In this document: positions 1 through 64,000 of the stretch, piece after piece | Layout: every line of letters starts with the position of its first letter | Position numbering within the stretch: position 1 is the stretch's first letter | From: Spongiibacter sp. IMCC21906 | GTDB taxonomy: Bacteria; Pseudomonadota; Gammaproteobacteria; Pseudomonadales; Spongiibacteraceae | Reading direction: 5' to 3' | NCBI RefSeq assembly: GCF_001010805.1 | Contig: NZ_CP011477.1 | Span: forward strand, 2,123,001-2,187,000 | Length of the DNA: 64,000 nucleotides | Program-made: the position numbers and the translations under genes | Notes under the pieces: generated by a model | Database searches by the model: none | The model's input: only the letters and a program-made list of their open reading frames with translations | What the model was told of the DNA's origin: nothing

Positions 1-74
1 CGAACATGTATCCACTGGTCATGTACCCCACGGTATTGCCAATATAAAAAGTGAGTCTGAAGGCTAATCTTTGA

Positions 75-1094
<1,020 letters not shown>

Positions 1095-1254
1095 CAAAGA
1101 ATAGTGCTTATTTCTCAACGCATATCTGCGGCAAACTCGTTATTCTGCTGATCAGCGCAGTCGTATCGCTAAAAGTGAGCTCAACTCCCCAATTGCTTTC
1201 TTAGCGGCAAGCCGGTAGATTGAGCGCCGTTTTTTCATTCTGAGGAGAATACCC

Positions 1255-1872
1255 GTGGAAATCGCCTGTCTTGACCTGGAAGGTGTGCTAATTCCTGAAA
1301 TTTGGATTGATTTTGCCGAGCGCACTGGCATTGAGGCCTTGAAGGCAACCACCCGAGATATTCCCGACTACGACGTGTTGATGCAGCAACGTCTGCGATT
1401 GCTCCATGAAAATGGCTTGGGCTTACCAGATATTCAGGCAGTGATTGCCGATATGAAGCCAATGGACGGCGCCAAAGAGTTTTTGGACTGGCTGCGGGCG
1501 CGTTTTCAGGTGGTGATTCTGTCTGACACTTTTTATGAATTTGCTGCACCGCTGATGGCACAGCTGGGCTGGCCAACACTGTTGTGCCATCGCCTTGAAA
1601 CCGACAACTTGGGTAAAGTGGTGGACTATAAAATCCGTCAGGTTAATCCCAAACGGCAGGCCGTTTTAGCATTGAAAACCCTGTATTACCGCATTATTGC
1701 TGCGGGTGATTCCTATAACGATACGACTATGCTTGCTGAAGCTGACGCCGGAATTTTGTTTAAGGCCCCGGATAACGTTATTAGCGAATTTCCCCAGTTT
1801 CCCGCCGTCCACGATTACGAAGCATTGAAGCTGGAGTTTTTAAAGGCTTCTGATCGCAAGCTCAGCCTATAA
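1255..1872 (+). CDS. thrH: ThrH, bifunctional phosphoserine phosphatase/homoserine phosphotransferase
   Basis: This is a HAD-superfamily enzyme of 205 residues, the usual ThrH length. ThrH dephosphorylates phosphoserine and can transfer phosphate to homoserine. The first HAD motif reads CLDLEGVLIPE, the form typical of ThrH, where the second aspartate of ordinary SerB (DxD) is replaced by glutamate. The later HAD motifs are ILSDTFYEF (about residue 85) and GDSYNDTTML (about residue 150). The start is a GTG at 1255, preceded by a strong ribosome binding site, AGGAG, at about 1242. The 3' end overlaps pabB tail to tail by six bases. Confidence 0.92.
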   Translation: MEIACLDLEGVLIPEIWIDFAERTGIEALKATTRDIPDYDVLMQQRLRLLHENGLGLPDIQAVIADMKPMDGAKEFLDWLRARFQVVILSDTFYEFAAPLMAQLGWPTLLCHRLETDNLGKVVDYKIRQVNPKRQAVLALKTLYYRIIAAGDSYNDTTMLAEADAGILFKAPDNVISEFPQFPAVHDYEALKLEFLKASDRKLSL

Positions 1873-3219
1873 AACGGATTGCGCTGCAAGCGCGTCTAAA
1901 AGGCGGTTGATTTTGGTGTTGGTTTCATCAAATTCTTCCGCCATGTTTGAATCAGCTACAATTCCACCCCCTGCAAAACCTTTAATCTCACCGTTTTCGC
2001 ACACAAAGCTGCGAATCAGGATATTGCTGTCCATTCTGCCATCGGCCGCTAAGTAAAAAACACTGCCGCAGTACAAGCCTCGCTGATGGGGCTCAAGCTC
2101 ACGGATGATTTCCATGGCCCGTTTTTTGGGCGCGCCGGTGATGGAGCCGCCGGGAAAGGCGTCGATTAGCGCGGTAAAAGCACTGGCTTCCGGTTTTAAT
2201 GTGCCGCTGACGGTACTGACTAAGTGATGCACCGTCTCAAAGCTTTGTAGCTCGCAGAGCTTGTCTACTTTAACGCTGCCGGGGCGGCAGTTTTTGCTGA
2301 GGTCGTTACGGATAAGGTCGACGATCATGACATTTTCCGCTCGATTTTTTTCGCTTGCGCCCAAGCTTTCAGCTAGTGCTGTGTCCTTTATCGGATCTGG
2401 ACTTCTGGGCGCGGTCCCTTTAATGGGTTGGCTGAAAATAAGTCCTTGCTTCGCTGCCAGAAAACGTTCGGGTGAGACGCTGAGCACTTGCCCCTGGGGT
2501 AAATTGATATAGGCAGAAAAAGGCGCCGCAGCTTGTTTGCGCAATGCCAGGTACGCCGCCCATGGCTGGCCATGATATTTGGCTGAAAAAGCCCGGCTGA
2601 GGTTAATTTGGTAGCAGTCGCCAGCGTAGATGTAGTCTTGGGTTTTATTGAAGGCTTGTTGGTATTGCTGGATATCGCTATTGCTGGTGAAGGCGCCTGT
2701 CAGTGAGAATTTTGTAAAAACAGAAGGTGGCGTTTGGAGTAATGCGAGAATTTTTTTGATTTTAGCTGGATCGGCCGTGCTTTGGGTGACTAACTCAGTG
2801 CGCTTCAGCTGGTGGTCCACCACCACGACCCAATCATAGATGCCAATAAACAGGGGCGGTAACCCGACAGGGTTGCCTGTGGCGGCTTCGTCTAAATGTA
2901 ACATTTCCCCCACGTCGTAACCCAGATAACCGATGGCACCACCGGAGAAGGGCAGGTCGGGATGCTGGGGCATATCGTTAATGCAGGCCTCGATGTTTGA
3001 TTGTGTAAAAGCCAACTCTTCGCTGAGTGCTTTTGCCTCGCCTGAAACGCGGATATGAAAATGATTGATCGGCTCGGCACTAAATATGTCGTAACGGCCT
3101 TGGTCAGAATATGGCTTTGCGCTATCGAGAAAAACGGCCCCGACCCAGTCATGAAAATGTGAAAATAAATCGCTACTGTCTTTGGTATAGCTCAGTGAAT
3201 AGCGACGAGGCAAAGTCAT
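1867..3219 (-). CDS. pabB: Aminodeoxychorismate synthase component I
   Basis: PabB converts chorismate plus ammonia (from a glutamine amidotransferase partner) to 4-amino-4-deoxychorismate for folate synthesis. The C-terminal chorismate-binding domain is clear: EKNRAENVMIVDLIRNDL, then GGSITGAPKKRAMEII, ending with the GFAGGGIV strand. The open frame extends to a TTG at 3252. I chose the ATG at 3219 (MTLPRRYSL), which gives 450 residues, close to the family's usual length, with GGGA a short distance upstream. Trp-binding anthranilate synthase (TrpE) is a related alternative, but the sequence and the isolated context favour PabB. Confidence 0.9.
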   Translation of the reverse strand: MTLPRRYSLSYTKDSSDLFSHFHDWVGAVFLDSAKPYSDQGRYDIFSAEPINHFHIRVSGEAKALSEELAFTQSNIEACINDMPQHPDLPFSGGAIGYLGYDVGEMLHLDEAATGNPVGLPPLFIGIYDWVVVVDHQLKRTELVTQSTADPAKIKKILALLQTPPSVFTKFSLTGAFTSNSDIQQYQQAFNKTQDYIYAGDCYQINLSRAFSAKYHGQPWAAYLALRKQAAAPFSAYINLPQGQVLSVSPERFLAAKQGLIFSQPIKGTAPRSPDPIKDTALAESLGASEKNRAENVMIVDLIRNDLSKNCRPGSVKVDKLCELQSFETVHHLVSTVSGTLKPEASAFTALIDAFPGGSITGAPKKRAMEIIRELEPHQRGLYCGSVFYLAADGRMDSNILIRSFVCENGEIKGFAGGGIVADSNMAEEFDETNTKINRLLDALAAQSVL

Positions 3220-3975
3220 GGGTAGTTCCCAGTAAAATGAATGGTCTGGCAAATAAGGCGTTTTGTGGATGTTGGGCGCGGTGGAATTTTAGAGTTTGTC
3301 TGAGTGGAAGGCTACCATCGCAGCTCGCTGATATTGCACAAACACAATAGTATCATCGGGTTTTACAAGGCAATGAAGAAAAGCATGATCTATATGTTGG
3401 ATTATATTTAAATTACATCTTGTTGAATATAAAGAAATATTTCAATTATATATCTAATGCTTTCGCTGTAAAAATCTATCCACCGACGCCATCAAAAAAC
3501 ACGTATCGCTTTTACTTAGATCTGAAGCCAGGGTTGCGGGTTATTGCGCTGGGTTATGGCCGCTGGCTACGGCGCTGGATTATATTTGGCACACATAATT
3601 GCCATGCAGGCTAGCTTGCAACCCACTAACAAAGCGCCGATACAGCAACGAACAGCCTGAATGCACCCGATCTGAAACCGCATAGGCGGGGTGCGCGAAT
3701 ATGTTGGTGGAGAAATTTCAGGGCTATAAAGCGATTTATCGGCAATTTTGTTTTAAAATCAGCCCCCTTAATTGAACAGCGGCTTTTTTAGTTCGCTGAG
3801 AAAACTCAATTTTTGACTGATGCCCCGATACAAGGGGCACATGGAATGGGCATGTTGTTCAGCCCCCATTCTTGTGAAGTGCGTTAGCTGAGCTGCACAG
3901 CCGATAGCGCCTTCACGTATAATTCACGGCCGACAACAGGCCTTAAAGATCACTGAAACGACAGGTAGTAGACGC
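3220..3975. other. Long intergenic region upstream of the methylmalonyl-CoA mutase gene
   Basis: About 755 bases without a convincing gene. The only open frame, at 3420-3614 on the plus strand, encodes 64 residues with no recognisable domain, no clear ribosome binding site and odd composition, so I do not call it. The stretch from 3380 to 3480 is AT-rich. I saw no cobalamin riboswitch signature, although the downstream enzyme uses B12. A candidate promoter near the 3' end is listed separately. Confidence 0.6.
3894..3923 (+). promoter_or_regulatory. Candidate sigma-70 promoter for methylmalonyl-CoA mutase
   Basis: A perfect TATAAT lies at 3918-3923. A four-of-six match to TTGACA (TGCACA, 3894-3899) lies 18 bases upstream. 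Transcription would begin about 45 bases before the mutase ATG at 3976. This is assigned by eye only. Confidence 0.4.
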
Positions 3976-6135
3976 ATGGCGGATTATAAAGCTCCACAAT
4001 CCTCGGTAGACGAATGGAAAACCCTTGCTAACAAGACGCTGGAAAAATCCGGTAAAAGTCTGGATGACCTGACTTGGCATACCCCAGAAGGCATCGACGT
4101 TAAACCTTTGTACACTCAAGAAGATATCGAAAACCTGCCTTATACCAACACCTTGCCCGGTTTGGAGCCGTTTATTCGCGGCCCTCAGCCCACCATGTAT
4201 GCGGGTCGGCCCTGGACTATTCGCCAGTACGCGGGCTTTTCTACTGCAGAAGAATCCAATGCTTTTTACCGCAAGGCGCTGGCCGCTGGTGGTCAGGGCG
4301 TATCCGTTGCCTTTGACCTTGCTACCCACCGTGGTTATGACTCAGACCATCCGCGGGTAACCGGTGATGTGGGTAAAGCGGGCGTGGCTATCGATTCCGT
4401 TGAGGATATGAAAATTCTGTTTGACGGCATTCCGTTGGATAAGGTTTCGGTATCCATGACCATGAACGGCGCCGTGTTGCCTGTGTTGGCGGGCTATATC
4501 GTTGCTGCAGAAGAGCAGGGCGTTAATCAGGATCAACTGTCTGGCACCATTCAGAACGATATCCTCAAAGAGTTTATGGTTCGTAACACCTATATTTACC
4601 CGCCGTTGCCCTCGATGAAAATCATTGGCGATATTATCGCCTTTGCATCGGACAATATGCCCAAGTTCAACACCATCTCTATTTCTGGCTACCATATTCA
4701 AGAAGCTGGTGCCGATGCGGCATTGGAGTTGGCGTATACCCTGGCCGACGGTAAGGAATATATCCGCACCGCCACCAATGCGGGCTTGGACATTGATAAA
4801 TTTGCGGGCCGCCTGTCCTTTTTCTGGGGCATTGGCATGAACTTCTACATGGAAATCGCCAAAATGCGAGCGGCACGCTTGCTATGGGCCGAGATCGTGT
4901 CTGAGTTTGAGCCCAAAAATCCCCGTTCAAAAATGCTCCGTACCCACAGCCAAACCTCGGGCTGGTCACTGACCGAACAAGACCCCTACAACAACATCGT
5001 TCGTACCACGATCGAAGCGATGGCTGCTGTGTTTGGTGGTACCCAGTCCTTGCACACTAACGCCTTGGACGAAGCCATTGCGCTGCCAACCCAATTTTCT
5101 TCACGTATCGCCCGTAACACCCAGTTGGTGATTCAAGAAGAAACGGGCATCACCAAAGTAGCGGATCCCTGGGGCGGCTCTTACATGATGGAATCGCTGA
5201 CCAAGCAGATTGCCGACCGTGCCCGTGAGCTGATTGCCGAAGTGGAAGAAAAGGGCGGCATGGCCAAAGCCATTGAAACCGGCCTGCCTAAACTGCGCAT
5301 TGAAGAATCTGCTGCACGCAAACAAGCCCGTATCGACCGGGGCGAAGACGTGATTGTTGGGGTGAACAAATACATCCTCGATGAAGAGCAAGATGTTGAA
5401 GTCTTAAACATTGATAACGAAGCGGTGCGTAAATCGCAGGTTGCCGCGTTAGAGCGTATTCGTGCCAATCGCGACGAGAAAGCGGTTGAAGATGCACTGG
5501 AAGCAATCTATCAATGTGCTGTAAGTGGCGAAGGTAACTTATTGGATTTAGCCGTAAAAGCGACTCGCGTTCGTGCAACAGTCGGGGAAATTTCCTTTGC
5601 GATGGAACGTGAGTTTGGCCGTTTTAATGCCCAGTCTCAAACCGTGTCTGGCGTTTACGGCAGTGCCTTCCAGGACGACGAGAACTGGCAGGGCATTTCT
5701 GGCGATATCGACACCTTCGTTGAAAAACACGGTCGCCGTCCTCGCATGCTGGTTTGCAAAATGGGGCAAGATGGTCATGACCGCGGCGCAAAAGTTATCG
5801 CCACCGCCTTTGCCGATGTAGGTTTTGATATCGACTTGTCACCGATGTTTTCAACGCCAGAAGAAGTCGCCAAGCAAGCGGTAGAAAACGACGTGCATGT
5901 AGTCGGGGTGTCTTCTCAAGCGGCCGGTCACAAAACATTGGTGCCGGCATTGATTGAAGAACTCAAGAAAGCGGGCGCCGACGATATTATCGTTATTGCC
6001 GGTGGGGTAATTCCTCGTCCGGATTATGATTTCTTGTATGAAGCCGGTGTCAAAGGCATCTTTGGTCCCGGCACCAAGATTCCCCTCGCAGCTCGTGGCG
6101 TATTGGACGCTATCAACGAAGCCTACAAGGGCTAA
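3976..6135 (+). CDS. scpA: Methylmalonyl-CoA mutase (catalytic chain with B12-binding domain)
   Basis: The protein isomerises (R)-methylmalonyl-CoA and succinyl-CoA through an adenosylcobalamin radical mechanism. At 719 residues it has both domains of the catalytic chain. The N-terminal TIM-barrel substrate domain includes [18 protein letters not shown] and [12 protein letters not shown]. The C-terminal cobalamin-binding domain carries the DxHxxG base-off motif in [12 protein letters not shown] (about residue 595), with the GGVIPRPDY loop near 675. It sits directly upstream of meaB, the dedicated G-protein chaperone, which supports the assignment. No small-subunit gene (mutA) is adjacent, so it probably works as a homodimer like E. 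coli Sbm. Confidence 0.95.
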
Positions 6136-6146
6136 TCTCCTCGCAA

Positions 6147-7151
6147 ATGGCGGCTTCCACTGAAGCCGCCTTCGGCATGGCCAATATGATTGATACCCAA
6201 GCATTAAGAGACGGTAACCCCCGTGCTCTTGCCAAGGCCATTACCTTGGTAGAAAGCAAAAACCTGGCGCACCGGGGCCAAGCGCAAGCATTGCTCGAAG
6301 AGGTTTTACCTTATTCAGGCAATAGCATTCGCATTGGCATCACCGGAATTCCTGGTGTGGGCAAATCGACCTTTATCGAAGCCTTTGGTCTGTACCTATT
6401 GGAGCAGGGTAAACGGGTGGCGGTACTGGCGGTAGACCCGAGTTCGCCCATTGCTGGTGGCTCTATTTTGGGTGACAAAACCCGAATGGAAATGCTGTCC
6501 CGCAGCCGCGATGCGTTTATCCGGCCCTCGCCCTCAGAAGGTTCACTGGGCGGCGTCGCCCTTAAAACCCGCGAAACTATGCTGCTCTGCGAGGCGGCAG
6601 GCTACGATGTGATTTTGGTTGAAACCGTTGGGGTAGGGCAATCTGAGTACGAAGTGGCCAGCATGGTCGACTTTTTTATGGTGCTGATGCTGCCCAATGC
6701 CGGTGATGAATTACAGGGCATCAAGAAAGGCATTATGGAGTTGGCAGATGCGTTGGTGATTAACAAAGCCGACGGTGAAAGCCTGAATTACGCTGAACAA
6801 ACCCGGCGCCATTATCAAAATGCCCTGCACCTGTTGCGGCACACCAGTTTTTGGACGCCTCAAGTGCTAACCTGCTCGTCATTAAAAAATGAAAATATCG
6901 AAGCCGTTTGGGGCATGATCAGTGGCTTTCAAATAGATGCCACCAAAAATGGTTCGCTGCAGGACAAGCGTGCCCGCCAAGCCCGGGAGTGGATGAACAA
7001 ACTACTCCACGGCATGCTGGATTTAAAACTGAAGGAAAACCCTGAGGTAAAAGCCTTATTGCCAGAGCTGAATCAAAAAGTGATGGAAGGGCAAACAACG
7101 CCTTATGTGGCAGCCCAAACCTTAATTAATTTGTTGTTTAAGGCGACCTAG
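6147..7151 (+). CDS. meaB: MeaB/ArgK-type GTPase, methylmalonyl-CoA mutase chaperone
   Basis: This is a SIMIBI-class P-loop GTPase that gates cofactor loading and protects methylmalonyl-CoA mutase. The Walker A motif is GIPGVGKST at about residues 70-78. The family signatures AVDPSSP and GVGQSE follow, and NKADGE serves as the base-recognition motif. The gene starts 11 bases after the mutase stop, so the two form an operon. In-frame ATGs at 6177 and 6186 could be the true start, because the residues before them are not family-like and no good ribosome binding site precedes 6147. Confidence 0.93.
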   Translation: MAASTEAAFGMANMIDTQALRDGNPRALAKAITLVESKNLAHRGQAQALLEEVLPYSGNSIRIGITGIPGVGKSTFIEAFGLYLLEQGKRVAVLAVDPSSPIAGGSILGDKTRMEMLSRSRDAFIRPSPSEGSLGGVALKTRETMLLCEAAGYDVILVETVGVGQSEYEVASMVDFFMVLMLPNAGDELQGIKKGIMELADALVINKADGESLNYAEQTRRHYQNALHLLRHTSFWTPQVLTCSSLKNENIEAVWGMISGFQIDATKNGSLQDKRARQAREWMNKLLHGMLDLKLKENPEVKALLPELNQKVMEGQTTPYVAAQTLINLLFKAT

Positions 7152-7152
7152 C

Positions 7153-7620
7153 ATGGCCAATACCGCGATGGACGAGTTTATCGCCCAATATCTTCCCAGT
7201 GCTCAGTTTATGCAGCTGGAAGTGGATGCCTACAATGGCAAATCCTTGCATTTAAAAGCGCCACTGGGTCCCAATATCAACGACAAGAACACCGCCTTTG
7301 GCGGTAGTATTTATTGTGTGTCGGTTATGGCCTGCTGGGGCATGGTGTATATGCGTTGTGTCGACTATGGTCTAGACCCGGATATCGTGATCGCCAAGGC
7401 TGAAATAGAGTACTTGAAGCCCGTGACGGGCGACATTCTGGCTAAAAGCCTTGAAGCAGATGAAAACCGCTGGAATGATTTTTTTAGCCGTTACGAGGAG
7501 CGCGGCCGGGCCAGAATGGCGCTGAGTTCAGAGGTTCATGTTAACGGCGAGCTGGCGGTTAAATTCTCAGGCAACTACGCCATTATTGGTGAAAAAAGCC
7601 GTGACTCGGGTATTAAATAG
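7153..7620 (+). CDS. Hotdog-fold thioesterase of the YiiD C-terminal type
   Basis: A 155-residue protein resembling the thioesterase domain found at the C-terminus of YiiD-like proteins. The hotdog helix region reads NTAFGGSIYCVSVMACWG, followed by a KAEIEYLKPVTGDI strand. It starts one base after the meaB stop and is therefore probably co-transcribed with the mutase and MeaB. That hints at a role in hydrolysing acyl-CoA esters of propionate or methylmalonate metabolism, but the substrate is inference. The 3' end overlaps the convergent gene by eight bases. Confidence 0.75.
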   Translation: MANTAMDEFIAQYLPSAQFMQLEVDAYNGKSLHLKAPLGPNINDKNTAFGGSIYCVSVMACWGMVYMRCVDYGLDPDIVIAKAEIEYLKPVTGDILAKSLEADENRWNDFFSRYEERGRARMALSSEVHVNGELAVKFSGNYAIIGEKSRDSGIK

Positions 7621-9412
7621 CGCCGATTCCTTCAATAATCCGCACCGTTTTTAATAATTCTGCGGGTTTGAAAATGGGCGCGGAGCAACGTTTGGCATTG
7701 CAAACAAAAGCAGCGCTTCGCTCAAGCACAGGGTATTCCACGTCGTGTCGGGGCAGCTTGCCTTGGTTACGATCCCACCATTCAATACGGCGGTAGCGCG
7801 GCACCACTTGCAGGGCTTTGTCATAAAGTGCCTGGGCACGGGAGTCTGTTTTTGAGCCAACAATGGTCAAATGTAATGGCTCAGTGGCCAGCTCTTGGTC
7901 GGCGAGTAAAATACCCGGTTCGGTAAACTGCGCGTCTACTATTGCTGGTTGGACCAGATAACGGAGTGCCTGCTCAGCTAATTTTCGGTCTTGGCTTCGC
8001 CCACCAACCTGAAACAATCGATTAGCGGTTCTGGCCAGCTGAATATTTTCCGCCAGATCAACATGGAGCTTTAACGGTGACTCACTCGCTTGGCTCATCG
8101 CAGCAACACCGGCTTCAAGCTTAGCTACCAGTTTAACGTCTATTGCATCGGCGACATTTTGGGCCCGACGTAACCAGACCGGGGCAGTACTGATTTCATA
8201 AAGATCCAAAAACGCTTCTATTACCGCCACGTTATCGCTGAGAAATAGCGTTGGTTCCGTTTCTTGTTGATGGAAGAAACTGCCGTTTTTGTGCTGCCTG
8301 TTGCTGAGCAACCACTGCGACGTTTTCAAGGCTTGATCCCGATAAGCGGCGCTGCCGGTAGCCCGATATAGCCACGCTAACGCTGACACCATGCTGGCAT
8401 TGCTATTGGTGTAGCGCTTTTTGTCTATTCGGGGAATACCCAGCTTTCTTCGGGCGTTATTTTGTAGCGCAAAATACGCCGTTGCTTTCTTACCTTGAAT
8501 TAAGTCGGCATCCTGACTGTTGAAATATCCAGCGTTGTCGTCTTTCAAAAACCGGTTGACGTAGTGAAGGGTATTTTTTGCGGCGCGGAGGTACTGTTCA
8601 TTCTGGCTTGCCATATAGGCTTGGGTATAGAGCCGAATATAGCGAGTTTGGCTGCGCATAATTTTTTCAAAATGCGGATGCTGCCAATCACCATGGGTGG
8701 AGTACTGATAGAAGCCATACCACACAGGGTCTTGCAGGTTTAGCGCGCCTTGTAACGTGCGGTTGAGCCTCTGCCATTCGGCTTTGTCACCGTTGTAGCC
8801 TTGGTTGAGGGCGTATTCAACACTGCCATCATCAAGAAACTTCATCGGAATTTTTAAACCACCATGAACCGGATCGGCGGCGGCTTTGTGTTTGGCGATG
8901 AGTACTTTGCGATCTTGCTCACGCAGTTTTCCATGTACCTTGTCGCTATTTTCGATATGAACTTGGCGCTCGGGACTGGGATCACGAACAATCGCCGCGA
9001 GCAATGCTGTCATATTATCGGGGGAAATGTAGCCAGCTCGTTTGACGATCTCCTCACCATCGGCATTGAAGACAATGGTTGCGGGCCAACCCCAAGCACG
9101 AAATCGCGCAGCAAGGCCGGGATTGGCATCGTGGTCGACTTTTACAGGAATATAATGCGCTGCAATCGCGGCGGCAATTTTGGGATCAGAGTAAGTGCGT
9201 TGGTCCATGACATGGCACCAATGGCACCACACTGCCTCAAGGTTCAGCAGAATAAATTTGCCATCTCGCTTAGCTTGCGTAAATAAATCTGAGTGCCATG
9301 GTTGCCAAGGGATTAAATTTTCCGTGCTTTTATCACTGGCTTTAAGGCTGAGGGGTAGATACAGCAGCAATAGCAGTACGGCAAGATGTAAAAGGCTGGG
9401 ATTTGATTTCAT
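7613..9412 (-). CDS. Exported DUF255/thioredoxin-domain protein (YyaL-like)
   Basis: About 599 residues from the ATG at 9412; an upstream TTG at 9427 is also in frame but less likely. A hydrophobic leader (LLHLAVLLLLLYLPLSL) indicates a signal peptide. It is followed by a thioredoxin-like DUF255 domain with the active-site pair CHWC in AVWCHWCHVMD and the cis-proline region GWPATIVFN. The long C-terminal part resembles the alpha/alpha barrel of the YyaL/spermatogenesis-associated-protein-20 family. The biochemical function of this family is not established. It probably acts in the periplasm, judging by the leader peptide. Confidence 0.75.
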   Translation of the reverse strand: MKSNPSLLHLAVLLLLLYLPLSLKASDKSTENLIPWQPWHSDLFTQAKRDGKFILLNLEAVWCHWCHVMDQRTYSDPKIAAAIAAHYIPVKVDHDANPGLAARFRAWGWPATIVFNADGEEIVKRAGYISPDNMTALLAAIVRDPSPERQVHIENSDKVHGKLREQDRKVLIAKHKAAADPVHGGLKIPMKFLDDGSVEYALNQGYNGDKAEWQRLNRTLQGALNLQDPVWYGFYQYSTHGDWQHPHFEKIMRSQTRYIRLYTQAYMASQNEQYLRAAKNTLHYVNRFLKDDNAGYFNSQDADLIQGKKATAYFALQNNARRKLGIPRIDKKRYTNSNASMVSALAWLYRATGSAAYRDQALKTSQWLLSNRQHKNGSFFHQQETEPTLFLSDNVAVIEAFLDLYEISTAPVWLRRAQNVADAIDVKLVAKLEAGVAAMSQASESPLKLHVDLAENIQLARTANRLFQVGGRSQDRKLAEQALRYLVQPAIVDAQFTEPGILLADQELATEPLHLTIVGSKTDSRAQALYDKALQVVPRYRRIEWWDRNQGKLPRHDVEYPVLERSAAFVCNAKRCSAPIFKPAELLKTVRIIEGIGAI

Positions 9413-9535
9413 AGCCAGTATACGCAAAGTAGCTTGCTACCGATGATGGGGCAAAAGCACAGGCAAACAAACTTTAGCGCAATTCGTTCTTGCTATGCCT
9501 GCCCGGCGGCAGTGGCCCCGTCGAGCTAAGCGCTT

Positions 9536-10747
9536 TTATAGCTGAACAGCTGGCTCGGAATCTTTATATAAAAACTTCTCTAAAGAGGTCTTTTCTCGCA
9601 TGCCATCCCGATAGCCTAAATCAATCAGTTTGCCGCAGTATTCCGGGGTAAAGAGCAAATAACTGGCAATGCTGGTGCCACCGCCGCTGCTACCGGTGCG
9701 GCTGAGAAAAATCCGCAGGCTTCTTGGCAATTCTTTAATGTGGTCGTCGGCGATGCGATCTATATCCTCGCTGGGACTGACTACCAAGCATTGAATAGGG
9801 ATTAACTCCCGACCCATCAGTTCTATAGCATCCTCGGGCACCAAGCGCAGTAGTTCATTAATACGTTCAAGCCGTTCGATATCCGTTTCAATACTGTCGA
9901 TAAAGGCGCTGTTTAATAGCTGTCCTAAAATCTGTCCAAAGGCAGGGGAGTGCACGGGTTTTGGTGGATGGTGATATTCTTTGCGATGGCCATTAGCAGG
10001 GATAACCAGCACTCGGTGTGCCCCTAAATGAATCGCGGGGCTAATTGGTGTGAGTTGGCGCAGGGCGCCGTCACCATAATAATATCGTCCCACTTTGGTG
10101 GGCGGGAAAATGGTCGGGATGGCGCTGGACGCCATGAGGTGTTGCAACTGAATCGGGGTGGCCAAACCCTGTCGGCGCCAGCGCTGCCAACCTGCATGCT
10201 GGGGGCCGCCTTGGAAAAAGGTCTCTGACATCCCCAAGGTGTAATTCATCGCTGTTAAACATAGCGCATCAAGATGGCCCTGCTGAATATTGCGGCCTAT
10301 TTTATCGAAGTCGATATTGGCTTTAAGCAAGTCGCGCAAGGGCGAATTTTCTAGCAAGGCCACCGGGCGGCCCACGGCGATACCGGCGTTAAATAACGAC
10401 ATGGTCAGCCGGATCACATTACGGATAACACCCAGCACATCTGCTCGATAAATTTTGTCCGTGCTGAGGTTAGCCCAAAGTGTTTCAAGCTTATTGGCAG
10501 TACCAACAAAGTCATCCGCCCCGGCGGCCATAGAGACTGCATTAATAGCGCCGGCTGAGGTGCCCGCCATAATCTGAAAGGGATTGCCTTGCCGATCGCC
10601 ATGTATCTCCGCTAATGCTTTTAACACCCCCACTTGGTAAGCGGCGCGGGCACCGCCACCGGGCAGCACCATGGCAGTATTGGAGCGTAGCGCGGTATCT
10701 GCCATGGCTTCGCGGGGGGAGCTAAGAGTGTGTTCTGACCGCTTCAT
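9536..10747 (-). CDS. Patatin-like phospholipase
   Basis: A 403-residue patatin-family serine hydrolase. The oxyanion motif is PGGGARAAYQVG, the nucleophile elbow is GTSAG (with the catalytic serine), and the catalytic aspartate lies in YYGDGALRQ, so the Ser-Asp dyad is complete. The open frame reaches 10828 and would overlap ppsR. The ATG at 10747, with GGATAG a few bases upstream, gives a clean start 13 bases after the ppsR stop. It is likely co-transcribed with ppsR. The lipid substrate cannot be told from sequence, and no signal peptide is obvious. Confidence 0.85.
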   Translation of the reverse strand: MKRSEHTLSSPREAMADTALRSNTAMVLPGGGARAAYQVGVLKALAEIHGDRQGNPFQIMAGTSAGAINAVSMAAGADDFVGTANKLETLWANLSTDKIYRADVLGVIRNVIRLTMSLFNAGIAVGRPVALLENSPLRDLLKANIDFDKIGRNIQQGHLDALCLTAMNYTLGMSETFFQGGPQHAGWQRWRRQGLATPIQLQHLMASSAIPTIFPPTKVGRYYYGDGALRQLTPISPAIHLGAHRVLVIPANGHRKEYHHPPKPVHSPAFGQILGQLLNSAFIDSIETDIERLERINELLRLVPEDAIELMGRELIPIQCLVVSPSEDIDRIADDHIKELPRSLRIFLSRTGSSGGGTSIASYLLFTPEYCGKLIDLGYRDGMREKTSLEKFLYKDSEPAVQL

Positions 10748-10760
10748 TGTCGCGCTATCC

Positions 10761-11579
10761 TTAACGGCCTTTGCCACGCAGGCCGGTGTCGAACAAGATG
10801 CGGGTGGCGATTTCTTCGACGGAAGCATGGGTTGTATCTAAAAAGGGGATACCAAACCGACGGAACATAGCCTCGGCCTGACGCACTTCATCTTCGCAAC
10901 GGGTTTGTGACGAATAGGGGCTATCTGGGCGCCGTTCTGAACGGATTGCGGTCAGCCGGCGGGGGTCGATGGTCAAGCCAAACAATCGATCCCGATGGGC
11001 CGCCAGGGCTTTAGGCAAGCGGTTATCGTCTAAGTCTTCTTCCGTTAGCGGATAGTTGGCGACAAATATTCCCGACTGAAGCGCTAAGTAAAGACAGGTT
11101 GGGGTTTTGCCACTGCGAGAAACGCCAATCAGGATGACTTGCGCCTGGTCGTAGCGGTTGATACGGGCACCATCATCATTATCGAGCGCAAAATTAACGG
11201 CATCGATTCGATTTTTATAATTGGCATCCCGGTCGGCATTTTTCAGGCGGCCCACGGTGCTTGAGGGTTTTTCGCCCAAGGCGGTTTCTAGCTGCCGCAC
11301 AAACGGCCCCAACACATCAACAATAATGCCTTTGCTGGTGGCGATGACTTCACGGATATTTTCATTTACGAGGGTGTCGAAAATGATCGGCGTGACGCCA
11401 CGCTCTTCCGCAGCGCGATTGATTCGCTGCACCGCTGCGTGGGCTTTGTCAGTGCTATCGACGTAGGGCACGATAATATGTTCAAAGCTCAGCGTCTCAA
11501 ATTGCGCCAAAATACTTTTGCCCAAAGTCTCTGCGGTGATACCGGTACTGTCTGAAATAAAAAATGCTGGGCGGATCAT
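10761..11579 (-). CDS. ppsR: PpsR, phosphoenolpyruvate synthase regulatory kinase/phosphotransferase
   Basis: A DUF299-family protein of 272 residues. It switches PEP synthase off and on by ADP-dependent phosphorylation and Pi-dependent dephosphorylation of an active-site threonine. The conserved N-terminus RPAFFISDSTGITAETLG and the P-loop GVSRSGKTPT (about residue 150) are both present. It is divergent from its target ppsA across a 122-base gap, the usual arrangement in Pseudomonas-like genomes. Confidence 0.95.
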   Translation of the reverse strand: MIRPAFFISDSTGITAETLGKSILAQFETLSFEHIIVPYVDSTDKAHAAVQRINRAAEERGVTPIIFDTLVNENIREVIATSKGIIVDVLGPFVRQLETALGEKPSSTVGRLKNADRDANYKNRIDAVNFALDNDDGARINRYDQAQVILIGVSRSGKTPTCLYLALQSGIFVANYPLTEEDLDDNRLPKALAAHRDRLFGLTIDPRRLTAIRSERRPDSPYSSQTRCEDEVRQAEAMFRRFGIPFLDTTHASVEEIATRILFDTGLRGKGR

Positions 11580-11701
11580 GTAGTTTTTTTACCCAATGTC
11601 ATGTGAATCTCGACGGGAATTTTCAAAATTCCTCGCATACTATAACGCTGCAGAGCACTTATAACTGCAAATCACCCGCTTTGTAAAATAGGAGAAACAT
11701 C

Positions 11702-14065
11702 GTGTCTGAGTATGTGATCTGGTTTCAAGACCTAGGTATGAAAGATGTCGACCGGGTAGGTGGCAAAAATGCATCCCTGGGTGAAATGATCAGTCAGTTA
11801 GCAAAAGCCGGTGTTTCGGTGCCCGGTGGCTTTGCGACCACCTCAGATGCCTTCCGCGATTTTTTGGAGCAAAGCGGATTAAAAGAGCGAATTGCCAACC
11901 GGCTGGAAGATTTAGATATCGACGATGTGAAAACCCTTGCCGAAACGGGCAAAGAAATCCGCCAGTGGATTATCGACACCCCTTTTCCTGAAGCTCTTAA
12001 CGACGCTATTAAAACCGCTTTTGAAGAAATGGCTGGCGACACCGTAGCGGTGCGTTCTTCGGCCACCGCCGAAGACCTGCCCGATGCCTCTTTTGCCGGG
12101 CAGCAGGAAACCTTCTTGAATATTCGTGGCCTCGATAATGTCATGGTGGCGATCAAAGAAGTGTTTGCCTCTTTGTATAATGATCGCGCTATTGCCTACC
12201 GGGTTCACAAAGGCTTTGAGCACGCCGATGTCGCCCTGTCTGCCGGTATTCAGCGGATGGTGCGCTCTGAAATTGGCGCGGCAGGTGTGATGTTCTCGAT
12301 GGATACCGAGTCGGGCTTTGACGGTGTGGTATTTATTACCTCCTCTTACGGTTTGGGTGAAACCGTGGTCCAGGGCGCGGTAAATCCCGACGAATTCTAC
12401 GTCCACAAAGCGACATTAGAAAAAAATCGCCCGGCGGTATTACGCCGCAATCTGGGCAGCAAAATGATCAAAATGATTTACGGCAGTGAGGCCAGCGCGG
12501 GCAAATCAGTGGAAACGGTTGACGTGCCTGAAGCTGATCGGGATCGCTTTAGCATTAACGACGCCGAGGTGATGTCGTTGGCAAAACAGGCCGTCATTAT
12601 CGAAAAACATTACGGTCGCCCGATGGATATTGAGTGGGCTAAAGACGGTGACGACGGTGAGCTTTACATTGTTCAGGCTAGGCCCGAAACCGTGAAAAGC
12701 AATGAGTCTGCCACGCTGATGGAGCGTTACCTGCTTAAAGAAAAGGGCAATGTGCTCAGCGAAGGTCGCTCCATTGGTCAACGTATTGGCGCGGGCCCAG
12801 TTCGAGTTATCGACAGTATTGCCGACATGGACCAGGTGCAGAAGGGTGATGTGCTAGTCACCGATATGACCGACCCGGATTGGGAGCCGGTGATGAAGCG
12901 GGCTTCTGCCATCGTGACCAACCGGGGCGGGCGTACTTGCCACGCCGCGATTATTGCCCGGGAGCTGGGCATTCCTGCGGTAGTAGGGTGTGGCGATGCC
13001 ACAGAAACCCTAAAAACCGGCCAAGAAGTGACAGTATCCTGTGCCGAAGGGGATACCGGCATGGTCTATGAGGGCATACTGGATTTCGATATTAGCAGAA
13101 ACAAACTCGAAACCATGCCGGAGTTGCCCTTTAAGGTGATGATGAATGTCGGCAATCCAGACCGCGCTTTTGACTTTCAATCCTACCCCAACGCCGGTGT
13201 GGGTCTGGCGCGCTTGGAATTCATTATTAACAGAATGATTGGCGTGCATCCCAAAGCGCTGATGGAGTACAACGATCTGCCCCGCGACGTGCAGCAGGCA
13301 GTAAAGCGCCGCATTGCTGGCTATGGCGACCCGGTGGAGTTCTATGTTGAAAAGTTGGTGGAAGGCATCTCTAGCATCGCCAGTGCCTTTTATCCCAAGC
13401 CGGTCATCGTGCGGATGTCAGATTTTAAATCCAACGAGTATGCCCATCTGATCGGCGGCAGCTTGTACGAGCCCTCTGAAGAAAACCCCATGCTGGGTTT
13501 TCGGGGTGCCTCTCGCTACATTTCTGACTCCTTCCGGGAGTGCTTTGAACTTGAATGCCGGGCACTGAAAAAAGTTCGGGAAGAAATGGACCTCAGCAAC
13601 GTCGAAATCATGGTGCCCTTTGTGCGCACGGTGGGCGAAGCCCGGCAGGTGATTGAACTCTTGGAAGCGAATGGTCTCAAGCGCGGCGAGAATGGTCTGA
13701 GAGTCATCATGATGTGTGAGCTGCCCGCCAATGCCTTGTTGGCAGATCAGTTTCTGGAATACTTCGATGGTTTTTCTATCGGTTCCAATGACCTGACGCA
13801 GCTGACGCTGGGGCTGGATCGGGACTCTGGCTTGATTGCGCATTTATTTGATGAGCGCAACGATGCGATAAAAGTGCTGTTAAAAAGCGCGATTCAAGCC
13901 TGTAAAGCCCAGGGGAAATACGTCGGCATTTGTGGTCAAGGGCCGTCTGATCACCCTGATTTTGCCCAGTGGTTGATGGAGCAGGGGATTGATAGTGTTT
14001 CTCTGAACCCAGACTCGGTGCTGGATACGTGGCTGTTTTTGTCTGAAAAATTAAAACAAGCTTAA
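11702..14065 (+). CDS. ppsA: Phosphoenolpyruvate synthase
   Basis: PpsA makes PEP from pyruvate, ATP and water, opening gluconeogenesis from three-carbon compounds. At 787 residues it is full length. It has the ATP-grasp N-terminal domain ([20 protein letters not shown]), the phosphohistidine swivelling domain with [14 protein letters not shown] (catalytic histidine) and the C-terminal TIM barrel ending in [17 protein letters not shown] and the GICGQGPSD loop. The start is a GTG at 11702 after the ribosome binding site AGGAGAAA. Its regulator PpsR is encoded divergently next door. Confidence 0.97.
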
Positions 14066-14088
14066 ACCCGAGCAGCGATTAAAATGAT

Positions 14089-14125
14089 AAAAGAGGGCAG
14101 CTGAAGCATCAGTCGCCCTCTTTTT
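14089..14125 (+). terminator. Rho-independent terminator after ppsA
   Basis: A ten-base stem, AAAAGAGGGC (14089-14098) with GCCCTCTTTT (14115-14124), encloses a loop with its own CTGA/TCAG pairing and runs into five Ts. It could also serve the convergent oxygenase gene. Confidence 0.85.
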
Positions 14126-14139
14126 ATGTTTAGAGATGC

Positions 14140-14769
14140 TTATTTGGTCAACGCTTTAAGTTTAGCGCTCAGCTTGTGAAAAAACCGGTGTTTGCTGCCC
14201 GCAGAATCAGAGCTTAAAAAGTTAATTTGTATCGAACGTCGGGTTCCTTCATAAGAGGGATAGCCATGCCAGCAGTTATCGGTGACTTTAAATGCCACTA
14301 AACTGCCCGGTCCCGGCGCGATCTCTTCCACAAAATCGTTCATATCTGAACCGCCGTTTAAAATCCGCAGCCGACCTGTGTCTGCGCTCCAGCTTTCATT
14401 TAAGTAAATTAATACTGTGACCAGCTTGGTTTTGGAATCCGTATGCATGCGGCCATCTTTTGCCCGTGAATAACCCCGCAAAGTCATCATAATGGGGCGA
14501 TCCTTCAGATCGATATCGAGCTTTTCTGACAGTAGCTGTCGAAATTCGGGAGAGTCTAAATCTTGTAGAAAATCCTGAAAATCGGCTTGGATCTGCACGT
14601 CGTCAATATTAAAGCTGCCCCCCTGAGTGATGTCTGGAAACGCTTCAATGACCTTTTTAACGCCAGCGGGCAACAGGGATGCCTCAGACGTAAAATAGGG
14701 AAAGGGCTGTTGTTTCACTTCGGCATTTTTCAACGCCGGGATATCAATTAGTTGAGCTGTTTGAGTCAC
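14140..14769 (-). CDS. 2-oxoglutarate/Fe(II)-dependent oxygenase (prolyl hydroxylase-like fold)
   Basis: A 209-residue protein with the features of the double-stranded beta-helix Fe(II)/2OG oxygenases. The HxD metal pair is in MHTDSKTK (about residue 108), the distal histidine in DNCWHGYPS (about 166) and the 2OG-binding arginine in RRSIQINF. The substrate is unknown; relatives act on proteins or on cell-surface and lipid-linked substrates. It is monocistronic, facing ppsA, and its promoter must lie in the 109-base gap shared with the divergent Rieske gene. Confidence 0.75.
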   Translation of the reverse strand: MTQTAQLIDIPALKNAEVKQQPFPYFTSEASLLPAGVKKVIEAFPDITQGGSFNIDDVQIQADFQDFLQDLDSPEFRQLLSEKLDIDLKDRPIMMTLRGYSRAKDGRMHTDSKTKLVTVLIYLNESWSADTGRLRILNGGSDMNDFVEEIAPGPGSLVAFKVTDNCWHGYPSYEGTRRSIQINFLSSDSAGSKHRFFHKLSAKLKALTK

Positions 14770-14878
14770 AAGGGGTCCTTTTTTTAAAACTTAATCGCTT
14801 CTATTGTTATATTAATACTGATGAAGGTGTACACACCTACGATACCAGCAAACGCTGGCACAGTGGCCTGGAGATACT

Positions 14879-15196
14879 ATGAATTATTACAGCCTTGAGA
14901 AGCTTATTAATCTTTATGATGGCTATCGCAAGCTGTTTAAAATTGATAACCATAACCTGCTATTACTACAATTGGACGGTCAGCGATATTTAATAGAAAG
15001 CCGTTGCCCCCATCGCGGCCACGCTTTGAGCACCGCAGATATGGAGGGTGATCAGATAGTTTGCCCGCTGCATGGTTATCGATTTGATCTGCGCAGTGGT
15101 GCGTTGCAGCATTTTACCGAAGAACCCTGCCGGTCGTTAAGACGCTATGATATCGTCGATAGAGATAATGAACTGGGAGTCGTTCTGGATAACTGA
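14879..15196 (+). CDS. Small Rieske [2Fe-2S] ferredoxin-like protein
   Basis: A 105-residue protein that is essentially one Rieske domain. The cluster ligands are visible as CPHRGH (about residues 43-48) and CPLHGY (about 62-67), each giving one Cys and one His. It probably carries electrons in the cytoplasm for an oxygenase. The divergent neighbour is an Fe(II)/2OG oxygenase, but that enzyme class does not normally need a ferredoxin, so any link is speculative. Confidence 0.85.
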   Translation: MNYYSLEKLINLYDGYRKLFKIDNHNLLLLQLDGQRYLIESRCPHRGHALSTADMEGDQIVCPLHGYRFDLRSGALQHFTEEPCRSLRRYDIVDRDNELGVVLDN

Positions 15197-15232
15197 GCCG
15201 TATCCCAGTCAAAGTACTGATGTCAGGCTTGG

Positions 15233-15664
15233 TTACTTGGTTAATGCTAAAAACATTTGCCGGTGGGGAATGCCTGCATCCATAAATACCTCACCGCGTG
15301 GCACAAACCCCAGTTTTTCGTAAAAACCTAGGGCATGGCATTGGGAAGATAAGGTTAATTCCCGTATTCCCTCAGCTTTGGCCGTTTGAATGCAAGCCTG
15401 CAACAAGGCCTTTCCCCATCCCTGACTTCGGTACCCGCTTAAAACTGCCATACGGCCGATTGAACCATCGTTGAGTAGGCGCAGGGTGGCAATGTACGTG
15501 GTGGTTTCGCCAATTGAATTTTGTAGCAGCCAGTGTCGGGCTGTTTGGTCGTGTTCATCCAGTTCCATCTCCACCGGAACACCTTGCTCGCGGACAAACA
15601 CCTGATAGCGGATATCGGTAAGACACTGGTGATGAGTGGTCCAGTTGGTTTCAATGATCTTCAC
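15233..15664 (-). CDS. GNAT-family N-acetyltransferase
   Basis: A 143-residue acetyltransferase of the ElaA/YjcF-like GNAT group. The core strand IGRMAVLSGYRSQGWGKALL contains the acetyl-CoA pyrophosphate-binding pattern (Q/R-x-x-G-x-G/A). The C-terminal ALGFYEKLGFVPRGE is typical of the fold. The substrate is unknown. The start appears to be a GTG at 15664. It follows roxA on the same strand by 21 bases and may be co-transcribed with it. Confidence 0.85.
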   Translation of the reverse strand: MKIIETNWTTHHQCLTDIRYQVFVREQGVPVEMELDEHDQTARHWLLQNSIGETTTYIATLRLLNDGSIGRMAVLSGYRSQGWGKALLQACIQTAKAEGIRELTLSSQCHALGFYEKLGFVPRGEVFMDAGIPHRQMFLALTK

Positions 15665-15685
15665 ATGACGCCCGTTGTTTTCGTT

Positions 15686-16815
15686 TTAACCTTGATCATC
15701 ATCGCCTGTCTGCTCGGCTACGAGCAGTGTGCCACGCTCATAAAGCCGGTATAGCAGCTCTTGGGGGAGTATGTGCACTGGCACATCGCTGCCGGGTTCT
15801 AAACGGCAAAATGCCTGCAAACCGTCCTGATAACTGGCCGGTAGTGTATCGCTTTCTCCATCTGCAAATAGCACCTTGCCGTGAAATGCCAGCCGGGCTG
15901 TTAATGCAAGTACCAAGGGCTGTCGCGTTATCGTTTTATAAAACTCAGTCTCATTCAGCTCCGCAGGCTCGGCCTCAGGCGGCCGATGGGTCATTAATCT
16001 GCCAAACCAGTTGGCAAGAGTGTTGTCGTCCTCAAGGGCCGATGCCATGAGTTGCCGGGCTTGATTGATGGCATTAGCATCAATCTCGCCGCAGTGCTGG
16101 CCCGCATTGAAACTGGGATCACGATAACGCCGCGCAGAGTCGCCTTGCTCTGCAAGATGTTCGGCAAAGTCCTGTAACATTTCGGTTTGGGAGGGCGCCC
16201 GAAACCCCACTGACAGCGTGATGCAATCGTCACTTTCGGCTATTCCCCAGTGGGCACAACCCGGCGGAATATACAGAATATCGCCGGGGTTGAGCAGGTA
16301 TTCCGCTCGGCTGTCAAAATTGCAAAGCAACCGTAAGTCAGGGTTGTTTTGCATTGGCGTGGTGCCGTCACAATGGGGACCAATTTTCCAGCGCCGCTGG
16401 CCTTCACCTTGAATCAGAAACACATCGTATTGATCAAAATGAGGGCCGACATTGCCGCCGGGAGCGGCGTAACTGATCATAATATCCTGCTGGCGCCAGC
16501 GAGGCAGAAACCGAAAGCATTGGTTTAATTCGGCTACCTCTTCAATCCAGTGATCAACACTCTGAACAAGGAGCGTCCAGTTTTGAGGGGGCAGGGTGGC
16601 AAAGCGCGCCTCCTCAAAGGGGCCGGACTCCAGTTGCCAGTTGCTGCCATCTTGAATAATCAGACGACTGTCGATGTCTTCTTCACAGGCCATGCCAGCC
16701 AAGTCGTCGCCATTAACTGGGCAAACAAAGTCTGGCAGCGCCTGCCGTATTAAAACCGGGCGGCGCTGCCAATCGTTGCGGAGAAAACCCTCAACATCAA
16801 AGTTTTGCAAAGACA

Positions 16816-16816
<1 letters not shown>
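15686..16816 (-). CDS. roxA: Ribosomal protein uL16 3-hydroxylase (JmjC/cupin oxygenase, YcfD family)
   Basis: A 376-residue JmjC-type Fe(II)/2OG oxygenase, close to the length of E. coli YcfD/RoxA, which hydroxylates an arginine of ribosomal protein L16. The metal-binding HxD is in GPHFDQYDVFLIQGEG and the distal histidine follows PPGCAHWGIA. The winged-helix C-terminal region is also present. Its GTG start at 16816 shares one base with the purB stop codon (TAGTG), which suggests translational coupling to purB. Confidence 0.9.
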
Positions 16817-18189
<1,373 letters not shown>

Positions 18190-18247
18190 CTATTACGAAG
18201 GGCTAATTACATTGAGCAACTGAGGAAAGGCGGCAATGATACCCGAG

Positions 18248-18898
18248 TCAGTGGCGAATTTCAGTGTTGAGCATCTGCTTGGTTTGCTCGAATAAGCGGC
18301 CGCGCTGAAACAACAGCACCCAGCGACTGCCGCCAGACTGGTGCCATAGAAATGCGGACCGCACGGCGGCTAATAAAAGCGCCCGTATTTTGGCAGCGTT
18401 ATGACTGCTTTGCAGCTGCTGAGCACTACCGCGAATTTGCAATCGGTAAGAAAATTTGGATAGTGTATCTTGATAAATAGCCGCAAGAGATGTGCATAAG
18501 CTACTGATATCACTATCATCGAATTCGGTTTTCTTTGCCGCATGTTGAAGGCGGTTAGCCATTAAGGACGTCATATCCCGATCATTGCGGAGTTTTTTCT
18601 GCAGGTGCATGACCCCCATAGAATATCGCAGGATATTTTGTTTTTCGGCGTAGTCATTGCCGCTGAGAATATCTCTAAGGCTACGCAGACCAAACTCAAG
18701 ATTGTCTATGCCGCCAAAGGCTTGCTCGGCATTTTCGCTAGAAAACGCAAACAGACTGTTGATAGAGGCCTCCATCGCTTTGGGCTCGGCTTGGCCGGTG
18801 CGGGCAAGCTGGTCAACCAGACCCGCAGCTTGAATCAGCCCGGCAAGGGCCAGGGTGCGGTTGCGCCACTGTTGCTGCTGCATAGTTTGATCAGCCAT
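18248..18898 (-). CDS. hflD: High frequency lysogenization protein HflD homolog
   Basis: A 216-residue all-helical protein matching HflD. HflD is a membrane-associated protein that in E. coli restrains the phage lambda CII activator and is linked to tRNA-modification gene mnmA. The conserved pattern [22 protein letters not shown] starts near residue 14. The open frame extends to 19042, but the added residues are not family-like and run through mnmA. The ATG at 18898 overlaps mnmA by eight bases, the usual coupling of this pair. Confidence 0.92.
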
Positions 18899-20024
18899 GT
18901 TGTTGGTCTGCTGCCTCCTGAAGCTGTCCCGCTTCGATAACGCCACCACCCAGGCACACCTCATCGATGTAAAAAACCACCGATTGGCCGGGAGTAATGG
19001 CTCGTTGGGGCTGGTCAAACTCAACCCGATAGCCGTCGCCATTCACGCTGATGGTACAAACTTGATCGGCTTGACGGTAGCGGGTTTTGGCTTTGCAATT
19101 TAATGGCAGAGCTGGGCGGCTATTAATCCAGTGGATGTCTTTGACATCGAGGGCGTCTTTAAACAGTGCCGGATGCTGGCTGCCCTGAGCGACAATCAGT
19201 ACATTTCGAACTAAGTCTTTTTCAATTACATACCACGGCTGGTCACCAGCCCCCGCCACGCCACCAATTCCCAGCCCCTGGCGTTGACCAATAGTGTGGT
19301 ACATCAAACCGCTGTGCTCGCCCATCACTTGGCCGTCGGTGTTTTCGATAACACCGGGCTGGGCGGGAAGGTATTGCTGCAAAAAATCTTTAAACCGCCG
19401 TTCGCCGATAAAGCAAATGCCAGTGCTGTCTTTTTTGTCGTGAGTAACCAAGCCGTGTTGCTCTGCGAGTTCTCGCACCCGCGGTTTTTCCATTTCACCA
19501 ATAGGGAAGAGGGTTTTGGCTAATTGGGCTGCGCCGACAGCATGCAGAAAATAGCTTTGGTCTTTGTTGTTGTCCAAACCTTTTAAGAGCTGGGTTTTGC
19601 CCTCTTTTATGCTGTTACGGCAATAGTGGCCTGTGGCAATGCCATCAGCACCCAGCATAAGGGCATAGTCCAAAAAGGCTTTAAACTTGATCTCGCGATT
19701 ACAAAGAATATCGGGATTGGGCGTGCGACCCGCTTGGTATTCTGCCAAAAAGTGCTCAAATACATTGTCCCAGTACTCGGCGGCAAAATTGGCGGTATGC
19801 AAATGGATGCCCAGCTTATCGCAAACAGCTTGGGCATCGGCGAGATCGTCTTTGGCAGTGCAATATTCGGTGCCGTCATCCTCGTCCCAGTTTTTCATAA
19901 ACAGGCCTTCGACCTGATAACCCTGTTGTTGTAGCAACAGGGCTGAGATGGACGAGTCGACGCCACCGGACATCCCCACAATAATGCGGGTGTTTTCTGG
20001 CGTATTTTCGCTAACTGCGATCAT
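18891..20024 (-). CDS. mnmA: tRNA-specific 2-thiouridylase MnmA
   Basis: MnmA installs the 2-thio group on wobble U34 of tRNA Lys, Glu and Gln, using sulfur relayed by the Tus system. The 377-residue protein has the PP-loop GMSGGVDSS (about residue 19), the catalytic cysteine in LCNREIKF and the second in [12 protein letters not shown]. It is the first gene of the mnmA-hflD-purB-roxA run. Confidence 0.97.
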
Positions 20025-20064
20025 GCTGTTTTACTTCCAAAATCATTAACTTAAAACCACTATC

Positions 20065-20502
20065 TCAAAACATCATCGACAGCGGATAGCGATGCCCGGC
20101 AAGGTAGCGCTCTAAATTATCCAGCACCAGAGGGCTGCGAAGCATTTCTTTACGCTGCCGAACGTCGTCGACACTGAGCCAAAGCACGTCTTTAATATCT
20201 GTGTCTAAAAGGGATTCGGGACAAAATGCCAACGGTCTGCCAAAAAAACAGCTGCGGTGATAGGTGACGCCATTGCCAGGCGTAACGTACAAGCCCATGC
20301 CCACCACACCATCAATCGCTACTTGCCATTGCGTTTCTTCCAGCGTTTCTCGCTGGGCGGCTTCAATCAGGGTTTCCTCGGCCTCAAGATGGCCGGCTGG
20401 TTGATTAATCACCCGCTTACCATTTGCCACTTCTTCGACAAACAGAAATTTGCCGTCGTTTTCGATGATGCTGGCCACGGTGACGTGTGGATACCAAGTC
20501 AT
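20065..20502 (-). CDS. nudJ: Nudix phosphohydrolase NudJ
   Basis: A Nudix hydrolase of about 145 residues from the ATG at 20502 (MTWYPHVTVA). A GGGGAAG ribosome binding site lies just upstream of that ATG, so I prefer it to the in-frame start at 20523. The Nudix box runs from GHLEAEETLIEAAQRETLEE and keeps all catalytic glutamates. NudJ hydrolyses HMP-PP and thiamine pyrophosphate as well as nucleoside triphosphates in E. coli. It sits between rluE and mnmA as in many relatives. Confidence 0.88.
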   Translation of the reverse strand: MTWYPHVTVASIIENDGKFLFVEEVANGKRVINQPAGHLEAEETLIEAAQRETLEETQWQVAIDGVVGMGLYVTPGNGVTYHRSCFFGRPLAFCPESLLDTDIKDVLWLSVDDVRQRKEMLRSPLVLDNLERYLAGHRYPLSMMF

Positions 20503-20596
20503 GGTACTTCCCCATGTGCTCATTAAAGGTCCGATTGCTCAAACCCCATTGAAAATGTTCGCCTGAAAAGCGAGGGATTGTAACAGCGTCAGGGCT

Positions 20597-21244
20597 TTAT
20601 GGCCTACTGCGACGATTTCGGTGGGGGAGACGAGTACGCGAACCAAGTCGTTTCGGCTTTTTTACTGCTGTTCTCGTCGCCGACGACGCGATCAGTGCTG
20701 GTGGCACCGGTGCCCGGCAGTGCTCACCCGGCGACAAGTCTGTTAAATCCCAGTCGCCAATTTTTGCGCGGATTAAGCGCAGGGTAGGAAAGCCAACTGC
20801 TGCGGTCATGCGTCGCACCTGACGATTTCGGCCCTCAGTAATGGTTAATGATAGCCAAGATGTGGGGATTGCGGCGCGATAGCGTACTGACGGATGCCGC
20901 TGCCAAAGCCCAGCGGGCTCGAGTATTTTTTCGGCTTTTGCGGGCTTGGTAAGACCGTCTTTTAGCGTGACGCCATTTTGTAACGCAATTAAGGCAGCAT
21001 CAGTTATTTCACCCTCTACCTGTACCCAATAGGTTTTGGGTAGTTTAAAGCGCGGGTCACTTATATGCTGCTGAAGTCGGCCATCAGCGGTCAGCAGAAG
21101 CAAGCCTTCTGAGTCAAAATCTAGCCTACCGGCTGGATAAATCTTAGGGATCTTGATGTAATCGGCCAGAGTCAAACGGCCATCAGCTTCGCTGAATTGG
21201 CACATGACTTGGAAAGGCTTGTTAAATAAAACAATTTCGCTCAC
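20597..21244 (-). CDS. rluE: 23S rRNA pseudouridine(2457) synthase RluE
   Basis: A RsuA/RluB/E/F-family pseudouridine synthase of 215 residues without an S4 domain, as in RluE. The catalytic aspartate is in PAGRLDFDSEGLLLL and the second family motif is EGRNRQVRRMTAAVG. The C-terminal 30 residues are basic and arginine-rich, longer than in E. coli, perhaps for rRNA binding. The gene is divergent from icd. Confidence 0.92.
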   Translation of the reverse strand: MSEIVLFNKPFQVMCQFSEADGRLTLADYIKIPKIYPAGRLDFDSEGLLLLTADGRLQQHISDPRFKLPKTYWVQVEGEITDAALIALQNGVTLKDGLTKPAKAEKILEPAGLWQRHPSVRYRAAIPTSWLSLTITEGRNRQVRRMTAAVGFPTLRLIRAKIGDWDLTDLSPGEHCRAPVPPALIASSATRTAVKKPKRLGSRTRLPHRNRRSRP

Positions 21245-21288
21245 AGGAAAATACTGCCATTCATGGAAGAAATTCGACTATAAAATGG

Positions 21289-21343
21289 TATAATGCCGCG
21301 CTTTTTGGATTTTCGAGAGCCGGATTGTACCACTCGTGAGTGG
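21289..21343 (+). promoter_or_regulatory. Leader of icd: -10 box and 5'-UTR hairpin
   Basis: A perfect TATAAT at 21289-21294 in the rluE-icd gap has no good -35 box, so activator dependence is possible. About 35 bases downstream, CCACTC/GAGTGG (21330-21343) forms a tight six-pair hairpin in the expected leader RNA. Confidence 0.4.
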
Positions 21344-21394
21344 CATCTCGGGAAGCAAGCGAAGTTCCTCAACTAATAAACCATGGAGTCAAAA

Positions 21395-22651
21395 ATGGGA
21401 TACCAACATATCAAGGTACCTGGCGAGGGCGAGAAGATCACCGTCAATACGGATCTCTCCCTGAACGTACCCGATCGGCCAATTATTCCTTTTATCGAAG
21501 GTGATGGCATCGGGGTCGATATTTCTCCGGTAATGATTAAAGTCGTCAATGCCGCCGTTGAAAAAGCCTATTCAGGCAAAAAAGCCATCAGCTGGATGGA
21601 AATTTACACAGGTGAAAAAGCTGCTGAGCTGTATGACGGCGACTGGTTTCCCGCCGAAACACTGGATGCGATCAAAGAATACGCCGTGGCGATTAAAGGC
21701 CCACTGACCACACCAGTTGGCGGTGGTTTTCGTTCTTTGAACGTAGCATTGCGTCAAGAATTAGATTTGTATGTTTGTCAGCGCCCGGTTCGCTGGTTTG
21801 AAGGCGTGCCTTCACCTGTTAAAGAGCCCGGCAAAACCAATATGGTGATTTTCCGGGAAAACTCCGAAGATATCTACGCTGGTATCGAATGGAAAGCGGG
21901 CACTCCCGAAGCTGACAAAATGATCAACTTTATGCAGGAAGAGATGGGCGTTACCAAAATCCGCTTCCCGCAAAACTGTGGTATTGGTGTTAAACCAGTA
22001 TCTGAAGAAGGCACTAAACGCCTTGTTCGCAAAGCAATTCAATACACCATTGACCAAGACCTGCCTTCGCTGACCATCGTTCACAAAGGCAACATCATGA
22101 AGTTCACCGAAGGGTCTTTCAAAAACTGGGCATATGACCTGGCTATGGAAGAGTTTGGCGCTGAGCTGCTAGATGGCGGTCCTTGGGTCAAAATGAAAAA
22201 CCCCAACACCGGCAAAGAAATCATTATTAAAGACGTGATTGCAGACGCCATGCTTCAGCAAGTATTGCTGCGTCCAGACGAGTACAGCGTTATTGCAACG
22301 CTAAACTTGAACGGCGATTACTTGTCAGACGCATTGGCGGCACAGGTGGGCGGTATTGGTATTGCTCCCGGCGCCAACATGAGCGACAACGTGGCCTTGT
22401 TTGAAGCCACCCACGGCACGGCACCCAAGTACACCGGCCAGGACAAGGTTAACCCCGGTTCGTTGATCCTGTCGGCAGAAATGATGCTGCGCCATATGGG
22501 TTGGAATGAAGCTGCGGATTTGATTATCAATGGCATGAACGGTTCGATCCAAGCCAAAACCGTCACCTATGACTTTGAGCGTTTGATGGAAGGGGCCACC
22601 CTCCTGAAGTGTTCGGAGTTTGGCGATGCGATTATTAAGCACATGGCTTAA
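21395..22651 (+). CDS. icd: NADP-dependent isocitrate dehydrogenase
   Basis: This TCA-cycle enzyme oxidises isocitrate to 2-oxoglutarate with NADP. The 418-residue homodimeric type has [10 protein letters not shown] near the N-terminus. The phosphorylatable serine segment is [18 protein letters not shown], the target of AceK in relatives. The metal-binding [16 protein letters not shown] segment follows. The track start at 21383 precedes the ribosome binding site GGAG (21386-21389), so the ATG at 21395 (MGYQHIKVP, as in Pseudomonas) is the likely start. Confidence 0.96.
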
Positions 22652-22671
22652 TCGCTTCGTAAAGGTACGAC

Positions 22672-22699
22672 AAAAGCCGCCATCAAGGCGGCTTTTTTG
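22672..22699 (+). terminator. Rho-independent terminator after icd
   Basis: The stem AAAAGCCGCC with GGCGGCTTTTTT has a short ATCAA loop and a six-T tail, lying 20 bases after the icd stop. The stem also reads as a terminator for the convergent cspD. Confidence 0.9.
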
Positions 22700-22722
22700 T
22701 AACTGACAGAAATCGTGAGAAA

Positions 22723-22938
22723 CTAGCGTTCGGGGTCGTCTGTCGTAATACTTGTGGCATGCAGGCCTTTGGGGCCTGGCTCGGCATCAAAACTCACCGA
22801 TTGACCGGCTTTTAGCGTTTTATAGCCTTCCATTGAAATCGCCGAGTAGTGGGCAAAAACCTCTTCTTCACTGTTTTCTGAGAGGATAAAGCCGTAACCC
22901 TTGGCATTATTAAACCATTTGACAACACCGTTTTGCAT
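22723..22938 (-). CDS. cspD: Cold-shock domain protein, CspD-like
   Basis: A 71-residue single cold-shock domain. The RNP1 motif is KGYGFIL and the second nucleic-acid-binding motif is EVFAHYSAI. The ORF runs further upstream to 23016, but the cold-shock family begins at MQNGVVKWFN, the ATG at 22938. CspD-type proteins bind single-stranded nucleic acid and, in E. coli, inhibit replication in stationary phase. Divergent placement next to clpS-clpA is the standard gammaproteobacterial arrangement. Confidence 0.92.
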   Translation of the reverse strand: MQNGVVKWFNNAKGYGFILSENSEEEVFAHYSAISMEGYKTLKAGQSVSFDAEPGPKGLHATSITTDDPER

Positions 22939-23136
22939 AGAAATAGACCCGCAACTGTCGTTATATTTATTGTGAAACAGCGCCTTACCCTTGTTTTTGG
23001 TCGGCGCCAACCCCATTTTTTAAAACAGGATGGGGGTTGTCGTCAAGTAAAGCTTTGCCCCTGCACAAATTGGTGCATTTCCCTATTGCTAAGGCGCGAA
23101 GGGGTGATAAGCTCAAATTAACAACGTAGTGAGATT

Positions 23137-23484
23137 ATGCAGTCTGATATCTACAACATGAGTGAAGATCACGACGAAGACCATAGCGGTGGTACCGCGA
23201 TTGAGACCGCCAAGCCGGAGCTCAAAAAGCCACCACTGTATGTCGTTGTGTTAATGAACGACGATTACACGCCGATGGAGTTCGTTGTTGAAGTACTGGA
23301 AGATTTTTTCTACATGGATCGTCAGAAGGCCACGCAAGTGATGCTGACGGTACATACAGAGGGCAAAGGTGTCTGCGGGGTATTTACCCGGGATATCGCC
23401 GAGACCAAGGCGGCCCAAGTTAATCAATATGCCAGAGATAGCGGTCATCCGCTGTTGGCTGAGATTGAAATGAGCGAAGCGTGA
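23137..23484 (+). CDS. clpS: ATP-dependent Clp protease adaptor ClpS
   Basis: A 115-residue N-recognin that delivers proteins with N-terminal Leu, Phe, Trp or Tyr to ClpAP. The binding-pocket segment is [18 protein letters not shown], and the [17 protein letters not shown] segment is typical. An acidic extension of about 35 residues precedes the domain. The ATG at 23158 is a possible alternative start. It is followed by clpA after 32 bases. Confidence 0.95.
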
Positions 23485-23516
23485 ATGCTGTTAATTGAGT
23501 AGAGGCGGAGCAGGCG

Positions 23517-25784
23517 ATGTTGAGCAAAGACCTAGAAACCACCTTAAGTCAGGCCTTTAAATCGGCCCGTAATCGCCGTCATGAATTTATGACGGTGGAA
23601 CATTTATTGTTGGCCCTGGCTGACAATGATGCCGCCGTTAAAGTCCTGCTGGCCTGCGGCGCAGATTTGGTCCAGCTCAAGGGCGACCTTGATGAGTTTG
23701 TCGAAGCGACCACACCGCGCATTCCCGATGAAGATGCCGAGCGCGATACGCAGCCAACGCTGGGTTTTCAGCGGGTACTGCAGCGGGCTGTATTTCATGT
23801 GCAGTCCTCAGGCAAGCAAGAAGTTACCGGCGCCAATGTGCTAGTCGCGATATTTAGCGAACAAGAAAGCCAGGCGGTGTACTTTCTGAAATCCCAAAAT
23901 GTAACCCGCCTCGATGTGGTGAATTACATCACCCACGGCATTTCCAAAGTGTCCGGCAGCGAAGGCAGCGCCGAATCTGACCAGCAAGCCGAACAAGAGG
24001 CTGACGGCGGTGATCCTGAGCAGCGACCACTGGAAAACTTTGCCACTAACTTAAATGAAGAGGCCAAAATAGGTCGTATTGACCCGTTGATTGGCCGTGC
24101 CGATGAGGTAGAGCGGGTTGCACAAATATTGACCCGTCGTCGCAAAAACAATCCTCTGTTGGTAGGGGAGTCCGGGGTAGGTAAAACCGCCATTGCCGAA
24201 GGTTTGGCAAAACGTATTGTTGATGGTGATGTGCCCGAGGTGCTGTTAAACAGCGTGGTTTACTCTCTGGACATGGGCGCCTTGCTGGCGGGTACGAAAT
24301 ATCGTGGTGACTTTGAAAAACGCCTCAAAGGTTTGCTTGCCGATTTGAAGAAGCGGGAAGGGGCAATTCTCTTTATTGATGAAATCCATACTATTATCGG
24401 CGCCGGTGCAGCCTCCGGTGGGGTAATGGACGCGTCAAATCTGCTTAAACCCCTACTCAGCTCCGGACAAATGCGCTGCATTGGTTCAACGACCTTCCAG
24501 GAATACCGCGGTATTTTTGAAAAAGATCGGGCCCTTAGCCGCCGCTTTCAAAAGGTAGATGTCAACGAGCCCTCAGTGGAAGACACCTTCCTGATATTGA
24601 AAGGTCTGCGCTCTCGCTTTGAGAGCCATCACGACCTGCAATATAGCGATGCCGCTTTGCGCACCGCAGCTGAGATGTCAGCTCGCTATATCAATGACCG
24701 CTTCTTACCAGATAAAGCCATTGATGTCATCGATGAAGCAGGCGCATATCAGCGTCTGCAGACCAAAGAGAACCGAATAGAGCTGATTGATGTGCCGCAG
24801 ATTGAGGCCATTGTCGCTAAAATTGCGCGAATTCCACCAAAATCAGTGTCCAGTGATGACAAGGCTTCGCTGGCCAAGCTGGAAGATAATCTGAAAATGG
24901 TGGTGTTTGGTCAAGATCAGGCCATAGGGGAATTAAGCGCATCCATCAAGCTGGCTCGGGCTGGTTTGAAAGCGCCCGATAAACCCATTGGTTCATTCTT
25001 GCTAGCGGGCCCCACGGGTGTGGGTAAAACAGAGGTGTGTAAGCAGCTCGCCCAGCTATTGGGGCTTGAGTTGGTACGGTTTGACATGTCTGAGTACATG
25101 GAGCGTCACACCGTTTCTCGTCTTATCGGTGCGCCTCCGGGCTATGTTGGCTTTGATCAAGGTGGTTTATTGACCGATGCCGTCACCAAGCACCCTCATT
25201 CAGTAGTGTTGCTGGACGAGATTGAAAAAGCCCACCCCGACTTGTTCAACTTGTTGCTGCAGGTTATGGATCATGGCTCGCTCACGGATAACAACGGACG
25301 CACTGCGGATTTCCGCAATGTTATTTTGGTCATGACCACCAATGCTGGGGCAGAAAATATCAGTCGTCGCTCAATTGGTTTTACTGAACAAAATCATGCC
25401 ACCGATGCCCTGGAGGCCATTAATCGTCTCTTTACTCCAGAATTCCGCAACCGCTTGGATAGCACCATTAGCTTTGCACCACTGGAAGCCGATGTAGTCT
25501 TGACGGTGGTAGACAAATTTCTTGTCGATCTGCAGGCTCAGCTGGATGAGAAAAAAGTGGTACTGGATGTGGACGATGATGCTCGTCGTTGGTTGGTGAA
25601 GCGCGGCTATGACAAGACCATGGGTGCACGGCCAATGGCGCGTGTTATTCAAGAACACATCAAAAAACCCTTGGCTGAGATGGTCTTATTTGGTGATCTC
25701 GCTGAAGGCGGCACCATCCACGTCAGTGTTGATGGCGATGGGCTTGAATTACATGCCGAAGTTGCTGAAATGGCCGTAGAGTAA
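23517..25784 (+). CDS. clpA: ATP-dependent Clp protease ATP-binding subunit ClpA
   Basis: ClpA is the AAA+ unfoldase of ClpAP. The 755-residue protein has the Clp N-domain (residues 1-140). The first AAA module has Walker [10 protein letters not shown] (about 222) and Walker [10 protein letters not shown]. The second module has GPTGVGKTE (about 500) and Walker [14 protein letters not shown]. The ClpP-docking IGF loop is visible as [10 protein letters not shown]. An operon with clpS is clear from spacing and order. Confidence 0.97.
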
Positions 25785-25817
25785 AGTGAGATCGTGGCCG
25801 TATTCTACGGCCACAGA

Positions 25818-25848
25818 AAAACCCACGCGGCCTGGGCGGCGTGGGTTT
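25818..25848. terminator. Bidirectional terminator between clpA and infA
   Basis: AAACCCACGC (25819-25828) pairs with GCGTGGGTTT (25839-25848) across a ten-base loop. A-rich and T-rich flanks on the two sides allow it to serve both convergent genes. Confidence 0.75.
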
Positions 25849-25885
25849 GCAAAATTACAATTTGGAAGATAGAAAGGGCGGGAGT

Positions 25886-26104
25886 TTAACGACCGCGGAA
25901 GGTAATACGGCCCTTGGTAAGATCGTAAGGGGTCAATTCAACCTTCACCTTGTCACCGGTCAGTATGCGTATATAGTGCTTGCGCATTTTGCCAGAGATA
26001 TGGGCAGTTACAACGTGGCCATTTTCCAGACGTACCCGGAAGGTGGTATTGGGCAAAGTATCGATAACTTCGCCTTCCATTTCTATCTGGTCTTCTTTCG
26101 CCAT
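25886..26104 (-). CDS. infA: Translation initiation factor IF-1
   Basis: A 72-residue S1/OB-fold protein with the near-invariant IF-1 sequence [20 protein letters not shown] and the C-terminal [11 protein letters not shown]. It binds the ribosomal A site during initiation. It lies between clpA and bpt, as in Pseudomonas. Confidence 0.98.
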
Positions 26105-26256
26105 TCGGCAATATTCCTCACTAAAAATTCTTTTGCGATTGCTGCGCCGCCGGACATGGCGACTAAGAAAAAACAGCGCGCATTTTGCCTGAATTCATCT
26201 TAATAGGCAATTTGTAGCGACACATCTCTTTGGGGTACAGCTATTAATGAATCTGC

Positions 26257-26961
26257 TTAGTTCAGGCGAACCCAGCGATCACTCATATAAAGTTCAATGG
26301 GGCGGTAATCTGTTTTGTAGCGCATTTTTGCACACTCGCGAATCCAGTAGCCCAAATACACATAGGGCAGCTGTAATTCTCGACAGTATTGAATCTGCCA
26401 CAGAATCGCCATAACCCCCAAGCTGCGTCTGTCTGAGTGTGGATCATAAAAAGTGTAAATTGCCGATAAGCCATCATTCATAATATCGATAACCGCCACT
26501 GCCACCAGTTGTTCTTGCAAGTAAAAGCAGGCATAACGGCTAGGGGACACATTGTCACAAAGAAATTGCTCAAACTGTTCCCGAGATGGCGGATACATAT
26601 CGCCGTCTTTATGACGAACATTAATATAGCGTTCGTACAGGGCGTAGGCATCATCTGGCATTGCGGTTCTGACACTGACTGTTAAATCATTGTTGCGGTT
26701 TTGGCAGCGACGCTGGTTTCGACTGGGCTTAAAAAGACTGGCGGGGATTCGGCTGGCGACGCACGCTTGGCAATTTTCGCAATCTGGCCGATAAACATGG
26801 CTGCCACTACGACGAAAACCGCGCTTGGATAATTCGGTATACAGCCGATTGTTAAAAGGCAAGTGGGGATCGACAAACAGCGTGCGAGCTTCTCTATCCT
26901 TGAAGTAGCTGCAAGGGTGGGGGTGAGTAGCATAGAGCTTGATGGATTTCTCTTCACTCAT
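26257..26961 (-). CDS. bpt: Bpt, aspartate/glutamate leucyltransferase (arginyltransferase family)
   Basis: This enzyme transfers Leu from Leu-tRNA to proteins with N-terminal Asp or Glu, making them ClpS/ClpAP targets. The ATE fold is recognisable. The N-terminal cysteine cluster is in HPCSYF and CENCQACVASRIP, and the C-terminal GNAT-like part contains SAIYTFYDPHSDRRSLG. The ATG at 26961 overlaps the aat stop by four bases (ATGA) and gives 234 residues. The longer frame to 27009 is not family-like. Confidence 0.93.
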   Translation of the reverse strand: MSEEKSIKLYATHPHPCSYFKDREARTLFVDPHLPFNNRLYTELSKRGFRRSGSHVYRPDCENCQACVASRIPASLFKPSRNQRRCQNRNNDLTVSVRTAMPDDAYALYERYINVRHKDGDMYPPSREQFEQFLCDNVSPSRYACFYLQEQLVAVAVIDIMNDGLSAIYTFYDPHSDRRSLGVMAILWQIQYCRELQLPYVYLGYWIRECAKMRYKTDYRPIELYMSDRWVRLN

Positions 26962-27689
26962 ACTGCCATTTTCGCAACCTTGTCTTGAGACTGCCAGTGG
27001 TAGTTCCAACTACCTGCCTTAGCATAATTCACAGTGGCACACTGAGAGAGAAGCTGCTGAAATTGCTGCCGGGAAATCTCCTCCGCGCCCATCTCGAAGA
27101 GATAGGGATTGCCAACCTGACAGTCGATTAACTTAAATTGCTTTTCAATCAGCCAGTCACAAAGGGCACAGAGTGCAATCTTTGATCCGCTAGGCCCTAA
27201 ACTGAACATAGATTCGCCAAAAAATACCTCGCCCAAGGCAATACCGTATAAGCCGCCGACTAAACTCGAACCTTGCCAAACTTCTACCGAATGAGCCCAG
27301 CCAGCAATATTAAGCTGGGAGTACGCCTCACGCATCTCATCGGTTATCCAGGTACCGGGGCGTTTGCTGCTGGTTTTTGCACATTCATTAATAACACGCT
27401 GAAAAGATCGATCACTGCTACAGCGATAATCTTCTTTACGCATTTGTTTACGCAGACTGCGGCTAATATGTAGCTTTTCGGGAAAGAGCACTGCACGCGG
27501 GCTGGGTGACCACCAAAGAATCGGCTGGCCATCTTCAAACCAAGGAAATATGCCGTGTTGATACGCTTCTAAAAGACGCGGTGTAGACAAGTCACCTCCT
27601 GCCGCGAGCAGACCTTGAGGATCGTCCAAGGCTGTCTCAACGGCAGGGAAGGCGAGGTCGGCTGGATCAAGCCAAGGAATTTGCGGCAT
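26958..27689 (-). CDS. aat: Leucyl/phenylalanyl-tRNA--protein transferase
   Basis: Aat adds Leu or Phe to proteins with N-terminal Lys or Arg, creating N-degrons. The 243-residue protein begins with the family pattern LLAAGGDLSTPRLLEAYQHGIFPW and WWSPSPRAVLFPE. It also carries GLYGIALGEVFFGESMFS, which matches the catalytic region. It is translationally coupled to bpt, and the clpS-clpA genes lie 1.2 kb away. Confidence 0.96.
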   Translation of the reverse strand: MPQIPWLDPADLAFPAVETALDDPQGLLAAGGDLSTPRLLEAYQHGIFPWFEDGQPILWWSPSPRAVLFPEKLHISRSLRKQMRKEDYRCSSDRSFQRVINECAKTSSKRPGTWITDEMREAYSQLNIAGWAHSVEVWQGSSLVGGLYGIALGEVFFGESMFSLGPSGSKIALCALCDWLIEKQFKLIDCQVGNPYLFEMGAEEISRQQFQQLLSQCATVNYAKAGSWNYHWQSQDKVAKMAV

Positions 27690-27706
27690 TAACCGACCTC
27701 CGTCAT

Positions 27707-28702
<996 letters not shown>

Positions 28703-28902
28703 CTAAGTGACTGAATAACGACGCTGCAATTGGTAATTGACGTCAGTAAGGGGCTTGTATTCAAAGGCGGTTATCATAGGCTAAAAGCCTTGGCGCAGCA
28801 AAAAACTCAGCGGCGACAAGCCGCCCGTCATGATGCTAACATTGCGGGGTTTTAACTCAACCTCATTCTTATTTACGGATCTTTAAGGGAGCCGGTTTTT
28901 TC

Positions 28903-31224
28903 TTGGCAAAACAAACGATTGCATCTAAGCCGGAACGCCACGAAACCCTGCAGCTAAGGCTGCGGGAAGGTTTGCTTATCGCCTTGTCGGCGGTGTGTAT
29001 TCTCATTGTTATGGCGCTGGCCACCTATAGCAGTGGTGATCCAGGCTGGTCTCGAACCGGTAATGGCGAAGCCGTCGCCAATGCGGTGGGGCCGGTTGGC
29101 GCATGGCTGGCTGACATTTTCTTTGCCCTGTTTGGCTATATGGCCTATTTATTTCCCTGTATGTTCGCCTTTAGAGCATGGCGCTTATTTAAAGACAGGC
29201 TTGCGCCTCCGGCTTTTGATTCTCTGATTTTATTTCTACGAGTCATTGGTTTTGTGCTGGTAATGATCGCCAGTACCGGCTTGGCCAGCGGTCAAGATAG
29301 TGGTCAAAGCGGCTTACCTTTTGGTCCCGGCGGGGTATTAGGCGATGCCATTTCTCACGCAACAGTAGAATCCTTTAGCGAATTTGGCAGTCGCCTGATG
29401 TTAGTTGCCATTTTGCTATTTGGTATCACCATTTTTACCGATTTGTCCTGGATAAGACTCATGGATTATCTGGGCGCTAGAGCCTTGCGCTTCTTTCAGA
29501 TAGCCGCAGATCGTTATTATCAATTCCGGATTACCCAGGCCGAACGTAAAACGGCAAAAGCGGCCAGCCAAAAACGTCACGAATCTGTTGCCAAAAAAAC
29601 CGAGGCACAAAAAACCCGAATTACGCCCCAAATAGCGCCGCCTCCTGCACCTGTTGCAAAATCTCAACGGGTTGAAAAAGAGCGGCAGAAGGGATTGTTT
29701 GATGGGCCAATAACGGGGACCTTGCCGTCGTTAACGCTGCTGGACGAGGCAGAGCATCACAGCCGAGGCTATTCTCCCGACACGCTCGAGGCCATGTCAC
29801 GACTACTGGAAATCAAACTTCTTGATTTTGGGGTGTCTGCCAAAGTGGTTGCGGTATTCCCTGGGCCGGTCATTACCCGTTTTGAGCTTGAACCTGACGC
29901 AGGCGTAAAAGTAAGTAAGATCAGCAACTTAGTCAAAGACCTTGCCAGATCACTTGCAGTAATAAGCGTCAGGGTTGTCGAAGTTATTCCGGGTAAGCCT
30001 TACGTTGGTATTGAAATTCCCAATGAAGACAGAGAAATCGTTAACTTTCGAGAAGTCTTATCTTCTGAAGCCTTTGATGCCGCCAAGTCCCACCTCACTC
30101 TGGCGCTAGGGCATGATATATCTGGCGAACCGGTATGCGCCGATTTGGCAAAAATGCCACATTTGCTGGTAGCCGGTACCACCGGCTCCGGTAAGTCAGT
30201 TGGCGTTAATGCAATGTTGATTAGTCTCTTGTACAAGGCAACCCCAGAGGATGTGCGCTTGTTACTTGTAGACCCCAAAATGCTAGAGCTGTCAGTATAC
30301 GATGGCATTCCTCATTTGCTGACGCCGGTTATTACCGATATGAAGGATGCAGCCAACGGTCTGCGCTGGTGCGTTGCCGAAATGGAGCGTCGCTACAAGC
30401 TGATGTCGGCCATGGGTGTGCGAAATGTGGCGGGCTATAACCGCAAATTGAGGGAGGCAATCCAGGCAGGCGAGCCCATTAAAGACCCGCTTTGGGTACC
30501 CGACGAAAACTTTGAAGCCGGTGCTGAAGAGGCTGAAGCTCCCGATTTGGAAATACTGCCTGCCATTGTTGTCGTGATTGACGAATTTGCCGACATGATG
30601 ATGATTGTGGGTAAAAAGGTAGAAGAGCTTATTGCCCGGATAGCTCAAAAAGCCCGGGCCGCCGGCATCCACCTGATTTTGGCCACCCAGCGACCTTCAG
30701 TAGACGTGATTACCGGTTTGATAAAAGCCAACGTTCCCACCCGAATTGGTTTTCAGGTGTCTTCAAAAATAGATTCTAGAACCATTTTGGATCAGGGCGG
30801 GGCAGAGCAGCTGCTGGGCCACGGTGATATGCTTTATTTACCACCCGGCTCAGGTTTACCAGTGCGGGTTCACGGCGCCTTTGTCTCAGACGAAGAGGTT
30901 CACCGAGTGGTGGCTGACTGGAAGCGTCGGGGCGAGCCTCGCTACATCGATTCTTTACTAGAAGAGGGCAGCACCACGGATGCCATGCCGGGTATGGCCC
31001 CCGGTGGTGATAGCGGCAACGATGAGTCTGATGCGCTATACGATGAGGCGGTGTATTTTGTTACCCAGTCCCGTCGCGCATCTATTTCGTCTGTTCAACG
31101 CAAACTCCGTATCGGCTATAACCGGGCGGCCCGCCTCATTGAAACCATGGAAGCGGCTGGCGTGGTATCTGAAATGGCCAGCAATGGCAGTAGAGAGGTG
31201 TTAGCACCTCCCCCAGCAGAGTGA
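28903..31224 (+). CDS. ftsK: DNA translocase FtsK
   Basis: This septal DNA pump coordinates chromosome dimer resolution with division. The 773-residue protein has an N-terminal membrane domain with four or five hydrophobic segments (residues 20-190), a short charged linker and the motor. Walker A is [10 protein letters not shown] (about 425) and Walker B is [13 protein letters not shown]. The C-terminal gamma winged helix contains [20 protein letters not shown], which reads KOPS sites. The start is TTG at 28903 after AAGGGAGCC. The linker is short compared with E. coli, as is usual outside enterics. Confidence 0.96.
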
Positions 31225-31229
31225 TCATT

Positions 31230-31835
31230 ATGCGTCGTTTACTATGTGCTTTTTTCTTAATATTGGCTGCATCTCATAGCTTTGCTAATGGTGATGTTGC
31301 CCAGCTGCACTTAATGTTATCTAGCGCCAACAGTCTCAAGGCGGGATTCAGCCAAACCGTTTACGACAGCGATGGTGCCGTATTGCAAAAAAGCAGCGGC
31401 GATATTGCCCTGCAACGTCCCAACAAAGTCAGGTGGCACAGCAAAGAACCGTTTCAGTATCTGTTGGTGAGCGACGGTAAAACCCTGTGGCGCTACGATG
31501 CCGATTTAGAGCAACTTAATGTTGAGCCCTTCGACCCCAATTTGGCCCAGGCACCAACCATGATTTTGGGAGCCTCGATAGAACAGCTACAAAAAAACTT
31601 TGCCGTCGAGCTGAATAAACAGGGGATTGAACGCAGTTTTATACTCACCCCCAAAAATGATGCGAGCAACTTCTCTGAGCTGGTTTTGCATTTTAAGCAA
31701 GGTAAGCTTATTGGAATGGCATTAACCGATGCCCTTGAGCAACGCACCGAAATTCAGTTTATCAACGCCAATTACAAACCCACCTTTTCGCCGGACGAAT
31801 TTGTCTTTAAAGAAGGCGCACCGAGCCGGTTTTGA
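31230..31835 (+). CDS. lolA: Outer-membrane lipoprotein carrier protein LolA
   Basis: A periplasmic chaperone that ferries lipoproteins from LolCDE to LolB. A signal peptide (MRRLLCAFFLILAASHSFA) is followed by the LolA fold: LKAGFSQTVYDSDG, RPNKVRWHSKEP and LVSDGKTLWRYDADLEQ. The ATG at 31230 is preferred over the GTG at 31221, because it starts the signal peptide directly. It follows ftsK and overlaps rarA by one base, the standard order. Confidence 0.94.
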   Translation: MRRLLCAFFLILAASHSFANGDVAQLHLMLSSANSLKAGFSQTVYDSDGAVLQKSSGDIALQRPNKVRWHSKEPFQYLLVSDGKTLWRYDADLEQLNVEPFDPNLAQAPTMILGASIEQLQKNFAVELNKQGIERSFILTPKNDASNFSELVLHFKQGKLIGMALTDALEQRTEIQFINANYKPTFSPDEFVFKEGAPSRF

Positions 31836-33136
31836 TGTCTTCACCCATAAATGCACCACTGGCAGCTCGAATGCGCCCCCAGGCTATTGGCGACTACCTG
31901 GGCCAAGAGGCTTTGTTGTCTCCGGGAATGCCCTTGCGCGAGTCGCTGGACTCGGGGCAACTGCATTCAATGATTTTTTGGGGACCGCCGGGGGTAGGTA
32001 AAACGACCCTGGCGCAACTGGTAGCCAATTGCTGCGAGGCGCGATTTATTAGCATTTCGGCAGTATTGGCCGGGGTCAAAGATATTCGCTTGGCGGTGGA
32101 AGAAGCCAAAACCGAGCAACGTTATGGTCGCCAAACAGTATTGTTTATTGACGAAGTGCATCGCTTTAATAAAGCCCAGCAAGATGCATTTTTACCTTAT
32201 GTGGAAGATGGCACCTTAATTTTTATTGGCGCGACTACCGAAAACCCTTCTTTTGAACTTAACAATGCGTTGTTATCACGAGCACGCGTGTATCGACTCG
32301 CCGCGCTGGGCAACGATGCCTTGCTGGAAATTCTGCAACGGGCACTGGCAGCAGAACAGTGGTCAGCCAATATAGATCAACTGCAACGCTTAGTTGGCTT
32401 TGCCGACGGGGATGCGAGAAGGGCGTTAAACTTACTGGAAATCGCCATTGATACCGCTCCACCAGCGACCCAAGACAGCAAACAACTTAGCGATGACGTT
32501 TTAGACAAGGTACTTCAAGGACAAACTCGACGCTTTGATAAAGGCGGCGATCTATTTTACGAACAAATTTCTGCTCTCCACAAATCTGTGCGGGGCAGTT
32601 CTCCTGACGGTGCCCTGTATTGGTTTGCTCGCATGTTGGATGGCGGTTGTGAGCCTCAATATATTGCCCGGCGCTTACTGCGTATGGCCTCAGAGGACAT
32701 TGGCAATGCTGACCCTAGAGCACTGCGAATTTGCTTGGATGCATGGGATGTACAAGATCGCTTGGGCAGTCCTGAAGGGGAGTTAGCCCTGGCCCAAGCT
32801 GTTTGTTATCTGGCCGCTGCGCCTAAAAGCAATGCAGTCTACAGCGCATATAATCAAGTGCGGCGAGAAGTCGCCACCGGTGGTTCTCACGATGTGCCTA
32901 TGCATTTGCGCAACGCTCCTACCAAAATGATGAAGGGCCAAGGATTTGGTGATGAATACCGTTATGCCCATGATGAGCCCGATGCGTATGCGGCAGGAGA
33001 AAACTATTTACCAGAACCACTTAAAGATCAGGTCTTTTACCAACCTGTAAATCGTGGATTGGAAAAAAAGATCTCTGAAAAACTCACTTACCTTAAAAAC
33101 CAGGACAAACGCAGCCCTCGTCAGCGTTATCCCTGA
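31835..33136 (+). CDS. rarA: Replication-associated recombination protein RarA (MgsA)
   Basis: An AAA+ ATPase related to clamp-loader subunits that acts at stalled forks. The 433-residue protein has MRPQAIGDYLGQ, Walker A WGPPGVGKTTLA, Walker B VLFIDEVHRFNK, and sensor motif GATTENPSFELN. The C-terminal tetramerisation region contains DGALYWFARMLDGGCEP. The start codon overlaps the lolA stop (TGATG), indicating coupling. Confidence 0.96.
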   Translation: MSSPINAPLAARMRPQAIGDYLGQEALLSPGMPLRESLDSGQLHSMIFWGPPGVGKTTLAQLVANCCEARFISISAVLAGVKDIRLAVEEAKTEQRYGRQTVLFIDEVHRFNKAQQDAFLPYVEDGTLIFIGATTENPSFELNNALLSRARVYRLAALGNDALLEILQRALAAEQWSANIDQLQRLVGFADGDARRALNLLEIAIDTAPPATQDSKQLSDDVLDKVLQGQTRRFDKGGDLFYEQISALHKSVRGSSPDGALYWFARMLDGGCEPQYIARRLLRMASEDIGNADPRALRICLDAWDVQDRLGSPEGELALAQAVCYLAAAPKSNAVYSAYNQVRREVATGGSHDVPMHLRNAPTKMMKGQGFGDEYRYAHDEPDAYAAGENYLPEPLKDQVFYQPVNRGLEKKISEKLTYLKNQDKRSPRQRYP

Positions 33137-33178
33137 GCCAGATACTGGTAGAATACTTTCACTAGAATGGGGGCACGG

Positions 33179-33553
33179 ATGTTACTGCAATATATTCTCG
33201 TAGCACTGGGTGGCGCTACTGGCGCATTGGGACGCTTTGGCGTGTCTCGCTTAGTGGCGCATTTTGCGCCAGCCCATAGCTGGCCAACGGCAACCTTTGC
33301 CGTCAACCTCATTGGTTCTACGTTGATCGGCATTCTTTACGTGGTGATTACCGAAAAGTCGTCACTGCATGCTGATTCCCGCCAAATTTTAATGGTGGGT
33401 TTTTTGGGTGCGTTTACGACCTTTGCCACATTTTCTCTAGAAACAGTAGCAATGCTTGAGGCTGGCAAAGCCTTATTAGCACTCAGCTATATATTAATAA
33501 CCTTGGCCAGCTGCATTCTCGGTTGCTGGTTGGGGATACAGCTAGCCCGCTAG
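33179..33553 (+). CDS. crcB: Fluoride efflux channel CrcB/Fluc
   Basis: A small four-helix membrane protein of 124 residues from the ATG at 33179, with GGGGG placed upstream as ribosome binding site. An ATG at 33167 is also in frame. Signatures are GGATGALGRFGVSRLV, the central FAVNLIGSTLIGILY, and GFLGAFTTFATFSLET, which carries the conserved fluoride-lining phenylalanines and the sodium site. I saw no fluoride riboswitch in the 42-base gap before it. It probably shares the ftsK-serS transcript. Confidence 0.93.
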   Translation: MLLQYILVALGGATGALGRFGVSRLVAHFAPAHSWPTATFAVNLIGSTLIGILYVVITEKSSLHADSRQILMVGFLGAFTTFATFSLETVAMLEAGKALLALSYILITLASCILGCWLGIQLAR

Positions 33554-33580
33554 GGCACGATGGTTACGGAGTTGTTTTAG

Positions 33581-34882
<1,302 letters not shown>

Positions 34883-34884
34883 GC

Positions 34885-36288
34885 ATGGAATTTTTGCCAC
34901 TGTTTACCCAGCTTCATGGCAAGCCCTGCTTGCTATTGGGTGGCGGCCAGGTCGCACTTCGCAAGGCGCGCTTGCTAAGCCGAGCCGGAGCGGTTATTCA
35001 GCTAGTCGCCAAAGAGATTCTTCCGGAATTGGCCGCGCTGGTGAAAGAAAATGGCGGCAATAGTCAGTTGGGGGAGTTTGATGAATCACAGCTTGAGCAT
35101 GTCTTTTTAGTCATTGCTGCAACCGATGATGAGCCCCTTAATAAACGTGTTTCCGAGGCTTGTCATCAACGCTTGATTCCAGTCAATGTGGTTGATAGCC
35201 CGGACTTATGCAGTGTGATTTTACCTGCTATTGTCGACCGCTCGCCGCTGATTATCGCGATTAGTAGCGGTGGCAGAAGTCCGGTATTGGCAAGAATGAT
35301 GCGCTCGCGGCTGGAGTCGAGCATTCCTGCGTCGTTTGGCCGGCTCGGTAATTTAGCCAGTAAATTTCGAGACGCGGTAAAGGCCAAGTTTGCCGACATT
35401 GAAGACCGTCGTCATTTTTGGGAGCGCACCTTGCAAGGTCCCATTGCTGAGATGGTCTTTGCGGGTAAAGACACGGTGGCAGAGCAAATGCTGAGCAAGG
35501 AGATTGCTGAGGCAAGCCCCGAGACTGGTGGTGAAGTCTATCTTATCGGTGCGGGTCCCGGTGACCCAGATCTGATGACCTTTAAAGCGCTGCGTTTACT
35601 GCAGAAAGCCGATATTGTGTTATATGACCGATTGGTCGCGCCAGAAATCGTGGAAATGTGTCGCAAAGACGCCGAACGGGTCTTTGTCGGTAAACAGCGA
35701 TCTAATCATGCGGTCCCTCAAGAAGGAATCAATCAGTTACTTATCGACTACGCCAAGCAGGGTAAAAAAGTCGCACGCTTAAAAGGCGGTGACCCCTTTA
35801 TTTTTGGCCGTGGCGGCGAAGAAATAGAACAGCTGGCCCAAGAACATATTCCGTTCCAGGTTGTACCGGGTATTACCGCGGCAGCAGGCTGTGCCAGCTA
35901 CGCGGGTATTCCTTTAACCCACCGCGATTACGCCCAGTCGGTGCGCTTTGTCACCGGCCACCTAAAAGACAACAGCATCAACCTGCCTTGGTCAGAGTTG
36001 ATTCACGACCATCAAACCACCGTATTTTATATGGGTTTGGTAGGCTTGCCCGTAATCTGCGAGCAATTAATTGCCCATGGTCGCAGCCCCGACACCCCCA
36101 TTGCGCTTATTCAACAAGGCACCACGGTTAACCAAAAGGTGGTGGTGGGTACATTGGCAACCATGGTGGAGCGTATTGCTAATGATCCTGTCCAAGCACC
36201 TACGCTAATTATTGTGGGCGATGTGGTAAAACTACGCGAAACCCTCGCTTGGTACGAAGTCAGAGATCTGGCAGAGCCAGACCTCTAA
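34885..36288 (+). CDS. cysG: Siroheme synthase CysG (trifunctional)
   Basis: The 467-residue fusion makes siroheme from uroporphyrinogen III, for sulfite and nitrite reductases. The N-terminal NAD-dependent dehydrogenase/ferrochelatase half has the Rossmann motif [16 protein letters not shown]. The C-terminal SAM uroporphyrinogen methyltransferase half starts at about residue 210 with [15 protein letters not shown] and contains [16 protein letters not shown] and [11 protein letters not shown]. It is adjacent to serS, as in Pseudomonas. Confidence 0.97.
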
Positions 36289-36325
36289 ATTGGCCACCCA
36301 CACTGCCTTATCAGAAGGAAATTCC

Positions 36326-37678
36326 ATGTCTGAAAATGTATACGATTTATTTGTGATTGGCGCGGGTTCTGGCGGTGTTCGCGCTGGCCGTATGGCTGCC
36401 GGTTTTGGCGCCAAAGTGGCAGTGGCCGAGTCACGTTATTTGGGTGGCACCTGCGTGAATGTCGGCTGCGTGCCTAAAAAGTTGTTTAGTTATGCAGCCC
36501 ACTATGGCGAAGGCTTTCACGATGCCCAAGGTTTTGGTTGGCGCAGCGAGGCGCCACACTTCGATTGGCCAACGCTGCGAGACAACAAGACCAAAGAAAT
36601 TGAACGACTCAACGGCATTTATCAACGCTTGTTAGAAAACGCCGGCGCCGAGATTATTCACGGGCATGCCTCCATTAAAGGCCCTGGCGAGGTACAGGTT
36701 GGCGAGACAACATACCGTGCCAAAAAAATCCTACTCGCGGTAGGTGGCTGGCCGTTTGTGCCGGATATTCCTGGCAAGGAACACGCTATTACCTCCAATG
36801 AGGTTTTTTATCTGGATACATTACCAAGCCATATGACCATTGTCGGTGGCGGCTATATTGCCACTGAATTTGCCAGCATCCTGCAGGGCTTGGGCGTGAA
36901 GATCACCCAAATATATCGCCGAGATTTATTCTTGCGAGGGTTTGATAGCGAACTTCGTCAGCAATTGGCAGACGAAATGACACAACGGGGTATTGAGTTA
37001 CTGTTCAACGAAAACGTCACCGCCATCGAACCTTCAGATGACGGTTATCGCTTAACATTAGAGAACGGCGGCAGCATGGAAACCGGCCTGGTGCTTTATG
37101 CAACTGGCCGTAAACCCGCCATAGATGGACTCGGCCTTAACAACACCAAGGTGAAGGTTGATAAAGGCGGATATATCGTCGCTGACCGTTTATTCCAAAC
37201 TGACGAACCCAATGTCTACGCTCTTGGCGATGCGACCGGTGGGGCAGAATTAACGCCAGTGGCCTTAGCCGAGGGCATGAGCCTGGCTCGGCGGCTGTTT
37301 GATAATGACAACCGGCCCCTGGATTATCATCTGATTCCCACGGCTATATTTTCCCAGCCGAATCTTGCCACTGTCGGTTTATCCGAAGATGCCTCAAAAG
37401 AGCAGGGGATAGATATCGCCGTTTATACGTCAAAATTCTCTCACCTGAAACACACTTTGAGTGGCAACCCCAGCAAAACCCTGCTGAAACTCATTGTGGA
37501 CAAACAGAGCGATAAAGTGATTGGCGCCCATATGCTGGGAGACGAGGCCGGAGAAATTATTCAGGGCTTGGCCGTTGCTATTAAGGCGGGTGCAACGAAA
37601 GCGGATTTTGACAGCACCATTGGCATTCATCCCACGGTGGCAGAAGAATTTGTCACTATGCGTGAACCTAGCCGCTAA
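36326..37678 (+). CDS. gor: Glutathione-disulfide reductase
   Basis: A 450-residue NADPH-dependent flavoprotein that regenerates glutathione. The FAD motif is GAGSGGVRAGRMAA, the redox disulfide is in GGTCVNVGCVPKKLF, the NADPH motif is VGGGYIATEFASIL and the interface histidine-glutamate pair is in IGIHPTVAEEF. The ORF extends to 36290. The ATG at 36326 has a well-placed AGAAGGAA and starts the conserved SENVYDLFVIG. Residues around GIDLLF and the NADPH site fit Gor better than lipoamide or mercuric reductase. Confidence 0.93.
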   Translation: MSENVYDLFVIGAGSGGVRAGRMAAGFGAKVAVAESRYLGGTCVNVGCVPKKLFSYAAHYGEGFHDAQGFGWRSEAPHFDWPTLRDNKTKEIERLNGIYQRLLENAGAEIIHGHASIKGPGEVQVGETTYRAKKILLAVGGWPFVPDIPGKEHAITSNEVFYLDTLPSHMTIVGGGYIATEFASILQGLGVKITQIYRRDLFLRGFDSELRQQLADEMTQRGIELLFNENVTAIEPSDDGYRLTLENGGSMETGLVLYATGRKPAIDGLGLNNTKVKVDKGGYIVADRLFQTDEPNVYALGDATGGAELTPVALAEGMSLARRLFDNDNRPLDYHLIPTAIFSQPNLATVGLSEDASKEQGIDIAVYTSKFSHLKHTLSGNPSKTLLKLIVDKQSDKVIGAHMLGDEAGEIIQGLAVAIKAGATKADFDSTIGIHPTVAEEFVTMREPSR

Positions 37679-37709
37679 ACCCTATCCCGGCAGAAACGCA
37701 TAATACGGA

Positions 37710-37754
37710 AACCAAAAAGGCCTCGATGTTTTCGACATCGAGGCCTTTTTGGTT
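37710..37754. terminator. Strong bidirectional terminator between gor and prc
   Basis: Perfect 20-base arms (37710-37729 and 37735-37754) are separated by a five-base loop. GC-rich stem cores are flanked by A5 and T5 runs, so it can terminate both convergent transcripts. Confidence 0.92.
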
Positions 37755-37770
37755 AACAACAGAGTTCTTT

Positions 37771-39909
37771 TTAACTTCCTTTAGCTAAGCGCTCGGGCTT
37801 AAAAAAGGGAATGGCATCAACCAAGATATGGCTGGCTTCTACCGCCATGGGGTCAGGGTCTTTGTCCTCTTTATCTTCATCGGCAGTTTCGTCGTTGTTG
37901 ACTTCTTGCTCGACACCATCTTCTGCCATTGCCAACTCGTCAGATTTCTCCTCGTCTTCTTCAAGCTTTTCCAAGGGCTCTTCACCCTTGGCAATGCGGC
38001 GACGGTTTTCCATTGCCAAGCGTAAAGCTTTTTGCTCTTCCCGTTCTGTCTTACGGGTTTCCATATTCAAAGATAAGGTTTTGCGATTACGCAGCTCTTC
38101 AATCAAGGATATCTGCTCTTGCAAGAAGATAAACTCTGGGTCTTTGGCAATGCGCTTATCGTGCTTAGATTGCAGTTTTGGCAACGCGCTTTTTAAGTCA
38201 AAGTAATAGTTATGCCGGGCCGAGGCAATTCTGTCCCACGTCATAGCGTTATCTAAAATGCTTTCGCCAATTTCGTCTTTGTCATAAATAGGCGGAAAGG
38301 CAATATCTGGGATAACGCCGCGATTTTGAGTGCTGTCACCAGAAACCCGATAGAACTTTGATTCGGTCAGCTTAAGTTGACCATGGCTCAAGGGGTTTAC
38401 TGACTGTACCGTTCCCTTACCAAAAGATTGGGTGCCCAGTACGATACCGCGCTGATAGTCTTGAATTGCACCGGCAAAAATTTCAGAAGCAGAGGCGCTC
38501 ATTCGGTTAATCAACACCCCTAACGGCCCTGAATAATATGGCGAACTACGGCGTTTTCCTTCACGGATAACCCGCGCACTGGAGTGACGGATTTGTACCG
38601 TTGGACCTGATTCGATAAACAAACCTACTAATGCGTTAGCTTCAGCCAGAGACCCGCCACCATTATTGCGCAGATCAATGACGATGCCTTCAGCACCTTT
38701 ATTCAGCAAATCCTCAAGAATTTCGCTGACGTCACGAGTCGTGCTGCGGTAGTTAAGATCACCCATGCGAAAAGCTTCAAAGTCTAAGTAAAACGCGGGG
38801 ACATCAATGACACCGATCTTCCGGGTTTCTTTATTTTCATCCGTAAGCTCAATAATCTCGCCTTTGGCGCTTTGCTCTTCGAGTTTGACCTCATTGCGCT
38901 CAATAACGATCTCAGTGCGCTCTTCTTCACTTTGGGCAACAGCCGGAATCACTTCCAATCTGACAATAGAGCCCGCAGGGCCGCGGATCAGATCGACAAC
39001 GTCATCTAGACGCCAACCAATAACATCCTGCATTTCACCTTTTTCACCCTCGGCGACACCTACAATGCGATCAGAGGGGTGCAATTCGCCCTGCTTATCG
39101 GCGGGGCCTGCGGCAACCAGACGAACGATTTTGGTATAGTCGTCCTCCATTTGCAGCACAGCGCCGATGCCTTCGAGCTTAAGGCTCATATTGATTTGAA
39201 AGTTTTCAGACCCGCGAGGAGAGAAGTAGTCTGTGTGCGGGTCATAAAGCGAACCAACCGCATTGGCATAGCTTTGGAAGACGTCTTCGGCTTCAATTTG
39301 ATTTAAACGCTTAAGCTGGTTTTTAAAACGCTTAGTCAAAAGCTCAATGATTTCATCGTCATCTTTATCAGCCAGTTTTAAACTTAAAACGCGATTCTTT
39401 ACCTGTTTGTGCCAAATTTCATCGGCGGCTTTCCTGGATTTGGGCCAGGGGCTTTCTGACCGTTCCAGTACGATGACTTCGTCCTTTTTAAAATCGAAGC
39501 CTTTCACTAACTTGGGCATTTCAGCGATCGTTTTTTCTAACTGCGTGGTAATCCGCTCTAAATAGCGATCAAAAATGATAAAACCAGCGCTCAATTTGCC
39601 GTCTTTTAACTGATTATCCAGCTGGTCCCGGTATTTTTGAAAGTCATCAATATCGCTTTGCAAAAAATGCTGACGATTGGGGTCAAGGTCCGTCAGGTAG
39701 GCATCCAGTAGTTTTTCAGAAAAGTCATCATTTACATCTAATTTGACGTAGTGACGGCTTTCTAGCTGCTTAATGATCTCAGAAATGGCTTTTTCGTGGG
39801 AAGACTCAGCAGTGAGCGCCTGTACATTGATGGCAACACAGGCACTTGCAAAAATCAGTGCTAAGGTCGCAAAGCGGAGAGGCAATTTAGACAAAAGAAG
39901 ACAAAACAC
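37771..39909 (-). CDS. prc: Tail-specific (C-terminal processing) periplasmic protease Prc
   Basis: A 712-residue S41-family protease. The N-terminal signal segment is RFATLALIFASACVAINVQA, and an N-terminal helical domain follows. A PDZ domain sits around residues 235-330. The catalytic serine is in RMSASASEIFAGAI, with the lysine in GTQSFGKGTVQ. The C-terminal DUF3340-like region is acidic and rich in Glu and Asp (residues 640-695). The start is a GTG at 39909. It trims C-termini of lipoproteins and cell-wall hydrolases in relatives. Confidence 0.95.
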   Translation of the reverse strand: MFCLLLSKLPLRFATLALIFASACVAINVQALTAESSHEKAISEIIKQLESRHYVKLDVNDDFSEKLLDAYLTDLDPNRQHFLQSDIDDFQKYRDQLDNQLKDGKLSAGFIIFDRYLERITTQLEKTIAEMPKLVKGFDFKKDEVIVLERSESPWPKSRKAADEIWHKQVKNRVLSLKLADKDDDEIIELLTKRFKNQLKRLNQIEAEDVFQSYANAVGSLYDPHTDYFSPRGSENFQINMSLKLEGIGAVLQMEDDYTKIVRLVAAGPADKQGELHPSDRIVGVAEGEKGEMQDVIGWRLDDVVDLIRGPAGSIVRLEVIPAVAQSEEERTEIVIERNEVKLEEQSAKGEIIELTDENKETRKIGVIDVPAFYLDFEAFRMGDLNYRSTTRDVSEILEDLLNKGAEGIVIDLRNNGGGSLAEANALVGLFIESGPTVQIRHSSARVIREGKRRSSPYYSGPLGVLINRMSASASEIFAGAIQDYQRGIVLGTQSFGKGTVQSVNPLSHGQLKLTESKFYRVSGDSTQNRGVIPDIAFPPIYDKDEIGESILDNAMTWDRIASARHNYYFDLKSALPKLQSKHDKRIAKDPEFIFLQEQISLIEELRNRKTLSLNMETRKTEREEQKALRLAMENRRRIAKGEEPLEKLEEDEEKSDELAMAEDGVEQEVNNDETADEDKEDKDPDPMAVEASHILVDAIPFFKPERLAKGS

Positions 39910-40088
39910 AGAGTGATGATCCTATAATTTTAATTTAACAGGCTAATACTACACTGCAGCCCTAACAAGTACACTGACCACAAAGGCAATTATGCGGTTC
40001 CCTAACGGTGTGAATAAAGCAACATTTTCACAGAATAGGGTAGAGCGTTACACTGACCTATATTACACCTCACTTCAGGAAGCCGAAT

Positions 40089-40460
40089 ATGAGTAAAAAC
40101 CCCAAAATTCAGCTTGTTGAGCAATTTATACAAGCGCTATGCGACCACAATCTGGACGCTATAGATGAGTTATACGCAGAAAACGCCACGTTGTGCGATC
40201 CCACTGCACAATCAACGATTGAAGGCAAAGCAGATATTCTCAAATTTTATAAAACGGGCTTTGATGCAGGCTTATCAGCACGTTTAACAGGCCCTGTACG
40301 GGTTAGTGGCGATAGTGCTGCGTTTCCGGCTACCATTGAGTTAAACCCCGGCAACGGTGAGATGCGCATTGAACTGATTGATGTCCTTCGTTTTGATGAA
40401 AAGCAAAAAATCAACTCACTGATCGCGTATTGGGGCCCAGAAAACACCAGTACGCCCTAA
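40089..40460 (+). CDS. Steroid delta-isomerase/SnoaL-like (NTF2 fold) protein
   Basis: A 123-residue alpha+beta-barrel protein of the NTF2-like superfamily. The C-terminal stretch ELIDVLRFDEKQKINSLIAYWGPENTS matches the end of bacterial ketosteroid isomerases, and LYAENATLCDPT matches their first helix-strand. Relatives shift steroid double bonds, but many SnoaL-like proteins have other roles, so the activity is not certain. It is the last gene before the mobile region. Confidence 0.75.
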   Translation: MSKNPKIQLVEQFIQALCDHNLDAIDELYAENATLCDPTAQSTIEGKADILKFYKTGFDAGLSARLTGPVRVSGDSAAFPATIELNPGNGEMRIELIDVLRFDEKQKINSLIAYWGPENTSTP

Positions 40461-40590
40461 GATCGCTTCATAGCATATTATTGCCCGTTTATCTCACGGT
40501 TTATTGATGGTTCGGTAAAATTGGATAAACGCCGTGTGAAATACGGTTCAGTTATCGCTTGGCAACTGGACCTGTACAGCAGTGCCTCCA

Positions 40591-41619
40591 CTAATTTACT
40601 TTTCGCGTTTTACCACTTTCGGCCCGAATACGATTCTCTGTTTGCACATAAATCGTGTCGGTTGTTGCCATGCTGGAGTGACCCAAGTCTTCCGACAAGT
40701 CCTTTAATGCCCGGCCGCGTTCGATTTCCATGCTGGCGCCGGTGTGGCGCAACCAATGTGTTGATGCCTCTTTGAGCTTACGCGCTTTGTCTTCGCCTTC
40801 TGCGTCGCGCATTTTTTCGTAAGCTCTATCAAATACCTCTTGCACAATGCGAGTTAATTGCCGGGCTGTCATGCCGCCTTGACCACGAATTTTTTCGACA
40901 ATAGGAGCGTTTTCGCCAGGCGAGGGGAGAGGACTTAAACCCCGATAACTGCGATAACGTTTGAGATAAGGAATAAAACTGTTGGGAACGGTAATATCCC
41001 GCAATTTGCGGCCTTTCCCATATATCTTTAACCACCAGTTACTGTCTGAATCTTCCCAAAAATGCCCCATAACCGGCGACCAATTGCTGCGCTCAGACAA
41101 TTCAGATATGCGTAAAAACAGCGTTTTTAAAGCACAAATAATAAATAAACTACGCTCAAAAAGATGATCTTCTTCGGTCAAGGCAACAGTCACGTTATAG
41201 ACATACTGCCACTGGGATTCGGTCAGACGACGAACTTCCTTAACCTGAGAATCTTTAATAAAGTGTCGGCAATCTGTTTTTGCGATCTGGGCTGGATTGC
41301 CATACAGATATTCTTCATTCATCAAATACTTATAAAAAGCGATAAGTGCGGTGAACGTGGCGGTTAATGTTTGCTGAGACGGTTTGTATTTTTTCTTATC
41401 GGGTGGCGTGTCGCTTTTGACTGTATTTTTGGCTAGTTTCAGCTTGAATGGCGCCCAATCTTTATTTTGCACATAGCTGCCATTGATGTACTGAAATTTT
41501 TCATGGTTTGCCAAGCAAATCCACGTTACCGGTGGCTGCCAGCAGAAATCCGCATAATCCAAAATATCCGACTTGCGAAGTTGATCCATAGGTTTTTGCT
41601 TAAAAAGATAAAGCCACAA
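40591..41619 (-). CDS. Large tyrosine recombinase 'A', 5'-truncated at a 47 bp repeat
   Basis: A phage-integrase-family protein with an intact catalytic set: R in TLFLRISELSE, HxxR in HWLRHTGAS, H in LGHSSMATT and the nucleophile in TIYVQTENR. The listed start is an internal TTG that omits the SAM-like arm. The reading frame stays open upstream to 41835 and encodes a stretch homologous to recombinase B (QLKDF...SGETWW...HWGQEFL) with no ATG, GTG or TTG before it. Homology to B stops exactly where the 47 bp repeat begins (41793). The original 5' end has therefore been replaced, and the gene may be inactive or start at a weak codon. Confidence 0.8.
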   Translation of the reverse strand: MWLYLFKQKPMDQLRKSDILDYADFCWQPPVTWICLANHEKFQYINGSYVQNKDWAPFKLKLAKNTVKSDTPPDKKKYKPSQQTLTATFTALIAFYKYLMNEEYLYGNPAQIAKTDCRHFIKDSQVKEVRRLTESQWQYVYNVTVALTEEDHLFERSLFIICALKTLFLRISELSERSNWSPVMGHFWEDSDSNWWLKIYGKGRKLRDITVPNSFIPYLKRYRSYRGLSPLPSPGENAPIVEKIRGQGGMTARQLTRIVQEVFDRAYEKMRDAEGEDKARKLKEASTHWLRHTGASMEIERGRALKDLSEDLGHSSMATTDTIYVQTENRIRAESGKTRKVN

Positions 41620-41792
41620 TAGAAAACGCTCGGTTTCGTTACGAAAACGCGAGAAAGTATGTACCGACTTATTGCGACCAATGTAATGCAGAAACTCCTG
41701 ACCCCAGTGCCAATGCTGTAGCCACCACGTTTCGCCGGACGTCAGAAACGAATGTAATTCTGAATAAGCATCAAAGCGAAAATCTTTAAGCT

Positions 41793-41839
41793 GGGTGATT
41801 GACTGTATTGGGGTGAATCGACCGATGCTTCTAAGTTAA
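41793..41839. repeat. 47 bp direct repeat, left copy
   Basis: This copy is identical over 47 bases to 47830-47876, in the same orientation, 6,037 bases apart. It begins GGGTGATTGACTG and ends TTCTAAGTTAA. Outside the repeat the two flanks differ on both sides. It marks the left edge of the segment carrying the DRT3 genes and forms the broken 5' end of recombinase A. Confidence 0.95.
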
Positions 41840-42398
41840 GGTATTGATTATATTGGTAATTCATGAAACTTTTGTATAAGTATGAGGTGCAAGTTGCACA
41901 AAACTTGGTTGTAGAAATATAGGTTATCTTTTTTATAAGCTTGGGTTGCTGATGATTGAAGAGTGAAACTCTTGATAGATTGGATAACTAACTGAAATTA
42001 AAAAACAAATAATTTCGTTTTGTACATGTGATAACTCCAAGCGGTAGTAAGAGCGGTACCTTAGGGTCACCCTCCAGCAGGCCCATAGAGGAGCTCACTG
42101 TAGTTATGTAACGTGGCAATAAACATATTCTTCCAAAGCGCTGCTCATGGCAATCACTGCCAACGCTCAATTATTTCCAGGTTGGGACTAAGTAGGGCAC
42201 TAAGGACTCGGCCGCAACTAAGAGATGGACTGCGATATTCAACTTGTTTTCACATTAATTAAAAGAGCCGGATTTGCACCATTAATACCTATTTCGGTGC
42301 ACCTGACTGCAGCGCGTTTTTCCTCGACTATTGCGGCTTGCAACGCCCAAAACCTGAGCGTATAAAGGTAACTAATATGCACCAGGGATTTAGGTGAA
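41840..42398. other. Non-coding segment between left repeat and disrupted integrase
   Basis: About 560 bases with no supportable gene. The first 190 bases are AT-rich and contain a small inverted repeat GTGCAA-G-TTGCAC (41887-41899). They also contain a 26-base stretch (42001-42026) that matches 22 of 26 bases upstream of the Tn3-like transposase. After about 42030 the composition becomes more balanced, and the boundary may be an old junction. Confidence 0.6.
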
Positions 42399-43131
42399 AT
42401 GGTACGGATTCAGGACAGCAGCGGGGCATTTCCCGCATCCCGGCCAAAACGACTCTTCTACCCGAACGAGCCGCGACTCGATACGTTCCCAATTCAGCAT
42501 GTGCAAATCGACTGGCAGCGGCTCATGGCCAAGCGCGAACTCGTGTTGGATACCGTCGACGCGATCCGCCTACTTGCTTAAGCCCGAAGTCCTAGGCCTG
42601 CTCGACGCCGAAAAGCACCCAACTTACCGCCTGATCCTTGGCCTCATGTGGACAACCGGCGCTCGGATCTCAGAGGTCCTAGCGATCACTCCCAGTCACT
42701 TCATCGATGACGGCTACGATTTTATGGTGGTGCTGCGCACACTTAAACAGCGGTCGGGGAGACCGACTAATGTACAACTCGCCCGTAGCCCAAAGCGGGC
42801 CGTGCCCATCATTGACCCGATGCTTCAAGATCGCATACAAAGCTACCTGTACGCGGGACATTTTAGGAAGGACGAGTGGATCTTCACCATGGCGCGCCAG
42901 ACGGTGAACCGGCATATCCACAATTTGGTGGAAAGAGTAGGGGGCGCGCCGACCCCTATTAGCTGCCATACCTTTCGGCACAGCTTCGCGATTCACCTGC
43001 TGCTACACGGACGGCCGCTGAAGATCGTCAGCCAGCTCCTCGGGCACAAATCGATCGAAAGCACGGAAATCTTCACCAATGTGCTCACCGCCGATGGAGG
43101 GCATTTTTTGGACGGGATAGATTTTCATTGA
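42399..43131 (+). pseudogene. Frameshifted plasmid-type tyrosine recombinase lacking the catalytic tyrosine
   Basis: The N-terminal 60 residues (MVRIQDSSGAFPASRPKRLF...) read in one frame from 42399 to a stop at 42581. The rest (LLKPEVLGLLDAEKHP... to HFLDGIDFH) reads in another, so a small insertion or deletion lies near 42575-42582. The family is the compact integrase common on Pseudomonas and Acinetobacter plasmids. R (GARISEVL), HxxR (HTFRHSF) and H (LLGHKS) remain. The nucleophile position, normally STEIYTNV in this family from memory, reads STEIFTNV with TTC at 43072-43074. Two independent lesions mean the gene is dead. Confidence 0.85.
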
Positions 43132-43141
43132 TGGACGACTT

Positions 43142-43174
43142 TCGCCCCGTTGCTGACCTCCAAGGGTGGGGCGA
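43142..43174. other. Hairpin between the dead integrase and drt3a
   Basis: TCGCCCC (43142-43148) pairs with GGGGCGA (43168-43174), and ACC/GGT can extend the stem inward. There is no T-run, so it is not a standard terminator. It could be a processing or attenuation element in the leader of the drt3 genes. The remaining 190 bases up to drt3a hold no convincing promoter. Confidence 0.4.
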
Positions 43175-43365
43175 TAAACGTCTGCTATTGAGCGAACGGC
43201 AGAAAGGTCGCGAAAGCGGACTTTTCTATAGGAAAAAAGCAAGACTTGATATTGGAGGCTGATATATTTTCGTAAATGTATTTGCCTCACTATGTTACCG
43301 AAAAAGCGGGGCGTACAGTATCGAGCTTGGCCACGAACTGAATCAAATGGAATGAATCGCCAGTA

Positions 43366-44712
43366 ATGCTAGATCAAATGTTCACAGCAGAGAACTTTCG
43401 TCACATCTATGATGCCGAGAATCGTAAAGGGCTCGATTTGGCGAGCCGTTACTTTCCGTCGCTTAAATCGCACACTCTCGCGGTTCGCGATAAGATGAAG
43501 GACATTCGCGAACACCGCGCGGCCGAACCGACCATGGCGGCCGAGGTGTTCGAGGCGAGACTACTTGAGCTGAAGGCTGAACTTACCGAGTTGAAGGCGG
43601 CCAAATCTGCCGCTGTCGATGACCTCATGGATGACATCAGTCAAAAGGTTCTTAAACCGAACTTCAAGATCGATCTTTCCCAAAAAACCGGACCAAAGGG
43701 GAAGCCTGTTTTCTGCATAGATGCAGAGCCTGAAACCTTCTTCGTTATCAAGCAGCTCCAGCGTAATATCCATCGCATTTACGGTGTCAAACAGGCTAAC
43801 CGTCACGACTTGGTCTGCCAGCTTCGCGACATACTCGGCAGCAAGTTTCCTTTCGAACTTGTTCGCACCGATATATCGTCATTTTATGAGAGTATCGACC
43901 GCAAGCGCTTGATCGAAAAGCTGGATCGTGACCAGTTGTTGAGCCCCGCTTCAAAAAAATACATCAAGCAGGTGCTGGATTCATATGGTGTTATCTCCGG
44001 CACCACGACTGGCATTCCTCGGGGTGTTGGTATAAGCGCATATCTGGCGGAGCTGTATCTAAGAGCTGTAGACAAAAAAATCCGGGCGATCCCCGGCTTG
44101 GTCCTATATTGCCGGTTTGTCGATGATATCGTAGCTGTATTTGCTCGACCACCAATAGGCAAAGACCTTGGCTCGTTCAAGGACATGATCATTGCGATCT
44201 TCGGCGATAGTGGGCTTACGCATAACGCCGTCAAAACCCTGGAGTTCAAGTTAGACGACACCGATACGAAGAAGTTTGAATATCTGGGATATCGCTTCCT
44301 CCTCAGCCCGGGGAAATTTGAAATCAGCCCCAGTGCAGCCAAGGTGGCTAAATACCGTGCACGGATGGATGCCGCGTTCGTGGACTATTGGCGAGAGAGG
44401 CCGGTTAACCCAAAGAAGGCATTCAGAAAGCTAATAGGCCGTATAAAGTTTCTGACGGGCAACACCCGTCTTTCTAACAGCAAGTCATGCGCGGTTACTG
44501 GAATCTACTTCAACAATTCGATCGTGACAAACTTGTCTAGCTTGGAACTGCTCGATAAGCGGCTCAAGACCCGTATCAATGAACTGAAGCGGCCCAGCCT
44601 GCAAAAGCAGTTGAAAAAACTCAAGTTCACCACGGGCTTTGAGCAACGCCGGTATCATAATTTCAGTACGAGAGAGTTGCAGGTGATCGTGAGGGTCTGG
44701 AAACATGTCTAA
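43366..44712 (+). CDS. drt3a: Reverse transcriptase Drt3a of a DRT type 3 antiphage system (UG3 group)
   Basis: A 448-residue reverse transcriptase. RT motif A is RTDISSFYESID (about residue 168) and motif B is GIPRGVGISAYLAELYL (about 217). The catalytic motif C is YCRFVDDIVAVF (about 248), and motif E is EYLGYRF (about 304). The N-terminal 100 residues are helical and charged. There is no integrase, maturase or endonuclease domain, which argues against a group II intron or retroelement. It overlaps a second, unrelated RT gene by eight bases. That two-RT operon is the defining layout of DRT type 3. The ATG at 43366 lacks a strong ribosome binding site, and ATG 43378 is an alternative. Confidence 0.87.
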   Translation: MLDQMFTAENFRHIYDAENRKGLDLASRYFPSLKSHTLAVRDKMKDIREHRAAEPTMAAEVFEARLLELKAELTELKAAKSAAVDDLMDDISQKVLKPNFKIDLSQKTGPKGKPVFCIDAEPETFFVIKQLQRNIHRIYGVKQANRHDLVCQLRDILGSKFPFELVRTDISSFYESIDRKRLIEKLDRDQLLSPASKKYIKQVLDSYGVISGTTTGIPRGVGISAYLAELYLRAVDKKIRAIPGLVLYCRFVDDIVAVFARPPIGKDLGSFKDMIIAIFGDSGLTHNAVKTLEFKLDDTDTKKFEYLGYRFLLSPGKFEISPSAAKVAKYRARMDAAFVDYWRERPVNPKKAFRKLIGRIKFLTGNTRLSNSKSCAVTGIYFNNSIVTNLSSLELLDKRLKTRINELKRPSLQKQLKKLKFTTGFEQRRYHNFSTRELQVIVRVWKHV

Positions 44713-46777
44713 GCGGCGAGCCTCTCTCACCCACAGGAAACAGCGGTCCATCCTCACGGATATGCTACCGTTCGAGGTACCTCCGACCTTTTCCAATAGG
44801 GGCTATTATCGCTTCCTGAGAAACAACAATATCGAGATAGAACAAGGAAATTTACGCTGGATTTGCGAAAGTGACGATCTTGATCGAACAATGAGGTTGC
44901 TATTTGGAATCGCCCCCGAAGTACCGATCACTACTGAGAAGCTTATCGAATGGGGCGTGAAGGAAAGAACACGTCGCTCCGTGCCTTTAAAAAAATGCCA
45001 GATGACGACCATTCCGTTTAATTTCCGCGTTGCGCACAATCTTGACGGGCGCACGCTGAGCGTCGTTCATCCGCGCAATCAAGTTGCCGTGGCTAGCTTC
45101 TACGCAAAGCACAGCGCTTTGATCATATACCACACTTCTGTCAGCGAGATTTCGATTCGCCGTCCGGTTTCAGTCTCGCGCTACGCTTACTTCAAGGACA
45201 AGCTCCATGAAGAGCGCAAAGACACAGTTGCAGGGGTGGAGGAGGATGATAGGGAGTACGAACAGCTTGGCTCCTACTTTGTGTACCAAAAATACCGGAA
45301 CATCCATCGCTTTTTTGAATCGTACCAATACCACCGCAGCGAAAAGAAATACAACGCGATGGTACAGCTCGATGTGAGCAAATGCTTTGATCGCATCTAT
45401 ACTCACTCATTGCCCTGGGCCGTACTGGGTAAAGATCAGACAAAGTTTAGTCTACGGGAATCGAAGGTCACCTTTGGGGGGCGGTTCGATAGCCTTATGC
45501 AGAACCTCAATCATAACGAGACCAATGGGATCGTAATAGGTCCGGAGTTCTCTCGGATTTTCGCTGAGATCATTTTGCAGTCGATTGACGTTGAATTGAT
45601 CCAGCAATTGGACGAAGTAAATCTGACTCACAAGGTCGATTATGAAATTTTCAGGTATGTTGATGACTTCTTCGTTTTTTACAATGAGGAGTCCACGCAG
45701 TTAAAGATATTCGAGACGCTTCAGGAGGTTCTTAAGTCCAAAAAGCTAAGTCTCAACACTGCGAAGATCAAGTCTTATCAAAAACCGATCATCACCGAAA
45801 TTACTATGGCAAAAGAGCGCATCTCGACACTTCTGAACAACGAGGTCGACCCGATGTGTGAGGAGAAGTCGTTGGACGATCCCTCAAAGCCACCAAAGCA
45901 GAACCTAGTCTGTGCCATAAACGCGAACCGTCTGATCATCCGATACAAATCCGCCATTAAGGAGACAGGAGTCACCTATGGTGAACTACTCAATTACACT
46001 TTCGCCATAGCCGAGAATAAGATCGAGAAGCTCTTCAAAGCCTATATTGAGAGTGACAAATCAGATCGCGACCGTAAGCGCCTCTCCAAGGCCCTGCTCG
46101 GGATTATGGAGTTTGTGTTTTTCGCGTACTCGGCAAGCCCGAAGGTCAATCATACAATCCGCCTCTGCCGGATGATTGCGACCTCCGTGAATTTCTTGCA
46201 TGTGCAGGGCCTGCCGTACGAGCTGAAACACCTGCTATTTAAGTACGTCCACGATAACGTGATGCAGCAACTCGAAAAGAATACAATGAGCGTTCATCGC
46301 GAGGTTGAGGGCCTTTATCTACTAATTTCCCTATTGCAGATCGGCCGGGAATATTGGCTACCTGTTTCCGTCCTTCTTCGTCATTTTTTGATTGAGGAGG
46401 ACAAGGACACAGGTGATTATATTCGCCTTGCGGGCTTCATGAGCCACTTTTCGATTACGATTCTTCTGTCCTATATAAAAGACAAGGTTCGCTATACGAA
46501 ATTAAAGGCCTTCGTGGAAGCACACATCATCGAAAAACTCGAATATATGAAGTCCCACTGTCCCAATGACGCCGAAACACTGATCTTGTTTCTCGATCTT
46601 GTGGTTTGTCCTTACATCAGCTCCGCCACAAAGGACAGCATAGGGGAGGTTTTTGGTCTGGATGCAGCTGGCCTCTCGTCTGTTCAGTCTTCCAACGATC
46701 AGTGGTTTACTGCGTGGGGCGATAAATTTGATCTCTGGAAAGAGCTAGATGCGAAGCGCAGTCGTGAGGTATATTAA
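44705..46777 (+). CDS. drt3b: Reverse transcriptase Drt3b of a DRT type 3 antiphage system (UG8 group)
   Basis: A 690-residue protein with an RT core in the first 380 residues. Motif A is MVQLDVSKCFDRIY (about residue 221), motif B is GIVIGPEFSRIFAEI (about 275), and motif C is IFRYVDDFFVFY (about 313). LSLNTAKIKSY follows. The C-terminal 300 residues have no known catalytic motif and look like a helical repeat region, as in Abi-type RTs (inference). Its ATG lies inside the end of drt3a, so translation is probably coupled. A compact RNA candidate follows 4 bases after the stop. Confidence 0.87.
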   Translation: MSKRRASLTHRKQRSILTDMLPFEVPPTFSNRGYYRFLRNNNIEIEQGNLRWICESDDLDRTMRLLFGIAPEVPITTEKLIEWGVKERTRRSVPLKKCQMTTIPFNFRVAHNLDGRTLSVVHPRNQVAVASFYAKHSALIIYHTSVSEISIRRPVSVSRYAYFKDKLHEERKDTVAGVEEDDREYEQLGSYFVYQKYRNIHRFFESYQYHRSEKKYNAMVQLDVSKCFDRIYTHSLPWAVLGKDQTKFSLRESKVTFGGRFDSLMQNLNHNETNGIVIGPEFSRIFAEIILQSIDVELIQQLDEVNLTHKVDYEIFRYVDDFFVFYNEESTQLKIFETLQEVLKSKKLSLNTAKIKSYQKPIITEITMAKERISTLLNNEVDPMCEEKSLDDPSKPPKQNLVCAINANRLIIRYKSAIKETGVTYGELLNYTFAIAENKIEKLFKAYIESDKSDRDRKRLSKALLGIMEFVFFAYSASPKVNHTIRLCRMIATSVNFLHVQGLPYELKHLLFKYVHDNVMQQLEKNTMSVHREVEGLYLLISLLQIGREYWLPVSVLLRHFLIEEDKDTGDYIRLAGFMSHFSITILLSYIKDKVRYTKLKAFVEAHIIEKLEYMKSHCPNDAETLILFLDLVVCPYISSATKDSIGEVFGLDAAGLSSVQSSNDQWFTAWGDKFDLWKELDAKRSREVY

Positions 46778-46781
46778 CCTT

Positions 46782-46903
46782 GGCGCTCCGCTTTACCCTT
46801 AATGGCTGTTGGCAGCCCACACACAAGCGCCTTCTCTTCCTCTATATCAATTGGGGGTTGGGTAACCAGACGGTAGGAGCGGGCCGTCTTTTCACTCTTT
46901 TTT
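46782..46903 (+). ncRNA. Candidate DRT3 non-coding RNA with an exposed ACACACA template
   Basis: Immediately after drt3b, GGCGCT (46782-46787) pairs with AGCGCC (46826-46831). Inside, GGCTG-TTGG-CAGCC (46804-46817) forms a perfect hairpin. The bases left between that hairpin and the outer stem are CACACACA (46818-46825). A small GGTT-GGGT-AACC hairpin (46856-46867) follows. AGACGG/CCGTCT (46868-46889) with a T-rich tail ending in six Ts (46898-46903) then resembles a rho-independent terminator. DRT3 systems are known to include an ncRNA. An alternating AC tract is, as I recall, the template copied by Drt3a into GT repeats. The start site is unknown; the RNA may be cut from the drt3 mRNA or have its own promoter inside drt3b. 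Confidence 0.68.
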
Positions 46904-47105
46904 GTAGTGGTCTAACGTAAACGTACGTCTAGAGAGTGCGTTCCATTTCGAAGAAGCTTGCAATTCCCCCTTTGTCTATTTGGCTGTCTTCTACCCCCCC
47001 CCCCGGGACAAAAGGGGATCCAAAGTATGGTAGATTCAAACACTTAAAGTTAAAGCGGACATTGGAAGGCTTTGCCGAAACCTTTCGCTCCTGGCCGAAA
47101 GAAGA
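46904..47105. other. Spacer between the RNA candidate and recombinase 3
   Basis: Two hundred bases without a gene. It contains a run of eleven Cs at 46994-47004 followed by GGG, an unusual homopolymer for this genome. Confidence 0.5.
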
Positions 47106-47819
47106 CTAATTAAGGTTATTCAACGCATCCTCAATAATTTCTTCCGGAGGCTCCTCGTAGATCAATGTCGTAGAAGGATTAACATGTCCCGCGATTTTTT
47201 GCGCAACCTTTACTGATTTTTTCTGCTTATGAATGACGTTCGTTATCAGCGATCGTCGACCGCTATGAGAACTCGCTTTTTCGACGCCGGTCCAGTTTCG
47301 GAGGATTACAGCCATATGTTCCTGCAAAGTATTCGGTGAATAGGCTCCGCCTTTCTGAGTGATAAAAAGAGGGGAGGAGGGCTTCAATGTCCCAGCTTTT
47401 TCAATCCGGAGGCGCAAATAGTCCGTGAGAGCGGCACGAAGCGCCGCATCTACCATGGGGAGATCACGTGATTTGCCACGATGCTTCCTAACAGGTGGGT
47501 AGAAATCTTCAGGATTTAGCTCAGCACCAGCTTTGGCTAGCGCTTCAACCTGGCGAACCACCTGGTCAAAACTCGCTACATCGAAACTGACCGTTCTGCG
47601 CCGATACTGGCTTTGGGAGCGGCCCATGGCATCTGCACCTTTGGTGTAGGCTGCTGGCAGACTCATGACTTCGAGCAACTTGAAGTCGGTGCCTGACGGG
47701 CTGAGCTTCGCAACCTCCTTGATCTGAAGCAGGGCGATTTCCTGGGCCCGCAGTCCGAGTTTGAAACTGATCTGCATGATGGCCGTATTCTTTTCAGGAT
47801 GCCGGTGATGCTGGATCAC
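47106..47819 (-). CDS. Compact tyrosine recombinase, 5' end trimmed at the 47 bp repeat
   Basis: A site-specific integrase of about 237 residues that is mostly catalytic domain. R is in KLGLRAQEIALL, HxxR in SSHSGRRSLITN, H in IAGHVNPSTT and the nucleophile in LIYEEPPEE, so it looks catalytically complete. The GTG at 47819 is the only usable start. Family-like sequence (VFDVIQHHRHPEKN) continues four codons further upstream and then meets the right copy of the 47 bp repeat. The native start therefore seems to be lost, as in recombinase A. It faces left, toward the DRT3 cargo. Confidence 0.8.
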   Translation of the reverse strand: MIQHHRHPEKNTAIMQISFKLGLRAQEIALLQIKEVAKLSPSGTDFKLLEVMSLPAAYTKGADAMGRSQSQYRRRTVSFDVASFDQVVRQVEALAKAGAELNPEDFYPPVRKHRGKSRDLPMVDAALRAALTDYLRLRIEKAGTLKPSSPLFITQKGGAYSPNTLQEHMAVILRNWTGVEKASSHSGRRSLITNVIHKQKKSVKVAQKIAGHVNPSTTLIYEEPPEEIIEDALNNLN

Positions 47820-47829
47820 GTCGAAGACA

Positions 47830-47876
47830 GGGTGATTGACTGTATTGGGGTGAATCGACCGATGCTTCTAAGTTAA
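47830..47876. repeat. 47 bp direct repeat, right copy
   Basis: This is the perfect second copy of 41793-41839. It abuts the trimmed 5' end of the compact recombinase on its left and the leader of recombinase B on its right. The pair delimits a 6,037-base unit containing the dead integrase, drt3a, drt3b, the RNA candidate and the compact recombinase. Confidence 0.95.
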
Positions 47877-47997
47877 ATGGTTTTAGGTTCATTAGTATTT
47901 ACGAGTTCTTTATATCCGATACCGTTACGTATTGGACATAAGAGATTGGGGCGACTATAGTATCTGAACATCGATATTCTCTGTGAGATCCTAGCAC

Positions 47998-49239
47998 ATG
48001 GCCATTTCGCGTCCTGTCGCGCTGTACCCGACATATCCAGAACTGAAAGACTTCCAAGCTCGCTGTTACCCTGAGATAAGCGACTTCCTCGATTCGGGAG
48101 AATCTTGGTGGCACGTTCACTGGCGCTGGGGCCAGGAATTTCTCTTGTACACTGGTCGCAATAAGTCAGAACATACATACACACGGTTTCGGAATGAAAC
48201 CGAGCGTTTCCTGCTGTGGATTTTTCTATTTAAGGAAAAGCCCATGGAGCAACTTCGTAAGTCTGACATCTTGGACTACGCCGATTTTTGTTGGCAGCCA
48301 CCAGTGTCGTGGATTTGCTTCGCGAACCGCGAAAAATTTCTCTATATCAACGGTTGCCATACACAGAACCCGGAATGGGCGCCATTTAAACTCAAAGTGC
48401 CAAAGAACGTGGAAAGTAACAGAACCCCAGATAAAAAGAAGTACAAACCCTCTCAGGAAACCTTAGCAGCTACCTTCACAGGAATAATCGCATTTTATAA
48501 ATACCTGATGAATGAGGAATATCTGTACGGCAATCCCGCCCAAATCGCTAAAGGCGACTGCCGACATTTCATCAAAGATGCCCAAGTTAAGGAAGTCCGT
48601 CGTTTGACCGAATCGCAATGGCAATATGTGGTTGATGTGACACATGAGCTGGCTGAAGAAGACCATATCTTTGAACGCAGTCTATTTGTGATATGTGCCC
48701 TAAAAACCCTGTTTTTGCGTATATCGGAGCTTTCTGAACGGCCTAACTGGTCGCCGGAAATGCGTCATTTCTGGCAGGACTCTGACGGAAATTGGTGGCT
48801 TAAAATATATGGCAAGGGCCGAAAATTGCGGGATATCACCGTTCCTAACAGCTTTATCCCTTTCCTGAAGCGATACAGGGCCTTTCGCGGTTTAAGTCCA
48901 CTGCCAGGGCCTGGTGAAAGCTATCCCATCGTGGAAAAAATACGTGGGCAAGGTGGTATGAGGTCCCGGCAGCTCACTCGGATCGTGCAAGAGGTGTTTG
49001 ATAAGGCCTACGAGAGAATGCGCGACGAAAAAGGCGAAGACAATGCACGAAAATTGAAGGAAGCGTCATCTCACTGGTTAAGGCACACCGGGGCCAGTAT
49101 GGAAATCGAGCGTGGTCGCGCTCTAAAAGACCTATCTGAAGATCTCGGTCATGCCAGTATGGCTACTACAGACACAGTGTATGTGCATACTGAGAACCGG
49201 TTGCGGGCAGAAAGCGGTAAAAACCGCAAAGTTAATTAA
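47998..49239 (+). CDS. Large tyrosine recombinase 'B', full length
   Basis: A 413-residue phage-integrase-family protein, the intact member of the three-copy family in this region. The N-terminal arm and SAM-like core-binding domain (residues 1-170) include HWRWGQEFLLYTGRNKSEHT. The catalytic residues are R in TLFLRISELSE, HxxR in HWLRHTGAS, H in LGHASMATT and Tyr in DTVYVHTENR. It is head to head with recombinase A, with which it shares most residues. ATG 47998 gives the only N-terminus with a natural start. It is the best candidate for the active recombinase of this island. Confidence 0.88.
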   Translation: MAISRPVALYPTYPELKDFQARCYPEISDFLDSGESWWHVHWRWGQEFLLYTGRNKSEHTYTRFRNETERFLLWIFLFKEKPMEQLRKSDILDYADFCWQPPVSWICFANREKFLYINGCHTQNPEWAPFKLKVPKNVESNRTPDKKKYKPSQETLAATFTGIIAFYKYLMNEEYLYGNPAQIAKGDCRHFIKDAQVKEVRRLTESQWQYVVDVTHELAEEDHIFERSLFVICALKTLFLRISELSERPNWSPEMRHFWQDSDGNWWLKIYGKGRKLRDITVPNSFIPFLKRYRAFRGLSPLPGPGESYPIVEKIRGQGGMRSRQLTRIVQEVFDKAYERMRDEKGEDNARKLKEASSHWLRHTGASMEIERGRALKDLSEDLGHASMATTDTVYVHTENRLRAESGKNRKVN

Positions 49240-49972
49240 TACACTGGTCGCAATAAGTCAGAACACACATTCACGCGATTTTACTCTGAAATAGAGAAAT
49301 TTTGCTCTGGGCATTTCTCACCAAGGATAAGCCAGTGCCCAATACCGAAAAGCCGATATTTTGGAATATGCAGATTTCTGCTGGCGACCGCCATTAACGT
49401 GGATATGTTTATCGAATGTTGAGAAATTTCTTATTCAAGGCGGCCTGTACATAGGTAACACTGAATTGGCACTATTACTGCTGAAAGAACGCTTTTTCTA
49501 CACATTTTTGAGTATTCAGATCGCGCTGAATGGTCACCCACTATGAGTCATTTTTGGAAGGATAATGACAATAAATTGGTGGCTGAAGATCTATGGTAAG
49601 GGCAGAAAAGTCCTAGATATTACGGTTCCACCGAGCTTTCTAAGCTACTTAACGCACTACCGGCTCTACCGAGGCTTAAATAAGCTACCTGTACCTGGTG
49701 CCCCCCCCTATTATTGAAAAACTTCGAGGTCGTGGCGGGATGACGCGGCACGGCAGTTATCAAATTTAGTGCAGGAATTATTTGATCAAGCTTACGAGCA
49801 AATGAAAACACGCTACGGTGAAGATAATGCAAGTAATTTCAAAGAAGCAACTTCACATTGGTTACGGCATACCGGTGCAAGTTTAGAAGTTTAGAGATCG
49901 AACGCGGCCGCTCACTTAAAGATATATCTGGGGATTTGGGGCCTGCAAGCATGTCTACCACTGATACTGTCT
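49240..49972 (+). pseudogene. Decayed third copy of the large tyrosine recombinase ('C')
   Basis: Directly after the stop of B, the sequence TACACTGGTCGCAATAAGTC resumes inside the family's N-terminal domain; the same 26 bases occur in B at 48148-48173. The copy continues with several frameshifts and an internal deletion (around 49480-49510). Fragments such as ADFCWRPPLTWICLSN, WWLKIYGKGRK and HWLRHTGAS remain recognisable. The codon for the catalytic tyrosine is a TAG stop (SMSTTDTV then stop). It is clearly non-functional. Confidence 0.85.
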
Positions 49973-50019
49973 AGCTGGTACATGGCTATTGGACAACGCA
50001 AGAGCTACCTGGCAATACT

Positions 50020-50850
50020 TTATTGATCTACAGCGTAGAAAGAACGGCTACAATCGTCACAACTAATGTTCAACTTCGTCTTTCCATAAACCTTGGTGCC
50101 ACAACCCTCGCAAATATATTTTATTCGAGTCGGCTTCTTTGGCGCTTCGCGGATGACAAACGCATCTGGCGCCATTCCTGCGAGAGTCTCTCGGTCTTGA
50201 CAGCCTTCATAGTAGTTGGCCAAAGTTCGAACCTCGCCATTATCGATCAACCCTTGGGGTAGATCTGAGGGAAGCGTACTTTCAGGTTTCAATTCACCTG
50301 CCACAGGTTGATGTTCATCTTTGCGGGGAAAGGCAGCTATAACGGGGTTATATAACCTCGGTAAAGCCTTTCTATCAAACCAAGGGAAGTCGAACTTTAT
50401 ACTCCCAGTCAACGTTTCAAAGGCTTTAATGAATTGCCCATCTTCAATAATGTAGTCACCCATCGACTGTCCTAGAATTTCGCCCCCAGGCTCACCCGTT
50501 GACGATGGCATTAGACCAATGCTTATCATTTTCTTTGCCCACTCAAGGTTGTGATAGCCCTTTCGACTGGGTTTTCCATATTGATGTTGCCAGCAATGAG
50601 CCATTTCATGGACTAGCGTTTGACAGATTTCAATGAGGCGAGAGCTGGCCAAAAACGAGGGGTTAATAGCGATTTCATTACGTGTATCACCGGTTGCATT
50701 TCCCCACCGCTCAGGTGAAAAGTACCCCATTATTCCGCTTTTACGTTGAAACGTGAAAATCACTTCGGGTAGAGCCCTATCGAACAATTCGCTATTGAAA
50801 TGTCCGTAAGCTTTTCCTAAGGCTTGATAAAGGTCTGTTGTTGGATTCAT
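50020..50850 (-). CDS. SprT-like zinc metalloprotease
   Basis: A protein of about 276 residues with a SprT/Spartan-like domain. The zinc-binding HExxH is in TLVHEMAHCWQHQYG (about residue 95), and the fold starts with LYQALGKAYGHFNSELFDRALP. A four-cysteine zinc ribbon closes the protein (CEGCG ... CDDC). Eukaryotic Spartan cleaves DNA-protein crosslinks; the bacterial plasmid and phage versions are not well characterised. A GTG at 50877 would add nine residues, and I favour the ATG at 50850. It lies between the recombinase remnants and the Tn3-like transposase, probably as cargo. Confidence 0.82.
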   Translation of the reverse strand: MNPTTDLYQALGKAYGHFNSELFDRALPEVIFTFQRKSGIMGYFSPERWGNATGDTRNEIAINPSFLASSRLIEICQTLVHEMAHCWQHQYGKPSRKGYHNLEWAKKMISIGLMPSSTGEPGGEILGQSMGDYIIEDGQFIKAFETLTGSIKFDFPWFDRKALPRLYNPVIAAFPRKDEHQPVAGELKPESTLPSDLPQGLIDNGEVRTLANYYEGCQDRETLAGMAPDAFVIREAPKKPTRIKYICEGCGTKVYGKTKLNISCDDCSRSFYAVDQ

Positions 50851-50953
50851 TGACTGTGCATTTAATAGAAATGACACACATTACATCTTTCAATTAGCTG
50901 AAGAAAGGAAAAAGCTTGTAAAACCCATTTTTAGTTATAACGGATCTTGTTTT

Positions 50954-51010
50954 TATAACCAAAAACGAATTAATTTGTTTTGTACAAAACATTTTTGAGG
51001 TTTGGTTATA
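50954..51010. promoter_or_regulatory. Nested dyad upstream of the Tn3-like transposase
   Basis: A perfect 14-base palindrome GTTTTGTACAAAAC (50977-50990) sits at the centre of a wider inverted repeat, TATAACCAAA (50954-50963) and TTTGGTTATA (51001-51010). The two dyad centres differ by less than two bases. It fits an operator or recombination-site role for the transposase gene starting at 51059. Confidence 0.55.
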
Positions 51011-51058
51011 TAAAAAAGCGGTAATATAAAATTTAATAACTAGGGAAAGGAAACAATC

Positions 51059-54000
51059 TTGTCAGATTTAATCATATTAAGCCGACATCGTCGAAGAATA
51101 TTCGATAGTATCCCAAGACTAACTGTCGATGAGCGCATGGTTTACATTAATCTTGATGAGGTTACCCGCAAATATCTACGTAATAAGAAATCTCACCGTA
51201 AAGTTGGCTACTTACTACATAAAGCTTATTTTCAGGCAAAAGGCAGGTTCTTCGATTTATCAACCGCACATAAACGAGATATAAATTCCGCTGGAAAACG
51301 GTTGAACTTGGGCTCTAGCTACTCTTTTGAGCCTAGTGAGTACTCTACGACGCTACAAAATGAAGACAAACAACACATTCTGCAGGCACATGGTTGGCAT
51401 GCTTATAAACCGTCTTTCGCAATTGAACTGATGGGGGTAGCTCGGTTACTTGTTGCACGGCGGTATGAGACCGAAAGAATCTTATTTTCGTTGTTGGATC
51501 ACTGCTGGGCTAAGCGAGTAAGTATTCCTTCGTATGCAACGTTAACAAAGATTGTTACCGAGAGTATGCGGGAATATGAGTCATCCGTGCTGGATAAATG
51601 GCATCAGCACAGCACTAGCTCCGTTCGGACATTGCTTTTAAACCAAGTTCATTCAAACAAAACGACATTCTCGCTAAGTGATCTGAAAACAATCGATCAG
51701 GATGACTCCCTGCAAGCAATGAGTAGGAATGCAAACATACTCTCATACTGTCGCGATATGTTTTTTGCTGCTGAATCGAGCTTGACGTCTGTTGATCTAA
51801 TGCCAGAAGGCATTCGTCATTTTTCAGACCAAATCAGTAAGAATGATATTGCTCAATTACGTCGCCAAAAGAACGAAGCAAATTTAAGTCTTAATCTAGC
51901 CTGCTTTATCCAAGACCAATTCTATCAACGGCAAGACGCCACCTTCATCGCATTCAAGAAGGTGATTCGAAGTGCCGTCAATATGGCAAAGAAGCAAGAT
52001 CAGGCTGTTAAAGCGCAACGTGAGGAGGAACATTTAGAAACGAATCGGCAAGTTGTAGATACAGCCAAGCAATCGCGCGCCGTGATTCGGGAAATTTACA
52101 CCATTTCAAAAGACGGAAAAAAGCCACTGTCGCAACGAAATGAGCAAGTGATTCATTTGATCGAAGCTTTCTTTGGAGAAGGTGATGAGGACGACATCAG
52201 CCGCGTGTTCGACACCTTCGAAAATGACTTGATCAATTTGCAAAAACGTAAAGGGTATTACCATTATCTGTTTGATCAACATACAAGCCTAATACGCAAG
52301 CTTTCTCCTGCACTTCGAGCATTAACCTTTGATAGTGAGAGTTCTAACCCTGATCTCATTGAGGCTATCGAATATTTTCGTTCTAAAGACAGCGAGTTCA
52401 ATGAAAAAGCTCCCACCGAGTTTTTGAATGAATCAGAAAAAGAACTCGTCATGGAGGAGTCTAATTTACCCGCCATTTCACGCTGGAAAATACTTCTATT
52501 TTGCGCGGTTATTATAGGGATTCGAGACAAGAAATTAATTTTAAAATATTCGTATAAATACAGAGAGGACCAAAGCTACTTAATCCCACTGCAGGAATGG
52601 CTGGCAGATCGGGACACATTGATTCGCCGAGCAAATCTTGAGTCGTTTGTCGACGGACCACAGGTCTTAGAGAAAATCGGCCGTCACCTGAATCAACAGT
52701 ACTACCGCGTGAACGACATGATTGATCGGAATGAGATCGAGGGATTTCAAAAGAGGCCATCCGGTTGGATGCTGAAGAAATTAGACGCCGATTACGATAA
52801 TTCGAAATTCATACCATCACTGCTGAGTAACCATAAAGCGGTGACACTTTATGAGCTGTTGGCCGAGATAGATAAATACGCGGAGTTTTCTAAGGTATTG
52901 CAAACTGATAAATCGGGAAAAGAATTGTCTAGCATCAAACTAAAACAAGTTTATGCCACTATCATGAGTTTGGGCACTAACCTTGGACACCACAATATGG
53001 CCAGAGCCGCTCGGAATATATCTGAAAAGCAACTGCGTGACACTGAGAAACAGTGGTTATCCCCCTCTTCGCTCTCGAAAGCCAATGAAGCTATGGTGTC
53101 GTTTATTCAGTCACTGTCTCTGCCAAAGGTGTTTCACAACAATGAAGGTGAATTACATACTAGTAGCGACGGCAAAAAAATTACAGTTGCTGTTAATTCA
53201 CTTCTAGCAAATTTCTCTTATAAATATTATGGCAAAGAGCAAGGTATCACTGCGAACTCTTATACAGATGAATTCCAAGCGTTCTTTAACATCAATGTCC
53301 ATACTTCATCTGATCGTGAAGCCGCATCAATGCTCGACGGTATGGTTGAATCAACGCGGGCGCTTTATCCAGAGGGCGAAATGATACACTGGCATTCGAC
53401 AGACCAGCACGGCTTTACCGAAGCAGTGTTTGCAGGAATGCATTTTATAAATGTGTCATTTGCACCCCGATTTGCCAAAATCCATAAACAAGCCTTGTGT
53501 ACCTATGACGATAAAACTAAACAGGCCATGAAAGGACGGGTATTGAAGCCAGGGAGCACCATTAATAGAAAAAGCATCTTAAGCCAATGGGATAAAGCTC
53601 TACATCTCATGGCATCAATCAAACTTGGTTATTGCTCTGCAGCTCATATATTCCGGATGATGTCAGCTCAATCACCAAAATCAGACGTTTATAAAGCCCT
53701 TCAGGGCTTTGGGCAATTACTGAAGTCATCGTACATTCTAAGTTATTTAGAGCACCCAGAAATACGCCGTAATGTTCAAAAACAATTAAACCGGGTCGAG
53801 CATGGCCAGAAACTTTCTGAAGCGGTTTTTTTTGCACGTCAAGGAAAGCTAAGGGTGGGTACTGAAAGTGATATACAGAAAGCGATGTTGTGTAAGACTC
53901 TACTAAAGAACGCCATTATTATCTGGAATTACCTGTTCCTGTCTGACTATTGTTGTCAGCTAGACGATAGTCAGCGCCAAGAGGTAATTAATTCAATTTC

Positions 54001-54121
54001 TAATGGCTCAGTCATAGCATGGGCACACGTCAATATGCACGGAGTATACGACTTTGACAGATTGCCGAGTAAATCGTTTAAATCAACGATTACTCAAATG
54101 AGAGCTTTGAAAGTAGCATGA
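51059..54121 (+). CDS. tnpA: Tn3-family transposase TnpA
   Basis: A 1020-residue DDE transposase of the Tn3 family, about the usual length. The N-terminal DUF4158-like part has LTVDERMVYINLDE. The C-terminal catalytic part has the first Asp region in SDREAASMLDGMV, the second in HSTDQHGFTEAVFAGMHFINVSFAPR, and Glu in QLNRVEHGQKLSEAVFFARQGKLR. The start is TTG at 51059 behind a good AGGGAAAGGA. No 38-base GGGG-type terminal inverted repeats and no adjacent serine resolvase were found. The element may be trimmed, or may rely on one of the tyrosine recombinases. Confidence 0.9.
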   Translation: MSDLIILSRHRRRIFDSIPRLTVDERMVYINLDEVTRKYLRNKKSHRKVGYLLHKAYFQAKGRFFDLSTAHKRDINSAGKRLNLGSSYSFEPSEYSTTLQNEDKQHILQAHGWHAYKPSFAIELMGVARLLVARRYETERILFSLLDHCWAKRVSIPSYATLTKIVTESMREYESSVLDKWHQHSTSSVRTLLLNQVHSNKTTFSLSDLKTIDQDDSLQAMSRNANILSYCRDMFFAAESSLTSVDLMPEGIRHFSDQISKNDIAQLRRQKNEANLSLNLACFIQDQFYQRQDATFIAFKKVIRSAVNMAKKQDQAVKAQREEEHLETNRQVVDTAKQSRAVIREIYTISKDGKKPLSQRNEQVIHLIEAFFGEGDEDDISRVFDTFENDLINLQKRKGYYHYLFDQHTSLIRKLSPALRALTFDSESSNPDLIEAIEYFRSKDSEFNEKAPTEFLNESEKELVMEESNLPAISRWKILLFCAVIIGIRDKKLILKYSYKYREDQSYLIPLQEWLADRDTLIRRANLESFVDGPQVLEKIGRHLNQQYYRVNDMIDRNEIEGFQKRPSGWMLKKLDADYDNSKFIPSLLSNHKAVTLYELLAEIDKYAEFSKVLQTDKSGKELSSIKLKQVYATIMSLGTNLGHHNMARAARNISEKQLRDTEKQWLSPSSLSKANEAMVSFIQSLSLPKVFHNNEGELHTSSDGKKITVAVNSLLANFSYKYYGKEQGITANSYTDEFQAFFNINVHTSSDREAASMLDGMVESTRALYPEGEMIHWHSTDQHGFTEAVFAGMHFINVSFAPRFAKIHKQALCTYDDKTKQAMKGRVLKPGSTINRKSILSQWDKALHLMASIKLGYCSAAHIFRMMSAQSPKSDVYKALQGFGQLLKSSYILSYLEHPEIRRNVQKQLNRVEHGQKLSEAVFFARQGKLRVGTESDIQKAMLCKTLLKNAIIIWNYLFLSDYCCQLDDSQRQEVINSISNGSVIAWAHVNMHGVYDFDRLPSKSFKSTITQMRALKVA

Positions 54122-54421
54122 ACTTTGCTGGCATATTAATTCTATCAAAACAATGAGTTAACGGGAGGTTACCGGTCAACCTCCCTGAAAACAGTCAAAC
54201 ACCCTAAGCTCTATGTGTGTTGGATACAATGGAGTTGGCTTGGGTATAGCCATGATTCGTGGCCTCACAATTAAGTAATACCTGAGACTGCTATAATAAC
54301 CTCTCTGAAATCCTATGTCGAATACTAAACAGTATACGACATAAAAGAAGACCTAGAATAACTTAGACAATTTGGATGTGCTGTTCATCCCTCTGCTCCA
54401 CTCAAAATCAAAGTTACGGCT
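54122..54421. other. Intergenic region with two strong inverted repeats
   Basis: Three hundred bases after tnpA without a gene. GGGAGGTT/AACCTCCC (54163-54170, 54178-54185) makes an eight-pair hairpin but has no T-run. TATGTCGAATACT/AGTATACGACATA (54314-54326, 54331-54343) is a 13-base inverted repeat with one mismatch. Either may be a terminator or part of the transposon's end. Confidence 0.6.
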
Positions 54422-54763
54422 TTACAGTGGCTTTGTGCTGGATAGCGTTAAATCCTCATTAGATTCACTCAAGGAGCAGTTACTGCTTTTAAATTTTATT
54501 CCGGGCTGCGGCCCCGGTCGTCCTAGGGTAAAAAAGTTTGATCTCTTTCTTTCAAACCGAGCTTCGCAATCATTACCAAAAAAGATGGTAAGGGAGATTA
54601 AATCGATGCTCTTCAATTTCTGCGCTACAAGCGGATGCGTATGTATAAATTGAACCATTGCCTCTAAGTCCCGAACATTTACTGCAGAAGGCGACATAGC
54701 GGCCTGAACACCTGCCCCCCAGCTTATTAACGTCATTAGAAAAATATGTCTTATAATTTTCAT
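54422..54763 (-). CDS. Small secreted hypothetical protein
   Basis: A 113-residue protein beginning with a clear signal peptide (MKIIRHIFLMTLISWGAGVQA, cleavage after VQA or QAA). The mature part has no recognised domain. It contains two cysteines (NDCEAR and SSNCSL) that could form a disulfide, and is rich in Ser, Lys and Leu. It lies next to a lipoprotein gene on the same strand, but 70 bases separate them. The function is unknown. Confidence 0.55.
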   Translation of the reverse strand: MKIIRHIFLMTLISWGAGVQAAMSPSAVNVRDLEAMVQFIHTHPLVAQKLKSIDLISLTIFFGNDCEARFERKRSNFFTLGRPGPQPGIKFKSSNCSLSESNEDLTLSSTKPL

Positions 54764-54832
54764 GTTTATACATACCGTTTAAAATTTGGCTTTCTAGCGT
54801 GAAATTTCTAAGCGAATAGACTCAGGCAGCCA

Positions 54833-55246
54833 TTACGGCTCGCTCACAACTAGCTTTATTTTCTTACCCTGCGAATCCGCACCATTCATATTGATGGTGT
54901 GTACATTCCCATATTCTAACCATGTTTCTCCGACACTATTGGCGGTTAAATAACACACTTCACCACCCAGTATGACTCCTGGTGACCGAAATGGAGTTAA
55001 GCTGCGTTCTTGATTGCACGTCACATTCGCGATTTCAGGCGAGTGCGAGACTATGGCTGGATAAAATCCCCACCAGCCAGGAAAACCATTACTTATGGAC
55101 AATATCTCTTTGGTTTCGCCTACAGTTAAGTAAACAGCAGAACTGCCCCCTTTATCTTCGATTAAGGACTCATAACTGTTTTTGGTGCCAGCGCAAGCTT
55201 GCAGCATTACAAGCACGAACGCAGAAACGACAATGTTACATTTCAT
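54833..55246 (-). CDS. Small lipoprotein of unknown function
   Basis: A 137-residue protein from the ATG at 55246, with a lipoprotein signal sequence (MKCNIVVSAFVLVMLQACAG; lipobox LQAC). The frame extends to 55279, but the added residues spoil the signal peptide. The mature part (VYLTVGETKEILSISNGFPGWWGFY, then a strand-rich region with two cysteines) resembles small beta-sandwich periplasmic proteins. I do not recognise the family. Confidence 0.6.
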   Translation of the reverse strand: MKCNIVVSAFVLVMLQACAGTKNSYESLIEDKGGSSAVYLTVGETKEILSISNGFPGWWGFYPAIVSHSPEIANVTCNQERSLTPFRSPGVILGGEVCYLTANSVGETWLEYGNVHTINMNGADSQGKKIKLVVSEP

Positions 55247-55376
55247 TCTATTAAGCCTATCTTCTTGATGAAATCCCATCGACTAACATCCATTTTAAAT
55301 TACTAGAATATTCTGCATTAAAATAGCGCCGATAGGTGTAAGCCATCGGCATAGTGGGTTTGATTCGAACATTAAC

Positions 55377-56090
55377 TTAGTACCAGGCTCTGACCCCCAC
55401 CACGATTTGGGCGTCTTCGGTATCTTCATTATTTGATTTGGCGAAAGCTGCTGTCGCGCCGTATTTCTTCTGCCAATTTAAACCAATGTACGGCGCGAAT
55501 TCACGTCGTATCTCGTAACGCAGGCGCAGTCCTAGTTCAATATCGCCTAAGCCAGAGCCCACGCCGGTAGCTTGGTCGTTGTGACCATAAACGTTGGCTT
55601 CAATTTCGGGAGTCAAGATGAGTCGCTGGGTGAAAAGAAATTCATATTCAGCCTCTAGCCGCACAGCACTGCGTCCGGAGCCACCAATAAATAACGACGT
55701 TTCGACTTCAAAGTTATAGGGTGCCAGGCCTTGTAGGGCGATAACGCCCCACTCTCGATTTGGAGTGGGGTTGATATCTTTTCGTGCTCCAAGCTGAATA
55801 TCCCAAAATGCAGATACGGCTTGGCTGTAGAGTGCCTGCAGTTCTAGTTTTTCGGTGTTATTGGCAACGTTTTCTAGTTCTGCTTTTAGCCACAGTTTTT
55901 TAAGATCGTAGCCTGCCCATAATTGTCCATCCATGACCAAAGGATCACTCCCGTCTGTGTCCCGCACTTCAAACTGGTCGAGTTTGGCCATTGTTAACAA
56001 TGGGTTGTCGTTGCCGCCAGCATTGACTGTCGTTATAACGGTAGCATAGAGAAAAATGAGGCTGATCAGCTGTTTTGGATAAGTATCCAT
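55377..56090 (-). CDS. copB: Copper resistance protein B (outer membrane)
   Basis: A 237-residue CopB/PcoB-family beta-barrel. The signal peptide is LISLIFLYATVITTVNA. VMDGQLWAGYDLKKLWLKAELE and the C-terminal FAPYIGLNWQKKYG and VVGVRAWY are characteristic. The frame extends to 56159 inside copA. The ATG at 56090 overlaps the copA stop (TAATG), so the two are coupled. It works with CopA in copper tolerance, probably by sequestering or exporting Cu at the outer membrane. The Met/His-rich N-terminal segment of many CopB proteins is absent. Confidence 0.9.
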   Translation of the reverse strand: MDTYPKQLISLIFLYATVITTVNAGGNDNPLLTMAKLDQFEVRDTDGSDPLVMDGQLWAGYDLKKLWLKAELENVANNTEKLELQALYSQAVSAFWDIQLGARKDINPTPNREWGVIALQGLAPYNFEVETSLFIGGSGRSAVRLEAEYEFLFTQRLILTPEIEANVYGHNDQATGVGSGLGDIELGLRLRYEIRREFAPYIGLNWQKKYGATAAFAKSNNEDTEDAQIVVGVRAWY

Positions 56091-57889
56091 TAGCCCCGCC
56101 CTCCTTTCTCGACACGAACTTCTCGCATCATGCCGGGCATGTGATACATCAAATGACAATGATAAGCCCAGCGACCAATTGCATCTGCACTGACCAAATA
56201 GCTTATTTGCGATCCCGGTTGAACAAGAATGGTGTGTTTGCGAGGGATATAGTCGGGGTCGCCGGTTTCCAATTCACTCCATAGCCCGTGAAGATGAATC
56301 GGGTGGGTCATCATCGTGTCGTTAACGAGAGTAATACGCACTCTTTCGCCATACGTCAGCTCCAAGGGCTCGGCGTCGGCAAACTTAATACCGTTCATCG
56401 ACCACATATAACGGCTCATATTGCCGGTTAAATGCAGCTGAATTTCTCGGCTGGGATCACGCTTATCTTGCGTGGAGGTGAGATTGCGAAGATCCGCATA
56501 GCGTAAAACCTTTCGGTTATAGCGTTGCCGGTGCTCTCGCAAGCCTAAGCCCGGGTCGTGCAATCCGTTTTGTGGTGCCTCTGCCAACATGTCGGTATGA
56601 GGGCCAAATTCGGTTGTGTGATGATTGGCAGTCACACTTTTACGGTTGCCATACCCCGCGGCGACAATAGTCGGGGGCGTTCCATGCTGACGGTGATTCA
56701 TAGCAGACATGCCATTCATTTTGTGACCAGAATGGTCCATGCCCGCCCTATTCATTGCCATGCCCATGTCACCATGACCCAGCGTGGGACGGTGATCCAT
56801 TTTGGGTGTATCGGCGCGCCATGCTACATCGGGCGTTAAGTTACCCAAGGCATAGCCGCTGCGATCAATGGTCTGGGCAAAAATGGCGTAGGCGCTGTCG
56901 GCGTTCGGTTCAACAACCACGTCATAAGTTTCCGCTGTACCGATACGAAATTCGTCGATGGTCACTGGCTCAATATTCTGGCCGTCGGCGGCAACCACGG
57001 TCATGGTTAAACCGGGTATCCTGATATCAAAAATGCTCATTGCTGAGCCGTTAATAAATCGAAGGCGGACTTTCTCTCCCTGTTTAAACAGACCTGTCCA
57101 GCGAGTATCTGGGGTGGCGCCGTTCATTAAATAGGTATAGGCGTAGCCGGTTACATCAGAAATGTCTGTCTGTTTCATCCGCATGGTGTTCCACATCTCA
57201 CGCTCTTTCCACGTCTGCACAACACCTTTGTTTTTAATGTCTTTCCATAAGTCTCCGGCGGTACGCTCTTGGAAATTATAGTAATGGCTCATTTTTTTCA
57301 GATTTGCATAAATCCTATCCGGCGACTCATCGGACCAATCCGAAAGTAAGACAACATAATCCCGGTCATAGGCCACGGGATCAGGGTCTTTTGGATCGAT
57401 AACAATCGCGCCATACAGGCCAGTTTGTTCTTGCCAGCCAGAATGACTGTGATACCAATACGTGCCGCTTTGATTAATCTCAAACTGATACTCAAAGGTT
57501 TCGCCAGGTTTGATACCGTCAAAGCTCAAGCCCGGCACGCCATCCATTCCAGTGGGCAGAATCATGCCATGCCAGTGAATTGAACTGTCGTGGGCAAGAT
57601 GATTGGTGACACGGAGAGTGACGGTTTCGCCCTCTTGCCAGCGCAAAGTTGGCGCAGGCACGGATCCATTTATCGCGGTAGCGGTTCGCTGAGCACCGGT
57701 GAAGTTAACCGGCTGATACCCCATTGCCAAATTGAAGCTATTACCACGCAATGTTTGAACTTGAGGGTTCTTGGCCGGGCTGCTTCCCACGGCGTAGCTG
57801 TCTAGCCCGAGTCCCAGTAAGATCCCACCCGCAGTGGCGCCAGTCACAAACTGACGCCGAGATAGATTTAATCGTGTTATATCACTCAC
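56090..57889 (-). CDS. copA: Multicopper oxidase CopA (copper resistance)
   Basis: A periplasmic Cu(I) oxidase of about 599 residues from a GTG at 57889 (VSDITRLNLSRRQFVTG). It is preceded by AGGACA and begins a twin-arginine signal. The longer frame to 58003 has no family-like sequence. All copper ligand motifs are present: HWHGMILP, YHSHSGWQ, HPIHLHGLW and HCHLMYHMPGMM. A Met/His-rich insertion (residues about 365-400: MGMAMNRAGMDHSGHKMNGM) is typical of CopA. It is followed immediately by copB. Confidence 0.94.
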   Translation of the reverse strand: MSDITRLNLSRRQFVTGATAGGILLGLGLDSYAVGSSPAKNPQVQTLRGNSFNLAMGYQPVNFTGAQRTATAINGSVPAPTLRWQEGETVTLRVTNHLAHDSSIHWHGMILPTGMDGVPGLSFDGIKPGETFEYQFEINQSGTYWYHSHSGWQEQTGLYGAIVIDPKDPDPVAYDRDYVVLLSDWSDESPDRIYANLKKMSHYYNFQERTAGDLWKDIKNKGVVQTWKEREMWNTMRMKQTDISDVTGYAYTYLMNGATPDTRWTGLFKQGEKVRLRFINGSAMSIFDIRIPGLTMTVVAADGQNIEPVTIDEFRIGTAETYDVVVEPNADSAYAIFAQTIDRSGYALGNLTPDVAWRADTPKMDHRPTLGHGDMGMAMNRAGMDHSGHKMNGMSAMNHRQHGTPPTIVAAGYGNRKSVTANHHTTEFGPHTDMLAEAPQNGLHDPGLGLREHRQRYNRKVLRYADLRNLTSTQDKRDPSREIQLHLTGNMSRYMWSMNGIKFADAEPLELTYGERVRITLVNDTMMTHPIHLHGLWSELETGDPDYIPRKHTILVQPGSQISYLVSADAIGRWAYHCHLMYHMPGMMREVRVEKGGRG

Positions 57890-58026
57890 AAAATTGTCCT
57901 TTTGCCTAATACCTATACCACCCCTCTGATAGATCAAGGATAAAAGAGGGAACATGCTCAGGTGTGCCGGTGTAATGCACCTTTGTTTTGCCATAACACG
58001 CAAAACCCAGACGCACTAATCCTGTG

Positions 58027-58398
58027 TCAGGCAAAGATGGGAGGACGTAGTAAGTTTTGAGGAAGGAAATGAGGCACCGAGGTGGCGTGCAAAAGTGGGA
58101 GACGGTACCGAGCAGCAAACACCGACATCGAAACGATGTTTGCAATGCCAGCTTGGCAATGACCTACACAACACTCGCAATTTAAATTACAGCAATCGTC
58201 TGTTTGTTGGTGATGTTGGTTAACTACCGATTTATTGTTGTCGCAATGCTCAGCTAAGTCACTACACCCGGTACTGATATGCATGCTTTTGTTATGAACC
58301 GCGCTATGATCGCCGTGAAGCACCGCCGCCATTAATACACCCGCCTGCTGGCACAGCAGGAGTAATAGCGTGGTCATGGCAATACGGCGAATATTCAT
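58027..58398 (-). CDS. Small exported Cys/His-rich protein upstream of copA
   Basis: A 123-residue protein with an N-terminal hydrophobic signal (TTLLLLLCQQAGVLMAA). A His/Cys-rich middle follows, with HGDHSAVHNKSMH, HHQQTDDCCNLNCECCVGHC, and a closing LLRPPIFA. Such a ligand set suggests copper binding in the periplasm or inner membrane. Similar small genes precede copAB in other gammaproteobacteria, where they are usually called hypothetical. The 138-base gap to copA is compatible with one operon. No copRS regulators are nearby. Confidence 0.65.
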   Translation of the reverse strand: MNIRRIAMTTLLLLLCQQAGVLMAAVLHGDHSAVHNKSMHISTGCSDLAEHCDNNKSVVNQHHQQTDDCCNLNCECCVGHCQAGIANIVSMSVFAARYRLPLLHATSVPHFLPQNLLRPPIFA

Positions 58399-58661
58399 TA
58401 CGAATAATTGTAAGACATACAGGTCACGAATTGGCAGTTTTTTATGCGTCAGTCTATTGGAGTCTGAATATGCTTATGTTTTGAGCAAATAGTGAGCTAA
58501 AAAGCTAACCAGACTGTTCGCAAGCTGATAAAAATCATTCATTTTGGCATTTACCCCTCAAGCGCTATTTGGCGCGGCTTTCTGACTGTATTATTATTGC
58601 CGGATATTAATTCGCGTAGACGAAAGATGCTGCTCGCTTCCCACTAAAAGGATAATTAAGC

Positions 58662-60170
58662 ATGGAACAATCCACGATGTCGCGGGCGTTTGCCGGGAAT
58701 TTTCTCGGTAATGCCCCGCTCTGGTATAAAAAAACAATTATCGGCTTCCTGATCCTCAACCCGATTCTTTTACTCACAGTTGGCCCCTTTGTCACTGGCT
58801 GGGCGCTTATTGCTGAATTTATTTTCACACTCGCAATGGCCCTGAAATGCTACCCATTGCAACCAGGCGGCTTGTTAGCAATCGAAGCCATTGCGATTGG
58901 GATGGCCTCGGCAGAGACGGTGTACTTAGAAGCAAAAAACAATTTTGAAGTAATACTGCTATTGGTGTTTATGGTGGCGGGCATTTACTTCATGAAGAAT
59001 CTGCTGTTGTTTATTTTCACCAAGCTCCTCTTAAATATCCGCTCTAAAATATGGCTGTCATTGGTCTTTTCGGCAATGGCCGCCTTTTTGAGTGCGTTTT
59101 TGGATGCGTTAACCGTAACCGCGGTACTTATCGCAGTGGGCGTGGGGTTTTATGCGGTGTATCACCGGGTAGCCTCGGGCGGGAGTCACTCTCATACCGA
59201 CCACGATCACGGTGATGACAACAAGGTAGTTGAGCAATCTCGAGAAGACTTGGACCAGTTCCGTGCTTTTTTGCGTAGCTTGTTAATGCACGGCGCCGTC
59301 GGCACCGCGCTGGGTGGTGTTTGTACCTTGGTAGGCGAGCCTCAAAATCTGCTCATTGCAGAAAAAATGGGCTGGGACTTTATGCATTTTATTCAAATCA
59401 TGTCCCCTGTCACCATGCCTACCTTAGTCGTCGGGCTGATGACCTGTGTTTTACTTGAGGTAACAGGCAAGTTTGGATACGGCGCAAAATTGCCGGATTC
59501 TGTGCGTAGCGTTTTGGAAGAATACGCTGCAGCTCAGGACCAAAGTCGTACGAAAGAAGATGTTGCCACCCTGTTTGTTCAAGGCATTGTCGCAATCTTT
59601 TTGGTCGTGGCGTTAGCGACGCACATTGCTCCAGTTGGCTTAATTGGCTTGACCATTATCGTACTGCAAACCGCGTTTAACGGTATTGTTGACGAGCACC
59701 GCATTGGCCACGCATTTGAAGAGGCCCTGCCCTTCACTGCGCTATTGGTCGTCTTTTTTGCCATTGTCGGCGTAATTCACGAGCAACACCTGTTTAAACC
59801 TATTATTGAGCATGTGCTATCATTGGAAGGTCAGTTCCGCACACTGATGTTTTTTATTGCCAATGGCTTACTCAGTGTTATCAGTGATAATGTTTTCGTC
59901 GCAACGGTATACATCAACGAAGTAAAAGCAGCCTACGATGCGGGTAATCTCACTCGTGAAGAGCTTGAGCATCTTGCTGTCGCAATCAACACAGGTACTA
60001 ACATCCCCAGTGTTGCTACACCAAACGGCCAAGCGGCATTTCTGTTCTTGCTGACATCCGCTCTGGCACCGCTTATCCGCTTGTCTTACGGCCAAATGGT
60101 GTTAATGGCTCTGCCTTACACCATTACCATGAGCAGCGTTGCAATGATTGCGGTATGGTTCTTTGATTGA
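58662..60170 (+). CDS. nhaB: Na+/H+ antiporter NhaB
   Basis: A 502-residue polytopic inner-membrane protein with about twelve hydrophobic segments. [22 protein letters not shown] near the N-terminus, the [25 protein letters not shown] segment and [35 protein letters not shown] near the C-terminus are NhaB hallmarks. It exchanges cytoplasmic Na+ for external protons, in keeping with a marine host. A His/Asp-rich loop ([11 protein letters not shown], about residue 180) is more pronounced than I expect in the family. Confidence 0.94.
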
Positions 60171-60191
60171 CCCATGCTCGCGATAATACAT

Positions 60192-60216
60192 AAGGGGCCA
60201 ATTGGCCCCTTTTTTA
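60192..60216 (+). terminator. Rho-independent terminator after nhaB
   Basis: AAGGGGCCAATTGGCCCCTT is a perfect 20-base palindrome at 60192-60211, followed by a T-run. Confidence 0.9.
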
Positions 60217-60404
60217 TGTCTGTTTGTTTTAATTTACCCATAGATTTACAGCCAGCATTTTTCTGCTGACGCTTTATTTGAGGCTTTCTAGGCGAGCGAG
60301 CTGATTGGCCCATTGTGGAAATGATGGAGATGAGGAGTTATTAATAGAATTTGATAAGCGCTATGCCCCGTTTATGGGGAGAGGCTTGAACTATAAGAAA
60401 ATAA
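60217..60404. other. Spacer between nhaB terminator and tRNA-Cys
   Basis: No gene seen. A short CCCC/GGGG hairpin at 60366-60379 lies downstream of tRNA-Cys on the minus strand, but has no convincing T-run. Confidence 0.4.
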
Positions 60405-60478
60405 TGGAGGCGCGGGTCGGAATCGAACCGGCGTACACGGAGTTGCAGTCCGCTGCATGACCACTCTGCCACCGCGCC
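60405..60478 (-). tRNA. tRNA-Cys (GCA)
   Basis: Read on the minus strand, the gene begins GGCGCGGTGGCAGAGTGG. It has the anticodon loop CTGCAAC (GCA), the T-arm GCCGGTTCGATTCCG, and ends GCGCCTCCA with an encoded CCA. All four stems pair. It is the distal tRNA of the pgsA-tRNA-Gly-tRNA-Cys transcript. Confidence 0.95.
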
Positions 60479-60894
60479 TTTGATCGTTTTTGTTTTACAC
60501 CGCGGGGTGTACGCCGGTTCGATATAACCGGCCCTTTTTTACCGCTGCAGGCGCTGAAGTTGCAGTTCTCTTCGTGACCACTCTGCCACCGCGCCTTTGA
60601 TCGTTTTTGTTTTACACCGCGGGGTGTACGCCGGTTCGATATAACCGGCCCTTTTTTACCGCTGCAGGCGCTGAAGTTGCAGTTCTCTTCGTGACCACTC
60701 TGCCACCGCGCCTTTGATCGTTTTTGTTTTACACCGCGGGGTGTACGCCGGTTCGATATAACCGGCCCTTTTTTACCGCTGCAGGCGCTGAAGTTGCAGT
60801 TCTCTGCATGATCACTCTGCCACCGCGCCTTTGATCGTTTTTGTTTTACACCGCGAGGTGTACGCCGGTTCGATATAACCGGCTCTTTTATACC
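60479..60894 (-). repeat. 117 bp tandem array of half tRNA-Cys units
   Basis: Three full 117-base units (60479-60595, 60596-60712, 60713-60829) and a partial fourth (60830 to about 60894) separate tRNA-Gly from tRNA-Cys. The first two units look identical, and the third differs in the D/anticodon region. On the minus strand every full unit starts with the tRNA-Cys 5' half (GGCGCGGTGGCAGAGTGGTC) and keeps an ACTGCAAC anticodon loop, but the anticodon stem is broken. The unit then has GCCGGTT-ATATCG-AACCGGC, a T-arm-like hairpin, and lacks the acceptor 3' strand. These are not functional tRNAs. Confidence 0.9.
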
Positions 60895-60898
60895 AGCT

Positions 60899-60920
60899 CA
60901 TAACAATCGAGATTGTTATG
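60899..60920. other. Perfect hairpin between repeat array and tRNA-Gly
   Basis: CATAACAATC/GATTGTTATG form ten pairs with a two-base spacer. It lies directly downstream of tRNA-Gly on the transcribed strand and may guide processing. Confidence 0.55.
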
Positions 60921-60936
60921 CGGCAATAAAAGATAT

Positions 60937-61012
60937 TGGAGCGGGATATCGGGCTCGAACCGACGACCTGTACCTTGGCAAGGTACCGCTCTACCAACTG
61001 AGCTAATCCCGC
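60937..61012 (-). tRNA. tRNA-Gly (GCC)
   Basis: On the minus strand the gene begins GCGGGATTAGCTCAGTTGG. It has the anticodon loop TTGCCAA (GCC) and T-arm GTCGGTTCGAGCCCG, and ends in CCCGCTCCA. It follows pgsA, as in Pseudomonas and relatives. Confidence 0.96.
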
Positions 61013-61120
61013 AAAAACGTCTCTTTAAAACAACGCGTGATCACGCTGCTCAAAGAAGGCGCCTATTCTAGTCAGTCGGCGCCGCCTGTCAAGGAAAGTC
61101 TATGATTTAAGGCAAGTTAT

Positions 61121-61681
61121 TTAACTTTTGGCGCTGCTACGCAGGTCTGGCCAGGCTGCATGCAGATAGATCAACATCGACCACAGCGTTAAAACCGCTG
61201 CGCTATATAGGCACACCAGATTCACGAAATAGAAAGGGCCATCATGTTCCGGCGAGATCAGTAATAAACCAATAATGGCGACAATCTGCGCCGTCGTTTT
61301 TATTTTGCCAAGGTAAGACACAGCAACACTGGTGCGTTTGCCCAGCTCAGCCATCCATTCTCTCAGAGCAGAAATAACAATTTCCCTGCCAATAATAACG
61401 ATGGCCGGAATAGTGAACCACCACGCATCGTAGCGCTCAATGAGCAAGGCTAAGGCCACAGCCACCATGAGTTTATCTGCCACCGGATCTAGAAAGGCAC
61501 CCAGTGGGGTACTTTGTTCTAATTTGCGGGCCAAATAGCCATCTAGCCAATCGGTGATGCCTGCCAAACCAAATATTGCCGCAGTGGCCACGTAGCTCAG
61601 CGAAAACGGAAGATAAAATACGACGACGAAGACCGGTATCAGCATAATACGAAACAGCGTCAGGGCATTGGGGATATTCAT
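61121..61681 (-). CDS. pgsA: CDP-diacylglycerol--glycerol-3-phosphate 3-phosphatidyltransferase
   Basis: PgsA makes phosphatidylglycerophosphate, the first step to phosphatidylglycerol and cardiolipin. The 186-residue membrane protein begins [19 protein letters not shown]. It carries the CDP-alcohol phosphotransferase signature D-G-x2-A-R-x8-G-x3-D-x3-D in [19 protein letters not shown] and LDPVADK. It sits between uvrC and tRNA-Gly, a conserved order. Confidence 0.96.
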
Positions 61682-61812
61682 ACAGGTCTCATTAACTCAC
61701 AATCGGATTATTTTACGTGCTTTATACTGGCTGTGTTAATACTAATTTCCGCTGTTTGTGGGTCAGAAAGAAGGTGTTTTTAAACAGCTAGCCGCAAATT
61801 TCAATAAAGCGG

Positions 61813-63654
61813 TCAGGCGCTGCGTAAGCCTTCGTAGATTTCTTTGGCAATGTTGTGACTAATCCCCGGCACACGCTGTAAGTCTCCCACACTGGCATTA
61901 CGAACACCTTGCAGGCCACCAAAATACTTCAGTAATTCACGGCGGCGTTTGGTCCCTACTCCAGGAATCGCTTCAAGCGTCGATTGGCGCCGGGTTTTAT
62001 CCCGCCGCGCTTTGTGGCCGGTAATCGCAAAGCGGTGGGACTCATCGCGAATATGCTGAATAAGATGCAATGCAGGGCTGTTATCCGGCAGGCTGATCTC
62101 TTTGCCATTATCACTGCGAATCAGTACTTCTAGCCCCGCGCGCCGATCGCTGCCCTTGGCGACGCCAACCATTAGTAAATTTTCAACCCCCAATTCTGCC
62201 ATCACCTCTTTGGCTTGGCTTAACTGGCCTTTACCACCGTCGATAAACAGCAAGTCAGGCAACGCCACGTCGCCAGACTTAATGCGCTTGTAACGCCGAG
62301 TCAGCGCCTGACGCATCGCGGCGTAGTCATCACCGGGTTCAATGCCATCGATATTCATTTTTCGGTAATCTGATTTTAGCGGCCCGTCTTTATCAAATAC
62401 CACGCAAGACGCGACCGTGGCCTCTCCGCTGCTATGGCTGATATCAAAGCATTCCATCCGTTCTGGCACGGCATCTAGCTCCAGCACGCTTTGCAGTGCC
62501 GCAAAACGTTTTGCCGTGCCGCTGGATGATGCCAAGCGATTACGTAGATTTTGCTCCGCCGCGGTCACCGCCAACGATTGCCATTTGGCCCGATTGCCCC
62601 TGACTTTGTAACTAATCAGCACCTGCCGCCCCGCCTCTTCGCTCAGGCTATCGGCCAGTAGCTGGGCGTCTGTCGGGGGGATGTTGCAGATGATTTCTTT
62701 CGGGATATCCATGGTCGATAGTTGAGTAAGATAGTGCTGGGCCAAAAATGCCTCGATATGCTCTGCCAAGCCTTCGCCCAAATGGCTTTTGGGAAAATAA
62801 CTACGGCTGCCCAACACGCGGCCGCCTCTCACATACAGCAGCTGCAAACACACGGTGCCCGCCTCTTCTACTGCGGCGATAATATCTAAATCGCCCCGCT
62901 CGCCTTCAATATACTGGCTAGCCTGTACTTGCTGTAAATAACCAATTCGGTCTCGTAGTTCGGCGGCTTTTTCAAATTCTAGCTGCTGGGCCTGATAATC
63001 CATTTCGTCACCCAGTTCGGTGAGTAGCACATCGCTTTTACCCGTCAGAAACAGCTCGGTTTGATGGACATCTTTGCTGTACTCGTTCTCGCTAATTTTT
63101 TCTACGCAGGGGCCAGAGCAGCGGCCAATTTGATATTGAAGACAGGGGCGGCTTCTCGCCCGGTAATAACTGTCTTCACACTGGCGAACCTTAAACACTT
63201 TTTGTAACCAGCTCAGGCTCTCTTTTACCGCTGCAGCACTGGGATAGGGGCCAAAGTATTGGCCTTTTTTGCGTTTGCTACCCCGATGCAGGCTCAAACG
63301 AGGATGACGATGATCGCTGAGAAAAATATACGGGTAAGACTTATCGTCCCTCAGCAGGATGTTATAGGGGGGCTTGTACTGCTTGATCAGGTTTTGTTCC
63401 AGCAGCAACGCTTCCCGCTCGGTGCCGGTAACCGTAACCTCTATTTGGTCAATTTTGCTGACCAACGCCATGGTTTTGGTGGTGAGCCCACTCGCGCGAA
63501 AATAACTGCCAAGTCGATTGCGGAGGTTTTTGGCTTTGCCCACGTACAGCACTTTGGCGGCAGCATCGAGCATAACGTACACCCCGGGTTTGCGGGTGAC
63601 GTTTTTTAAAAATCGAGAGGAATCAAATCCGCTGCCACTATCTTTATCGCTCAT
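61813..63654 (-). CDS. uvrC: Excinuclease ABC subunit C
   Basis: UvrC makes both incisions in nucleotide excision repair. The 613-residue protein has the GIY-YIG nuclease (GVYVMLDAAAKVLYVGKAKNLRNRL), a Cys-rich segment (RPCLQYQIGRCSGPC), and the UVR helix-hairpin that binds UvrB (YQAQQLEFEKAAELRDRI). It also has the RNase H-like nuclease (MECFDISHSSGE) and a C-terminal double helix-hairpin-helix (LEAIPGVGTKRRRELL). It is located between uvrY/gacA and pgsA. Confidence 0.97.
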   Translation of the reverse strand: MSDKDSGSGFDSSRFLKNVTRKPGVYVMLDAAAKVLYVGKAKNLRNRLGSYFRASGLTTKTMALVSKIDQIEVTVTGTEREALLLEQNLIKQYKPPYNILLRDDKSYPYIFLSDHRHPRLSLHRGSKRKKGQYFGPYPSAAAVKESLSWLQKVFKVRQCEDSYYRARSRPCLQYQIGRCSGPCVEKISENEYSKDVHQTELFLTGKSDVLLTELGDEMDYQAQQLEFEKAAELRDRIGYLQQVQASQYIEGERGDLDIIAAVEEAGTVCLQLLYVRGGRVLGSRSYFPKSHLGEGLAEHIEAFLAQHYLTQLSTMDIPKEIICNIPPTDAQLLADSLSEEAGRQVLISYKVRGNRAKWQSLAVTAAEQNLRNRLASSSGTAKRFAALQSVLELDAVPERMECFDISHSSGEATVASCVVFDKDGPLKSDYRKMNIDGIEPGDDYAAMRQALTRRYKRIKSGDVALPDLLFIDGGKGQLSQAKEVMAELGVENLLMVGVAKGSDRRAGLEVLIRSDNGKEISLPDNSPALHLIQHIRDESHRFAITGHKARRDKTRRQSTLEAIPGVGTKRRRELLKYFGGLQGVRNASVGDLQRVPGISHNIAKEIYEGLRSA

Positions 63655-63666
63655 AAACTCGATTAT

Positions 63667-64000
63667 CTAGCGACCCGGTGCATCAATCAAACCATGGCGA
63701 ATGGCCATATGGGTTAATTCGACATCGCCATTGATATTGAGTTTTTCAAACATGCGGTAACGATAGCTGTTGACCGTTTTGGAGGAGATGTGCAAATTAT
63801 CTGCGATTTCTGACACCTTGTGACAGTTGGCGATCATCAGGCAAATTTGCATTTCTCGATCCGATAAACAATCAAAAGGCGTTGCGCCATCGGCGTCAAA
63901 ACCCTTTAAGGCCATCGCTTGGGCAACAACCGGGCTGAGATAACGTCGGCCATTGGCAACTTGGCGAATCGCCGCCAGTATTTCGTCTTCAGATGCTTCT
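63667..64000 (-). CDS. uvrY: Response regulator UvrY/GacA, C-terminal part (runs off the window)
   Basis: The reading frame is open to the window edge. It covers the end of the receiver domain (EDEILAAIRQVANGRRYLSPVVAQ) and the complete LuxR-type helix-turn-helix (LSDREMQICLMIANCHKVSEIADNLHISSKTVNSYRYRMFEKLNI). An internal ATG at 63915 is not the start. GacA/UvrY, phosphorylated by GacS/BarA, activates small regulatory RNAs of the Csr/Rsm system, and linkage to uvrC is characteristic. Only about 110 residues are visible here. Confidence 0.92.
   Translation of the reverse strand, partial: EASEDEILAAIRQVANGRRYLSPVVAQAMALKGFDADGATPFDCLSDREMQICLMIANCHKVSEIADNLHISSKTVNSYRYRMFEKLNINGDVELTHMAIRHGLIDAPGR

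Follow-up and report, generated by a model that had tools for sequence, protein, structure and literature searches.

A putative template RNA downstream of drt3b in Spongiibacter sp. IMCC21906 and a predicted pseudoknot conserved in its DRT3 clade

Downstream of drt3b in Spongiibacter sp. IMCC21906, a structured non-coding RNA (ncRNA) is predicted from sequence and covariation at about positions 46782–46890, the best extent of the block, in the window, i.e. the stretch of 64,000 nucleotides that was analysed (contig NZ_CP011477.1, positions 2,123,001 to 2,187,000, forward strand). We consider it highly probable that this is the ncRNA of a DRT3 antiphage system and that the whole account holds, in which Drt3a would be templated by the RNA, stop and slippage would occur at hairpin P2, Drt3b would make poly(CA), and the RNA of this clade would contain a 7-bp pseudoknot. 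The RNA and the template idea were already published; the pseudoknot is apparently new, as far as the literature was searched.

Results and discussion

The DRT3 gene pair and its genomic surroundings

The genes drt3a and drt3b (Table 1) are adjacent and overlap by 8 bases. The best PADLOC match of Drt3a was Drt3a PDLC03768 (E 6e-123), accompanied by Pfam RVT_1 and by the Drt3a chain of PDB entry 9z6y (E 1.4e-24); that of Drt3b was Drt3b PDLC03784 (E 4.5e-200), with PDB matches to 26cz (E 2.3e-73) and 9z6y (E 6.4e-62). Sequence identity of the window Drt3b to both solved chains is about 30% (29% to 26CZ for the part of the chain that was aligned, 31.5% to 9z6y). The xVDD catalytic motif is present in both enzymes, as FVDD in Drt3a and YVDD in Drt3b, and a residue alignment placed E24, R116, R284, YVDD 318–321 and Y690 of the window Drt3b opposite E22, R71, R241, Y276–D279 and Y666 of EcoDRT3b; the base-gating Glu and Arg (E24, R284) and the C-terminal priming Tyr (Y690) are all kept. 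Judged by sequence, the locus has the DRT3 gene pair, the catalytic motifs and residues, a predicted downstream ncRNA and ACACAC in a loop. Close relatives of Drt3b (78–83% identity) were found in genomes of Rhizobium, Verticiella, Oxalicibacterium (two), Castellaniella, Variovorax and Paenalcaligenes and on one viral contig. The Paenalcaligenes copy (L008) has interrupted drt3a and drt3b reading frames, and its RNA block is nevertheless conserved.

A perfect 47-bp direct repeat (41793–41839 and 47830–47876) flanks a 6.04-kb segment in the manner of the att sites of a small mobile island. The segment contains a tyrosine recombinase ORF (42394–43131, + strand), drt3a, drt3b, the predicted ncRNA and a second recombinase ORF (47106–47819, − strand). 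With up to 3 mismatches allowed, the repeat occurs twice in the genome of the window and in 0 of 17 other genomes of the genus. On either side of the island lies a tyrosine recombinase gene (40591–41739 and 48094–49239); the two are homologous and inverted relative to each other, with long arms that are 75–76% alike.

Table 1. Features of the DRT3 locus, in window positions; RNA elements are predicted
Feature	Position	Strand	Basis
drt3a, UG3-type reverse transcriptase, 448 aa, active site R-F-V-D-D	43366..44712	+	PADLOC, Pfam, PDB
drt3b, UG8-type reverse transcriptase, 690 aa	44705..46777	+	PADLOC, PDB, residue alignment
Putative DRT3 non-coding RNA, conserved block of ~109 nt	46782..46890	+	Conservation ends ~+113 from the stop; covariance model matches
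P1 outer stem, 5′ arm GGCGC	46782..46786	+	97.3% of cells paired
Pseudoknot helix, 5′ arm TCCGCTT, directly after the P1 5′ arm	46787..46793	+	93.2% of cells paired
P2 hairpin GGCTG-TTGG-CAGCC, immediately 5′ of the tract, candidate 5′ template boundary	46804..46817	+	100% of cells paired
Putative template tract CACACACA, ACACAC invariant	46818..46825	+	52/52 DRT3 loci
P1 outer stem, 3′ arm GCGCC, starting one base after the tract	46827..46831	+	Covariation count
P3 hairpin, weakly supported	46833..46863	+	73.3% of cells paired; double changes in 5/8 pairs
P4 hairpin AGACGG-TAGGAGCGGG-CCGTCT, 10-nt loop	46868..46889	+	97.8% of cells paired
Pseudoknot helix, 3′ arm GAGCGGG, within the P4 loop (46874–46883)	46877..46883	+	Pairs with 46787–46793

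Layout and conservation of the RNA block

The TAA stop of drt3b is followed by CCTT, after which the sequence reads GGCGCT (46782–46787), the P2 hairpin, the tract and AGCGCC (46826–46831), and further 3′ a second hairpin, the AGACGG...CCGTCT hairpin and a T-rich stretch. Direct reading reproduced, in letters and positions, what a first-pass annotation of the window had reported, namely an outer stem that encloses a perfect hairpin, with the tract between this hairpin and the closing strand. Compared with nine relatives, the window shows 76–94% identity over the 113 nt after the drt3b stop, 64–78% over the drt3b DNA and 17–36% over the 120 nt beyond the block. Rfam gave no match at gathering score in the RNA region; at E up to 10 a single match, DnaX on the minus strand (E 4.8), was obtained, which lies below the gathering score and at chance level. 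Promoter-like sites in a promoter/terminator scan did not exceed chance (2 versus 5.1 expected). Of 274 genomes of the class, an exact search for the RNA motif retrieved only that of the window, together with one viral contig (L009); viral scans with L030 and with L021 yielded no relatives, and those with A3 and A4 returned already known contigs only.

The AC tract

Within 300 nt downstream of drt3b, (AC)3 was present in 52 of 52 Drt3a–Drt3b loci, which are not 52 independent intact systems because near-identical strains and frameshifted copies are included. The control stretches contained it in 4 of 40 cases (300 nt upstream of drt3a) and in 0 of 51 (400–700 nt downstream). In the window, ACACAC occupies 46819–46824, in a loop of the predicted RNA. 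Besides relatives of the window, the set took in loci from plasmids, E. coli, viruses and other genomes; a scan for Drt3a covered 64 loci, 7 of which were examined for drt3b and the tract, and four complete new pairs were counted. Loci in which Drt3a was not detected (L027, L049, L059, L060, L061) stand outside the count, and the duplicate L077 was removed.

Two distant relatives among the loci without detected Drt3a, L027 and L059, showed no AC tract in the 400 nt searched. Both are Drt3b-like reverse transcriptases on virus-derived contigs, the former lacking the C-terminal tyrosine while keeping Glu and Arg; such a relative possibly works without an ncRNA.

Stems of the predicted RNA

The fold was evaluated on alignment A1, made up of 15 members of the window's clade; its rows are related, so that its counts do not represent independent events. 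Taken together, P1, P2, P3, P4 and the pseudoknot (31 pairs) were paired in 90.7% of cells versus 41–47% when slid, and gave 46 double-change cells versus 14.8 after shuffling (0/500). P1, P2, P4 and a P3-like helix were also recovered independently by RNAalifold. Four pairs of P1 never vary, which makes them uninformative, and one shows double (compensatory) changes. The outer stem had been described with six pairs, GGCGCT/AGCGCC; five of these hold, and the sixth (46787–46826) was kept in 9 of 15 rows, its base 46787 also being part of the pseudoknot helix. Double changes occurred in one of the five pairs of P2 and in five of the six pairs of P4. The second small hairpin announced earlier, P3, is there in the window and is weakly supported. 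The expectation that the stems covary while ACACAC stays invariant was borne out by the double-change counts in A1 and by the tract in all 52 loci. A viral-contig locus (L041:5121-5224) has both reverse transcriptase genes open and an RNA without P2.

In a pairing test on 20 loci chosen from both classes, the strand 3′ of the tract was paired with its own and with foreign upstream regions, the last 40 nt of drt3b included. Mean energies were −21.0 kcal/mol with the own and −16.6 kcal/mol with foreign regions (0/20,000 permutations); locus by locus the result is weak, the own strand ranking first in 7 of 20 cases and that of the window 14th. In L028 and L037, both of which ranked first, the best duplex was not P1.

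A predicted pseudoknot in the P4 loop

The seven pseudoknot pairs alone held in 93.2% of A1 cells versus 38–55% when slid, with 15 double-change cells versus 3.9 (0/500). Five of the seven pairs carried double changes, for instance from C-G to U-A or from U-A to G-C or C-G; the end pairs failed in some rows (11-114 in 4 of 15, 17-108 in 3 of 15). A covariance model, R1, was built without the pseudoknot pairs, and in the realignment of its 18 matches the pseudoknot held in 93.9% of cells versus 39–56% when slid. R1 matched 18 of 21 clade loci and 0 of 36 other sources, missing L019, L021 and L042; it recovered L040, which was absent from the training set (E 4e-17), and L041 (E 3e-5), where pseudoknot pairing is weak. 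Run over whole loci and both strands, R1 placed the RNA downstream of drt3b only, as the first-pass annotation had anticipated; the outcomes that would speak against its reading, loss of stems and tract or a model match elsewhere, were not found, since stems and tract are conserved and the matches lie downstream of drt3b.

Across eight lineages, pairing every loop with the 5′ strand of its own locus came out best among all 40,320 assignments, a test that includes L019 (Zymomonas), L042 and L021 (Bacteroides plasmid), whose arms had been located by eye beforehand. Because of this, the tail was also scanned with the 12-nt segment after P1, the P1 ends being set by hand, which gave a combined z of −5.2 for the eight lineages at single p values from 5/1000 to 325/1000; the best site of L037 lay elsewhere than in the P4 loop. 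A whole-leader scan, of low power, returned values from 1/100 to 18/100 for five members of the clade.

The DRT3 papers searched did not contain, in their main text, the word "pseudoknot", and literature that joins defense-associated reverse transcriptase, pseudoknot and ncRNA was found for DRT2 and DRT10 only; a prior description for DRT3 is possible. In the excerpted text of the DRT10 report (PMC12632851), the word appears once and concerns telomerase RNA.

Alternative readings of the fold

One alternative would make the block a plain intrinsic terminator that ends the drt3 operon, beside an AC run that arose by chance; a terminator-like hairpin with a U-tract had been annotated. The window has T-rich sequence after the last hairpin, and this hairpin is well conserved. 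Conservation does not extend to the U-tract: within the next 8 nt, the longest runs of T range from 0 to 3 across the 15 rows. The terminator scan, which allowed loops of 3–8 nt, does not list the hairpin, and the conservation of tract and stems already contradicts this reading, which we regard as hardly credible. The last hairpin is no conserved terminator; on the covariation described above, it is the predicted 3′ half of a pseudoknot overlooked in the first-pass annotation.

It is improbable that the RNA instead takes its minimum-energy fold, in which 46782–46797 pairs with 46872–46888 in one long hairpin without P1 and P4. That fold reaches −35.8 kcal/mol versus −17.5 kcal/mol for the nested P1–P4 fold without pseudoknot; it includes the covarying pseudoknot pairs, is paired in 88.2% of cells overall (41–49% when slid) and, outside the seven shared pairs, shows double changes at 6-119 (three) and 18-106 (one). 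However, of the eight pairs that are not among the shared seven, two never fail and the other six are lost in 2 to 5 of the 15 rows (five rows for 8-117; four each for 18-106 and 19-105; two each for 6-119, 20-104 and 21-102), against 97.8% of cells paired for P4, with its double changes in most pairs, and 97.3% for P1. With a z of −0.46, and with 56 of 200 shuffles reaching an equal or lower energy, the window RNA has an ordinary folding energy, and free energy does not distinguish the predicted fold; minimum-energy folding of the window RNA was set aside as uninformative, the alternative helix being conserved only partly. Somewhat less remote, and still unlikely, is a conformational switch with P1 and P4 on one side and the pseudoknot helix on the other as alternative states, e.g. 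of free and Drt3a-bound RNA. Covariation of P4 and of the pseudoknot helix, with that of P1 at one pair, and the joining of the 5′ strand to the P4 region in the minimum-energy fold would agree with a switch, but the positions are compatible: as the seven pairs use only unpaired bases of the P4 loop and the strand after P1, the three helices are not mutually exclusive and one fold can hold them all. Preference is given to the single fold with P1, P4 and the pseudoknot.

Placement within DRT3 and comparison with known systems

In a tree of Drt3b (50 rows), 19 rows of the window's clade formed one group (SH-aLRT 98), and both solved Drt3b chains, entered as their aligned parts only, fell outside it. 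26CZ stood next to L044, with its tract 128 nt after the stop, and 9z6y next to L049, with its tract 124 nt after the stop. In a tree of Drt3a with 44 rows, from which the solved chains were absent, one change accounts for the classes assigned by hand (19 and 25 rows), with a support of 100. Both are quick trees, and the position of long rows (L021, for example) is less certain in that of Drt3a. The Drt3b tree omits L008, L020, L051, L054–L056, L058, L060, L061, L073, L077 and L081 on account of frameshifts or internal stops, redundancy or incompleteness; the Drt3a tree omits L008, L004, L046, L051, L054–L056, L058 and L077. In a near-match search, 9 of 5,426 complete E. coli genomes matched the DRT3 of plasmid locus L020, and the two of these that were entered in the tree (L036, L037) fell within the window's clade, apart from 26CZ EcoDRT3.

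A pseudoknot of the window type was also sought outside the clade. The 12-nt segment scan gave z from −0.86 to +1.22 for ten loci; four loci near 9z6y gave p values of 71/300 (L049), 52/300 (L050), 269/300 (L048) and 19/300 (L057); and the whole-leader scan, of low power, gave 60/100 for L044 and 20/100 for L049. Fifteen loci outside the clade, including those nearest to the solved systems, showed no comparable signal at limited power. The RNA classes cannot be told apart by leader length alone, which is 67 nt in L019 and L042 of the clade and 63 and 73 nt in L032 and L012 outside it.

EcoDRT3 (Wang et al. 2026, excerpts of PMC13174585; Drt3b 26CZ) shares with the window the order Drt3a–Drt3b–ncRNA, ACACAC in a loop and the equivalents of E22, R241 and Y666. 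Its counterpart in the tree, L044 (matching 26CZ at a branch of 0.0017), differs from the window in that the distant tract is followed by a GAAA-loop hairpin, and from the clade in that it is not matched by R1 and has no leader–tail pairing signal. Entries 9z6y and 9z6z (chains Drt3a and Drt3b) are presumed, by the residue numbers E26/R253, to represent the system of Deng et al. 2026. They have the same gene pair as the window, and E26/R253 of L049 correspond to E24/R284; as differences, the Drt3b identity is 31.5%, and L049, the nearest locus, has its tract 124 nt after the stop, is not matched by R1 and lacks a window-type pseudoknot signal. A 6:6:6 Drt3a:Drt3b:ncRNA complex has been reported in reviews for another DRT3 member.

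Resemblances extend beyond DRT3. According to the excerpts of PMC12632851, DRT10 likewise combines a Class 2 reverse transcriptase with a short repeat template, and its SL5, directly upstream of the template loop, is a proposed 5′ boundary, like P2 of the window; unlike the window, DRT10 has a single reverse transcriptase with a SLATT partner, 9-nt repeats and a poorly conserved template. In the DRT2 ncRNA and telomerase RNA, as presented in the excerpts of PMC12039810, the template, in the 5′-to-3′ direction, follows a stem and precedes a conserved pseudoknot, and it gives tandem-repeat DNA, and the window likewise has P2, tract and the predicted P4 pseudoknot in this order; the reverse transcriptases are different ones and the DRT2 template measures 120 nt, so the resemblance is one of layout, and no homology is claimed.

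We think it likely, with some reserve, that DRT3 has more than one kind of template RNA: the window's clade (Pseudomonadota and a Bacteroides plasmid) would have a compact RNA with a conserved pseudoknot 3′ of the template that docks onto the strand beside the outer stem, in the stem–template–pseudoknot order of telomerase RNA and DRT2; both solved systems fall outside it, with no sign of the element at their loci in the tests made.

Proposed mechanism

For EcoDRT3, the excerpted report (PMC13174585) describes an ncRNA downstream of drt3b whose 5′-ACACAC-3′ loop is required, with Drt3a making poly(dTdG); mutations of ACACAC abolish defence and poly(dTdG), Drt3b makes poly(dCdA) via E22, R241 and Y666, and SL4 is proposed as template boundary. 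The earlier suggestion that Drt3a of the window copies the AC tract into GT repeats gains support from this, both genes and the Drt3b residues being present.

The EcoDRT3 mechanism, transferred to the window, is the best reading. Drt3a would bind the RNA and, copying the ACACAC of the P1 junction from 3′ to 5′, make poly(TG), P2 immediately 5′ of the tract would stop the enzyme, and the product would slip back by two or four bases and be extended again. Drt3b, primed from Y690, would make the complementary poly(CA) without a nucleic-acid template, and the poly(TG) and poly(CA) strands would anneal. In the clade, the 7-bp pseudoknot would hold the RNA by joining the P4 loop to the strand after the P1 5′ arm, giving the order stem, template, pseudoknot.

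The comparison made here shows the genes, the residues, the tract and the predicted P1, P2, P4 and pseudoknot; templating, poly(TG), poly(CA) and defence were shown by others in EcoDRT3 and would apply to the window by analogy. We infer production of the RNA, slippage, a boundary role of P2, which follows the proposals for EcoDRT3 SL4 and DRT10 SL5, and a pseudoknot that would position the template on Drt3a. The viral-contig RNA of L041, in which P2 was not found, speaks against a universal boundary role of this hairpin.

Conclusions

The analysis yields a precise and testable predicted fold of the template RNA in a branch of DRT3 on which no experiments were found in the literature searched. 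It separates the common trait of the examined DRT3 loci, ACACAC downstream of drt3b, from the variable fold that surrounds it. If the pseudoknot is real, this branch would add to telomerase RNA and DRT2 another example in which the repeat template lies between a stem and a pseudoknot.
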